Assembly: GCA_029865825.1 (NCBI GenBank) | Contig: JARXAQ010000316.1 | Location: 1-41,589, forward strand | Length of the DNA stretch: 41,589 bases | Origin: Rhizobium sp. | GTDB taxonomy: Bacteria > Pseudomonadota > Alphaproteobacteria > Rhizobiales > Rhizobiaceae | Reading direction: 5' to 3' | Part shown: positions 1-41,589 of the stretch, in pieces | Position numbering within the stretch: the first letter of the stretch is position 1 | Layout of the letters: every line of letters starts with the position of its first letter | Notes under the pieces: generated by a model | Databases searched by the model: none | Seen by the model: only the letters and a program-made list of their open reading frames with translations | Told to the model about the DNA's origin: nothing | Translations under genes and position numbers: made by a program

Positions 1-30
1 GCCCCTCTTCACCGACGCTGTTGGCTGAGT

Positions 31-795
31 TCACCTGCTCGTAGTCCGCGCAGCGATGAGATCAGCCATACCTCCTAGCCATCGATCTAGTCCGAAGCGG
101 AAGCTGTCTTCCGGTGATTGGGGTGAACTTGAATGGGCGCCGATTGCAGCGCCGACCCTAGAGGCCAGCGGGAAGAGACGCTCAATCTCAAGCTGCTCTA
201 GTAGCGGTTGTCGAACCTGCCACCACTCCATATCGGTCTGATCGAGTTTCTTCAGCAGACCGTTGGCGTCTATCTGCGTGGCAGCGCAGCCCCGCACTAA
301 TCCCAGCAGCGAATTTAGGGCGAAGTCCATTTCGATATCGCTCAAGCCCAGATGGTTGAAAGCAGCCAGTTCCTGATCATATTTGCGAATCACATTTGGC
401 CCAATTACCGGTCGATGGCTTTCGACGCTCAACATCCACGGGTGGCGCATCAGACTCTGCCAATTGGTCCATGCGATGCATGTAGCTCTGCTATGCCAAT
501 CGCCAGAAGTTGGTTCCAGCATTTCGCTCGCCACCTCATCGATCATTATCGACAACAGCTCGGCTTTGCCTGGAACGTGGTTGTAGAGCGCCATAGCCGA
601 GATCGACAGGCTGCCGGCGATTTGACGCATGCTCAGCGCCTGAAGGCCTTCCGCATCGGCAATTGCAATCGCTGCTCTGGCGATGGTACGCGCGGATTGC
701 GTGGACCTTGGGCCCGGACGCAGTGCGCCCTCCATCTCCCATAATCGGCGAAACTCGTTTCGAGCATCCTTCGCAGCCTTAGCTGGATCAATCAT
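31..795 (-). CDS. TetR/AcrR family transcriptional regulator with TetR-class C-terminal domain
   Basis: 254 aa ORF; N-terminal HTH (IARAAIAIADAEGLQALSMRQIAGSLSISAMALYNHVPGKAELL) typical of TetR family. Confidence 0.88.
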   Translation of the reverse strand: MIDPAKAAKDARNEFRRLWEMEGALRPGPRSTQSARTIARAAIAIADAEGLQALSMRQIAGSLSISAMALYNHVPGKAELLSIMIDEVASEMLEPTSGDWHSRATCIAWTNWQSLMRHPWMLSVESHRPVIGPNVIRKYDQELAAFNHLGLSDIEMDFALNSLLGLVRGCAATQIDANGLLKKLDQTDMEWWQVRQPLLEQLEIERLFPLASRVGAAIGAHSSSPQSPEDSFRFGLDRWLGGMADLIAARTTSR

Positions 796-842
796 CTATT
801 TACACCGTACTCCGATAATGGTAGCGCATCTATATACACCAT

Positions 843-1382
843 ATGGAGTTGCTGATGAAGTTGCATGATGCAAACGGCGCCGTCGATATACGTGCCTTGG
901 CAAACCAGATTCAAGCCTTGGTGGATGAGCGGTTGGCGGTCATCCTGCCGGCCCACCAGCAGGGCTACGAAGAACGATTTCTTCGGGATGGGGATATGGC
1001 TTATGGGGCTCTTAACACCCAATTGTTCCAGCCAGTGCGAACGCTCCTCACAGAGTTGGGTCTAGAGGCAGCGCCCCGGCTTCCTGGCGATTTCCAGGAG
1101 AGCCGTGAGTGGGGCAATGCCGAAGAGACGCATCAGCAGCGTTGGATGTGGTCGATGATCAAACAAGGCAGTGGCCAAGTTGTGGGTGCCATCGCCGTCG
1201 GTTCTCATCACGATCACTCAAGCTTCAGGCTGCCTCGCTCCCCCGAGGTTGTCGGCATATCGGCGACAAATTGTGACGAAGTCATCCAGGAGCTTGGCGA
1301 GAAAATGCCGGAGTTCGCGCAGGCGCAAAGTTTCCGTCTCTGGTACCAAGACTACCTTGCCCAGTCGCAACCAGCAAACTGA
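843..1382 (+). CDS. Hypothetical protein
   Basis: 179 aa ORF, divergent from the tetR gene; no family recognised. Confidence 0.5.
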   Translation: MELLMKLHDANGAVDIRALANQIQALVDERLAVILPAHQQGYEERFLRDGDMAYGALNTQLFQPVRTLLTELGLEAAPRLPGDFQESREWGNAEETHQQRWMWSMIKQGSGQVVGAIAVGSHHDHSSFRLPRSPEVVGISATNCDEVIQELGEKMPEFAQAQSFRLWYQDYLAQSQPAN

Positions 1383-1483
1383 TTGGCCAATTCGGTCTTC
1401 TACCGCTGGTGCGGGCAAGACGGGAGCAGTACGAGGCATCGTCAACCTAGCGGAATGTGGAATTTGATCTGCGATGGCGGGCG

Positions 1484-1925
1484 ATGGCAGACCGTGATCC
1501 TCCCATCTACGTCATCGCTTTCCCGCTGACATCTTTGCTCACGCCGTGTGGCTCTGTTTCCAGTTTCCGCTCAGCCTGCAGATGGTTGAGGATCTGCTGG
1601 CTGCTGGTGGGCGAAGAACTTCGGTTGGCGTTTCGCCAAAGACATCCTTAGTCGCTCAGTCGGCCAGCTTGGAGACTGGTGGCACCTCGATGAGGTCGTC
1701 ATTTCGATTTGGGGGCAAGAAGCACTCGCTGTGGCGCGCTGTTGACCAGGGCGGATTTGTTCTGGAGGTGCTTGTGCAAAGTCACCGCAATACCAAAGCA
1801 GCCAAACACCTGATGCGGAAGCTGTGAAGAGCTAGGGGCGAGCGCCGCGGGTGATGATCACCGACAAGCTTCGATCCTACGCTGCGGCGAGGCCCGAAAT
1901 CATGCCCGGTGTCAAGCATCGTTGT
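1484..1925 (+). pseudogene. IS6-family transposase remnant (multiple frameshifts, truncated 3' end)
   Basis: Pieces in different frames: MADRDPPIY / HAVWLCFQFPLSLQMVEDLLAA / WHLDEVVISI / GKKHSLWRAVDQGGFVLEVLVQSHRNTKAAKHLMRKL / VMITDKLRSYAAARPEIMPGVKHR, all characteristic of IS6-family DDE transposases. Confidence 0.85.
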
Positions 1926-2244
1926 CAAGGACGAGCCTCCGCCTGAGCCGGTGTTTCGTCCGATGTGCGAGCGCGTAATCCCAGAGGATCAGAGAGACGA
2001 GCATCATCTCGTTCCCAAGAGCAAGGGTGGAAAGAAAACCGTCCTCCTGCACTGTATCTGCCACGACCAGATACATTCGATCTTTATCGATGCGCAACTC
2101 GCCAAGAAGTTTTCCACGATCGAAACCATCGTGGAAGACCCTGCGGCACGGACATTCGTCACTTGGGTGAGAAACAAGCCTCCGGGCTTTTCGGATTCTG
2201 CAAAGGAATCATGGCAGTCATTCCGTCGAGGCCGCGAACAGTAA
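1909..2244 (+). CDS. HNH endonuclease-like small protein (start uncertain, N-terminus abuts IS6 remnant)
   Basis: MCERVIPEDQRDEHHLVPKSKGGKKTVLLHCICHDQIHSIF: HNH core motif DEHHLVPKSKGG...LHxICHxQIH. Confidence 0.75.
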   Translation: MSSIVVKDEPPPEPVFRPMCERVIPEDQRDEHHLVPKSKGGKKTVLLHCICHDQIHSIFIDAQLAKKFSTIETIVEDPAARTFVTWVRNKPPGFSDSAKESWQSFRRGREQ

Positions 2245-2304
2245 CAGGCGAAAGATACGACTAGATACGAATGCTGGGGGGGCGGGAGTGCGCCGTCATT
2301 TAGG

Positions 2305-2910
2305 TCATCCTGAACCATTTGGCGGTGTCCTAAGGACCGCCGTGACTGGCGTATGAATCTGATAGGCCCGAGATAGCAGCGCTTCGACTATTGCCTGCAA
2401 TGCTTGTCGCCGGCCTTGGCCGGCAACATCCAGCACGTGCGCTTCGTATAGTCCAAGTTGGTTGAATTGTGCATGGAGGTTGGCGACCACCTGCCGATCG
2501 CTAAGAGTATCTTTGCGGCGGGCCGCACATCGTTCAACCGCCTCTTGTTCCGACGTCCGCATAACTACATAATGAAGAGGAGCGCCAAGTTCCACAAAGA
2601 CTTGAAGCCAGTTTGGTCGTACCACGCCGTCCAGTATGACAAAGTAACCGTGTCTGGCATATTGCCCGGCAACGTCAGCGACGATTTGCATGACCATACA
2701 GTTCTGTTGATGTGCCTCTAGAAGCCAAGGATCAATACGGCCATGCTTGATGTAGCCCCAGAAATCGTCGGAATGCAGATGCACTTTGGGCAGGCCGGGC
2801 AGTTGGGCCAAAATTTCGGCTGTCGTGGTTTTACCGGCACCTGGATGGCCCGACAGAAGCAAGATGTGACCGGCTAAGTGGTCTAGATCTAACGACATCC
2901 GCAACTCCAA
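2305..2910 (-). CDS. P-loop AAA/zeta-toxin-like kinase family protein
   Basis: Walker A LLSGHPGAGKTTTAE near N-terminus; 201 aa. Confidence 0.75.
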   Translation of the reverse strand: MELRMSLDLDHLAGHILLLSGHPGAGKTTTAEILAQLPGLPKVHLHSDDFWGYIKHGRIDPWLLEAHQQNCMVMQIVADVAGQYARHGYFVILDGVVRPNWLQVFVELGAPLHYVVMRTSEQEAVERCAARRKDTLSDRQVVANLHAQFNQLGLYEAHVLDVAGQGRRQALQAIVEALLSRAYQIHTPVTAVLRTPPNGSG

Positions 2911-3137
2911 TCTATAGTGTCATGTTGAACTGCGGGGGGAACGCGACATAGTTTTCTCGCTCCCCGACTTCTTCACGGTGGTGACGTATCCGCCCATTTT
3001 TTTGAGTTGCGGATACACGGCGACAGGTAGGAATTGATGGCGCTAGGCAAACGGCCTCCTAGCGTCGAGGAAGACGGTATGTAGAGTTCCAACGCGATGT
3101 AGCGAGAACTCCTGACTAACCGACAGGTACTCCGAAG

Positions 3138-3521
3138 TCACTGCAGTGAGCGCGGGAATGCTTCCGACTGCCAGAGTCCAATAGTAAAGCCATCTGGGTC
3201 CAGGAACTCAGCGCTCCAGCCGCCTGGTGCCTCGCTGACCGGCGTGACTATGGTGACGGCCTTTGCTTCAAGGTCAGCGATGATATCGTCAATGCCGCCA
3301 ACGGGTACGGTGAACACGATGGCTGGAGTGCTGCCTCGCACAGCTTCTTGCTGAAAGAAGACCAGTTCCATGCCGCCTTCGAGGTTACCTTGGAGCCAGT
3401 AGGGCTCCGCCCCCTCCATGCGTTCCAGACTAAGCCCGAACGTTTCGTTGTAGAAGGTTTCCGTTCGGCCTATGTCGCTAACATAGTAGACGATGCTGGC
3501 CTGTTTCGGTTTGAAGCTCAT
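3138..3521 (-). CDS. VOC family (glyoxalase/bleomycin resistance-like) protein
   Basis: ASIVYYVSDIGRTETFYNETFGLSLERM...FLDPDGFTIGLWQ, classic VOC fold motifs. Confidence 0.88.
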   Translation of the reverse strand: MSFKPKQASIVYYVSDIGRTETFYNETFGLSLERMEGAEPYWLQGNLEGGMELVFFQQEAVRGSTPAIVFTVPVGGIDDIIADLEAKAVTIVTPVSEAPGGWSAEFLDPDGFTIGLWQSEAFPRSLQ

Positions 3522-3557
3522 GAGGAGCAATCCTTGTTTGTGTTGAATTAGTTGCTG

Positions 3558-4058
3558 TTAGCTGGCGGCACTTGCTGCATTGATCCGCTCGGCTGCAGCT
3601 TTCACGGCGACGAGCCAAGTCTTAATGCGCTCTGCGAGGACAGCGTCAGTGAACTGGGGAAAACTTGGAGCAGTGATGGTTTCAGAAGAGACCACTCTGG
3701 TTCCCTCGGCTTGCGGCACAAGAACATAACGGTTTGTCATAACGAGTCCGGGCATTGTGGTGACCCAATTGAGTTCGTGGGGCACCGTCATCCGTCCGAA
3801 GGTCAGAACAAGTTTGACGCCATTAGTAGAAAGAGTGCAGGACGTTCCGGTCTGGACTGGTTCTTTGACTTCCACGCTTTCAATATCCGGCCGCATTCGC
3901 GGCCACGAACTCACGTCGCAAAGGATGTCCCAAACTTTCTGTGGTGTTGCGTGTACCTCCATCTCCACAGTAGCCTTAACGGGAGCATTCGGATCGTTTA
4001 GACCCCACAGGGAATAGTTTTGAAGGGCATCATGCCAAGAGGACTCGCTTAATTCCAT
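3558..4058 (-). CDS. SRPBCC family protein (polyketide cyclase/START-like)
   Basis: ATVEMEVHATPQKVWDILCDVSSWPRMRPDIESVEV; start assigned to MELSESSW rather than the longer ORF start. Confidence 0.8.
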   Translation of the reverse strand: MELSESSWHDALQNYSLWGLNDPNAPVKATVEMEVHATPQKVWDILCDVSSWPRMRPDIESVEVKEPVQTGTSCTLSTNGVKLVLTFGRMTVPHELNWVTTMPGLVMTNRYVLVPQAEGTRVVSSETITAPSFPQFTDAVLAERIKTWLVAVKAAAERINAASAAS

Positions 4059-4100
4059 GATTGTCTCCCAAGCCATTCTGGATCTCGTAGAAGGCATAAA

Positions 4101-4115
4101 CGGTACACTGTACCG
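4101..4115. promoter_or_regulatory. 15-bp palindrome CGGTACA-C-TGTACCG, candidate TetR operator
   Basis: Perfect dyad between divergent SRPBCC gene and tetR gene. Confidence 0.6.
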
Positions 4116-4135
4116 ATTCTGGGGATTGGTCAATA

Positions 4136-4918
4136 ATGAGTGCGGGGCTTTGCTGGATGCCTGATACGCGCGCTCGTCGTAGGACACTCTCAGACACCGT
4201 TGAGCTATTGTGGGCACCGCACACGCGAGAGGTGGGCCGTACTGGACGCTCCGTCTGCGATTTTGTTAGTGCCGCAATCGATTTGGCAGAGTCCGAAGGA
4301 GTGGACGCCGTATCAATGCGCAACATCGCGGCACGGCTGGAGGTGCGAACGATGGCCATATATTCGGCTATTCCGTCTAAGCAGGATTTGATCGCGCTTA
4401 TGGTCGATCGTGCCTATGCTGACACGTATCCAAACGGTACAGCACCCGCCGTCAACGACTGGCGAAAAGGCTTGGGCGACGTTGCCGAGGCCAACCACAA
4501 TGTCCACCTCAAGCACCGGTGGCTGCTTGACATTGCGCCGGTGCGCTCACTTATGGGTCCGCATGAGGCGCATAAGACAGAACTTGAACTGCGCGTTCTG
4601 GATGGTATCGGGCTTTCGGATATCGACATGGAAAGGGCGTTAAGTCTCGTGCTTACGCACGTTGCCCAACAGGCGCGCTTTGGATCGCAATTGCTGAGAG
4701 AAAGACGCGACACGGGCCTTGACGATGACGCCTGGTGGGGCGAGGCACTGCCCGGCCTGAGCCGTGTGTATGATCCCTCGCAGCTTCCAGTCTTGATGCG
4801 TGTTGGAACCGCCGCGAGCGTCGGCAAGAAAACCTCGAAGCAGAGCGGCTTCGATTTCGGACTCGAACGCATCCTTGACGGCATCGCCGCCCTGCTTACG
4901 CAGCCTGAAAACGATTGA
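4136..4918 (+). CDS. TetR/AcrR family transcriptional regulator
   Basis: 260 aa; SAAIDLAESEGVDAVSMRNIAARLEVRTMAIYSAIPSKQDLIALMVDRAY HTH plus TetR-like C-terminal region. Confidence 0.87.
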   Translation: MSAGLCWMPDTRARRRTLSDTVELLWAPHTREVGRTGRSVCDFVSAAIDLAESEGVDAVSMRNIAARLEVRTMAIYSAIPSKQDLIALMVDRAYADTYPNGTAPAVNDWRKGLGDVAEANHNVHLKHRWLLDIAPVRSLMGPHEAHKTELELRVLDGIGLSDIDMERALSLVLTHVAQQARFGSQLLRERRDTGLDDDAWWGEALPGLSRVYDPSQLPVLMRVGTAASVGKKTSKQSGFDFGLERILDGIAALLTQPEND

Positions 4919-5143
4919 TAGGCCAGTAAGCTACCGCGCCGGCGCATTTATATGGGGAAATTACCGGCAACGCGTACGCACCTAACGCGGATGTCGCTGT
5001 CGCGAACTTCCTGTGGAGGAATTCGGACCGCGCTACTTGTCAAATGCATGTCGGAACTGCCACAATTTCCAAAAGACCTTTGCGTCAGTCACACGAAGGC
5101 AGTCCTGCCTACAGCCTCGTCAGCGGCAGCAGAAATGCCCATG

Positions 5144-6079
5144 TCATCGTTGTTCCTGCCGCCCCACGTGAGCCAGAATGGCTCCCGCTAACTGCGGCAT
5201 ATCTTGTTCAAGCAGTTCGTGGCCACGGCCTTCGAGCACTAAAACTTGCGCTCCCTTGATCGCACTCTCACTGGCAGAAGTGGCTTTGACCGAGATGATT
5301 GGATCCTCTCTGCCATGCACGAGTAAGACGGGAAGATCTAGATTCGACGCCTTCAGATTTGGGTCCAGTTCGCCCGCGATCAAGGAATGATTGAACGCGC
5401 TTTGCATGCTACTGGTGCGTTGTAGCTCCGTCTCAATGCGGCGCATCGACGCCTTCCTGTCAAAGTGCGCGACCGACCCGGCATTCAGTTCGGCTATTCT
5501 GAGCATGAACGATGCGACCGTGTCATGGTCTGACCAATCAAGTTCGGCCATCCTTGAAAAATGATCCATAAATCGAGGATCAATTCCCTCTCCATCGTAG
5601 GGAATACCGAGTGGCTCTGTGGCAATTAGCGTTAGCGAAAGTATCCGATCAGGGTGCGTTAGTGCAGCGATCTGAGAGACATAGCCTCCAAGAGACATGC
5701 CCACAACATGGGCTGCTTCGACGTTGTAAGCGTCGAGAATGGCGATTAGGTCGGAAGCGATGTCAGACACATCGTATCGAACGTCACCCGGTGCGTTGGT
5801 GGTGGATCGCCCGGTGTCACGATGATCGAACCGGATTACCTGATAACCAGCACTCGCCAGCCGCTTCACCAGGCTTTCGGGCCACCAAACCATAGAGGCA
5901 GTAGCACCCATTACCAACAGTATGGTTCCTCTTGCAGCATTCCCAGTGGACTCAGTTGAGAGGGCCACCTCCTCACCTACCGTAACTCGCTTTGTAGAGC
6001 TCTTCATCGTTTCATTCCCATTGGCGACCGGCGACCAACCCAGCACTAGGGCGCCATAGATGAAATCACGCCTTTGCAT
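5144..6079 (-). CDS. Alpha/beta hydrolase, possible Tat-type signal
   Basis: GMSLGGYVSQIAAL nucleophile elbow, FDHRDTGRS, VHGREDPI, GRGHEL; N-terminus MQRRDFIYGALVLG. Confidence 0.85.
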   Translation of the reverse strand: MQRRDFIYGALVLGWSPVANGNETMKSSTKRVTVGEEVALSTESTGNAARGTILLVMGATASMVWWPESLVKRLASAGYQVIRFDHRDTGRSTTNAPGDVRYDVSDIASDLIAILDAYNVEAAHVVGMSLGGYVSQIAALTHPDRILSLTLIATEPLGIPYDGEGIDPRFMDHFSRMAELDWSDHDTVASFMLRIAELNAGSVAHFDRKASMRRIETELQRTSSMQSAFNHSLIAGELDPNLKASNLDLPVLLVHGREDPIISVKATSASESAIKGAQVLVLEGRGHELLEQDMPQLAGAILAHVGRQEQR

Positions 6080-6114
6080 CCGCAACCTCATCAACAAACG
6101 CAGCACCTGTATCA

Positions 6115-6138
6115 GTACATCGTATCGATACGATGTAC
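6115..6138. promoter_or_regulatory. 24-bp perfect palindrome GTACATCGTATCGATACGATGTAC, candidate operator
   Basis: Exact self-complementarity; 36 bp upstream of the assigned hydrolase start. Confidence 0.65.
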
Positions 6139-6428
6139 CGTTTCATTGGTCAAGCGCTGATGCGTGCCTTGCCGTTTGCTTATCTGGCGCAAGATTTTCG
6201 GCTCTCGGCGCCACCGCGTTCTATGGGTTAGATCTTCGCAGCAGAATCAGAGCGTGATGACCGTGCGGAGGACGCAAGCGCAATGGCGCAGGAAAGGACA
6301 GAGCCAGCTAAAAAATGCCCAAATGGTTCAACAGCTTCGGAACCAGATATGTTCACACTGCAGTGCGGAACAGCAAATGCGGCCACAGCCGGACGACAAA
6401 AAATGGTCAATCAGGAGTTAAAGAAATC

Positions 6429-6989
6429 ATGAGCAGTATTGTTGACCAGGCAAGTACCAAGGAAGTTGATACCTTGCTGCGCCCCGCAGCACTTTGGGCT
6501 GCCGACTGTGCTTGTCTGGCACTGCCAGTCTTTGAGGGGAAAGTGCCCGGTGAAAATCGCCCAAGGCAGGCCATAGCGGGAGCCCGAGAATTCGGAAATG
6601 GCGGCAGGCGGAACGTCGAACTTAGGAGACTTGCGTGGGCAGCCCACACGGCAGCCACGCAGTGCGATATCGTCGGCGCCAAATACGCCGCACGCTCAGC
6701 TATGCTGGCAGCATCGTTGCCATTTACCCACACGTCCCTTCGTTTAGGCCCCCAAGGTGTTAGACAAGGGCGGCACGTGTTGGGACCTGCTGTATACGCT
6801 GCCTTGGCATGCGAAATAGACTCTGAGAACCCGAGCGGCATTGCGGATAGCGTCCTAAACCTAGCCATGAGCATCGTCTCAGAAAGCGTTGTTTGCTTAT
6901 TACAGCATTTTCCACTGCAACCTCAAGGGAGGACGCGTCTAGCTGAGCTTTTCCACCAGCTTGACGGCGCTTTAAGAAAGGTTAGCTAA
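6429..6989 (+). CDS. Imm-5-like putative immunity protein family
   Basis: LRPAALWAADCACLALPVFEGKVPGENRPRQAI...RRLAWAAHTAATQ resembles Imm-5-like proteins; start chosen at MSSIVDQ. Confidence 0.6.
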   Translation: MSSIVDQASTKEVDTLLRPAALWAADCACLALPVFEGKVPGENRPRQAIAGAREFGNGGRRNVELRRLAWAAHTAATQCDIVGAKYAARSAMLAASLPFTHTSLRLGPQGVRQGRHVLGPAVYAALACEIDSENPSGIADSVLNLAMSIVSESVVCLLQHFPLQPQGRTRLAELFHQLDGALRKVS

Positions 6990-7235
6990 CTCGCGCGGAC
7001 AAACTCAGTTCGCTCTTGGTTCTTAGGTTCCCAAAGCAGACTGTTGCGTGGCGGCCCCATTTCGGAAATAACTTCTGCTTCACGCCGCGACGTCAGCCAC
7101 ATCGGCCCTCTAAGCGATAGCCTGATAGCCGACTGGCCGACTGGCCGACATCATGTTGCTTTGACGCTGGCCTCGCCTTCACTATCGATTTGGGTTTCTT
7201 GTTGCCTCGACGTGAATCAGGGTTGTGCGTTGAGG

Positions 7236-7726
7236 CTACCTCTCAGTTGGGGCCATCCGCAATGCAAAGCTCTGAATGCCATTGCGGATGAGAGCGTCGA
7301 ATGGTGAATCCGAAAGCCCAGCTTCCAGCTCGAGGCATGTTTTCAGATGCCTGTGACCGATTTCTAGATCTCCCGCGCGGAAAGCGGCTTCGGCAACGTT
7401 CAGATGCAGAGATGGAAGAAATCAGGCCACGGTGAGAGACGGGTGAACTTCTATACGCGTTCGTCTGTGGGCGTGCCGGCGGCATCAAGCGCACGAAGAT
7501 CCCAGTCGAGTTCCTGCAAGACATCCTCCTGCAGGTCTGCCATGAAGTGCGATAGGACGCATACATGCAACGCGTCCGGATCTTGTCCTATGGATGACCA
7601 TATGGAGTGAAACTCGGCCTGCGCTTGACCGGGATCACCAGCGTATACGAGTTCTATGGCGGCCATGATCTTCGCCATAACCGGATCCCTAGGTGACTGT
7701 TCGTCTGCCATCGCCGGGGTGTGCAT
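7236..7726 (-). pseudogene. Conserved hypothetical protein (repeat-like), frameshifted and nonsense-interrupted
   Basis: MADEQSPRDPVMAKIMAAIELVYAGDPGQAQAEFHSIWSSIG... continues in another frame as EVHPSLTVA*FLPSLHLNVAEAAFRAGDLEIGHRHLKTCLELEAGLSDSPFDALIRNGIQSFALRMAPTER*. Confidence 0.7.
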
Positions 7727-7847
7727 GTGAGAGCCAGTAAACTGTCGCCAACACTTGAGCTATTTGACCGAGGCGAGGCTCCAGTCTCGTTTACTTTTGT
7801 TATGCGAAACTCGATCCGGTAACCGCGCTTCATTTTTATTGGTATCG

Positions 7848-8384
7848 CTAGACCGGCGCGTAGGTCAGTCGCAGAACATCACCCTCGAACCGATCGCTTG
7901 TGATCAGGCGCAGCGGCGGCCGTGGGCCAGCAAAAAATGGCTTGCCGTACCCTAGCACCACGGGATGCAGGTAGATGCGATATTTGTCGATCAATCCCCA
8001 CTCCGTCAGCGAGTGCGCAAGCTCTGGCCCACCCACTTCGATCTCGCCCTCAACTTCCTGCTTCAGTCGTCGAACCTCGCTTTCGACGTCGGCCTCCAGA
8101 AGTGTCGCATTCGGCCCTACCTGCTTGAGGGTTCGTGATACGACCCATTTTTGTGAGTTACGCCACGCGACTGCGAATGTGCGTTGTGCATCATCCCATT
8201 CCGCGTGGTCGTCATCCCAGTATGACATCGCCTCATAGAGATGCCTCCCGTAGAGACTGCCAGCCAAGCCCTCAGTCTGCCTGATAAACTCTTGGAACAG
8301 TCCGGGCTTCGGCGCTGCCGGGAATCTCAAGTGATCCACATATCCGTCGAGTGACTGGTTCATTCCAAATATGAGCGTTGCCAT
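7848..8384 (-). CDS. Dihydrofolate reductase family protein (RibD C-terminal domain)
   Basis: MATLIFGMNQSLDGYVDHL...EIEVGGPELAHSLTEWGLIDKYRIYLHPVVLGYGKPFF. Confidence 0.9.
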   Translation of the reverse strand: MATLIFGMNQSLDGYVDHLRFPAAPKPGLFQEFIRQTEGLAGSLYGRHLYEAMSYWDDDHAEWDDAQRTFAVAWRNSQKWVVSRTLKQVGPNATLLEADVESEVRRLKQEVEGEIEVGGPELAHSLTEWGLIDKYRIYLHPVVLGYGKPFFAGPRPPLRLITSDRFEGDVLRLTYAPV

Positions 8385-8427
8385 GATACCCCCTTATCAT
8401 GCTGGGCAGCAGCTTGTGCCGCGAGTC

Positions 8428-8447
8428 GTAACTGTTTAAATGGTTAC
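8428..8447. promoter_or_regulatory. GTAAC-N10-GTTAC dyad, candidate operator (copy 1)
   Basis: GTAACTGTTTAAATGGTTAC between divergent DHFR-like and CGNR genes; similar to 10169-10188. Confidence 0.5.
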
Positions 8448-8471
8448 CTAGAAGTTTGAAAGGGGATTTTC

Positions 8472-9098
8472 GTGACTTTCCGCGCATACACGTCATCGAT
8501 TGGGCGCATGAGGATGCTGGCAGGCGATCCCGCTCTGGATTTCGCCAACACGTTTCACTGGCGTGGCGGGCGCGAAGTGGACTTCATCCCCGACTACGTC
8601 AGCCTTGCGGACTGGTCCGTTCCCGCTGGTCTTCTTCAACCCAATGAACGTGACGCATTGATTGTCCTTGCCGCCGCAGATCCCGCTGATGCTGCCGCTG
8701 TCCATCAGCAAGCTTTGGTAATGAGAGCGCTATGGCGCGAATATTTGCCGGGAGTTTTGAAGGCCGCAAAGACTGGAATGGCATCAGAGCTTCCTGTCCG
8801 ATTGAAGGAAATGCTATCAGTCTTCCTTACAGAAATGCCACTGCTTGTAGGGCGGATAGACGACACAGGAGGCAAAGGCTTACGACTGCCACTGGCGCGC
8901 ATCGCCGTCTCAATCATCAGCCTTCACGCGATTCCTGTAGAGCGTCAGATCGGCCAATGTGAAGGTGATCCATGTGGTGGTTTCTTTCTGAACACCAGCC
9001 GGTCGAAGCCACGTCGCTGGTGTTCAATGGATACGTGCGGCAACCGAGCTAAGGTGAAGCAGTTTCGCACCCGCTTTGCCGCCGAACGGACAGGTTGA
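8472..9098 (+). CDS. CGNR zinc finger domain-containing (ABATE domain) putative transcriptional regulator
   Basis: N-terminal GDPALDFANTFHWRGGREVDFI; C-terminal RRWCSMDTCGNRAKVKQFR (CGNR motif). Confidence 0.88.
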   Translation: MTFRAYTSSIGRMRMLAGDPALDFANTFHWRGGREVDFIPDYVSLADWSVPAGLLQPNERDALIVLAAADPADAAAVHQQALVMRALWREYLPGVLKAAKTGMASELPVRLKEMLSVFLTEMPLLVGRIDDTGGKGLRLPLARIAVSIISLHAIPVERQIGQCEGDPCGGFFLNTSRSKPRRWCSMDTCGNRAKVKQFRTRFAAERTG

Positions 9099-9130
9099 CC
9101 TTCCACGGTGCGCGACAAAACGTTGTACAC

Positions 9131-10072
9131 CTATGGAGACAGGGTCTTTCTCAGTTCCAACCGTGTTCTGAGTGGGGTAAAGCCGAGTTTTTCCGTTAGC
9201 CGAAGTGCCGCGGTGTTGCTGTCCAGGTTATCAATGTTAACAGCTCTAAATCTGCAAAGTTTTGCTTTTTCAATCAAGTGAGAGAGGATTGCGGTTCCGA
9301 CCGATAAGGCTCGGTATTGGCTCTCGACGCCTACAAAGTAGATGTAGGCATCCTGGCCTTGCTCGTGGATCACGCCGACACCGATTGGTTGGTCCGTTGC
9401 CATTGCAACAAGGATCCAGTCTTCACGCGCGGCAGGGTTTTTAAGGAAGATTGCCTCGAGTTGATCAACGGACCATGCCGGGAGACCAGCAAGATCCGGG
9501 GTTTCTTTGAGGCGATCCGCGATGAACTGAAGGAACTGCGCTTGACTGAGTTTGCTGGCCCTGAGGCTCACTATACGGAATGCGACCGGGAGGCAGGGGT
9601 TAGGCAGTTCGAATGACATGTGGTCGCTCAGTACGAGCCTACTCTCCCGACGGCTTTTGGAAGCCTTGAAGCCCCGAGCGCGGAGCCAACGGAGACTGTT
9701 TGAATAAGGGTCGGCGATCTCACTGTAGATACCGGAGAGTTTCTGCCGCTTTGCCTCGCGCTCGAGAGCTTCCAGGAGTGTGGAGCCTATCCCAGCGCAT
9801 CGAAAATTCGTCGACACAACCATCTCCAGCCGCGCAAAGCCCTCGGGCACATAGGGTGATGAAGTCAGTTGGCCGATAGCGACCGCGATGTCTCCACCTT
9901 TGCAAACAAGCCTTGCGAGGATTGTCGGACGAGCGTCTGAAGTTTCTCGTTGGATGAATTGTTCAAGCGAGAGCGGATGCTTCCGCATCGAATTCGTCAG
10001 ACGTAACCATTCTTGAGCGTCCTCCGGCCTGTAATGCGCGACGGTAAGGTCGTCCGGCTTTGGGGGCATCAC
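9131..10072 (-). CDS. GNAT family N-acetyltransferase with two GNAT-like domains
   Basis: Two acetyl-CoA binding-like segments: RCAGIGSTLLEALEREAKRQ and ALSVGTAILSHLIEKAK. Confidence 0.8.
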   Translation of the reverse strand: MMPPKPDDLTVAHYRPEDAQEWLRLTNSMRKHPLSLEQFIQRETSDARPTILARLVCKGGDIAVAIGQLTSSPYVPEGFARLEMVVSTNFRCAGIGSTLLEALEREAKRQKLSGIYSEIADPYSNSLRWLRARGFKASKSRRESRLVLSDHMSFELPNPCLPVAFRIVSLRASKLSQAQFLQFIADRLKETPDLAGLPAWSVDQLEAIFLKNPAAREDWILVAMATDQPIGVGVIHEQGQDAYIYFVGVESQYRALSVGTAILSHLIEKAKLCRFRAVNIDNLDSNTAALRLTEKLGFTPLRTRLELRKTLSP

Positions 10073-10168
10073 TTCGCTTACTCCTCATCGGACCGACGAG
10101 CGAATCCGGTGCCGCGCCTGCCCAGTCTCCTGCTGTCGCTCAAACAGTTGCAAAATGCGGATTTCAAT

Positions 10169-10188
10169 GTAACCATTTAGTAGGTTAC
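10169..10188. promoter_or_regulatory. GTAACC-N8-GGTTAC dyad, candidate operator (copy 2)
   Basis: GTAACCATTTAGTAGGTTAC in the divergent GNAT/DUF2066 intergenic region. Confidence 0.5.
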
Positions 10189-10220
10189 TTTCCACTTCAC
10201 AAGCCCGTAAGAGATCACCT

Positions 10221-10970
10221 ATGAAACGCGTTTTCATCATCGCGCTCCTAGCGATGTCACAGCTTCTTGCTCCCCAGTTGCAGGCGGAGGAGCCACTTAG
10301 AGCGCTCTATACGGGAAAGGCAATCGTCACCGGGACAGGCGACAAGAACAGGCAGCCGGGCTTCAGAGACTGCCTTGCAAACGTTATCCTGAGGGTGTCC
10401 GGCGATCAGCGTTTGTTGAGGCGTCGAGAGATGCAAACCATTTTGGCGCGGGCAGGCAGCTTCGTTCGTTCATTCTCGTACAAGGATAGGCTTGCGGGGA
10501 AGCCCATCCACGACGAACAAGGGACGTATGATCGGCCACATGACCTGACGTGTAATTACGATGCTGAGATAGTCGACCGCCTGTTGGATGATCTTGGCAG
10601 CGAACCGTGGCTGACGCCTCGGCCGAGGCTTTATGTTCTCCTAGATGTCGAGCGCGACGGACAGTCGTATCGTTTGCGCGGAGATCTGCTGCGCGATCAG
10701 GACATGCGCTCGTCGTTTGCTAACGCAGCAGGCTCGCTTGCCATGCAAGTTGCGTTCCCAAGAGCGCTGGACTCGGCATCACCCGGTGCACTTACTCTGC
10801 AGGGAAAGCTGGTCTGGAGCGATGCGGAGTTAGGGTGGGTGGCCGTGTGGCAACTGCAATTCAAGAGCAAGTTACATCAATGGGAAGTTCGAGGTGTCAA
10901 CTATGATGAAGCGTTCCGGGTTGCCGTACGGGGTGCAGCGCAGATCATCTCAGGAAGTGGACAGCCCTGA
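10221..10970 (+). CDS. DUF2066 domain-containing protein with signal peptide
   Basis: MKRVFIIALLAMSQLLAPQLQAEEPLRALYTGKAIVTGTGDKNRQPGFRDCLANVILRVSGD. Confidence 0.75.
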   Translation: MKRVFIIALLAMSQLLAPQLQAEEPLRALYTGKAIVTGTGDKNRQPGFRDCLANVILRVSGDQRLLRRREMQTILARAGSFVRSFSYKDRLAGKPIHDEQGTYDRPHDLTCNYDAEIVDRLLDDLGSEPWLTPRPRLYVLLDVERDGQSYRLRGDLLRDQDMRSSFANAAGSLAMQVAFPRALDSASPGALTLQGKLVWSDAELGWVAVWQLQFKSKLHQWEVRGVNYDEAFRVAVRGAAQIISGSGQP

Positions 10971-11211
10971 AGGCAGACAATGGCTCGGAGCGATCCGGCA
11001 CAGACGCCGACCCACGGAGAGAAACTATTTCTCGCCCCACAGCCGCGGTCATCACGAGTGAGCCGACCAGCCCTTCTTTGGCTTGAGGTGATCTTCATTT
11101 GCCTCTGCTGAGTCGTGCAAGTGGCGCTTACATGTCCGGTAGCGCTAGCAGTCGGATTGGCTGCGGCCCCTGCGTTGGTAGAGCCGTGTCTCGCGATCGC
11201 AATCATCGAAT

Positions 11212-12138
11212 CTAAGCTCGATCGCTATGGTGAGCCGTAGATTTAGGTCGATCTGCCCCAATCTCTCTTTGTAGCTCTTCCAGAAGCCAGCTCCGGAATA
11301 TCTGTACCTTTCTCGATCTTCTTAAGTGTGGGGGGATCGCCAGCCAGTACCCGTACTCGCTGCGCGCCTCGAGGTTAAATGGCTTAACCAGTCGCCCATC
11401 CTCCAGTGCCTGCTTTGTCAAAACGGTCCAGCCCAGGAGAACGCCTTGTCCAGCGACTGCTGCCGCGAAGGCTAGCATGGGATCAGAGAATATCGGTCCA
11501 TCGAGCGCTACTCGTGCCACTCCCGCAGCCTGTAACCACGAAGACCAGGGAAAGACGGTTTCATCATCGAGCAGCATCGGAACGCCAGCGAGATCTTCTG
11601 GTCTCAATAACGAGGCCGCGATTGAAGGCGTGCAGACGGGGAAGCACACCTCATCGAATAGCTTTTCACACGGCACGTCTGTCCACGCTCCGGTGCCCAA
11701 CCTTATCGCAATGTCGATATCTCCACGGGTGAGATCAAGAAACCTCGATGATGCGACGAGGCGCAATTGAAAGTCTGGATGGGATGCAGCAAAGCGATTG
11801 AGCCTCGGTACCAGCCAATTGGACGCGAAAACGGATCCTACAGTTATGTTGATAATGAAGTCGTCATCTGAGCGTGTCGTCTTCAAGCCGTCGGCGATTT
11901 GTCGTCTTGCCGATGTGAGAACTGGCAGAAGTTTACGGCCCGCCGAAGTCGGTACCAGGCCTTTCGAGGTACGTTCAAAAATTGGCCGCCCTATCTGTGC
12001 TTCAGCCTTTTTAATCTGCTGACTGACCGCCCCTGGACTAACCCCCATCTCATCAGCAGCAGCCAGAACTGACCCAAGTCGGCCGACGGCTTCCAATGCG
12101 ATAAGTCCATTGAGCTCCGCACCTAAGATCGATGCCAT
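11212..12138 (-). CDS. LysR family transcriptional regulator
   Basis: LIALEAVGRLGSVLAAADEMGVSPGAVSQQIKKAEAQIGRPIFERTSKGLVPTSAG wHTH; GcvA-like. Confidence 0.92.
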   Translation of the reverse strand: MASILGAELNGLIALEAVGRLGSVLAAADEMGVSPGAVSQQIKKAEAQIGRPIFERTSKGLVPTSAGRKLLPVLTSARRQIADGLKTTRSDDDFIINITVGSVFASNWLVPRLNRFAASHPDFQLRLVASSRFLDLTRGDIDIAIRLGTGAWTDVPCEKLFDEVCFPVCTPSIAASLLRPEDLAGVPMLLDDETVFPWSSWLQAAGVARVALDGPIFSDPMLAFAAAVAGQGVLLGWTVLTKQALEDGRLVKPFNLEARSEYGYWLAIPPHLRRSRKVQIFRSWLLEELQREIGADRPKSTAHHSDRA

Positions 12139-12148
12139 TTTAGAAATC

Positions 12149-12219
12149 CTAATTCCGAGTTCAGGAATTAGACATGGATTATGGCTCCGCGCAAGCTAGC
12201 TTCAATCCATGTCTAATTC
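12149..12219. promoter_or_regulatory. LysR-type regulatory region: CTAATTCC-N7-GGAATTAG overlapping a long dyad GAATTAGACATGGATT-N23-AATCCATGTCTAATTC
   Basis: Both dyads read directly between divergent lysR and alkene reductase genes; the first contains a T-N11-A LysR-box type core. Confidence 0.75.
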
Positions 12220-12235
12220 GCTCAGGAGAGTAGCA

Positions 12236-13315
12236 ATGAATGCCCATATGCCCACACTCGTTCCCGAACTGGTTGAGCCGCTCTTCACCCCATTTAAGGT
12301 CGGAGCGTCGTTGGTTTTAAAGAACCGTATTGTGCTCGCCCCATGTACTCGAAACAGATCCGAGCTGGATTACGCTCCTGCGAAAAGCGCCATCAATCAC
12401 TATGCGTCCCGGGCCGCTGCAGGACTGCTGATAACAGAGGGAGTGGTTGTTTCGCAGCAGGCTCGCGGCGGCCCGGCTCTGCCGGGAATCTACACAGCGT
12501 CTCATGTAGCCCGGTGGGCTGAAGTCACTGACGCGGTCCATGCGAGAGGCGGTCTTATCTTCGCCCAGCTATGGCACCTGGGTCGGATGGCACATTCCTT
12601 CTATAGCGGAACTCAGGCAATTGCGCCTTCAGCGGTCCTGGATGATGCCGCGAGACACGGGGAACGCTACTATGATTTCAGGCACGAGCTTCCCTTGGAA
12701 ATGACCGACGCGCAAATTCGAGAAACTATCTCCTCGTTCGTAGAGGCCGCCAAGAATGCAAAGACTGCTGGCTTTGATGGTATCGAACTCCATGCGGCTA
12801 ACGGTTATCTTTTCGATCAGTTCTTGAAGCAGCACACCAACCGACGTTGTGACGCATGGGGCGGTAGCGCTGAGAAACGCGCTCGCTTTCTGATTGAGGT
12901 TTTCGATGCATGCGCAACCGTTCTGGGTGCGGATCGGGTAGGCGTTCGGTTATCTCCCGCCGACTACATGTCAGAGATGGTCCATACGGATGGCGATGAG
13001 GACGGACTCAAGGTTGCATTGGCGCATCTCCATAGAGCAGCAGCAGCATACGTCCACACCGGAATTGAGGACGATTCCTTCGTCCCCTATCTTCGACAGA
13101 CAGCTACGGAATTTCTGCGTGCTAACTTCAGCGGCACGTTGATTGCCAACGGTGGTTATTCGCCGGCTTCAGCGGCCCAGGGCCTGAGAGGCAACAAGGC
13201 TGATCTCTACTCATTCGGGCGCCTGTTTCTTGCGAATTCGGACTTGGTAGAGCGGATTTCGCACGGCAAGCAATTGGTGCCGTACTCCCGCGCTGTCTAC
13301 GATACGATGCGATGA
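12236..13315 (+). CDS. Alkene reductase / Old Yellow Enzyme family NADH:flavin oxidoreductase
   Basis: LFTPFKVGASLVLKNRIVLAPCTRNRS...GFDGIELHAANGYLFDQFLKQHTNRRCDAWGGSAEKRARF...IANGGYSPASA. Confidence 0.93.
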   Translation: MNAHMPTLVPELVEPLFTPFKVGASLVLKNRIVLAPCTRNRSELDYAPAKSAINHYASRAAAGLLITEGVVVSQQARGGPALPGIYTASHVARWAEVTDAVHARGGLIFAQLWHLGRMAHSFYSGTQAIAPSAVLDDAARHGERYYDFRHELPLEMTDAQIRETISSFVEAAKNAKTAGFDGIELHAANGYLFDQFLKQHTNRRCDAWGGSAEKRARFLIEVFDACATVLGADRVGVRLSPADYMSEMVHTDGDEDGLKVALAHLHRAAAAYVHTGIEDDSFVPYLRQTATEFLRANFSGTLIANGGYSPASAAQGLRGNKADLYSFGRLFLANSDLVERISHGKQLVPYSRAVYDTMR

Positions 13316-13585
13316 TGCTTATGAAAGAGCCCGCTGCGGCCGGATCTCGTCGTCCTCAGCAGGCGCTAGTTTTTCGTAGAAACCCTGGCCCTCGCTCCAC
13401 GCTCGCATAAAGGCGAAGACTGCAACGATGATCAGCTTACGAAGTAGTACACAGATCGTGTCACTTATCCCCGCCAGTGGGGGTTTTGATGCAATCGATG
13501 GGGGCGGGCGGGCTGTTATTCACCGCCACGCGTCAGCCCTAATTGGTGAGCTGCACCAGGAAAACGATAAGTGTTCACCAGTCCT

Positions 13586-14461
13586 CTACTTCTCAAACAT
13601 ACCTCGGGTGTACTCGCCCTGAAAAAATGGCTCTATCAACTGGCTGAGCAGTTCAGGCTGCCGGATAATGGCAGTATGTGAGCTTGCTGGCAAAACGGCA
13701 AAGCGCGATTTGGGAAGGCTCTTGCCCATGTCTCCCATCGCCCCGCCCCCCAGTAGCCGGAAGAGCTCTACCGAATGCTCCAGTGTCACGACATCAGCGT
13801 CGCCGGTCACCAATAGCATTGGGCTTTGAAGCCCCCATACGCGTTCCTTCCATGCCACCGGCTCATGTTCTAGACGGATCATCTTCTCGACGAAAGGTAC
13901 GAAGCCGTCGGGATCAGGTGCAAGCGCTTTCCACTGCTTCTCAATAGGGCTGCCCAAAAACATATTGGGTGTCATCATGGGAATCATCTGCAGATATTCC
14001 GGCTGCATCCCTTTGAGATCGTACGCGAGAGAAAGCGCGACGAGTTGATCCACTTTATCCGGGTGGTCGGTGGCCAGGAAGAAACCGACCGCAGCTCCCA
14101 TGGAGTAGCCGACGACATCTGCTCTTTTGATCCCCATCTGGTTCATAAACCTGAACACATCATCAGCCAGATCTTGGTACCCGAACGGTCGATCAATATC
14201 GTTTGTTCGTCCATGCCCCTGCATTTCCAGCGCGTAGACGGTTCGATCGGTTGCGAGACGAGGGATGATGTCACCCATGCTCGGAATGTCCATATATGCA
14301 CCGTGAAGGACGATGATCGGCTCGACCTCTACGTCGTCGCCATGGCGCTCGTAGTACATTCTCAGTTCACCAATCTCGGCGTAGCCCTTGTCCACGCTCT
14401 CAGCGCCCGCATTGGACGCGCCGATGACCAGAGTGATCCCGATTAGAAATAGATGTTTCAT
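13586..14461 (-). CDS. Alpha/beta hydrolase with signal peptide
   Basis: MKHLFLIGITLVIGASNAGA leader; VLHGAYMD, GYSMGAAVGFF elbow, VTGDADVV, SSHTAI. Confidence 0.88.
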   Translation of the reverse strand: MKHLFLIGITLVIGASNAGAESVDKGYAEIGELRMYYERHGDDVEVEPIIVLHGAYMDIPSMGDIIPRLATDRTVYALEMQGHGRTNDIDRPFGYQDLADDVFRFMNQMGIKRADVVGYSMGAAVGFFLATDHPDKVDQLVALSLAYDLKGMQPEYLQMIPMMTPNMFLGSPIEKQWKALAPDPDGFVPFVEKMIRLEHEPVAWKERVWGLQSPMLLVTGDADVVTLEHSVELFRLLGGGAMGDMGKSLPKSRFAVLPASSHTAIIRQPELLSQLIEPFFQGEYTRGMFEK

Positions 14462-14645
14462 TGTCTGTCTCCAAGAAGGTTGCAGACATAAGACGATTGG
14501 CTCCTTGCTTCTCCGACATAACCTGACCGACTGCGGTGAGTGTTCGGCGCTAGCTCAACAAAAACTCACTTGCCGTGTCGATTCTCGCTCCCCCCGTTCG
14601 TTGAATCAATGTCGCCCTCAAGGGCCATGGATTGGAGGACGAGGT

Positions 14646-14936
14646 ATGGAAGCAATCAAATCAACCCCATCGTCAGCTCTTCTTACGTCGGAACCCGATC
14701 AGGCAGAAGGAGTTGCGGTGCCTAAAGGCGCAAGAGCTCGCCAGCCCGTGCAACGAGTTCTTGGACTGCTTGAAGCGATCGCCCAGGTTTTCAGACCAAA
14801 TGGCGGGAGGAGTTCGTCTCGAGCGGACAGCCTCTCTCAGCACTCCGATCACATCCTGGAGGATATCGGGCTGCGCCGAGATGAGGTCGAGCCCATACGA
14901 AGCGTCCGCAGTACTCACCTACGCTCGTGGCTCTAG
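14646..14936 (+). CDS. DUF1127 domain-containing small protein
   Basis: C-terminal LSQHSDHILEDIGLRRDEVEPIR matches the DUF1127 signature; start MEAIKSTPSS. Confidence 0.65.
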   Translation: MEAIKSTPSSALLTSEPDQAEGVAVPKGARARQPVQRVLGLLEAIAQVFRPNGGRSSSRADSLSQHSDHILEDIGLRRDEVEPIRSVRSTHLRSWL

Positions 14937-15006
14937 TGCGCTGAGATCTGAGGGCATTCACTTTTGAAATCTGAAACGGCCAGAAGGCCAAGCAAGGAGA
15001 CTGACT

Positions 15007-15435
15007 ATGCGTGTAATGGTTCTGGTAAAGGCAACTGCCGAAAGTGAAGCAGGCGAGATGCCATCCACGGAATTGCTCGAAGCCATGGGCAAGTTCAACG
15101 AAGACCTCGCAACTGCTGGGGTGCTGTTGGCAGGCGAGGGGCTGAAGCCTTCCAAAGCTGGCAAGCGTGTTGAGATCGAGAGCGGCAATCGTCGGGTGCT
15201 CGACGGGCCGTTTGCTGAAACCAACGAACTGGTGGCTGGCTTCTGGCTCTGGGATGTGCGGGACATGAACGAGGCGCTCGAATGGGCACGTCGTTGCCCT
15301 GCACCCATGCAGGGACGAAGCCAACTCGAAATCCGTCCTGTCTTCGAGGCCGACGATTTCGGCGATGCGATGACCCCCGAACTTCGTGAACAAGAGGATC
15401 GGATTGCGCGTCAGATTGACAAAACTGGCGCGTGA
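15007..15435 (+). CDS. YciI family (DGPF) protein
   Basis: MRVMVLVKATAESEAGEMPS...RRVLDGPFAETNELVAGFWLWDVRDMNEALEWARRCP. Confidence 0.93.
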   Translation: MRVMVLVKATAESEAGEMPSTELLEAMGKFNEDLATAGVLLAGEGLKPSKAGKRVEIESGNRRVLDGPFAETNELVAGFWLWDVRDMNEALEWARRCPAPMQGRSQLEIRPVFEADDFGDAMTPELREQEDRIARQIDKTGA

Positions 15436-15506
15436 TCTTGTGGCCCCGGTGCATGTTCGCATCGGGGTCGACCATTATTTCCGGGTTCGAAGCAGAAAGA
15501 CTGAGC

Positions 15507-16793
15507 ATGCCTGCTTGTCCAAGCCGCAGCGAGCTTGAAGCTGTCTTCCGAATTGAACGTCCGAGGTTGATCGCGGCGTTGATGCGTCATTCGCGTGATG
15601 TGTCGGTTGTAGAAGACGTCGTACAAGATGCCTTGCTCAAGGCATCTATGGTGTGGTCGAGCAATGGGATACCGCATAATCCCGGCGGATGGCTGTTTGC
15701 CGTCGCCCGCAACCGCTTCATTGATCGCGTGCGGCACAGCCGTATGGCGGACCAGAAGCTTGTGGACCTGACCCATTACATTGAACTTACTCGACCCGCC
15801 TCGCTGTCTGCGGCAAATGAGGCTGTCGCATTTCCCGAGGTGGGCGATGACATCTTGGCTTTGATGTTCATCACCTGTCACTCGAAGCTTTCCAGAGACT
15901 CAAGAGTAACGCTCACGTTGCGATTAGTCGGCGGTCTCACAGTAGATGAAATAGCGCGCGCATTTCAGACTAGTGTGTCGGCAATCGAACAGCGCATCGT
16001 CAGAGCGAAACGAGAGCTTGTCAGTCAAGGTGTTTCCCGCGTGTTGCCGGAGCAGGGGGAGCGAGACGCGCGCCTCGAGTCTGTCATGGAGGTGATCTAC
16101 CTCATCTACAATGAAGGCTATGCGGCCACGGCAGGTCCGACCTTAACGCGCCCGGCACTCTGTTCTGAAGGGTTGAGGCTGGGTCGAATGCTGGCTCATA
16201 TCAAGCCAGAGGAGCCTGAGGTGCTTGGTCTTTTGGCCCTCATGGAGCTTCAGTGCTCTCGGTTGCTTGCCCGACAAGATCGTCAAGGCTTGCCAGTTCC
16301 GCTCGATCGGCAAGATCGTGGCCTGTGGGATCGCCTACTCATCCGCCGGGGCCTGGAGATAGTTGAGAGAGCATGCCGCTTGTCGCCTCCCACAGGGTGG
16401 TACCTTCTCCAAGCGTTGATCTCTGCTTGTCACGCGCGGGCTACGAGCTTTCGAGACACCAATTGGCGAGAGATACTGGCGAGATACGACGCGCTCTTCC
16501 TGTTGAGCCCGACCTACGTTGTTGCCCTCAATAGAGCCGTAGCTGTGTCGTGGGCCATGAACCCCGCTGCAGGAATGGCGGTCCTCAGAGCTATCAGGGA
16601 CGAGTGGAACGTGGAGAGCTACCCGCTTTTTCACGCGACCCGTGCGGATTTCCTTTCGCGTCTGGGGTTGTATGATGAAGCGGCGACGGCCTATCGGGCT
16701 GCCGCCGTACTCAGCACGAACATACCCCAACAACTATTCTTGGCGATGCGAGCCGAGCAATGCCAAGAGGCGTTTGCGCGAGGCAGTGCATGA
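15507..16793 (+). CDS. ECF sigma factor, ECF42/SigJ-like with C-terminal TPR-like extension (DUF6596)
   Basis: RNA polymerase sigma region 2/4 motifs followed by EVIYLIYNEGYAATAGPTLTRPALCSEGLRLGRML...LLALMELQCSRLLAR extension; adjacent to YciI gene. Confidence 0.9.
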   Translation: MPACPSRSELEAVFRIERPRLIAALMRHSRDVSVVEDVVQDALLKASMVWSSNGIPHNPGGWLFAVARNRFIDRVRHSRMADQKLVDLTHYIELTRPASLSAANEAVAFPEVGDDILALMFITCHSKLSRDSRVTLTLRLVGGLTVDEIARAFQTSVSAIEQRIVRAKRELVSQGVSRVLPEQGERDARLESVMEVIYLIYNEGYAATAGPTLTRPALCSEGLRLGRMLAHIKPEEPEVLGLLALMELQCSRLLARQDRQGLPVPLDRQDRGLWDRLLIRRGLEIVERACRLSPPTGWYLLQALISACHARATSFRDTNWREILARYDALFLLSPTYVVALNRAVAVSWAMNPAAGMAVLRAIRDEWNVESYPLFHATRADFLSRLGLYDEAATAYRAAAVLSTNIPQQLFLAMRAEQCQEAFARGSA

Positions 16794-16923
16794 AATATGG
16801 CAACTAGCAAAGTTGCCATATTCGCTGCCCCTCGCATAAAAGTCCGGGGGCCAACAGTCCGCCGTCATGGGGCGACCATACTCCGTCTCCCAAACACTTG
16901 CGGCGACACCGCCCCCGGAAGGA

Positions 16924-17682
16924 TCAGATTCCGAGGAGGGACGCGTCTAGGAGGCCTTCAAATACCGGGTGCCCGGTGCTCTTCTGCTCAATGACGTAGG
17001 TGTCCACGTCAGTCATTTCTGCAAATTTGAAAGCTGCGACGGTCCCCAGCTTGTCGGAAGTAGCCGCAGCGATCACCTCAGCAGAGGAGCAAATCATGGC
17101 CTCTTTCACTGCTGCCTCATCAACGCTGCCAGTTGTGAGCCCATGCGTCGCATCTAATCCGTGGATACCCAGGAAGCATATGTCTGCGTTCACTCGCCGA
17201 ACCTGCTCAAGCACCCGTGCGCCCAAGGTCATCTGGCTGTGCTGATCAACAGTTCCACCAAGGAGCACCACGCGTAGGTTGCGGTGGTGGCGCGTCGCCT
17301 CAGCCACCGTGATGCTATTGGTCACAATGGTGGCCGACAGATCTATCGGTAAGTGCCTCACGATCTCAACGTTCGTTGTCCCGCCGTCGACTAAAATCAC
17401 CTGGTTCTCTGACACCCTAGAACCTGCTGCTTTTGCGAGCCTTACCTTCTCTTCGACCGAAATTTTGTAGCGGGCATGAAACTCCTGATGGGCGGGGCCG
17501 ACCGGGAGCGCTGCACCATGTACACGCTTAATCAGGCCCCCTGCCGCTAGCTCACGGAAGTCGCGTCTCGCCGTATGCTCGGAAATCTGAAAATGCGCCG
17601 AGAGCTCGTGAGTGGATAGCCGCCCGAGCTCTGCCAATCTCTGAAGGATAAAGCTCCGGCGCTCATCCGGGGTGGAATCCAT
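16924..17682 (-). CDS. DeoR/GlpR family transcriptional regulator
   Basis: RRSFILQRLAELGRLSTHELSAHFQISEHTARRDFRELAAGGLIKRVHGAALP plus DeoRC sensor domain (VDGGTTNVEIVRHL). Confidence 0.93.
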   Translation of the reverse strand: MDSTPDERRSFILQRLAELGRLSTHELSAHFQISEHTARRDFRELAAGGLIKRVHGAALPVGPAHQEFHARYKISVEEKVRLAKAAGSRVSENQVILVDGGTTNVEIVRHLPIDLSATIVTNSITVAEATRHHRNLRVVLLGGTVDQHSQMTLGARVLEQVRRVNADICFLGIHGLDATHGLTTGSVDEAAVKEAMICSSAEVIAAATSDKLGTVAAFKFAEMTDVDTYVIEQKSTGHPVFEGLLDASLLGI

Positions 17683-17698
17683 TTGTGTTCACCGTGTG

Positions 17699-17728
17699 CT
17701 CGTTTTATACCGAGTGTGCATAAACGAG
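17699..17728. promoter_or_regulatory. Near-perfect inverted repeat CTCGTTTTAT-N11-ATAAACGAG, candidate DeoR operator
   Basis: Dyad in the deoR/amidohydrolase divergent intergenic region. Confidence 0.5.
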
Positions 17729-17755
17729 AATGATTCATCGCACAAGGATACTCAG

Positions 17756-18967
17756 ATGAATGCTTTTCAAGCCATCAAGGCAGACATCATTCTTCCCAGC
17801 GAGGTACTTAAGGACCATGTGCTGGAAATTGAAGATGGTCATATCAGTCGATTAAGTAGCATCGAACCAGACGGGAGCGGGGATCCCCTCCTTTCCTTTG
17901 ACGACTGCTATATTTGCCCGGGTTTCATCGATGTTCACGTGCATGGAGGCATGGGAGCGGATTTCATGGACGGGACTGAGCAGGCTGTCCGGATCGCAAA
18001 TCTCGCGCATCTCAAGCATGGCACGACCTCAATATTCCCGACGACCACAACGGGAACATTTGACGAGTTGGATGCGATGGTCAAAGCGTGCGAAAACGTG
18101 CAGAAAGGCTGGACCGTGAGAGATGGTGCGCGGATCGCTGGTGTGCATTTCTACGGGCCGTATTTTGCTGAAGACAAGGTCGGTATTCATGATCCAAGCG
18201 GTCGTCGAGACCCCGATCGTGAAGAATATGAGTACTTCCTAACCCGCGACATTGTTAAGATTGCTACGTGTGCAGCGGAACTGCGCGGTGCATCTGAATT
18301 CTATAAATATGCCCGCCAGCACACCGATCTCCTGACATGCGGACACTCGAACTCTTCATGGGCGGAAATGAGCCGCGCTTACCTCAATGGCGTTCGGCAT
18401 GTGGATCATTTTTGGTGTGCTATGAGCTCCGTGTCGTCTCTTCGAAAGCGGCTCGGCGATCCTATGCAAGCCAGCATGGAGCAATTCGTGCTAGCGAACC
18501 CCGGGATGAGCACCGAAGTGATAGCGGATGGAATACACCTTTCCGATGATCTGCTGAGGTTCGCCTTCCACCTCATCGGCCCCACCCGAACGTGCTTGGT
18601 AACCGACGCAAACAGAGCGATGGATGCCCCTCCTGGCAGGCACCGTTTTGGCCCAAGTGGAAGCGGAACGGAGGTGATTAGCGATGGCAAGTCGGTGAGG
18701 GGCTTGGACGGTGACCTCGCAAGTTCGATGCACGGTATGGACCACATGGTGCGAACAATGGCGGCCGCGGTAGGGAGCGATTTGCCGTCCGTCATCCGGA
18801 TGGCAACATTGACTCCTGCCGAACGGGCAGGGATTAACGACCGGGTCGGTAGTATCGAGGTCGGGAAGTTGGCAGATCTCGTCGTTCTAGAGCGCGATCT
18901 TCGCGTCAAAGCGGTACTGGTGGGCGGAGAGCTCGCCTACGCTCGCAGTTGCGACGTCCACGCATAG
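17756..18967 (+). CDS. NagA-like amidohydrolase (annotated-type N-acetylglucosamine-6-phosphate deacetylase family)
   Basis: PGFIDVHVHGGMGADFMDG; TDANRAMDAPPGRHRFG; TLTPAERAGINDRVGSIEVGKLADLVVLERDL; divergent from DeoR regulator. Confidence 0.85.
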   Translation: MNAFQAIKADIILPSEVLKDHVLEIEDGHISRLSSIEPDGSGDPLLSFDDCYICPGFIDVHVHGGMGADFMDGTEQAVRIANLAHLKHGTTSIFPTTTTGTFDELDAMVKACENVQKGWTVRDGARIAGVHFYGPYFAEDKVGIHDPSGRRDPDREEYEYFLTRDIVKIATCAAELRGASEFYKYARQHTDLLTCGHSNSSWAEMSRAYLNGVRHVDHFWCAMSSVSSLRKRLGDPMQASMEQFVLANPGMSTEVIADGIHLSDDLLRFAFHLIGPTRTCLVTDANRAMDAPPGRHRFGPSGSGTEVISDGKSVRGLDGDLASSMHGMDHMVRTMAAAVGSDLPSVIRMATLTPAERAGINDRVGSIEVGKLADLVVLERDLRVKAVLVGGELAYARSCDVHA

Positions 18968-19053
18968 AACTCCAGGAGAGGAGAAGACTATCCTTGAATA
19001 GGGATGGCGGGTCAAAATACTTGGCTTGCCGTCATCTCAGGGCTGCGAGCCGA

Positions 19054-19680
19054 TTAATTCGAAGGCCGTGTCGCGAAGATGAGCAGCCCGCCGAAACAGA
19101 CCATGCCGATCCCACTTGCTCTGTTGAACCACCTAAACGCATTAGGATTGGTCGTCAGCCTTCTCATCTTCGTCCCCGCATATCCGTAGACGGCCACAGC
19201 TACCAGCTCCAGCGCGAGAAACACTCCGCCCAGCGTGGCGAAACTCACCCAGTATTCGTCCGCTGCCACGAACTGTGGAAAGAACGCGGTGAAGATGAGG
19301 ACGGCCTTCGGGTTTCCGGCTGCCACAAGAAACTCTCTCCTTGCCAGTTCTAGCAGATCTTCTGACCGAGCACTTAGATGAGGGGAGGGGGGCTCTATCT
19401 TTCCCCTCATCAGACGAAAGCCGATCCAAAGTAAATACGCTGCTCCGAGCGTTTTCATGACCGTGAAGGCAATCTCGGAAGCTGCAAGTATCGCGCCCAG
19501 GCCGCAAGCTGAAATCCCAATCATCACGATGAAGGCGGCCAATCGCCCAGCGGCAGACAAGACCGCTGCGCCGAGGCCATATTGGGCTCCAACAGACACC
19601 GAGAGTAAGTTGTTGGGTCCAAATGCCATGTTAAGTGCAAAGCAGGCCGGGATGAACAGGAGCAGTGTTTCGAGCGTCAT
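19054..19680 (-). CDS. LysE family translocator
   Basis: FIPACFALNMAFGPNNLLSVSVGAQYGLGAAVLSAAGRLAAF...GNPKAVLIFTAFFPQFV. Confidence 0.9.
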   Translation of the reverse strand: MTLETLLLFIPACFALNMAFGPNNLLSVSVGAQYGLGAAVLSAAGRLAAFIVMIGISACGLGAILAASEIAFTVMKTLGAAYLLWIGFRLMRGKIEPPSPHLSARSEDLLELARREFLVAAGNPKAVLIFTAFFPQFVAADEYWVSFATLGGVFLALELVAVAVYGYAGTKMRRLTTNPNAFRWFNRASGIGMVCFGGLLIFATRPSN

Positions 19681-19837
19681 GCAAATATCTCCTTTATGCA
19701 GCAGATGCGCGGGCGGTTTATGCAGGTGCTGCGTTCGCTTCCTCCGGTCCCCCGAAGGTTCGTGGATAAGGGGGCGAGTGCAGTTCAAGACTCGATGCCG
19801 CTACTGGAGACGGACCGAACCAACGCCTCCGGCATGT

Positions 19838-20206
19838 TCAGGGAGTGCCCGCTCGCTTTATGGCGATATCGACCAAAATGCCCTGGAAGGCTTCCTGTAA
19901 GGCGATCGTCTGTCGTCGAACGTCAGCAGCAAGCGCGTCCACTTTCGCCGCGTCATAGGGCTTGGTCACAAGGGAGTGCATCATCTCCTGTCTCGTTACC
20001 CTCAATTGCCGAATAAGCGGACGAAGCTCCTCCCGCCGAGCAGAGATTTCCTGTGGCAGCAGTTCTTCAATCTCGGGTGGAAGAGCGGCACGCTCGATCA
20101 GCCACTCCCTCTTGGCGCTTCCTTCACCCCAGTAGTAGCTCACCGCGAAGGCATTGCCGAACAGGGAGAGCAGGAGGAGGAATGAGACAATCTGCATCTT
20201 TCTCAC
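19838..20206 (-). CDS. Periplasmic heavy-metal sensor-like protein (CnrX/Spy-like, Metal_resist type)
   Basis: N-terminal membrane segment, then LPPEIEELLPQEISARREELRPLIRQLRVTRQEMMHSLVTKPYDAAKVDALAADVRRQTIALQEAFQGIL. Confidence 0.75.
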   Translation of the reverse strand: MRKMQIVSFLLLLSLFGNAFAVSYYWGEGSAKREWLIERAALPPEIEELLPQEISARREELRPLIRQLRVTRQEMMHSLVTKPYDAAKVDALAADVRRQTIALQEAFQGILVDIAIKRAGTP

Positions 20207-20589
20207 TGAAATTCTCCGATCCTCAAGTCCCCCATCGCATAACTAAGCGCCGCAGCTTGCAGAGCCTCCATCCGAGCGTCTGCGTAACCCAGACCAAATC
20301 CAGTCCCGATTGTGAGCAGCAGCAGTGCTGCACAGGCAGATCCAAGCAAGCGAGCTCTTGCAGAAGAGCTCACGGCGGGGCTTCTCCAAGGGGCGCCTCG
20401 GAGCTCCGCGTTATCATCGAAGACAGCAATTTCAATCAAGCCATCGAGACGTCGCGCCTCCTCATGCAAGCTCCGGGCCCGATAATCAGCGTGAATAAGG
20501 ATCTCACCAGGCCGACGAAGCTCGACCGGCCAGTCTTCTAGGTCCGAGCCGTAAAGGAGAAGATGGGTCTCGAGTTCATTAAGGTCCAT
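20203..20589 (-). CDS. Membrane anti-sigma-factor-like protein
   Basis: Single TM helix ARLLGSACAALLLLTIGTGFGLGYADA; translationally coupled between sigma factor and metal-sensor-like gene. Confidence 0.65.
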   Translation of the reverse strand: MDLNELETHLLLYGSDLEDWPVELRRPGEILIHADYRARSLHEEARRLDGLIEIAVFDDNAELRGAPWRSPAVSSSARARLLGSACAALLLLTIGTGFGLGYADARMEALQAAALSYAMGDLRIGEFQ

Positions 20590-21181
20590 CGTTTCTTTCT
20601 CTCATTCGACTGCGCAGCGTCCGACGTGCTCTGACAATTAACTGCTCAGTCGCTGGTTTCGAGGACCCGATAATCTCGGCGACCTCGCCTACCGACCTTT
20701 CGCCCACCGTAGTAAGCAGCAGGGCCAGTCTTTGTCTCTCCGGAAGGGACGCGAGATCTCGACCGAGGGAAGCGATTTCCTGCTGTCCTGACACGACGCG
20801 ATCAGCGAGTGGTTCTGGAGAAGCCCAATCCATCATACCCAGGGGTGTCGTGAGCCATCGCCAACGATTCCTTTGACGATCGATGCAGCGATTGGCCACG
20901 ACGCGGTAGAGCCAAGTTCCGACGCTCCCGCGCTGCCCGTCAAACCGCCCCGCTGATGACCAAAGGGAGATAAAAGCTTCCTGGACCACTTCGTCTGCCT
21001 CAGCATCGTTCAGAAACTGCCGCGCGATAGCACGCAGTCTTCGCTCATGACGCTCCACCAGATGCGCAAACGATTTCTCGTCACCTGCGGCCGACTTGTG
21101 GAGCAATGATAAATCTAAGGCGGGGTCGCTCCCGCCCCGCATGTCCGATGACTTGGCCACTAGGTCATGTCTCTGTTTCAA
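20579..21181 (-). CDS. RNA polymerase sigma factor, ECF (sigma-70 family)
   Basis: FAHLVERHERRLRAIARQFLNDAEADEVVQEAFISLWSSAGRFDGQRGSVGTWLYRVVANRCIDRQRNRWRW; region 4 LPERQRLALLLTTVGERSVGEVAEIIGSSKPATEQLIVRARRTLR. Confidence 0.93.
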   Translation of the reverse strand: MKQRHDLVAKSSDMRGGSDPALDLSLLHKSAAGDEKSFAHLVERHERRLRAIARQFLNDAEADEVVQEAFISLWSSAGRFDGQRGSVGTWLYRVVANRCIDRQRNRWRWLTTPLGMMDWASPEPLADRVVSGQQEIASLGRDLASLPERQRLALLLTTVGERSVGEVAEIIGSSKPATEQLIVRARRTLRSRMRERNDGP

Positions 21182-21458
21182 ATCTGGGCAGCCTGATGGG
21201 GCAATTGTGCAGGTTGCTTCACCCGCTCATGTCGCCCCTAAACTTCACAGCTGCATCCCAGTTCTGTTGTTGATACGAGCGACACCGCGCAAACCTACGC
21301 TGGCCGCTACCTCATGACGAATGAGACCAAACTTTTCTGACACGAGCCGGGGGCTGAAGAGGTTATTTGCGTCGGAAAGCTTCGAAGGGCGTAGGTTCGA
21401 GCCTTCAAGGACGTTTCAGCAGTGACGCGTCGCAGCACTGAAAAACTGGAGCCTTGAA

Positions 21459-21866
21459 ATGCTGAAAAAATATCTGATCTTCGCGATTGCCCTGCTAGGT
21501 GCGAGCTCAACGATGGCGGCTTCCGCCGTCACTCGAGCGGATCTGAACCTGCGAACAGGTCCAGGCGTTTCCTATCCCGCAGTTGCCACTGTTCCATATG
21601 GCCAAGCTCTTAATGTCGTAGGCTGCGCGGAACGTGGTCGTTGGTGCGATGTTGTCTGGAACGGCTATCGAGGCTGGGTAAGCGGCAGCTACCTTGGTGC
21701 CATGACCGCACGCGCGCCTGTCGTAGTCTACGACCCCGTCCTATACGAACGTCATTATCTTGGCGCGCCCTACCTCAATCCAAGAGCCGCTGCTCGACGA
21801 GATGCAAGGATTGAGTACCGGGTTCATCGGCGTATGGATCGACGTTGGGGTCGTTGGACAGACTGA
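21459..21866 (+). CDS. SH3 domain-containing secreted protein
   Basis: Signal peptide then SAVTRADLNLRTGPGVSYPAVATVPYGQALNVVGCAERGRWCDVVWNGYRGWVSGSYL. Confidence 0.9.
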   Translation: MLKKYLIFAIALLGASSTMAASAVTRADLNLRTGPGVSYPAVATVPYGQALNVVGCAERGRWCDVVWNGYRGWVSGSYLGAMTARAPVVVYDPVLYERHYLGAPYLNPRAAARRDARIEYRVHRRMDRRWGRWTD

Positions 21867-21921
21867 CGGCGAAGTCCAAAGGTTTGAGCTGGCGCGAGCA
21901 AGAGCCAGCTCTTAGCCTTGG

Positions 21922-22503
21922 ATGCGATGCCGCGGGAGATGGCAATTGTCACCACCAAAAGACGATGTATTGGTTCTCAGGCGCCCGGCATTGCAGGACC
22001 TAAGCGAGTTCTGTCGATACGTTCCATCCTCACAGACTGCACGCATGGCCGGATTGCGATCAGATTTGAAGTGGGACGCGGTGGCTGAGGGCAAGCAACT
22101 ATTTGATCGGCTCAATGCCAGCCGCTTCGGATGGGTTGTCGAAGTCGATGGGCGTGTGATTGGACACATCAGGCTGTCGGAGACGGAGGAGTCGCAAAGG
22201 CGAGGGCGCATCGCCATGGGTCTCCTGTCAGATGAAGACATGGCACGAGGCTATGGGCGACGGTCAATCGCCCTGATCCTGGACCACCTTTTCACTCGCC
22301 AATACTTCCATCGTATCGATCTTCGCGTGCTCTCGTACAATCGGCGGGCGATCCGTTGCTATCTCGCATGCGGCTTTCGATTTGAAGGACTCGAGCGAGA
22401 GGTTTTCCACCTCGACGGTAACTGGTTCGGCGATTGGATCATGGGAATCCTTGAGCATGAAGAGCGGATTGTCCCCATGGCGGGCGACAAGTTGATCACT
22501 TGA
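21922..22503 (+). CDS. GNAT family N-acetyltransferase
   Basis: GWVVEVDGRVIGHIRLSETEESQRRGRIAMGLLSDEDMARGYGRRSIALILDHLF...LRVLSYNRRAIRCYLACGFRFEG. Confidence 0.88.
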   Translation: MRCRGRWQLSPPKDDVLVLRRPALQDLSEFCRYVPSSQTARMAGLRSDLKWDAVAEGKQLFDRLNASRFGWVVEVDGRVIGHIRLSETEESQRRGRIAMGLLSDEDMARGYGRRSIALILDHLFTRQYFHRIDLRVLSYNRRAIRCYLACGFRFEGLEREVFHLDGNWFGDWIMGILEHEERIVPMAGDKLIT

Positions 22504-22520
22504 GAATCCTGACGACAAGG

Positions 22521-23339
22521 ATGGACGAATTGCCAGAGATCACGATCCCCGTTGTGGCAGGCGCAATGCTCGCAGGCTTTATTCAAGGCCTGACCGGATT
22601 TGCTTACGGGTTGGTCGCGATGTCGGTGTGGGTATGGGTACTTGATCCGCAAACAGCAGCAGCCTTGGTTGTCGTTGGCGCCTTGTCCGGGCAAGTGAGC
22701 ACGAAGCTTGTTGAGCGAAAACGACGCTCATCGCCACGTCTGATACCCTATCTGGTCGGTGGAGGAGTTGGTCTTGCGGTCGGTTTTACGCTCCTTCCAT
22801 TTGTTAGTGTCACAGGCTTTAGATTGTCGGTAGGTATCTTTCTCATGGTCTGGTGCCCGATCATGTTGATGTGGCGACGCATCCCGGCCGTGACCGCGAG
22901 TAGCCGCGCTGCAGATGCGCTGGTGGGCTCTCTTGCGGGGGGCATGGCAGCATTTGGCGGATTGTCCGGTCCACTTCCGGTCTTGTGGACTTCCTTGCAG
23001 CGTCTCGAAAAAGCGGTGCAGCGCGAAATTGTCCAAGAGTTCAACCTTCTGATCTTGGCAGTCACCTTTGTAGGTTACGTCGCGACTGGACAATTTCGGT
23101 CAGAATTCTTCCCTATTGCTGGGGCGGTGGTGCCAATCACTCTTATGGCAACCTTCTTGGGACGCTTGGCATTCTCGATGATATCTCAGTCTCTGTTTCG
23201 AACAATTTTACTGCTTGTGCTGACTGGCTCTGGGGCAGCGATCGTCTCATCGACTCAAGCATCGGGAATGGAACCTTCGCCATCTGCTGAGTACTGTGTC
23301 AGGCGCCCGTGCTGGATCCAGACCGGGACGTTGAGGTGA
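22521..23339 (+). CDS. Sulfite exporter TauE/SafE family (TSUP) permease
   Basis: AGAMLAGFIQGLTGFAYGLVAMSVW...GSLAGGMAAFGGLSGPLPVLW, duplicated TSUP motifs. Confidence 0.88.
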   Translation: MDELPEITIPVVAGAMLAGFIQGLTGFAYGLVAMSVWVWVLDPQTAAALVVVGALSGQVSTKLVERKRRSSPRLIPYLVGGGVGLAVGFTLLPFVSVTGFRLSVGIFLMVWCPIMLMWRRIPAVTASSRAADALVGSLAGGMAAFGGLSGPLPVLWTSLQRLEKAVQREIVQEFNLLILAVTFVGYVATGQFRSEFFPIAGAVVPITLMATFLGRLAFSMISQSLFRTILLLVLTGSGAAIVSSTQASGMEPSPSAEYCVRRPCWIQTGTLR

Positions 23340-23342
23340 GCC

Positions 23343-23969
23343 GTGCCTGATATTGATGTCCTCCTTGGATTTGTTGTCGCCGTCTTCATCTTGTCGGTAA
23401 CGCCCGGACCTGATTTCGCCCTTATTGTCAGCAGAGCGATGGGGCAGGGGAAAGCGTCAGCTCTGCTCACAGTCTGTGGCTTTGCTTTGGCTGGCCTTAT
23501 CCAGGTTCCGCTGGTTGCTATGGGAGTAGGCTCCCTAGTCGATGCCTATCCCATACTCTTCGATCTCATCCGAGTGTTGGGCGGTGCCTACCTTATCTGG
23601 CGTGGTGTAAATCTGCTTCGCCATAGGGACTCGCCTCACGGAGACTTGGCCGAGGAGATCGCGATCATTCCGGCACATGCCGTGCGCGACGGCTTCATTG
23701 CATCGCTGACCAATCCCAAGGGCCTCATGTTCATGACTGCTCTGCTGCCGCAGTTCGTTGACGCTAGTGGCGGAAATCACGGGCTCCAGCTTCTCGTATT
23801 CGGCTTGATTATGAAGCTCACCGCCTTCCTGTCAGAAGCTTCCATCGCATTGGCAGCCAGCGCCATCTCACGTGACCTCCGGCGCTATCCGAAGCTCATT
23901 GTCATGCAGGACAGGCTCTCCGCAATGGTCATGATCGGATTGGGGCTTCATCTCGCATTTCGTCGGTAG
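23343..23969 (+). CDS. LysE family translocator
   Basis: SVTPGPDFALIVSRAMGQGKASALLTVCGFALAGLIQV...LTNPKGLMFMTALLPQFV. Confidence 0.92.
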   Translation: MPDIDVLLGFVVAVFILSVTPGPDFALIVSRAMGQGKASALLTVCGFALAGLIQVPLVAMGVGSLVDAYPILFDLIRVLGGAYLIWRGVNLLRHRDSPHGDLAEEIAIIPAHAVRDGFIASLTNPKGLMFMTALLPQFVDASGGNHGLQLLVFGLIMKLTAFLSEASIALAASAISRDLRRYPKLIVMQDRLSAMVMIGLGLHLAFRR

Positions 23970-24181
23970 GCATTTGAGTCTGCCAAGTGGTGACGGCGTA
24001 CGTTCCCTCAGCCGATCAAGGCCATGGTTAGTATATGAGCGCGATGAAAGCCCCACTTGTTGATTATGGAAGGGCGGGCCATTCCGTGATCAACAGTTAG
24101 AGGCAACTGTCTTTGCGCATCCCGCAGGCATTCGGGACATCCTGAAGCATATCGCCATAGCAAATTCGCGGCCGGCATATG

Positions 24182-24694
24182 CGGGTTGTCGGTTCGGCGC
24201 TTGCGGCTCTTCTGCTTGCCACTCTCGGTGTCGGCTTTGGGCTTGGATATACGGAAGCTCGTATGCAGGCCTTGGAGTCTACTGTGATTGGCTTGGTAAC
24301 TAGAGACCTGATGATGGGAGATTGGCAGTGAGAAAAAACTCAGAATCATCCCATCACTCCTCGGAGTGTCATTGTTGGGCATTGTCTTCGGTGTGGCGTA
24401 TTATTGGGGTGATCGTAATGCGACGAAGGAGTGATTGATTGAACGGGCCGCTCTCCACTCCCGCCTGAAACTTAGCAGCAACTTGCTACGGAAATATCTG
24501 CCACGAGTGACGAACTTCGGCCTCTGGTGCTTGAACTGCGATCGGCTCGTCAGGCAATGATTCAGGCGCTTACTGCAAAACCGCTCGATGAACCAACTGT
24601 GAACGCACAAGCCGCCACGGTTCGGCAAAAGGCGACTGCACTTCAATAAGCCTACCAGAACATTCTGGTCGAGGCAGCTAGGCCACCGCACTAA
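24182..24694 (+). pseudogene. Decayed paralogue of the anti-sigma-like C-terminus plus metal-sensor-like gene
   Basis: VVGSALAALLLATLGVGFGLGYTEARMQALE...GDWQ* then KKLRIIPSLLGVSLLGIVFGVAYYWGDRNATKE*LIERAAL / PPET*QQLATEISATSDELRPLVLELRSARQAMIQALTAKPLDEPTVNAQAATVRQKATALQ*AYQNILVEAARPPH*. Confidence 0.85.
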
Positions 24695-24866
24695 AGGAAC
24701 CTCAAAGTGAATGCAGCCGGCTCAGGTTGGAGCAACCAACAAATTCAACGACTGAAAGGTTCACCACAGTGCGTATTCATCTCGACGGCAAGATCAGCTA
24801 GGTGGTGTGAGAAGAAGGCCGCGGGCAATTGATTGACTTCGTCGAGCCGCGGCATCCAGTTTCGGC

Positions 24867-25727
24867 CTAGTGGCTCAGGTTCAGTCTGCTCGTTAGAACG
24901 TCACTCAGCGAAGAGTTGCCGCGGATGAAGGTCCCGATCTCAGGATCGAAAGGAATCTGCCCTCGATTGATTGCTGAGTACATGGCCTGCAACTCGGTTG
25001 CGAACGAGGTCCCGATTCCCATTTGCTGATGAAATGGACCGATCTCGTGTTCTGCCAATTCGTGTATCATCACTGGCCTACCAACCTTACTCGCAATCAG
25101 ATCTCTGACCATCTGCTCCGAATATCTCCTGGGACCAACGATGTTGTATATCCCTGTCTTGATACCAACAAGGCAGTCGACGACTGCCTCTCCGACGTCA
25201 TTTGTCGCCACGCATTCTATCTCGAGAGACGCTGGTGAGATCATTGCCGGAAGATTCCCGCTGGCAATTGCTTCCCCTGCGTACGGTAGCCAGCTTTCCA
25301 TGAAGTACGCAGACCTAAGAATTGCCAACCGGGCATCAGTCTTTCGCAGCTCTCGTTCAAAGGTGTTCAACGTGGCGACGATGCCAACGCCGCTGGCGAG
25401 GTGTGCACCTTCCGAGGATAGTGCGACCACATGGGGCACTCTGGCGTCGCAAATGGCCTCAGCGACGCACTTGGAAAGCTTCTCTGATTCGTGGAAGACA
25501 TTTTCCGCATCGGGGTTCGCGGGATTCAGCACGAAAACACCCTTGGCTCCAGTGAACGCATCAGCAAGGGCGCGAGTGTTGAGCGCATCGACTTCAAGCC
25601 ATTCGATCGTTGGATGCCGGGTGTCCAAGGATCGTCGGCTGAGAGCTCGACATGCAAGATTTCTGCGCTCAAGCGCGCTTAAGACGGCCCTGCCGACGTT
25701 TCCTGTTGCACCCATTACAACGAACAT
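24867..25727 (-). CDS. NmrA-like / SDR-type NAD(P)-binding protein
   Basis: MFVVMGATGNVGRAVLSALERRNLACRALSR; GAKGVFVLNP; VVALSSEGAHL. Confidence 0.9.
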   Translation of the reverse strand: MFVVMGATGNVGRAVLSALERRNLACRALSRRSLDTRHPTIEWLEVDALNTRALADAFTGAKGVFVLNPANPDAENVFHESEKLSKCVAEAICDARVPHVVALSSEGAHLASGVGIVATLNTFERELRKTDARLAILRSAYFMESWLPYAGEAIASGNLPAMISPASLEIECVATNDVGEAVVDCLVGIKTGIYNIVGPRRYSEQMVRDLIASKVGRPVMIHELAEHEIGPFHQQMGIGTSFATELQAMYSAINRGQIPFDPEIGTFIRGNSSLSDVLTSRLNLSH

Positions 25728-25917
25728 GTTTCATCCTCCAGAACGTCCATAATCAAATCTCCTGCGCCTTGTTGCAGGTCCTCTCTGCCGATGGACTGAT
25801 CGGCCAAGGGGCATACGGCATGTGAGGACTAATTGCACGGACGGGTTCTTGGCGTCTTGAACGGAATTGAAGCCTATTCGCGAAGTGAGAAGTTATGGGC
25901 CGACAACGACCTGAAAC

Positions 25918-26314
25918 GTAACCGGTGTTCTTCCCCCACATTGTCTGCAGGCTTCTGATCTGGGATCGAAGCTCCATGGATGAGAGACAAGGAGTTTCTC
26001 CATGGAGAGTACGTTGGAGGTTCTCACAGCGCGACGGAGTAGGCGTGAGGCACATCGCCAATGGCCTGACGATGTCAAGGCGCGGATCGTTTCGGAGAGC
26101 TTGCGACCGGGCGTAACGGTGAATGAAGTCGCGGGGCGCTACGGGCTGAAGGCCAACCACCTGTCGTCGTGGCGCACGCTGGCGCGGCAGGGCAAGCTGG
26201 TGTTGCCTGAGCCTGAGGACGCAGTCGAGTTTGCGGCAGTGGTTGTCGGGACGCCCGCGCCGGAGTCGCCGACGGTCAAAGCCGTCTCCCGGACCGAGAT
26301 CGTGGTTGGTGGAG
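25918..26314 (+). mobile_element. IS66-family left-end fragment with 5' part of tnpA (ORF start 26002)
   Basis: MESTLEVLTARRSRREAHRQWPDDVKARIVSESLRPGVTVNEVAGRYGLKANHLSSWRTLARQGKLVLPEPED...TEIVVGGV is IS66 TnpA-like; truncated exactly where the IS3 terminal repeat begins. Confidence 0.8.
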
Positions 26315-26341
26315 TGCACCCCGTTTCACCGGACAAGTCGG

Positions 26342-27169
26342 CTAGTTTGATTTAGCCCTGATGAACTGCCGAGGGGAAGCCATCTTGAGCGCGGAATGAG
26401 GATGGATTTCATTGTAGTCCTCGATCGATCCGTCGATGAGCCGGAGCGCCGTTTCGGCGTCCGGTAGTGCTGCGATGCGGATATAGTCCCCCTTCAGGGT
26501 TTTGACGAAGGCTTCCGACATGCCGTTCGACTGCGGACTGGCCACCGGCGTGAAGCAAGGCGTCAGATTGAGCGCCTGGGCAAAGAGCCTCGTGTCCCTC
26601 GCGGTGTAAGTCGAGCCATTGTCCGAGAGATGCTCGATTGCGTGCGGGGCTCTGGTCGCCGCGAAGCGCTTCTCGACTGCCTCCAGCATCATGTCGCGCA
26701 CGTCAGAGCCGGAGATGCCCGCATTGGCGACCGCCGTCCAGGCGATGATCTCCCGGTCGAAAGCATCGATGATGAAGGCGAGACGAATGACCTCGCCGTT
26801 CCAGCAGGTGAACTCCAGCCCATCCGAGCACCAGCGCAAGTTTGAGCGCATCACCATGACCTTGCCGTCATGGATACGGCCCTTGCGAACTGCCGTATGC
26901 TTCTCCAGCAGCATGGCGTGGTTGCCCATGATGCGATGAACCCGTTTGGCGTTGACGATAGGCTTATCGGCGGCTCGCCTCTCGCGATTGAGGAGCGCGG
27001 CGATCCGCCGATAGCCATAGGTTGGCCTTTGATCCACCAGCCTGCGGATGATGGGCAGAAGCTCTGCATCCTCGGCCTTGTGATAGGACCCGCGCGGCTT
27101 TGATCTGCCTTTCAGCCGCTCGACGAGGTTGGAACGGGATACGCCCAGCGTGTCTGCGACGGACTTCAT
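26342..27169 (-). CDS. IS3-family transposase OrfB (DDE integrase core)
   Basis: TYGYRRIAALLNRERRA..., rve core LRWCSDGLEFTCWNGEVIRLAFIIDAFDREIIAW...LSDNGSTYTARDTRLFAQ...SPQSNGMSEAFVKTLKGDY. Confidence 0.95.
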   Translation of the reverse strand: MKSVADTLGVSRSNLVERLKGRSKPRGSYHKAEDAELLPIIRRLVDQRPTYGYRRIAALLNRERRAADKPIVNAKRVHRIMGNHAMLLEKHTAVRKGRIHDGKVMVMRSNLRWCSDGLEFTCWNGEVIRLAFIIDAFDREIIAWTAVANAGISGSDVRDMMLEAVEKRFAATRAPHAIEHLSDNGSTYTARDTRLFAQALNLTPCFTPVASPQSNGMSEAFVKTLKGDYIRIAALPDAETALRLIDGSIEDYNEIHPHSALKMASPRQFIRAKSN

Positions 27170-27555
27170 CGGGAACCGTCCTTCGGCAACAAGATGGGCC
27201 GCGATATCCGTTTTTTTGAGTCTGCTTTGGACAAGGCTTCGCGGAGGATTTCGACCTCCATCGTCTTGCGGCCGAGCATGCGCTCCAGCTCGCGAACGCG
27301 GTCCTCCAGCTTTTTAACTTCCGAATTGCCGACCACCGGCTCGTCAGAATCCACGGCTGCAGCACCTCCCTCACTCAAGAGCCTGCGCCACCGGTAAAGC
27401 AAATTGGGCGCAACGCCATGGCGGCGAGCAGCCGAAGACACCGTCTCGCCAGGTTCAAAACTCTGCTCAATGATTGTCAGCTTCTGCTCGGTTGTCCACC
27501 GTCTGCGGCGGACATCACCCGTCAGCAATTCAACGTGTCGATACTCGTTAGACAT
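27166..27555 (-). CDS. IS3-family transposase OrfA (HTH)
   Basis: RRRWTTEQKLTIIEQSFEPGETVSSAARRHGVAPNLLYRWRRLL plus leucine-zipper-like C-terminus; overlaps orfB start by 4 nt. Confidence 0.94.
   Translation of the reverse strand: MSNEYRHVELLTGDVRRRRWTTEQKLTIIEQSFEPGETVSSAARRHGVAPNLLYRWRRLLSEGGAAAVDSDEPVVGNSEVKKLEDRVRELERMLGRKTMEVEILREALSKADSKKRISRPILLPKDGSR
27211..27217 (-). promoter_or_regulatory. A7 slippery site for programmed -1 frameshift (OrfAB fusion)
   Basis: Minus strand TCAAAAAAACGG; shifting -1 gives KKTDIAAHLVAEGRFPMKSVADTLG, in frame with OrfB. Confidence 0.8.
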
Positions 27556-27623
27556 AAGCCTGTCCTCAAGCCTGTGCTTGAGCCTTTCTGCTTATGCCGA
27601 CTGTCCGGTCGAAATGGGGGGCA

Positions 27624-27799
27624 GTTCAAATACATCATCGTAGGCATCGAGGAGGCGCAGGAATTCGCCACGCAGTGGCTATGGACCTACAACAATGAAC
27701 GGCCCAATATGGGGATCGGCGGCATAACACCCGCACAGGAACTGAGAATGGCCGCGTGAATTCTACTGCCGAGCCCCGTTAAAAACGGGGGGATTACCC
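27624..27799 (+). mobile_element. 3' fragment of a different IS3-family element (OrfB C-terminus and right end)
   Basis: FKYIIVGIEEAQEFATQWLWTYNNERPNMGIGGITPAQELRMAA*, followed by CCCCGTTAAAAACGGGGGG. Confidence 0.8.
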
Positions 27800-27943
27800 A
27801 ACCATATCATTGTTCTGGCCCTTTATCCTCAAGCACGGGCTGCAGATCAGGCGCTTCCTGTGGGGCGGAACCAGGCGGCTGGGTTCAACCGGCGCAACAC
27901 GAGACCACCCCGGCACGCGCGAAAGCATACTGCTCCGAAAAAT

Positions 27944-27961
27944 TAATTGACTAATTAATTA
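27944..27961. promoter_or_regulatory. TAATTG-N6-TAATTA motif copy 1 (upstream of APC permease)
   Basis: TAATTGACTAATTAATTA; same architecture as two other sites in the cluster. Confidence 0.7.
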
Positions 27962-28043
27962 GACTGTGTGACGATTTTGCTAAGGCTGTTAGGGCGCGAA
28001 AAAAGGCTGGCCCTGCCATTTGCACAGCCAAAATGAGGGAACA

Positions 28044-29675
28044 ATGACAACGGACATCGACAGCCATGCCCCCGGGGGGCATGGGCTAAATCTTCATCGT
28101 ACGATTACGTGGAAACACGCCTTCTGGCTGGCAGCAGGCGCACCGGCTCTAGTCTTGTTTACACTTGGCCCTGTGTCGTCGACAGTTGGCCCGCTCTCGC
28201 CAGTGGTCTGGATCGTCTCGGCGTGCTGCGCTCTGCTTCAGGCCTTCGCTTACGCCGAGATTTCGGGGATGTTTCCCAACAAGTCGGGGGGCGCTTCAGT
28301 ATTCGGTGCGGTCGCCTGGGTGCGCTACGGCAAAATTCTCGGGCCGATCTCGGTTTGGGTCAACTGGCTGGCTTGGTCGCCCGTTATTGCCATAGGTGTC
28401 AGCTTGGCGGGTTATTACCTCATCGACATACTGTTTGCCGCGGGAGCCCCCGCGCGCCAATGGGAGATCACTCTTGTCAACCTCGGGTTTTTGCAGGAGG
28501 GTCTGCGCTTGCGCATCGACGCCGTCTATCTCGCGGCCTGGCTGATGGTGCTGATCGTGTTCGGCATACAGCATCGCGGCATTTTGCGAGCAGCTCGCGC
28601 TCAGATCGCGCTTGCTGTCGTGGCGCTCATCCCGCTGTTTGCTATTGCCCTCAGTCCGTTGTTAACCGATTCCTTCGACTGGTCAAACCTGTTCCCTCTC
28701 TTGCCGCTATTGCCCTCGTCTGATGGTCAAGTGCACTACGCGCAATGGGACGGTCTGGGGGTCTCCATCTTGCTCGCAGCGTTTTTTGGTGCTTCCTACG
28801 CGACCTACCCATTCGAGACGGCAGTCTGTTACACGCGAGAATTTCGCGACCCCGGCAAGGATACCTATCGGGCGATCATGTCGGCGGGAATATTGGCACT
28901 CTTGGTCTTCTCGATCGTGCCGCTCGCGTTTCAGGGTGTGTTGGGCGTGGAGGCACTGCTGGCCCCCGGCATCATTAGCGGCACCGAGATCGGATCGGCG
29001 ATGGCCACGATGGTCGGTGGTGGCGTCATTACCAAGACCATCATTGTCGGCTTTCTGATCATGACGCTTCTATTCAGCGTGTCGACAGCAATGGCCGGGT
29101 CATCCCGCACGCTTTATCAAGGCGGTGTCGACGGTTGGCTGCCGCGCTATCTCGGACGCGTAAATAACAAAGGCGCGCCTGTGGCGGCTATGATGACCGA
29201 TCTCGTGTTCAACATGCTGCTCTTGTTGCTGAACGACATCATTTTCCTGCTCGTTGTCTCCAACGTTACTTACTTGTTTTTCGTTTTTATGAACCTGCAG
29301 TCGGGCTGGTTGCACCGTATCGACCGGCCGACGACACCCCGCCCATATCGCGCGCCTGATTGGCTTATTGCAGTCGGTGCGATGCTTGGTTTCGTCAACA
29401 TGTTCCTCCTGGGGGCGGGGGGAGCATTCTGGGCGCCCAGTGCGCTGGCAGTGGGCGTCTTCGCCTCGCTGATGATCTTGCCGGTGTTCTGGTGGCGGCA
29501 CTATGTCCAGGATGGAGGCGTGTTTCCAAATCAGATGGAAGACGACATGCACCTTCGGGCATCCGGCATGGATCAGCCGCAAACACGCGCCGGAATGTTG
29601 CCTTACGCGGCATTGCTGGGAGGAGGTATGATGGCAGTGGCGGGGTATTGGTTCGTCGCTTCGCATGTATCTTAA
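28044..29675 (+). CDS. APC family amino acid/amine permease
   Basis: Multiple TM segments; APC-type N-terminus LHRTITWKHAFWLAAGAPALVLFTLGPVSSTVGPLSPVVWIVSACCALLQAFAYAEISGMFPNKSGGASVFGA. Confidence 0.92.
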   Translation: MTTDIDSHAPGGHGLNLHRTITWKHAFWLAAGAPALVLFTLGPVSSTVGPLSPVVWIVSACCALLQAFAYAEISGMFPNKSGGASVFGAVAWVRYGKILGPISVWVNWLAWSPVIAIGVSLAGYYLIDILFAAGAPARQWEITLVNLGFLQEGLRLRIDAVYLAAWLMVLIVFGIQHRGILRAARAQIALAVVALIPLFAIALSPLLTDSFDWSNLFPLLPLLPSSDGQVHYAQWDGLGVSILLAAFFGASYATYPFETAVCYTREFRDPGKDTYRAIMSAGILALLVFSIVPLAFQGVLGVEALLAPGIISGTEIGSAMATMVGGGVITKTIIVGFLIMTLLFSVSTAMAGSSRTLYQGGVDGWLPRYLGRVNNKGAPVAAMMTDLVFNMLLLLLNDIIFLLVVSNVTYLFFVFMNLQSGWLHRIDRPTTPRPYRAPDWLIAVGAMLGFVNMFLLGAGGAFWAPSALAVGVFASLMILPVFWWRHYVQDGGVFPNQMEDDMHLRASGMDQPQTRAGMLPYAALLGGGMMAVAGYWFVASHVS

Positions 29676-29701
29676 CGATCGACAGACCCTCAGCCAATAA
29701 C

Positions 29702-29719
29702 TAATTGCTCAGTTAATTA
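29702..29719. promoter_or_regulatory. TAATTG-N6-TAATTA motif copy 2 (upstream of FMN reductase)
   Basis: TAATTGCTCAGTTAATTA, 16 bp before the reductase start codon. Confidence 0.7.
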
Positions 29720-29735
29720 ACAAAGGAACAACCAC

Positions 29736-30368
29736 ATGAGAACTTTTGTGCTCTGCGGAAGCCCCCGCCGAAACGGAAATTCGGCGATATTGGCCCAAGA
29801 GGTGGTCAGGGGTCTTGAGGAAGAAGGTCATGACGTTCAGATGGAATATGCATCGGACGTGCTCGGCGGATTTCTCAAGGATTGCCGTACCTGCCGCGAT
29901 GCCCATGGCGAGTGCTCGATCGAGGATAATTTCGGCCAGGCGTTCCTCGACAAGATGCTGCCTGCTACGGGCTTCATTATTGCCACGCCAGTCTATTGGT
30001 ATGGCATGTCGGGGCTTGCCAAGACCTTCTTCGACCGCATGTTTTGCTACGTCGCGGCATCGCATCCGAAGTCCGAAAGCGTGGTGTCCGGCCTGCTCGG
30101 AAAGCGCATCGGGCTAGTACTGTCCTCTGAGGAGACCTTCCCCAGTGTTGCTGCGGGGATCGTCCATCAGATGCAGGAATATGCACGCTACACTCGGTCG
30201 ACTTTTGTTGGCGTTGTGCACGGCTATGGCAATGCCCGCGGCGACGTCCATCGCGACCCCGGCGCGCCTACTGCCGATGCATTAGAATTCGGACGCAACT
30301 TCTACCAGCGCCACGCCACCGACTACCAAATTGACACGCCACGCTCTGGCCGCGTCTGGCCGATTTGA
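29736..30368 (+). CDS. Flavodoxin-like NAD(P)H-dependent FMN reductase / oxidoreductase
   Basis: MRTFVLCGSPRRNGNSAILAQEVVRGLEEEGHDVQ; TPVYWYGMSGLAKTFFDRM. Confidence 0.92.
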   Translation: MRTFVLCGSPRRNGNSAILAQEVVRGLEEEGHDVQMEYASDVLGGFLKDCRTCRDAHGECSIEDNFGQAFLDKMLPATGFIIATPVYWYGMSGLAKTFFDRMFCYVAASHPKSESVVSGLLGKRIGLVLSSEETFPSVAAGIVHQMQEYARYTRSTFVGVVHGYGNARGDVHRDPGAPTADALEFGRNFYQRHATDYQIDTPRSGRVWPI

Positions 30369-30414
30369 CCGTAATTCACCCGCTGTTCAAAGACCAAACA
30401 ACCGAGGAACTGTT

Positions 30415-31791
30415 ATGTCTGCCAATGATTGGATTGAAAAGAAGAAAGAACTCGTCGCTGCGGGCGTCGAATACTGCTTTGCTAGTTACGTGGACGTGCA
30501 TGGCATCTCCAAGGCCAAGTGCGTTCCCATCAGCCATCTGGAATCCATGGGGAAAGGATCGGAATTGTTCACGGTCGGGGCGCTCGATGGCATGGGGCTT
30601 GTCGGGCCGCAGTTCGACGAGTGTGCCGCTGTCCCTGACATTGAGACAGCAACGATCCTGCCGTGGGATAAGCGCTACGTCTGGTTCGCATCCGACCTGC
30701 ACTATCACGGTGAACCCTACGCCAATTGCAGCCGTGTCATCCTGAAGAAGGCGACGCAGTCCGCGTATGAGCGCGGGCTTCGCTTCAACGTGGGCATCGA
30801 GCCGGAATTCTATGTCTACAGGAAAGGCGACAACCGCCTCGAAACATTCCAGGAAGAAGGTTTCCTTGGGGGAACGCCGGCATACGACCTGTACCAGACC
30901 TCCCTGGCCGAGCCGCTGCTCGACAAGATCGCACGCTATATTGATGAGATGGGCTGGGGCTTGTATTCTTTTGATCAGGAAGGCGGCCACGGGCAGTTCG
31001 AATTTGACTTCGACTATGCAGACGCGCTGACCACTGCCGACCGCCAGACCTTCTTTAGGTTCATGCTAAAGAATGTCGCCCGCTCTCTCGGCGCTGTCGC
31101 GACATTCATGCCCAAGCCATTCAGCAACGACTTCCGCTCGGGTGCGCACCACAACATGTCGCTCGAATACATACGCACCGGAGAAAACATTTTCGACGTC
31201 AAGAAGCGATCGCAAGGCGAGCTGGCCAAGGAAAGGGGCATTCGGGCGACCGACGAGACGCTACATTTCATCGGCGGCCTGCTCGACCATGCTGATGCGC
31301 TGTGCGCCATCACCTGCCCGACATTTAACTCATACAAGGGTTTGATCGCTCGGGGTGATATGCCCGACATGTCATGGGCACCGGTACTGCAGGCCTATGG
31401 CAGTAACAACCGTTCGGCAATGCTACGCCTGCCGATGAACCGGCCCTGCATAGAAAACAGAACGCCAGACATGAGTGCAAACTTCTACCTGTCCACCGCG
31501 TTCAGCCTACATGCCGGGTTGGACGGTCTCGATCGCAGGCTGGATCCTGGTGAACCAGTCAACGACAACCTTTATCTGCAGCGTGCCGCTAACGAAGGCA
31601 AGCCCGGTACCAGCCGCCTACCGCGAACACTTTTGGAGGCCGTCGAGGCCCTCGAAAAGAGCGATCTTGCCAAGCGTACGATGGGCACCGAGTTCGTCAG
31701 CCTGTTCAGCCAGCAAAAGAAGCAGGAATGGGAGACCGCCTTTTATCACGTGAGCCCGTACGAGCGGGAACGCCAGCTAACCTTCGTATGA
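30415..31791 (+). CDS. glnT: Type III glutamine synthetase-like ligase (GlnT family)
   Basis: VAAGVEYCFASYVDVHGISKAKCVPISHL; FNVGIEPEFYVYR; EGGHGQFEFDFDYADALTTADRQTFFRFMLKNVARSLGAVATFMPKPF; NNRSAMLRLP. Confidence 0.85.
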   Translation: MSANDWIEKKKELVAAGVEYCFASYVDVHGISKAKCVPISHLESMGKGSELFTVGALDGMGLVGPQFDECAAVPDIETATILPWDKRYVWFASDLHYHGEPYANCSRVILKKATQSAYERGLRFNVGIEPEFYVYRKGDNRLETFQEEGFLGGTPAYDLYQTSLAEPLLDKIARYIDEMGWGLYSFDQEGGHGQFEFDFDYADALTTADRQTFFRFMLKNVARSLGAVATFMPKPFSNDFRSGAHHNMSLEYIRTGENIFDVKKRSQGELAKERGIRATDETLHFIGGLLDHADALCAITCPTFNSYKGLIARGDMPDMSWAPVLQAYGSNNRSAMLRLPMNRPCIENRTPDMSANFYLSTAFSLHAGLDGLDRRLDPGEPVNDNLYLQRAANEGKPGTSRLPRTLLEAVEALEKSDLAKRTMGTEFVSLFSQQKKQEWETAFYHVSPYERERQLTFV

Positions 31792-31793
31792 CC

Positions 31794-31826
31794 GGCTGAG
31801 CGCTGCCCCGCCGGAGCGCTCAAGCC
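31794..31826 (+). terminator. Intercistronic hairpin after the glutamine synthetase-like gene (no U-tract)
   Basis: GGCT-GAGCGCT-gccccgccgg-AGCGCTC-a-AGCC dyad immediately after the stop codon. Confidence 0.4.
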
Positions 31827-31937
31827 AGCATTGCTGTCGCCGGGCGTCAACGCCTGGCGCCGGCAGAACTTTGTCAAACAACTTGCTCTTGGCGTCTGTC
31901 TGGCCCCCGGGAGCAATTGGAAAATCTGGGGAAGACG

Positions 31938-33191
31938 ATGCACGCCATGGAAAGATTTCGGCGCGAAGCCAATGCAACTGCACTGCAGAAGATGTTTGAA
32001 GCCGACCCGGTGGTCGAGGATGTACGTACCGCGCTGGACGCCGTTCCGGGGTTTGCGAAAAACCTAATCCTAACATCGGGGCCGACCATGGAGTGGGTTG
32101 GGTATGATGGCGGCCAGCGCGCTGCGATAATTGGCGCGGCCTTGTTTGAGGGGTTAGCCGACAATGCAGAACAAGCTAACGATAGGATCGCGGCCGGCGA
32201 CATTCGCGTCCTCGGCGCGCAGGAGTTAGGTTGCGTCGGCTCGGTTGCCGGCGTCTACACCGCCTCGATGCCAGTGCTTGTCGTGCGCAACCGCCGCCAT
32301 GGCAATGTAGCCTTCTGCAATTTCTACGAAGGCACCAATCCGCGCCGGCTGAACTACGGCATCTATGACGAGGCTGTGCGCGAGCAACTGCTCTATGTGA
32401 ACAACGTCGTGGCGCCCGTCATCGGCGAGGCGATCCGGCGGAGCGGTGGAATTGCGATGAAGCCGTTGATGAAGCGTGCGCTTAACATGGGCGACGAGTT
32501 GCACAGCCGCAACAATGCTGCTGGCCTGTTGCTGATGCGCGAACTGCTTCCGCACTTCCTAGCCGGCCAAGGAACTGACCCAGCGCCAACCGAAAAGGCG
32601 ATCATGGCCTTGACCGAAGACCAGTATTTTTTCCTGCGGTTTTCTATGGCTGCAGCTAAGGTCACGGCTGACGCCGCCCATGGCGTCAGATATTCGAGCC
32701 TGGTAACCTCGATGAGCTTCAACTGCCGAGAGTTCGCCATCCGTGTCAGTGGCCTCGGTTCGCACTGGTACAAGGGTCCGCACCCGCAGGTCGCGGCTAA
32801 GCTTTTTGATGGCTTTGACCCGTCCGACATCACCTGGATCGGGGGAGAAAGCATTATAACCGAGACCATCGGCCTCGGAGGTTTCGCGCAGGCAGGTGCC
32901 CCCACGCTACAGTCCTATCAAGGCGGCTCTGTCCAGTCGCTGATCGACAAAAACCTTGAGATGTACCAGATCACGCTTGGTGAGAATCCGGACTAGCTCA
33001 TCGCCAGCCTAGGCTATCGAGGAACACCAACCGGCATCGATATCTTCAAGGTGTTCGAGACTGGAGTGACTCCGGTGATGGATATCGGCATTGCTGGAAA
33101 AGGTGGTGGCCAGATAGGCGCGGGCACTGTCAGGGCGGAAAAGGCTTGCTTCGACAGCGCGGTCGATGCGTACATCAGCCAGTATTCTTGA
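31938..33191 (+). pseudogene. DUF1116 / AllG (YlbE)-like protein, interrupted by an in-frame TAG at 32994-32996
   Basis: ORF to 32996 has DUF1116 features (VGYDGGQRAAIIGAALFEGLA, GVRYSSLVTSMSFNCREFAIRVSG, TLQSYQGGS); after TAG the same frame reads LIASLGYRGTPTGIDIFKVFETGVTPVMDIGIAGKGGGQIGAGTVRAEKACFDSAVDAYISQYS*. Confidence 0.8.
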
Positions 33192-33214
33192 CATCTTGTG
33201 GGGCTGTCACCCAT

Positions 33215-33227
33215 CCCCCCCCCCCCC
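33215..33227 (+). repeat. Poly-C homopolymer (13 C)
   Basis: Read directly: CCAT-CCCCCCCCCCCCC-GCATC. Confidence 0.9.
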
Positions 33228-33639
33228 GCATCTTCAAAGCAATCTTGCCCGAAAAGAATGCGCTAAAGGGACACTCGATGCATTAACTAGCTAAATTCAT
33301 TATCTGCCAGTGGCAGCGAGCTTCCCGCCAAGTGGTCCGGACCTCCAGCCGGGCCACTTTCATATACACTGAGCGTGCCGCGAATGCATTATTCGTTTCC
33401 GTCGAGGAGCAGTTAGGGTCGGTCGCGTTTTGAATCGTCGGCAATGATGCACTGGATGATTTCACGACGCACAGTCATTCGACTAAGAATCGCCGAATTC
33501 GTCCGCCCCACGTTCTGATAGCAGCCAGGAGAAGCTTTGGACACCGCGATCCGTGAAGCGGTTGTGCAATCCTTGGTCTCATTGTGGACGCGCACGATTT
33601 CACCGTGATCCATATTGTCCCGGTTGGTGGAGCTCACTC

Positions 33640-34062
33640 TTGCCGTATTCACTTCATGCGTAACGCGCTGGCCATGCCGGGAAGAGCGGACGGCGCGTCG
33701 TCTCCGCCTTCATCGCCACAGTCTTCGCCCCGGACACCCCGGAGGTGGCAAGCACCGAATGGCGCAATGTCGCCGACCAGGTCAGGCTGAAGGCGCCGAA
33801 ACTCGCCACGTTGATGGAGAGCGCAGAACAGGATGTGCTTGCCTACATGACCTTTCCCATGCAGCACTGGGCAAAGCTTCATTCGACAAATCCGATCGAG
33901 CGTTTCAACGGCGAGATCAAGCGACGCACCGAGGTCGTCTGCATCCTTCTCATTGACGATGCTATCGTTAGGCTCTTCGGCACCTTGCTCCTGGAGCAAA
34001 ATGATGAACGGGCCGTTCAACGCTCCAGACATTGACCCTTAAGACCATCGCTGCAATGAGCT
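33640..34062 (+). pseudogene. IS256-family (Mutator) transposase C-terminal fragment with frameshifts
   Basis: CRIHFMRNALA... / ASTEWRNVADQVRLKAPKLATLMESAEQDVLAYMTFPMQHWAKLHSTNPIERFNGEIKRRTEVV / LTLKTIAAMS. Confidence 0.88.
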
Positions 34063-34259
34063 GATGATCCGCGCAACAGCCTGCCAGCAGCAAGCTGATC
34101 CGTTCCGGCTTCGTCCGGAAAGCACGGCGATCGCCGAAGCAACATCGCGCCATGGGACATCATCCGCGATCGGCCCTAACAACCCCAAAACAACTAAATT
34201 TCCAGAGAATTGAAGCTGGAAAGCCATTTCACTTGGTCGGTTGACCCTTGAAAAAGACG

Positions 34260-34871
34260 CTAGCGCAAGTCAGTCAATTTGGAGAAGACTGTAAGGAGCC
34301 GACCGAGAGCCTCAACGATCGAATAATCCTTTTCAAGAATCGAACGCGTGATGATGCCGTCGAGATGGGTGGACACGAAATAGGCCAGGTCGTCCCGCGA
34401 TATTGCGAAAGCGGCACCTTTTGGATCAGCAGGTATCGCAGAAGCAACTAGCGAATGTTCGATACTGTAAAACCTCTTGATCTGCGCGTCGATCAGCGGG
34501 TTCTTGACTTCACTACGGGAGTAATCGAGCATTAGCTTCAACAGATTGATGATGTCGTCTGACATCATCCGATGGGTGTCTAACCAGCTGTTGATGATAT
34601 CGGCAGAGCTTGTATGACCCGCAATGTTAGTTGCGTACTTGCTGCTGATGCGGTCAATCAGGTTAACGAGGCACTCATGAAATATGCCGTCCTTATCTTT
34701 AAAGTAATAATATATCATGGCCGAATTGAATCCAGCTCTTTCTCCGATCTCTTTTACCGTAACCGAAGAAAATCCTTTTTCTGCGAAAAGATATAGGGCG
34801 GAATCGATAAGAAGTTCTTTTGTATCATTTGCTTTATCCTCAGGTACTGCATATTTCTTTCTTCTCATCAA
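34260..34871 (-). CDS. TetR/AcrR family transcriptional regulator
   Basis: TKELLIDSALYLFAEKGFSSVTVKEIGERAGFNSAMIYYYFKDKDGIFHECL HTH. Confidence 0.95.
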   Translation of the reverse strand: MMRRKKYAVPEDKANDTKELLIDSALYLFAEKGFSSVTVKEIGERAGFNSAMIYYYFKDKDGIFHECLVNLIDRISSKYATNIAGHTSSADIINSWLDTHRMMSDDIINLLKLMLDYSRSEVKNPLIDAQIKRFYSIEHSLVASAIPADPKGAAFAISRDDLAYFVSTHLDGIITRSILEKDYSIVEALGRLLTVFSKLTDLR

Positions 34872-34944
34872 CGCGCCTTCTTTTGTATGGTGTCGATCAC
34901 CACGTCGGCAGAATGTAGGTTGTATAACTTCCCCGACTCGGTAT

Positions 34945-34962
34945 TAATTGATCACATAATTA
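34945..34962. promoter_or_regulatory. TAATTG-N6-TAATTA motif copy 3 (upstream of tetR)
   Basis: TAATTGATCACATAATTA inside larger dyad TATTAATT-N8-AATTAATA. Confidence 0.75.
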
Positions 34963-35202
34963 ATAATCTTTGTGAAGTGAGAATGAACCGCCCACTTTTG
35001 GCAGCCCGGGTGGCTGTACACCAAGAAGACGAGTGCGAGCAAAATGCGAGTTCAATTAGGGCGGACCGATTCGGCCCGGATAGCGCCTTTTCATGCATCC
35101 TTGGGGAGATAGACAATCTCGACTAAACACACACGTTAACAATGCCATGAAACGAGCCGACTGCAGTCGCACGCGGGTCTGCAGATTTCATCGTAGTTCC
35201 GA

Positions 35203-35406
35203 AATAAGCAGGGCGAAGTCTGGGACGAGCACTTGCGGCCGTTGGCGATTGAGGCAACCGGCCACGATTTGGCTTTGCTTGACTGGCGTTCTAAAGCTAA
35301 GGATACGCAGCCTCAAGCCTTTGCCGCGCTCTGGGATCCGTTTGAGACCCGCCCTCCTCGGTCACGCCTTCTCTGGACAGGCGCTCAGTCGCTAGTTAAC
35401 CGATAG
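35203..35406 (+). pseudogene. Unassigned coding-like C-terminal fragment
   Basis: Open frame without a nearby start: NKQGEVWDEHLRPLAIEATGHDLALLDWRSKAKDTQPQAFAALWDPFETRPPRSRLLWTGAQSLVNR*. Confidence 0.35.
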
Positions 35407-35639
35407 TTAGTGGACGTAGTTCTTTCGAGTTTGTCGCAGGTTTTTTGTTTTGATCACGTCATCGATTGAGTTCCATAATTCAGCCTTATGCCGCTTGGCT
35501 AGCTTTTTACTCAGTAAATCAGATACCTAGCAGATAGATCGAATGTGAGACGATTGCTCTCCGCTGATCACCACGTTGAGGCTAGGCGAAAATTCTCTTC
35601 GCGTTCCGATTCAAGTCGCATCAGATCAACCTGATCTAA

Positions 35640-35936
35640 TCATTCGCCGAATAGTAATACCCCATAGTCTGTTGCGCCGTGCAGGATGTGTATAATGACC
35701 ACTTTGGCAGACTCAATGCGGTAGAAGATCAGGTAGTTTCCGTGAACACGTCGACGGATTCCATGATGTTCATAGCGAGGGACGAGGGCGAAGCTATTGG
35801 GGTTACTGATAAGATCTTCACATCGGCTCCGCAGCTCTCGAATGAATGAAAGAGCGCGCCGTGGATTGTGCTCGGCAATATAATCCGCGATCTGCTCAAG
35901 ATCGCCTTCGGCCTCCTTGGTGAATTCAAGGATCAT
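35640..35936 (-). CDS. parE: Type II toxin-antitoxin system RelE/ParE family toxin
   Basis: LEFTKEAEGDLEQIADYIAEHNPRRALSFIRELRSRCEDLISNPNSFALVPRYEHHGIRRRVHGNYLIFYRI. Confidence 0.93.
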   Translation of the reverse strand: MILEFTKEAEGDLEQIADYIAEHNPRRALSFIRELRSRCEDLISNPNSFALVPRYEHHGIRRRVHGNYLIFYRIESAKVVIIHILHGATDYGVLLFGE

Positions 35937-36199
35937 GCGGAATTTTCGGCTTTGTCAGCCAGTGCACGGTACTTAGCGTCAAGACGGTTGAACACATCGC
36001 TGGCCGACTTGGTTCGACCGGCGTCCGCATCAGAGATACCGCGCATGATTGAAGCATCCAGAGCGGCCAGTCGCGTTTCCCGGTCCTGAACCAGTCGCAC
36101 GCCTTCGCGCAGGACTTCGCTTTTCGAGCCGTAGCGACCTGTATCCACGAGCTGCTGAATATAGCTTTCGAGCTGCTTTCCCAAATCGGCGCTGATCAT
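35933..36199 (-). CDS. parD: Type II toxin-antitoxin system ParD family antitoxin
   Basis: LGKQLESYIQQLVDTGRYGSKSEVLREGVRLVQDRE; overlaps toxin start by 4 nt. Confidence 0.93.
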   Translation of the reverse strand: MISADLGKQLESYIQQLVDTGRYGSKSEVLREGVRLVQDRETRLAALDASIMRGISDADAGRTKSASDVFNRLDAKYRALADKAENSA

Positions 36200-36647
36200 G
36201 CATATCTCCTTCAGAGGTCACAGGAGTAATGTAGGCGGTTTATCAACTATTATCAAGCGAGCGCGGGCGTACTGCTGCTGTCCAGCTTTATCAATTCCTG
36301 ATGCCTCGCAGGCTGCCCAAGACACTCCTGCGATTATTGTGGTCGCCCCAACTCAGTAATGTGGGACTGTCGGGAAGGCGCGGAGGTTTGGATCACTGTG
36401 CGCCCTCATGCCAAAAACGACCGCAGATACAGTATCTTGCGAGCTAAACGGTGAACACCGGTTCGATCCTGTTCAAGGCGAAGACGTTAGCAAGGCATGT
36501 TGCTCAAGCCTACTTCGGGTCAGGCCCCACGACGGCTTTGCGCCGTCATTTTGGTCGTTCGGTCGTCTTTTGAAACTTCTGTAGGCCGCCGATCTGATCC
36601 GTAGTGGAACACCTCGCCCGCGCCAAATCGGACGTGGCGCCTGAAAC

Positions 36648-37493
36648 CTACGGCACCCGAACGGTGACCCGCAAGAACGACGCGAGGATCTTCGTGGCGT
36701 CATTGGTCGGGGCCTGGTTCTGCCGGTTGAACAGCAGATCAAGCTCATTCTGCAATTCCTCGCCCTTTCCAGTCTTGGCCGCGGCCTCGAAGGCATTCAT
36801 GGTCGGACCATAGAAATCGCGGAACTGACCGAGGAAATTCGTAGCCGGGCCCGGGTAATTGAACGTGTAAGTATCTTTCTCACAGGTGATGTTTCCAGGA
36901 GGAATGCCGGCGGCTTCGAAGCGCTCGATCACATTGGCTTCCACGCCCCAGGTCATCGGACTGACGAAGCCTTCCTGCGGCGCCGGTGAATAGGTCGAGC
37001 TTATCCTGAGTATCTGCGCCACGAGGGTAGGGTCGCCGGGAATCCAATTGCCCATGACGATGCTGCCGCCGGGCTTGGTGACGCGCACCATTTCTTTCGC
37101 TACATCGCCGGGCCTGGGTGCGAACATAGCGCCGAAGATCGAGACGACGACGTCGAATCCCCTGTCTTCGAGGTTGACCAAATCGCTCGCGTCGCCCTCT
37201 TCGAAGCGAATGTTAGAAAGCTGTAGGGCCTTGGCACGGGCATTGCCGGCGGCGACAAGATTGCGGGCGATGTCCACGCCCACGACATTCGCGCCGGCCT
37301 GCGCCGCGGGTATCGCGGTGGTACCGTCCCCGCAACCGAGGTCCAGCACGCTCATGCCATTTTCGAAGCCGAGCGATTTAACGAGGGCCTCACCGCTCTC
37401 GCGCATCGCAGCGGCAATACGCGCGAAGTCACCCTTTTCCCAGAGGGCCTTATTGGCGTTGGGAACCGGATTGGTGGTCACATTGGCATCCAT
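36648..37493 (-). CDS. Class I SAM-dependent methyltransferase
   Basis: MSVLDLGCGDGTTAIPAAQAGANVVGVDIARNLVAAGNARA. Confidence 0.93.
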   Translation of the reverse strand: MDANVTTNPVPNANKALWEKGDFARIAAAMRESGEALVKSLGFENGMSVLDLGCGDGTTAIPAAQAGANVVGVDIARNLVAAGNARAKALQLSNIRFEEGDASDLVNLEDRGFDVVVSIFGAMFAPRPGDVAKEMVRVTKPGGSIVMGNWIPGDPTLVAQILRISSTYSPAPQEGFVSPMTWGVEANVIERFEAAGIPPGNITCEKDTYTFNYPGPATNFLGQFRDFYGPTMNAFEAAAKTGKGEELQNELDLLFNRQNQAPTNDATKILASFLRVTVRVP

Positions 37494-38299
37494 GGGGGTC
37501 TCCTTTCGTGGTTTGAACTAGACCAACCAATCACTGTTTCGACCGGCCAGATAGTGCAGGAAATGGAGCGAACCGATACAGATTGTGAAGCGGTCTCTCT
37601 GGCTGCAGCCTGGTGCTCCGGAGCGGGCGCATAGCTGCTACGCACCATCCATGTATCCAGCGTGGCAATCAACTTGCGGTCGCCGATCAAGACGATAGAG
37701 TTTGCATCGATTTCACTGTGCAGAGCCGACCATCCCATCCATGCCGAGGTCATCGCCTTCAGGTCGGCCCTGATGAACAGATCGACGTCGTGGCCTGGAT
37801 CGAGCAGGCAGAGATCGACGGGCTGGCCCGGACGGGCGACGAGCCAATAGTGCCGTTCACTCTCGATCAATTCCGGATAGGTGAACTGGATAACCGTCGT
37901 CTTGCCAAGCGGAAAGGCGTTGGTATCGATCTTCTGGCGCATGTTCCACATCAACAGACGCGCATCGAGTTTGGTAAGGGAGACTTCCTTGTCGATATTT
38001 CGATGCGCCCATTTGCCTAAAGCCTGCACCACGGGCTTCAATTCGTCGGCCATGGGGGTCGTGGTGTAGCCCGGCTCACCGGCATCGCTTTCCACACGAC
38101 GAACCAAACCGTGGTGTTCCATTTCCTTCAGGCGTTTCGACAGGAGAGTAGGAGAGATGCCGGGCACACCGCGGCGGATCTCGTTGAAGCGCGTGGCGCC
38201 GTGCGACAGTTCACAGAGGATCAGCAGTGTCCAGCGGGGTTCGATGATGTCGCAAGCTTTGGCCACGGGGCAAAAGCTGTCATAGCAGTCGGAAGACAT
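37478..38299 (-). CDS. HxlR-type winged helix-turn-helix transcriptional regulator with C-terminal sterol-carrier-like domain
   Basis: CPVAKACDIIEPRWTLLILCELSHGATRFNEIRRGVPGISPTLLSKRLKEMEHHGLVRR. Confidence 0.9.
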   Translation of the reverse strand: MSSDCYDSFCPVAKACDIIEPRWTLLILCELSHGATRFNEIRRGVPGISPTLLSKRLKEMEHHGLVRRVESDAGEPGYTTTPMADELKPVVQALGKWAHRNIDKEVSLTKLDARLLMWNMRQKIDTNAFPLGKTTVIQFTYPELIESERHYWLVARPGQPVDLCLLDPGHDVDLFIRADLKAMTSAWMGWSALHSEIDANSIVLIGDRKLIATLDTWMVRSSYAPAPEHQAAARETASQSVSVRSISCTIWPVETVIGWSSSNHERRPPWMPM

Positions 38300-39015
38300 G
38301 ATTACCTCCCAAAGAAACCATTCTTAATACGGCGTTTGTTGGCGTCCAGTCCTGAAAGTGTAGCCCTTTCTGGCAGCCGCGCGTCAGCTATCTGGAGTGC
38401 CTAGATCTGCGCTGCTCCATCGCGGTGGGAAAGACGTCCGTTCTTCGTCCAACCGCGTAGGCGATCTGATGGCGGTAGAACCGACAATCCGTCTCCGCCC
38501 CCGATCACGCTGACGATTAGCCGAAGGGGAACGGGGGCTTCCGAGAACCCGACCGGCACATTGGAATGGCGACAATGGGGTCGGACGCGGTCATAGGGGT
38601 GGCCCGCGCTCTATGGCAGCTATCTCATCCCACCCTCCAGGACTGGACGGTCCGCTCGGGGCCCCCTTCCGGACATCCCAAATAGACCAGATGCTTGATC
38701 TGCCTCGTTTGTCTGCCGGCTTGCATTCCAAAGTTATGGCGGGTCGACGGTCCATATCCCTTCAAGAGTAAGGCTACGGCAGTATTGTGCGCCGCGCTGT
38801 CGACCGTTCGGTCACGATCTTGCGGAAGGAAGCTGCCTCGACGTCCTGATCAAGCTAAGCGCTTACCGAGGAGCCTTTCTATGCTCGCCGCAAAGATGCC
38901 GATTCATCTTAGTTCAAACGGCAGGTTGATGCTGAGCAAACTACAAAGAATCAGTTTGCATATTTTTTAGTCAAAGCCTAGCGTGATAAATTGGCGAACA
39001 GGGAGGGGACCTACC

Positions 39016-39672
39016 ATGGTTTCCGTAGCATTTGTTGATGACCACCCGTTTTTGCTCGAAGGCCTACAGTCAATATTCAGTCGTCGAGCGGGGTTCGAAG
39101 TCGTAGGCATCGGATCGACCTGTAGCGATGCTCACCAAATTGCTCATGATATGCAGCCTGAGGTGATCGTTCTGGATTTGAACATGGATGGCGATGTATT
39201 CGTCTCCATCCACGAGATTAGGGCGGCCAGTCCGAACATAAAGATCATAGCATTCACTGCCTCTGCGAACGTCAATCATGCGGTCAAAGCCCTGGAGGCG
39301 GGCGCGTCGGGCTATGTCCTGAAAGGCGGTCCACTCGGCAGTCTGGCCGAAGCCATTGAGACAGTCGTTCTCGGCGGAACATATATCACCCAGGGTTTCG
39401 CAACAAAGCTCGTTACCGCCATGAAGCAGGCGAAGTCCGGGGATGAGCCTAAGCTAAGTTCGCGCGAAGCCCAAATAATGCGTCTCGTCCTAGAAGGGCG
39501 GACGAACAAGGAAATAGGGCGGCAGTTGGATCTCACAGAGAAAACTGTCAAATATTACATGACAATTTTGATGCAAAAACTTAACGTTAAGAACAGGGTC
39601 GGTGTTGCTGTGGTGGCGCAAAGTCTTGCCAGTGCTGAAATGAGTGCAACGCCAAATTCCTACGGCCAATAG
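39016..39672 (+). CDS. NarL/FixJ-type response regulator (REC + LuxR HTH)
   Basis: VAFVDDHPFLLEGLQSIFSRRAGFEVVG; VIVLDLNMDG; LSSREAQIMRLVLEGRTNKEIGRQLDLTEKTVKYYMTILMQKLNVKNRVGVAVVA. Confidence 0.95.
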   Translation: MVSVAFVDDHPFLLEGLQSIFSRRAGFEVVGIGSTCSDAHQIAHDMQPEVIVLDLNMDGDVFVSIHEIRAASPNIKIIAFTASANVNHAVKALEAGASGYVLKGGPLGSLAEAIETVVLGGTYITQGFATKLVTAMKQAKSGDEPKLSSREAQIMRLVLEGRTNKEIGRQLDLTEKTVKYYMTILMQKLNVKNRVGVAVVAQSLASAEMSATPNSYGQ

Positions 39673-39715
39673 GGTTGGAAAAGAGCAAAAGGCGCCGGCG
39701 CGATTTGATCGCTTC

Positions 39716-41113
39716 CTAGCTCAGTGGAATGCTAATGACTACGCGTGTGCCATTCACAGAGTACGGTTCTATAGAAACACTGCCGTTGAAGGCTGCAACT
39801 CGGTTGCGGATACCGTGCTGACCAAGCCTGGTACCGTCCGGGGGGAGGCGGCGGCTGGTATCGTTGAAGCGGCCCTCGTCAATTATCTCAAGCTTGAATA
39901 CCTCTTCAGAAGTTGAAGCGGTAACCTGCAATCCGTGACCGTCGGCATGCTTGAATGAATTCGACAACGCTTCCTGGACGATACGATAGGCGCAGGTTTT
40001 TATCGGTGCCGGCACCTTCTCCGAAATCGCGCCAAAGTCGGTCTTCACATGCGTAGCAGTAAGGTGTTCGTGGCGATCAACAGCCAGTCTTAGCGTCTGT
40101 CGCAGCGATAGATCATCAAGTTCGGGAAGCACGAGCCCCACCGACAGATCTCTTAGCTCGTTGATCACTGAGGAGAGTTTGTCAGCGAGATCTTGCAATC
40201 CATCAGCAGCGCTGGCAGTGCCATAGATGCCGGTGATGAGGGTCTCAACAATCTCATCAATTCTGAAACGTAGAAGTGTCAGAAACTGCACTGGGCCGTC
40301 ATGAATATCCAATCCGATCCGTCCCAACAGTTGCTCGTTTGCTGCATTCGCGTCCAATCGGCTCCGATCGGCAGCCAGTCGTAGCGCGTAGTTTTGTGCT
40401 GCCATCTCTTCTGCTTCCAATACTTTTATACGCAGTGCCGATTGATGCTCAAAGTGCAGCCGGTTCGCTCTGCGTACGACAAGGTAGAGGACTGCAATCA
40501 TCAGTGCTGTGGTCAGGCAGACGATGTACCAAGTGAGGTTTACCGCTTGCCGCAAATGCTGCGCCAGATCAGATCCCACATGATAAACCTCCCCTACTGC
40601 GATAACTTCGTTTGTGCCGTTGCGAAACAAGGGCGCATAAATCTTGATCAGCGTTAACTGCAAGCTCTGCTCTGCTCGGCTTCCACTGCTGTTGACGGTT
40701 TCAAATTCCGCGACGGGGTGCCCGGACCAAGCTCGATGCACTTTCGTAAGCGTGTGTTCATCCCCGACGATCTCCATCGTCGTGGTGCTATAAATGACCG
40801 TCGCAGTACTACTTCCGTCGGTGAACCAGAGCTTTACGGACAAGGTCCCATTTCTGAACGCCGCATTCTTAAAAAGACGATCCAGGGATGCTGCATCCGC
40901 AGGATGAAGTCGTTCCAGTGAGTCAATTCGCTGGACAAACTGCTCTAAGGTTGCGCGGAGGTAGGCGGCGCCATTCGCACCTGAGGTGATCATTACATTC
41001 CGCTCGATTTGACGGCTCACCCACGTGCCCAACAACGCCATCGCGAGACACAGGACGAACACTGAAGCTATCAGGAATTTGGTTGATAAGACTATTGGAT
41101 CGCGCCAGCGCAT
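39716..41113 (-). CDS. Sensor histidine kinase (HisKA_3/NarX-DesK-like) with N-terminal membrane sensor domain
   Basis: IGLDIHDGPVQFLTLLRFRIDEI phosphoacceptor region; YRIVQEALSNSFKHADGHGLQV HATPase; two TM helices. Confidence 0.92.
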   Translation of the reverse strand: MRWRDPIVLSTKFLIASVFVLCLAMALLGTWVSRQIERNVMITSGANGAAYLRATLEQFVQRIDSLERLHPADAASLDRLFKNAAFRNGTLSVKLWFTDGSSTATVIYSTTTMEIVGDEHTLTKVHRAWSGHPVAEFETVNSSGSRAEQSLQLTLIKIYAPLFRNGTNEVIAVGEVYHVGSDLAQHLRQAVNLTWYIVCLTTALMIAVLYLVVRRANRLHFEHQSALRIKVLEAEEMAAQNYALRLAADRSRLDANAANEQLLGRIGLDIHDGPVQFLTLLRFRIDEIVETLITGIYGTASAADGLQDLADKLSSVINELRDLSVGLVLPELDDLSLRQTLRLAVDRHEHLTATHVKTDFGAISEKVPAPIKTCAYRIVQEALSNSFKHADGHGLQVTASTSEEVFKLEIIDEGRFNDTSRRLPPDGTRLGQHGIRNRVAAFNGSVSIEPYSVNGTRVVISIPLS

Positions 41114-41382
41114 TTACAGTCCTCGTTGAAACCCGACCTGACTTTGGTCCGGAATTAACCAGACCTTAATCTGTTCGATCACCCGACCTTGTGTAGATCC
41201 AGAACGGCTTTCATCCGGATACATTCGATGAAAGGTTCGAGCTCTCATAGCTGGGCCAAGGAACTTCGTCTCTCGTTACATTTAATTCCGCTTTACGGAA
41301 GATAGCAAAGGCAAATGTTGTCTTTGCGCGAGACCAGTTGAAACAGCGCCATGCGCAAATAAATAAATGGGTGGATACGCAG

Positions 41383-41589
41383 ATGGTAACCTACATTCGT
41401 TCCGACCTTGATTTTATACTGAAACAGATCAAGATTGCGGAGGCCCATGCGGCCGGCCAGCCACTGTTTGGTCCTGGCGGGCTTGTTCCGGCCTACAATA
41501 TCTCCTGGGGTCTTCGCACAGTTGACGGTTCTTATAACCACCTGCAGGCGGGCCAAGAGCAGTGGGGGGCAGCCGACAGGGAATTTGCC
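41383..41589 (+). CDS. N-terminus of a heme-peroxidase-family / Ca-binding-repeat type secreted protein (runs off window)
   Basis: MVTYIRSDLDFILKQIKIAEAHAAGQPLFGPGGLVPAYNISWGLRTVDGSYNHLQAGQEQWGAADREFA; open to the window end, hence missing from the ORF track. Confidence 0.75.
   Translation, partial: MVTYIRSDLDFILKQIKIAEAHAAGQPLFGPGGLVPAYNISWGLRTVDGSYNHLQAGQEQWGAADREFA

Follow-up and report, generated by a model that had tools for sequence, protein, structure and literature searches.

A predicted TetR regulon with betI-box-type operators over a permease, a flavin reductase, a glutamine-synthetase-like ligase and an AllG-like gene in Rhizobium sp.

The window, i.e., the whole 41,589-nucleotide stretch of Rhizobium sp. 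DNA that was analyzed, contains a cluster of genes for a permease, a flavin reductase, a ligase related to glutamine synthetase (GS), an AllG-like protein and a TetR-family regulator, together with three predicted operator sites (Table 1). The Pfam assignments agree with the families named in a preliminary description of this DNA, that is, an APC permease, an NADPH-FMN reductase, a GS catalytic domain, AllG (PF06545) and TetR.

Table 1. Genes, gene remnants and predicted operators of the cluster, with their positions in the window.
Feature	Positions	Strand	Remarks
Predicted operator 1, TAATTGACTAATTAATTA	27944..27961	.	Permease ATG 83 bp downstream
APC-type permease	28044..29675	+	Pfam amino-acid permease; NCBIfam NF053774
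Predicted operator 2, TAATTGCTCAGTTAATTA	29702..29719	.	Reductase ATG 17 bp downstream
Flavodoxin-fold NAD(P)H-dependent FMN reductase	29736..30368	+	PF03358/PF02525
Glutamine-synthetase-like ligase, GSIII-related	30415..31791	+	GS catalytic domain; below the GSIII cut-off
AllG-like protein	31938..32996	+	PF06545; early TAG at 32994-32996
AllG frame past the TAG	32997..33191	+	65 codons, final stop counted; match the C-terminus conserved in relatives
Mutator/IS256 transposase remnant	33641..34170	+	Between AllG and tetR
TetR-family regulator	34260..34871	-	PF00440 (TetR_N)
Predicted operator 3, TAATTGATCACATAATTA	34945..34962	.	tetR 74 bp downstream; putative autoregulation

The AllG gene is probably broken, given that an in-frame TAG precedes codons which match the conserved C-terminus, including the GGQIGAG stretch kept by its relatives, and it would represent a pseudogene unless the TAG arose as a mistake in the draft assembly. 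As AllG is truncated in this genome, the pathway may be partly broken, and the transposase remnants that flank the cluster on both sides also fit a decaying relic bounded by insertion sequences, in which the pathway has lost its function although its genes are still there. Such a relic, which would be compatible with the main explanation reached below, is possible but somewhat doubtful, given that the frames of the permease, reductase, GS and TetR genes are intact, the operators are exact, and the stop itself could have arisen in the assembly of a draft genome.

The ligase had been described as GlnT-type, an assignment that had to be given up, as it scores 433 bits against the cut-off of 469.6 of the type III model TIGR03105 (which some of its relatives pass) and lies outside GlnT in a quick tree. 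In this tree it clusters with the GS proteins of other modules of this kind and also falls outside the solved gamma-glutamylmethylamide synthetases (GMAS; 9qur and 7cql), so that neither a GMAS nor a GlnT identity is supported by it. The neighborhood comparison proposed in the preliminary description revealed that homologues of the cluster genes do co-occur. A GS homologue is found in 69 of 84 AllG loci, at a distance of no more than 400 bp in 32 of them, while several of the 15 loci that lack one end at contig ends. The full gene set of the window was not found together in the genome sample, where permease, reductase, GS and AllG homologues are mixed differently in each genome. The reductase proved too widespread to serve as a marker of the cluster, and most of its homologues have no other cluster genes nearby.

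Genes of the gamma-glutamyl-GABA-hydrolase or glutaminase families are present in approximately 28 related loci, and none was found in the window. Rhodococcus opacus has the compact order AllG-GS-hydrolase-permease, and in locus L196 a glutaminase gene lies downstream of the permease. Varying extra members also occur at the related loci, such as a MetX-like hydrolase, an agmatinase-like ureohydrolase, a phosphoesterase and Rieske oxygenases.

By its score, the permease is a relative of the trimethylamine N-oxide (TMAO) permease of Methylocella silvestris, given that it passes the equivalog cut-off of NF053774, although only just (711 vs. 690 bits). Permeases above this cut-off are also found in the related loci L196 and L202, the solved structures nearest to the window GS include a glutamate-methylamine ligase, and some related loci have Rieske oxygenases partly similar to glycine-betaine monooxygenase, all of which would suit a methylated-amine route, for TMAO or methylamine, in which a TMAO permease feeds a GMAS-like GS. 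This route is nevertheless unlikely, and less likely than the gamma-glutamylation of a small amine, considering the position of the window GS outside both solved GMAS enzymes and that neither a TMAO demethylase nor genes for an N-methylglutamate route could be recognized in the cluster. In addition, the related genomes hold permease paralogues, and given that three of these can occur in a single genome, the permease family is probably broader than TMAO. Also against this route, the dimethylamine-oxygenase family PF11927 was not found in five genomes with the same type of regulon (G031, G312, G304, G140 and G233). A member of this family is present elsewhere in the genome of the window, away from this contig, and PF11927 was set aside as a marker of methylated-amine use.

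The three 18-bp sites of the form TAATTG-N6-TAATTA, which the preliminary description had placed upstream of the permease, the reductase and tetR, match exactly at all three positions, and the distances in Table 1 confirm their placement. The search of the Rhizobium sp. genome (4,128,317 bases in 368 contigs, approximately 77% complete) yielded a total of three copies, every one of them in the cluster, so that it cannot be called common there. The reversed motif, used as a control, had no match in the same 4.13 Mb, and none of 100 dinucleotide-shuffled versions of the window contained the exact motif, which gives an expectation of zero. A chance origin of the motif is ruled out by the shuffles and the genome-wide count. 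The spacer, written as N6 in the preliminary description, is not random. Its center is constrained, and each site is a version of the palindrome TTAATTRATCGATYAATTAA, which is similar to the betI box. The operator thus has two-fold symmetry, and TAATTG-N6-TAATTA reads it in just one, asymmetric way.

This symmetrized consensus was obtained from 29 sites in approximately 19 loci of other Alphaproteobacteria, and nearly all of these sites precede, by 3–160 bp, a homologue of one of the cluster genes (permease, reductase, GS-like ligase, AllG-like protein or tetR), with the farthest being 194 bp from an unassigned ORF. The conserved sites of other genomes also precede a Rieske oxygenase gene. In G140, a genome of another family that was found through its reductase, homologues of AllG, TetR, GS and the reductase occur together, and two exact copies of the motif lie upstream of AllG and of GS, respectively. 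When relatives of AllG were sought in GTDB genomes, 80 loci were obtained, and a symmetric weight matrix, trained on nine sites, was applied to loci outside the training set, where it found sites upstream of AllG (L118, L093, L081, L084, L095 and L105), of GS and the permease (L196 and L203), of tetR and the permease (L202), and of GS (L070). The looser pattern TAATYRN6YRATTA, for which 12 genomes were scanned in full, pointed to GS-like genes in G233, where the gene adjoins a TetR homologue, and in G061, and three Rhizobiaceae genomes had a site near a different TetR. A strict 20-bp pattern, applied to 368 genomes, returned true sites, BetI sites and AT-rich chance matches, the last of which fell in small AT-rich genomes.

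Among the held-out loci, the operator is present in 8 of the 11 with a TetR homologue and in 2 of the 81 without one (Fisher p = 7.5e-8, an optimistic value that overstates independence, because many of the loci are related), and when all loci are counted, the proportion with a homologue rises to 15 of 18 against the same 2 of 81. The exceptions include three divergent TetR-positive loci without the motif (L086, L104 and L144) and L070, which has the motif and no TetR nearby. The homologues are approximately 26–40% identical to the window TetR, with a conserved helix-turn-helix. Given that the operator tracks the TetR homologue across the held-out loci, is unique to the cluster within its own genome and is kept upstream of homologous genes elsewhere, the single regulon suggested in the preliminary description holds up, and its prediction from these comparisons is well supported.

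The architecture ATTGA-N4-TCAAT is common to the cluster sites and to the betI box, ATTGACG*CGTCAAT (PMC12442346), and the strict scan also matched true betI-choline gene junctions in other genomes, so it may be asked whether BetI, or another TetR protein encoded elsewhere, regulates the sites in place of the local TetR. Given that the same half-site architecture serves BetI, the sequence of the sites alone cannot name the regulator. However, one of the three sites precedes the local tetR, and across the loci the sites accompany homologues of this protein, which score far below the BetI cut-off, so that regulation from elsewhere is very improbable. The window TetR is itself not BetI, an identity rejected at 47.6 bits against the 201.3 of TIGR03384, and it has another recognition helix and other target genes. 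The type of site is therefore a known one, while its regulator and its targets here are different.

The AllG-like protein of the window is part of a broader group. In an AllG tree, drawn without misframed distant rows, 39 GS-associated sequences were separated from seven AllFGHK-associated proteins, among them AllG and YahG of E. coli, the support being 100/100 in a bootstrap that had not fully settled, and the window AllG falls outside the clade of the AllFGHK-associated proteins. Homologues of AllF, AllH and AllK were found neither at the window nor at approximately 90 loci of the GS type, whereas AllF and carbamate kinase homologues were detected at loci of the AllFGHK type. The absence of AllF and AllH noted in the preliminary description is thus borne out at the window, and AllH was not found anywhere in the genome, which is approximately 77% complete. 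Of 13 genomes searched, AllH is present in six, all of which hold an AllG from outside the GS-type group, and absent from G000, G140, G144, G326, G061 and G098, where only GS-type AllG was found. Judging from these gene neighborhoods, the missing AllF and AllH are a general condition, in which a whole clade of AllG exists without AllF, AllH and AllK, alongside GS-like ligases and often gamma-glutamyl hydrolases.

Although PF06545 takes its name from the AllG subunit of oxamate carbamoyltransferase (OXTCase), an oxamate or oxalurate (allantoin) pathway with AllG acting as this enzyme can be practically discarded, given that the E. coli activity requires AllF, AllG and AllH (PMC11326118), that these partners and AllK are lacking as described above, and that the window AllG belongs to a separate clade. 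The predicted model of a GS-type AllG (pLDDT 90.8) has a single match, 3clq (TM 0.93), a structure with no assigned function, so that the fold does not provide a function for AllG. Some residues are conserved in both GS-type and AllFGHK-type AllG, and this conservation suggests that the chemistry of AllG may have been kept across both types.

Taken together, the operators, the common regulon, the TetR association and the association of GS with AllG in the absence of AllF, AllH and AllK are well supported by the genome comparisons, and from these we infer the repression and induction, the gamma-glutamylation and the class of substrate. The best explanation, to which we assign a probability of roughly 60%, is a TetR-repressed regulon for the gamma-glutamylation-type catabolism of a small amine-type compound. 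The TetR repressor would bind the betI-box-type palindromes before the permease, the reductase-GS-AllG operon and its own gene, and would be released once it is bound by the imported compound or by something made from that compound. The permease would import the small amine-type compound, which the GS-like ligase would couple to glutamate to form a gamma-glutamyl amide, and the reductase and the AllG-like protein would act on it. Finally, a gamma-glutamyl hydrolase would free the product, and this enzyme, a neighbor of the ligase in many relatives, would be encoded elsewhere in the present genome, if it is present.

A further proposal concerns the roles of GS and AllG. An acyl-phosphate and a nitrogen nucleophile take part in the reactions of both OXTCase and GS, and GS and AllG could therefore form an enzyme pair, which would transfer a gamma-glutamyl group to a nitrogen of low reactivity, or remove it from one, in an undescribed pathway, and would represent a second widespread partnership of the AllG family, with a GS-type ligase in place of AllF and AllH. 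This proposal is speculative, and we regard it as rather improbable. The preliminary description had suggested that the combination may be undescribed, and DUF1116 and glutamine synthetase are indeed not paired in the literature searched, most subscription papers lying outside it.

The function of AllG was assigned only in 2024, as one of the three subunits of oxamate carbamoyltransferase, and a large clade found in Proteobacteria, Actinomycetota and Chloroflexota, with GS-like ligases and without the other two subunits, points to a second function in this family. The conserved operator also offers a cheap handle on the substrate, given that genomes with both the site and the TetR gene can be tested for the inducer.

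With regard to known systems, the GS-type AllG proteins share their family, fold and conserved residues with the AllG of the AllFGHK oxamate carbamoyltransferase system, from which they differ in their separate clade and in the lack of AllF, AllH and carbamate kinase. In the proposed reading, i.e., the gamma-glutamylation of a small amine, the cluster resembles the pathways for putrescine (PuuA/PuuD), for ethanolamine and polyamines in Streptomyces (GlnA4 and GlnA3, respectively) and for methylamine (GMAS). The window GS differs from these in belonging to its own GS clade, and, to our knowledge, these pathways have not been described with an AllG-like protein. On the other hand, they have in common with the cluster a GS-fold ligase and a permease, and the gamma-glutamyl hydrolase or glutaminase of these pathways is likewise present in many relatives of the cluster.

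The AllG gene of the window is interrupted by an in-frame TAG (32994-32996), beyond which the same frame runs on across the conserved C-terminal stretch. In the related locus L203 (G312:C6:209000-227500), the permease of the regulon is likewise interrupted, in this case by one TGA, despite which the operators are intact.

The remains of mobile elements are found around the cluster, and a short fragment resembling the end of a transposase (approximately 27640-27760) follows the IS3-type pair.

Features around the cluster and positions of the related palindrome
Feature	Position	Domains or similarity	Location
IS3-type transposase pair	window 26342-27555	HTH_Tnp_1 and rve domains	immediately left of cluster
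IS256/Mutator transposase remnant	window 33641-34170	up to ~85% identity to Rhizobium-group plasmid copies	
ParDE-type toxin-antitoxin pair	window 35640-36199	PF05016, PF03693	right of cluster
TAATCAATCGATTGATTA or one-base variant	G136:C1:5043487; G069:C11:16700; G337:C52:11254		near different TetR gene

The related palindrome is present in three Rhizobiaceae genomes, in one of which (G136) the neighboring TetR gene is followed by an HlyD-like ORF.

The actinobacterial version, represented by loci L160, L161, and L123-L151 of Rhodococcus, Mycolicibacterium, Nocardioides, and Gordonia, combines AllG with two GS-like genes, and on the annotated Rhodococcus plasmids it also includes several SDR dehydrogenases, an alpha/beta hydrolase, a gamma-glutamyl-GABA hydrolase, and a glutaminase.

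Follow-up and report, generated by a model that had tools for sequence, protein, structure and literature searches.

The window analysed here, 41,589 nucleotides long, is a whole contig (C181) of a draft genome (4.13 Mb in 368 contigs, 76.6% complete) assigned to Rhizobiaceae by its plasmid matches, and contains on its forward strand a gene of the DUF1116 family (PF06545) interrupted by a single in-frame amber codon. The frame opens with an ATG at 31938, encodes 352 residues (31938–32993) before a TAG at 32994–32996 that occupies the position of residue 353, and continues on the same strand through 64 open codons to a TGA at 33189–33191 (32997–33191 with the stop), giving a read-through length of 417 residues. 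The first-pass annotation had already proposed that an amber codon splits a DUF1116 gene at this place and that the same frame stays open for 64 codons; both observations hold, and the tail sequence that it quoted is exact. In a Pfam profile search the pre-stop part scores 229.1 bits against a curated cut-off of 27, covering profile positions 1–215, and it contains the complete Pfam domain proper (residues 89–305). The post-stop tail alone matches no Pfam family because the PF06545 domain stops at residue 305; the tail aligns to homologues without gaps. The pre-stop protein is 49–66% identical to its homologues, and the gene contains no lesion besides the TAG. An unusual C homopolymer lies at 33211–33227, about 15–40 bases downstream of the gene; long C runs are common sites of sequencing errors.

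Operon context and flanking mobile DNA

Three genes lie upstream of the DUF1116 gene on the same strand. The first encodes an APC-type permease (28020–29675, with a putative start codon), which scores 711 bits with the TMAO permease model NF053774 and so passes its threshold of 690. It is followed by a gene for an NADPH-dependent FMN reductase-like protein (29736–30368, PF03358), of which a 62% identical homologue adjoins a DUF1116 gene in another locus (L035), and by a gene for a type III-like glutamine-synthetase-like ligase (30331–31791, PF00120, 272 bits), which scores 432.8 bits against TIGR03105 and thus falls under the cut-off of that model (469.6). Such a permease beside a gene for a type III glutamine-synthetase-like protein is suggestive of the use of a methylated amine or a related amine.

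To the left of the operon, on the reverse strand, lies an IS3-type insertion element (26308–27630, rve and HTH_Tnp_1 domains) with copies 94–96% identical in many congeners. To the right of the DUF1116 gene, megablast matches to annotated IS256 transposases reveal an IS256-family transposase remnant (33641–34169, no strand assigned) that is repeated across the genus. Further on, at 35640–36199, lies a toxin gene of the ParE type, probably paired with ParD, and similar DNA occurs in several congeners. A search of 35 congeneric genomes found the DUF1116 gene itself in none of them. Because the gene is missing from these congeners and insertion sequences flank it, the DUF1116 operon would be accessory, probably mobile DNA, in which gene loss is tolerated.

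Conservation of the tail and expected effect of the truncation

The position of the TAG was assessed in two sets of relatives: 34 proteins mostly of the same order, two of them from Rhodococcus plasmids, and 80 proteins from a wide named genome collection. The second set was retrieved with an alignment query, whereas a single truncated-protein query of genome contigs retrieved none. In the alignments, the column of the TAG is read through in 34/34 and 80/80 relatives, so that none of these 114 (the two sets share a few loci) stops there and the TAG, like that of a pseudogene, cuts the frame short where every intact homologue reads on. Relatives whose protein ends naturally at the TAG column were looked for and found in neither set, and a chance open extension after the TAG is ruled out by the homology of the tail in the 114 relatives. 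The alignment to DUF1116 homologues that the first-pass annotation had called for thus bears out its reading of the tail as the conserved DUF1116 C-terminus. Its suggestion that the TAG replaces one residue, possibly a Tyr codon, also fits the 80 close relatives, in which the column is mostly aromatic (Tyr 52 times and Phe 26 times, against Leu twice); more distant relatives have mainly Trp, Leu, Phe or Ile. Proteins of the close clade terminate 61–79 residues past the TAG column and contain the motifs GTPTGID...GQIGAG.

Mean identity of the interrupted gene to the 80 relatives is 65% in the tail and 58% in the body, and its tail/body identity ratio of 1.12 compares with a mean of 1.09 (sd 0.05) in intact genes. 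At the level of sequence, the tail is conserved like that of intact homologues. The interrupted gene departs from the consensus at 3 of the 71 columns conserved at 99% or more, the highest count of any row, and forms the longest end branch within its own nine-row subclade of the tree. Together, these departures and the long branch give a weak hint of relaxed selection.

A structure model of the read-through sequence, built from a 31-row alignment (mean pLDDT 88, pTM 0.90), agrees with the Enterococcus faecalis DUF1116 protein of PDB 3CLQ with a TM score of 0.92–0.93. Residue 353 falls within a strand of this model (346–355), and the elements past the stop comprise three strands (361–368, 380–387 and 392–399) and a helix (403–416). 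Clade-invariant residues of the tail include, among others, R361, G362, P364 and G390–G396. Because the tail holds these strands, the last helix and many invariant residues, the 352-residue product is predicted from the model to be unstable or inactive.

Reading of TAG in the host genome and origin of the interruption

The host genome encodes RF1 (499.8 bits) and has a second release-factor match (274 bits) that fits RF2. TAG terminates 16% of its ORFs of at least 300 codons, and coding-like extensions are not more frequent after TAG-ended ORFs of this genome than after others. The first-pass annotation had advised a check for amber suppressor tRNAs; the search returned no tRNA with a CTA anticodon among the 33 tRNA genes of the 77%-complete assembly, from which tRNA-Tyr, tRNA-Trp and several other tRNAs are also missing. 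Four further pattern matches turned out not to be tRNAs. A change in the genetic code was rejected on RF1, stop usage and the tRNAs, and pyrrolysine was rejected since the only synthetase-like match in the assembly is below threshold (PylS, 21 bits; cut-off 178). In all, the 77%-complete assembly yielded neither a CTA tRNA nor a PylS match above the cut-off nor a loss of RF1 that would point to amber recoding, suppression or pyrrolysine.

Other stop-interrupted genes were sought with a dicodon coding score in 1.07 Mb of the host genome, a scan of limited sensitivity that gave 22 loose candidates, 3 of them with TAG. None of the nine non-TAG candidates checked had a Pfam domain spanning the stop, and a single-codon version of the scan, with criteria that were too strict, gave no candidates. 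The sequence scanned held exactly one further clear case of a gene broken by a single stop: that for a methyl-accepting chemotaxis protein on the reverse strand of contig C173 (L185:1000–2880), with a TAG at 2278–2280 and an intact relative in Rhizobium rosettiformans (79% identity). Under host codon usage, TAG accounts for 52–54% of single-base nonsense changes. The probability that both interrupted genes carry TAG by chance is therefore about 0.28, and for this reason the coincidence is no evidence for suppression.

We favour, with a probability slightly above one half (about 0.53), the reading that the TAG is a true nonsense mutation of very recent date, in an accessory operon that is flanked by insertion sequences and dispensable. 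RF1 would terminate translation at the TAG and leave a 352-residue fragment, which, missing the last helix and the final part of the central sheet, would be inactive; as the mutation would be very recent, further decay would be yet to follow. This reading is supported by the continuation of all relatives past the site, the conserved tail, the presence of RF1 and the use of TAG as an ordinary stop, and also by the loss of the last structural elements of the model, the accessory nature of the gene, its slightly higher number of departures at conserved columns, its long end branch in the tree and the presence of a second broken gene, the chemoreceptor. The single lesion and the fragmented draft argue against it, and a base error or a base from a minority strain fits the data nearly as well as a nonsense allele. 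An artefact of sequencing, assembly or strain mixture, with a sense codon in the organism and a full 417-residue enzyme being made, is thus a serious contender that may quite possibly be the correct one. It would account for a single lesion in front of a fully conserved tail, and both the fragmented, incomplete state of the draft and the C homopolymer just past the gene speak for it. However, the assembly does not appear to be filled with errors, as only the chemoreceptor emerged as a further clear interruption in the 1.07 Mb covered by the scan, limited as its sensitivity is.

Nonsense mutation and sequencing error, two of the three causes that the first-pass annotation had offered, therefore stand, while functional readthrough, the third, has gained no positive support. 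A suppressor tRNA or leaky termination that yields a useful full-length enzyme could explain the conserved tail and the second TAG-interrupted gene, and tRNA-Tyr and tRNA-Trp belong to the roughly one quarter of the genome that the assembly lacks. Yet RF1 is present, no CTA anticodon occurs among the 33 tRNAs, PylS stays far under its cut-off, TAG-ended ORFs have no excess of coding-like extensions and two TAGs out of two are expected by chance often enough; moreover, no relative has a stop at the site, which is thus not a conserved recoding signal. Readthrough is for these reasons very improbable, and it is just as hard to credit that an amber suppressor tRNA encoded in the unassembled quarter usefully reads both the DUF1116 gene and the chemoreceptor gene of C173. 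Least probable of all is that the truncated protein is itself functional: its Pfam domain proper is complete, but it would have to do without the invariant residues R361, G362, P364 and G390–G396 and without a tail that all relatives keep and that completes the fold in the model.

A ligase-associated clade bearing the name AllG

In E. coli, oxamic transcarbamylase consists of AllF, AllG and AllH together (PMC11326118). The interrupted gene belongs to the same Pfam family as AllG (YlbE) and its E. coli paralogue YahG, matches YahG at 38% identity across 97% of the length, and its read-through product is similar in length to AllG (417 and 419 residues, respectively). Unlike AllG, however, it sits in a distinct clade, the glutamine-synthetase-linked and AllG-type sets being split in the tree with 100/100 support (YahG lies on a long branch and its placement is unsure), and it carries the TAG. 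Neither the interrupted gene nor its 80 closest relatives adjoin AllF/FdrA, AllH or carbamate kinase genes: fdrA/allF is absent from the operon and from 80/80 clade loci, AllH or carbamate kinase occurs near the clade genes in 0/80 loci, and the host genome, 77% complete, gives no match to allH (PF11392). As a control, FdrA adjoins the DUF1116 gene in 13 of the 13 more distant AllG-type loci (L010–L022), those with short flanks included. The neighbour that recurs in the clade is instead a glutamine-synthetase-like ligase, found in 63–64 of the 80 loci and represented in the window by the gene at 30331–31791; some loci further encode a glutaminase, a hydrolase of the agmatinase family or a protein of the gamma-glutamyl-GABA hydrolase family. 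With its relatives (L064–L143), the gene belongs to a clade that ranges over Alpha- and Gammaproteobacteria, Actinomycetota, Chloroflexota and others.

The YlbE/AllG label of the first-pass annotation thus holds as a Pfam family name but probably not as a statement of function: judged by its sequence relationships and neighbours, the interrupted gene is probably not AllG, and the clade is probably not an oxamic transcarbamylase. As a tentative proposal, the clade might catalyse a step in the breakdown of an amine or amide following its gamma-glutamylation by the ligase. A literature search found no paper with DUF1116 in its title or abstract.

Among known systems, the Enterococcus faecalis protein of PDB 3CLQ has the same fold over the full read-through length at 34–35% identity. 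Closer in sequence (56–57% identity) are the DUF1116 proteins of two Rhodococcus plasmids (NC_023144 and NZ_CP009112), whose genes, unlike the host gene, are intact. As in the host locus, these genes lie near glutamine-synthetase-like ligases and an APC permease; however, the Rhodococcus glutamine-synthetase-like genes share no more than about 27% identity with that of the window, and other Rhodococcus neighbours (SDRs, glutaminase and gamma-glutamyl-GABA hydrolase family proteins) are missing from the window. As a nonsense-interrupted gene, the case is ordinary: like nonsense-mutated bacterial genes in general, it has one in-frame stop and intact relatives elsewhere, although in contrast to typical pseudogenes it shows no further decay yet and a draft error is possible. 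Its wider meaning lies in the DUF1116 family, which splits sharply: a widespread ligase-associated clade bears the Pfam name AllG, which would be misleading there, as this clade probably performs a different reaction in amine/amide catabolism.
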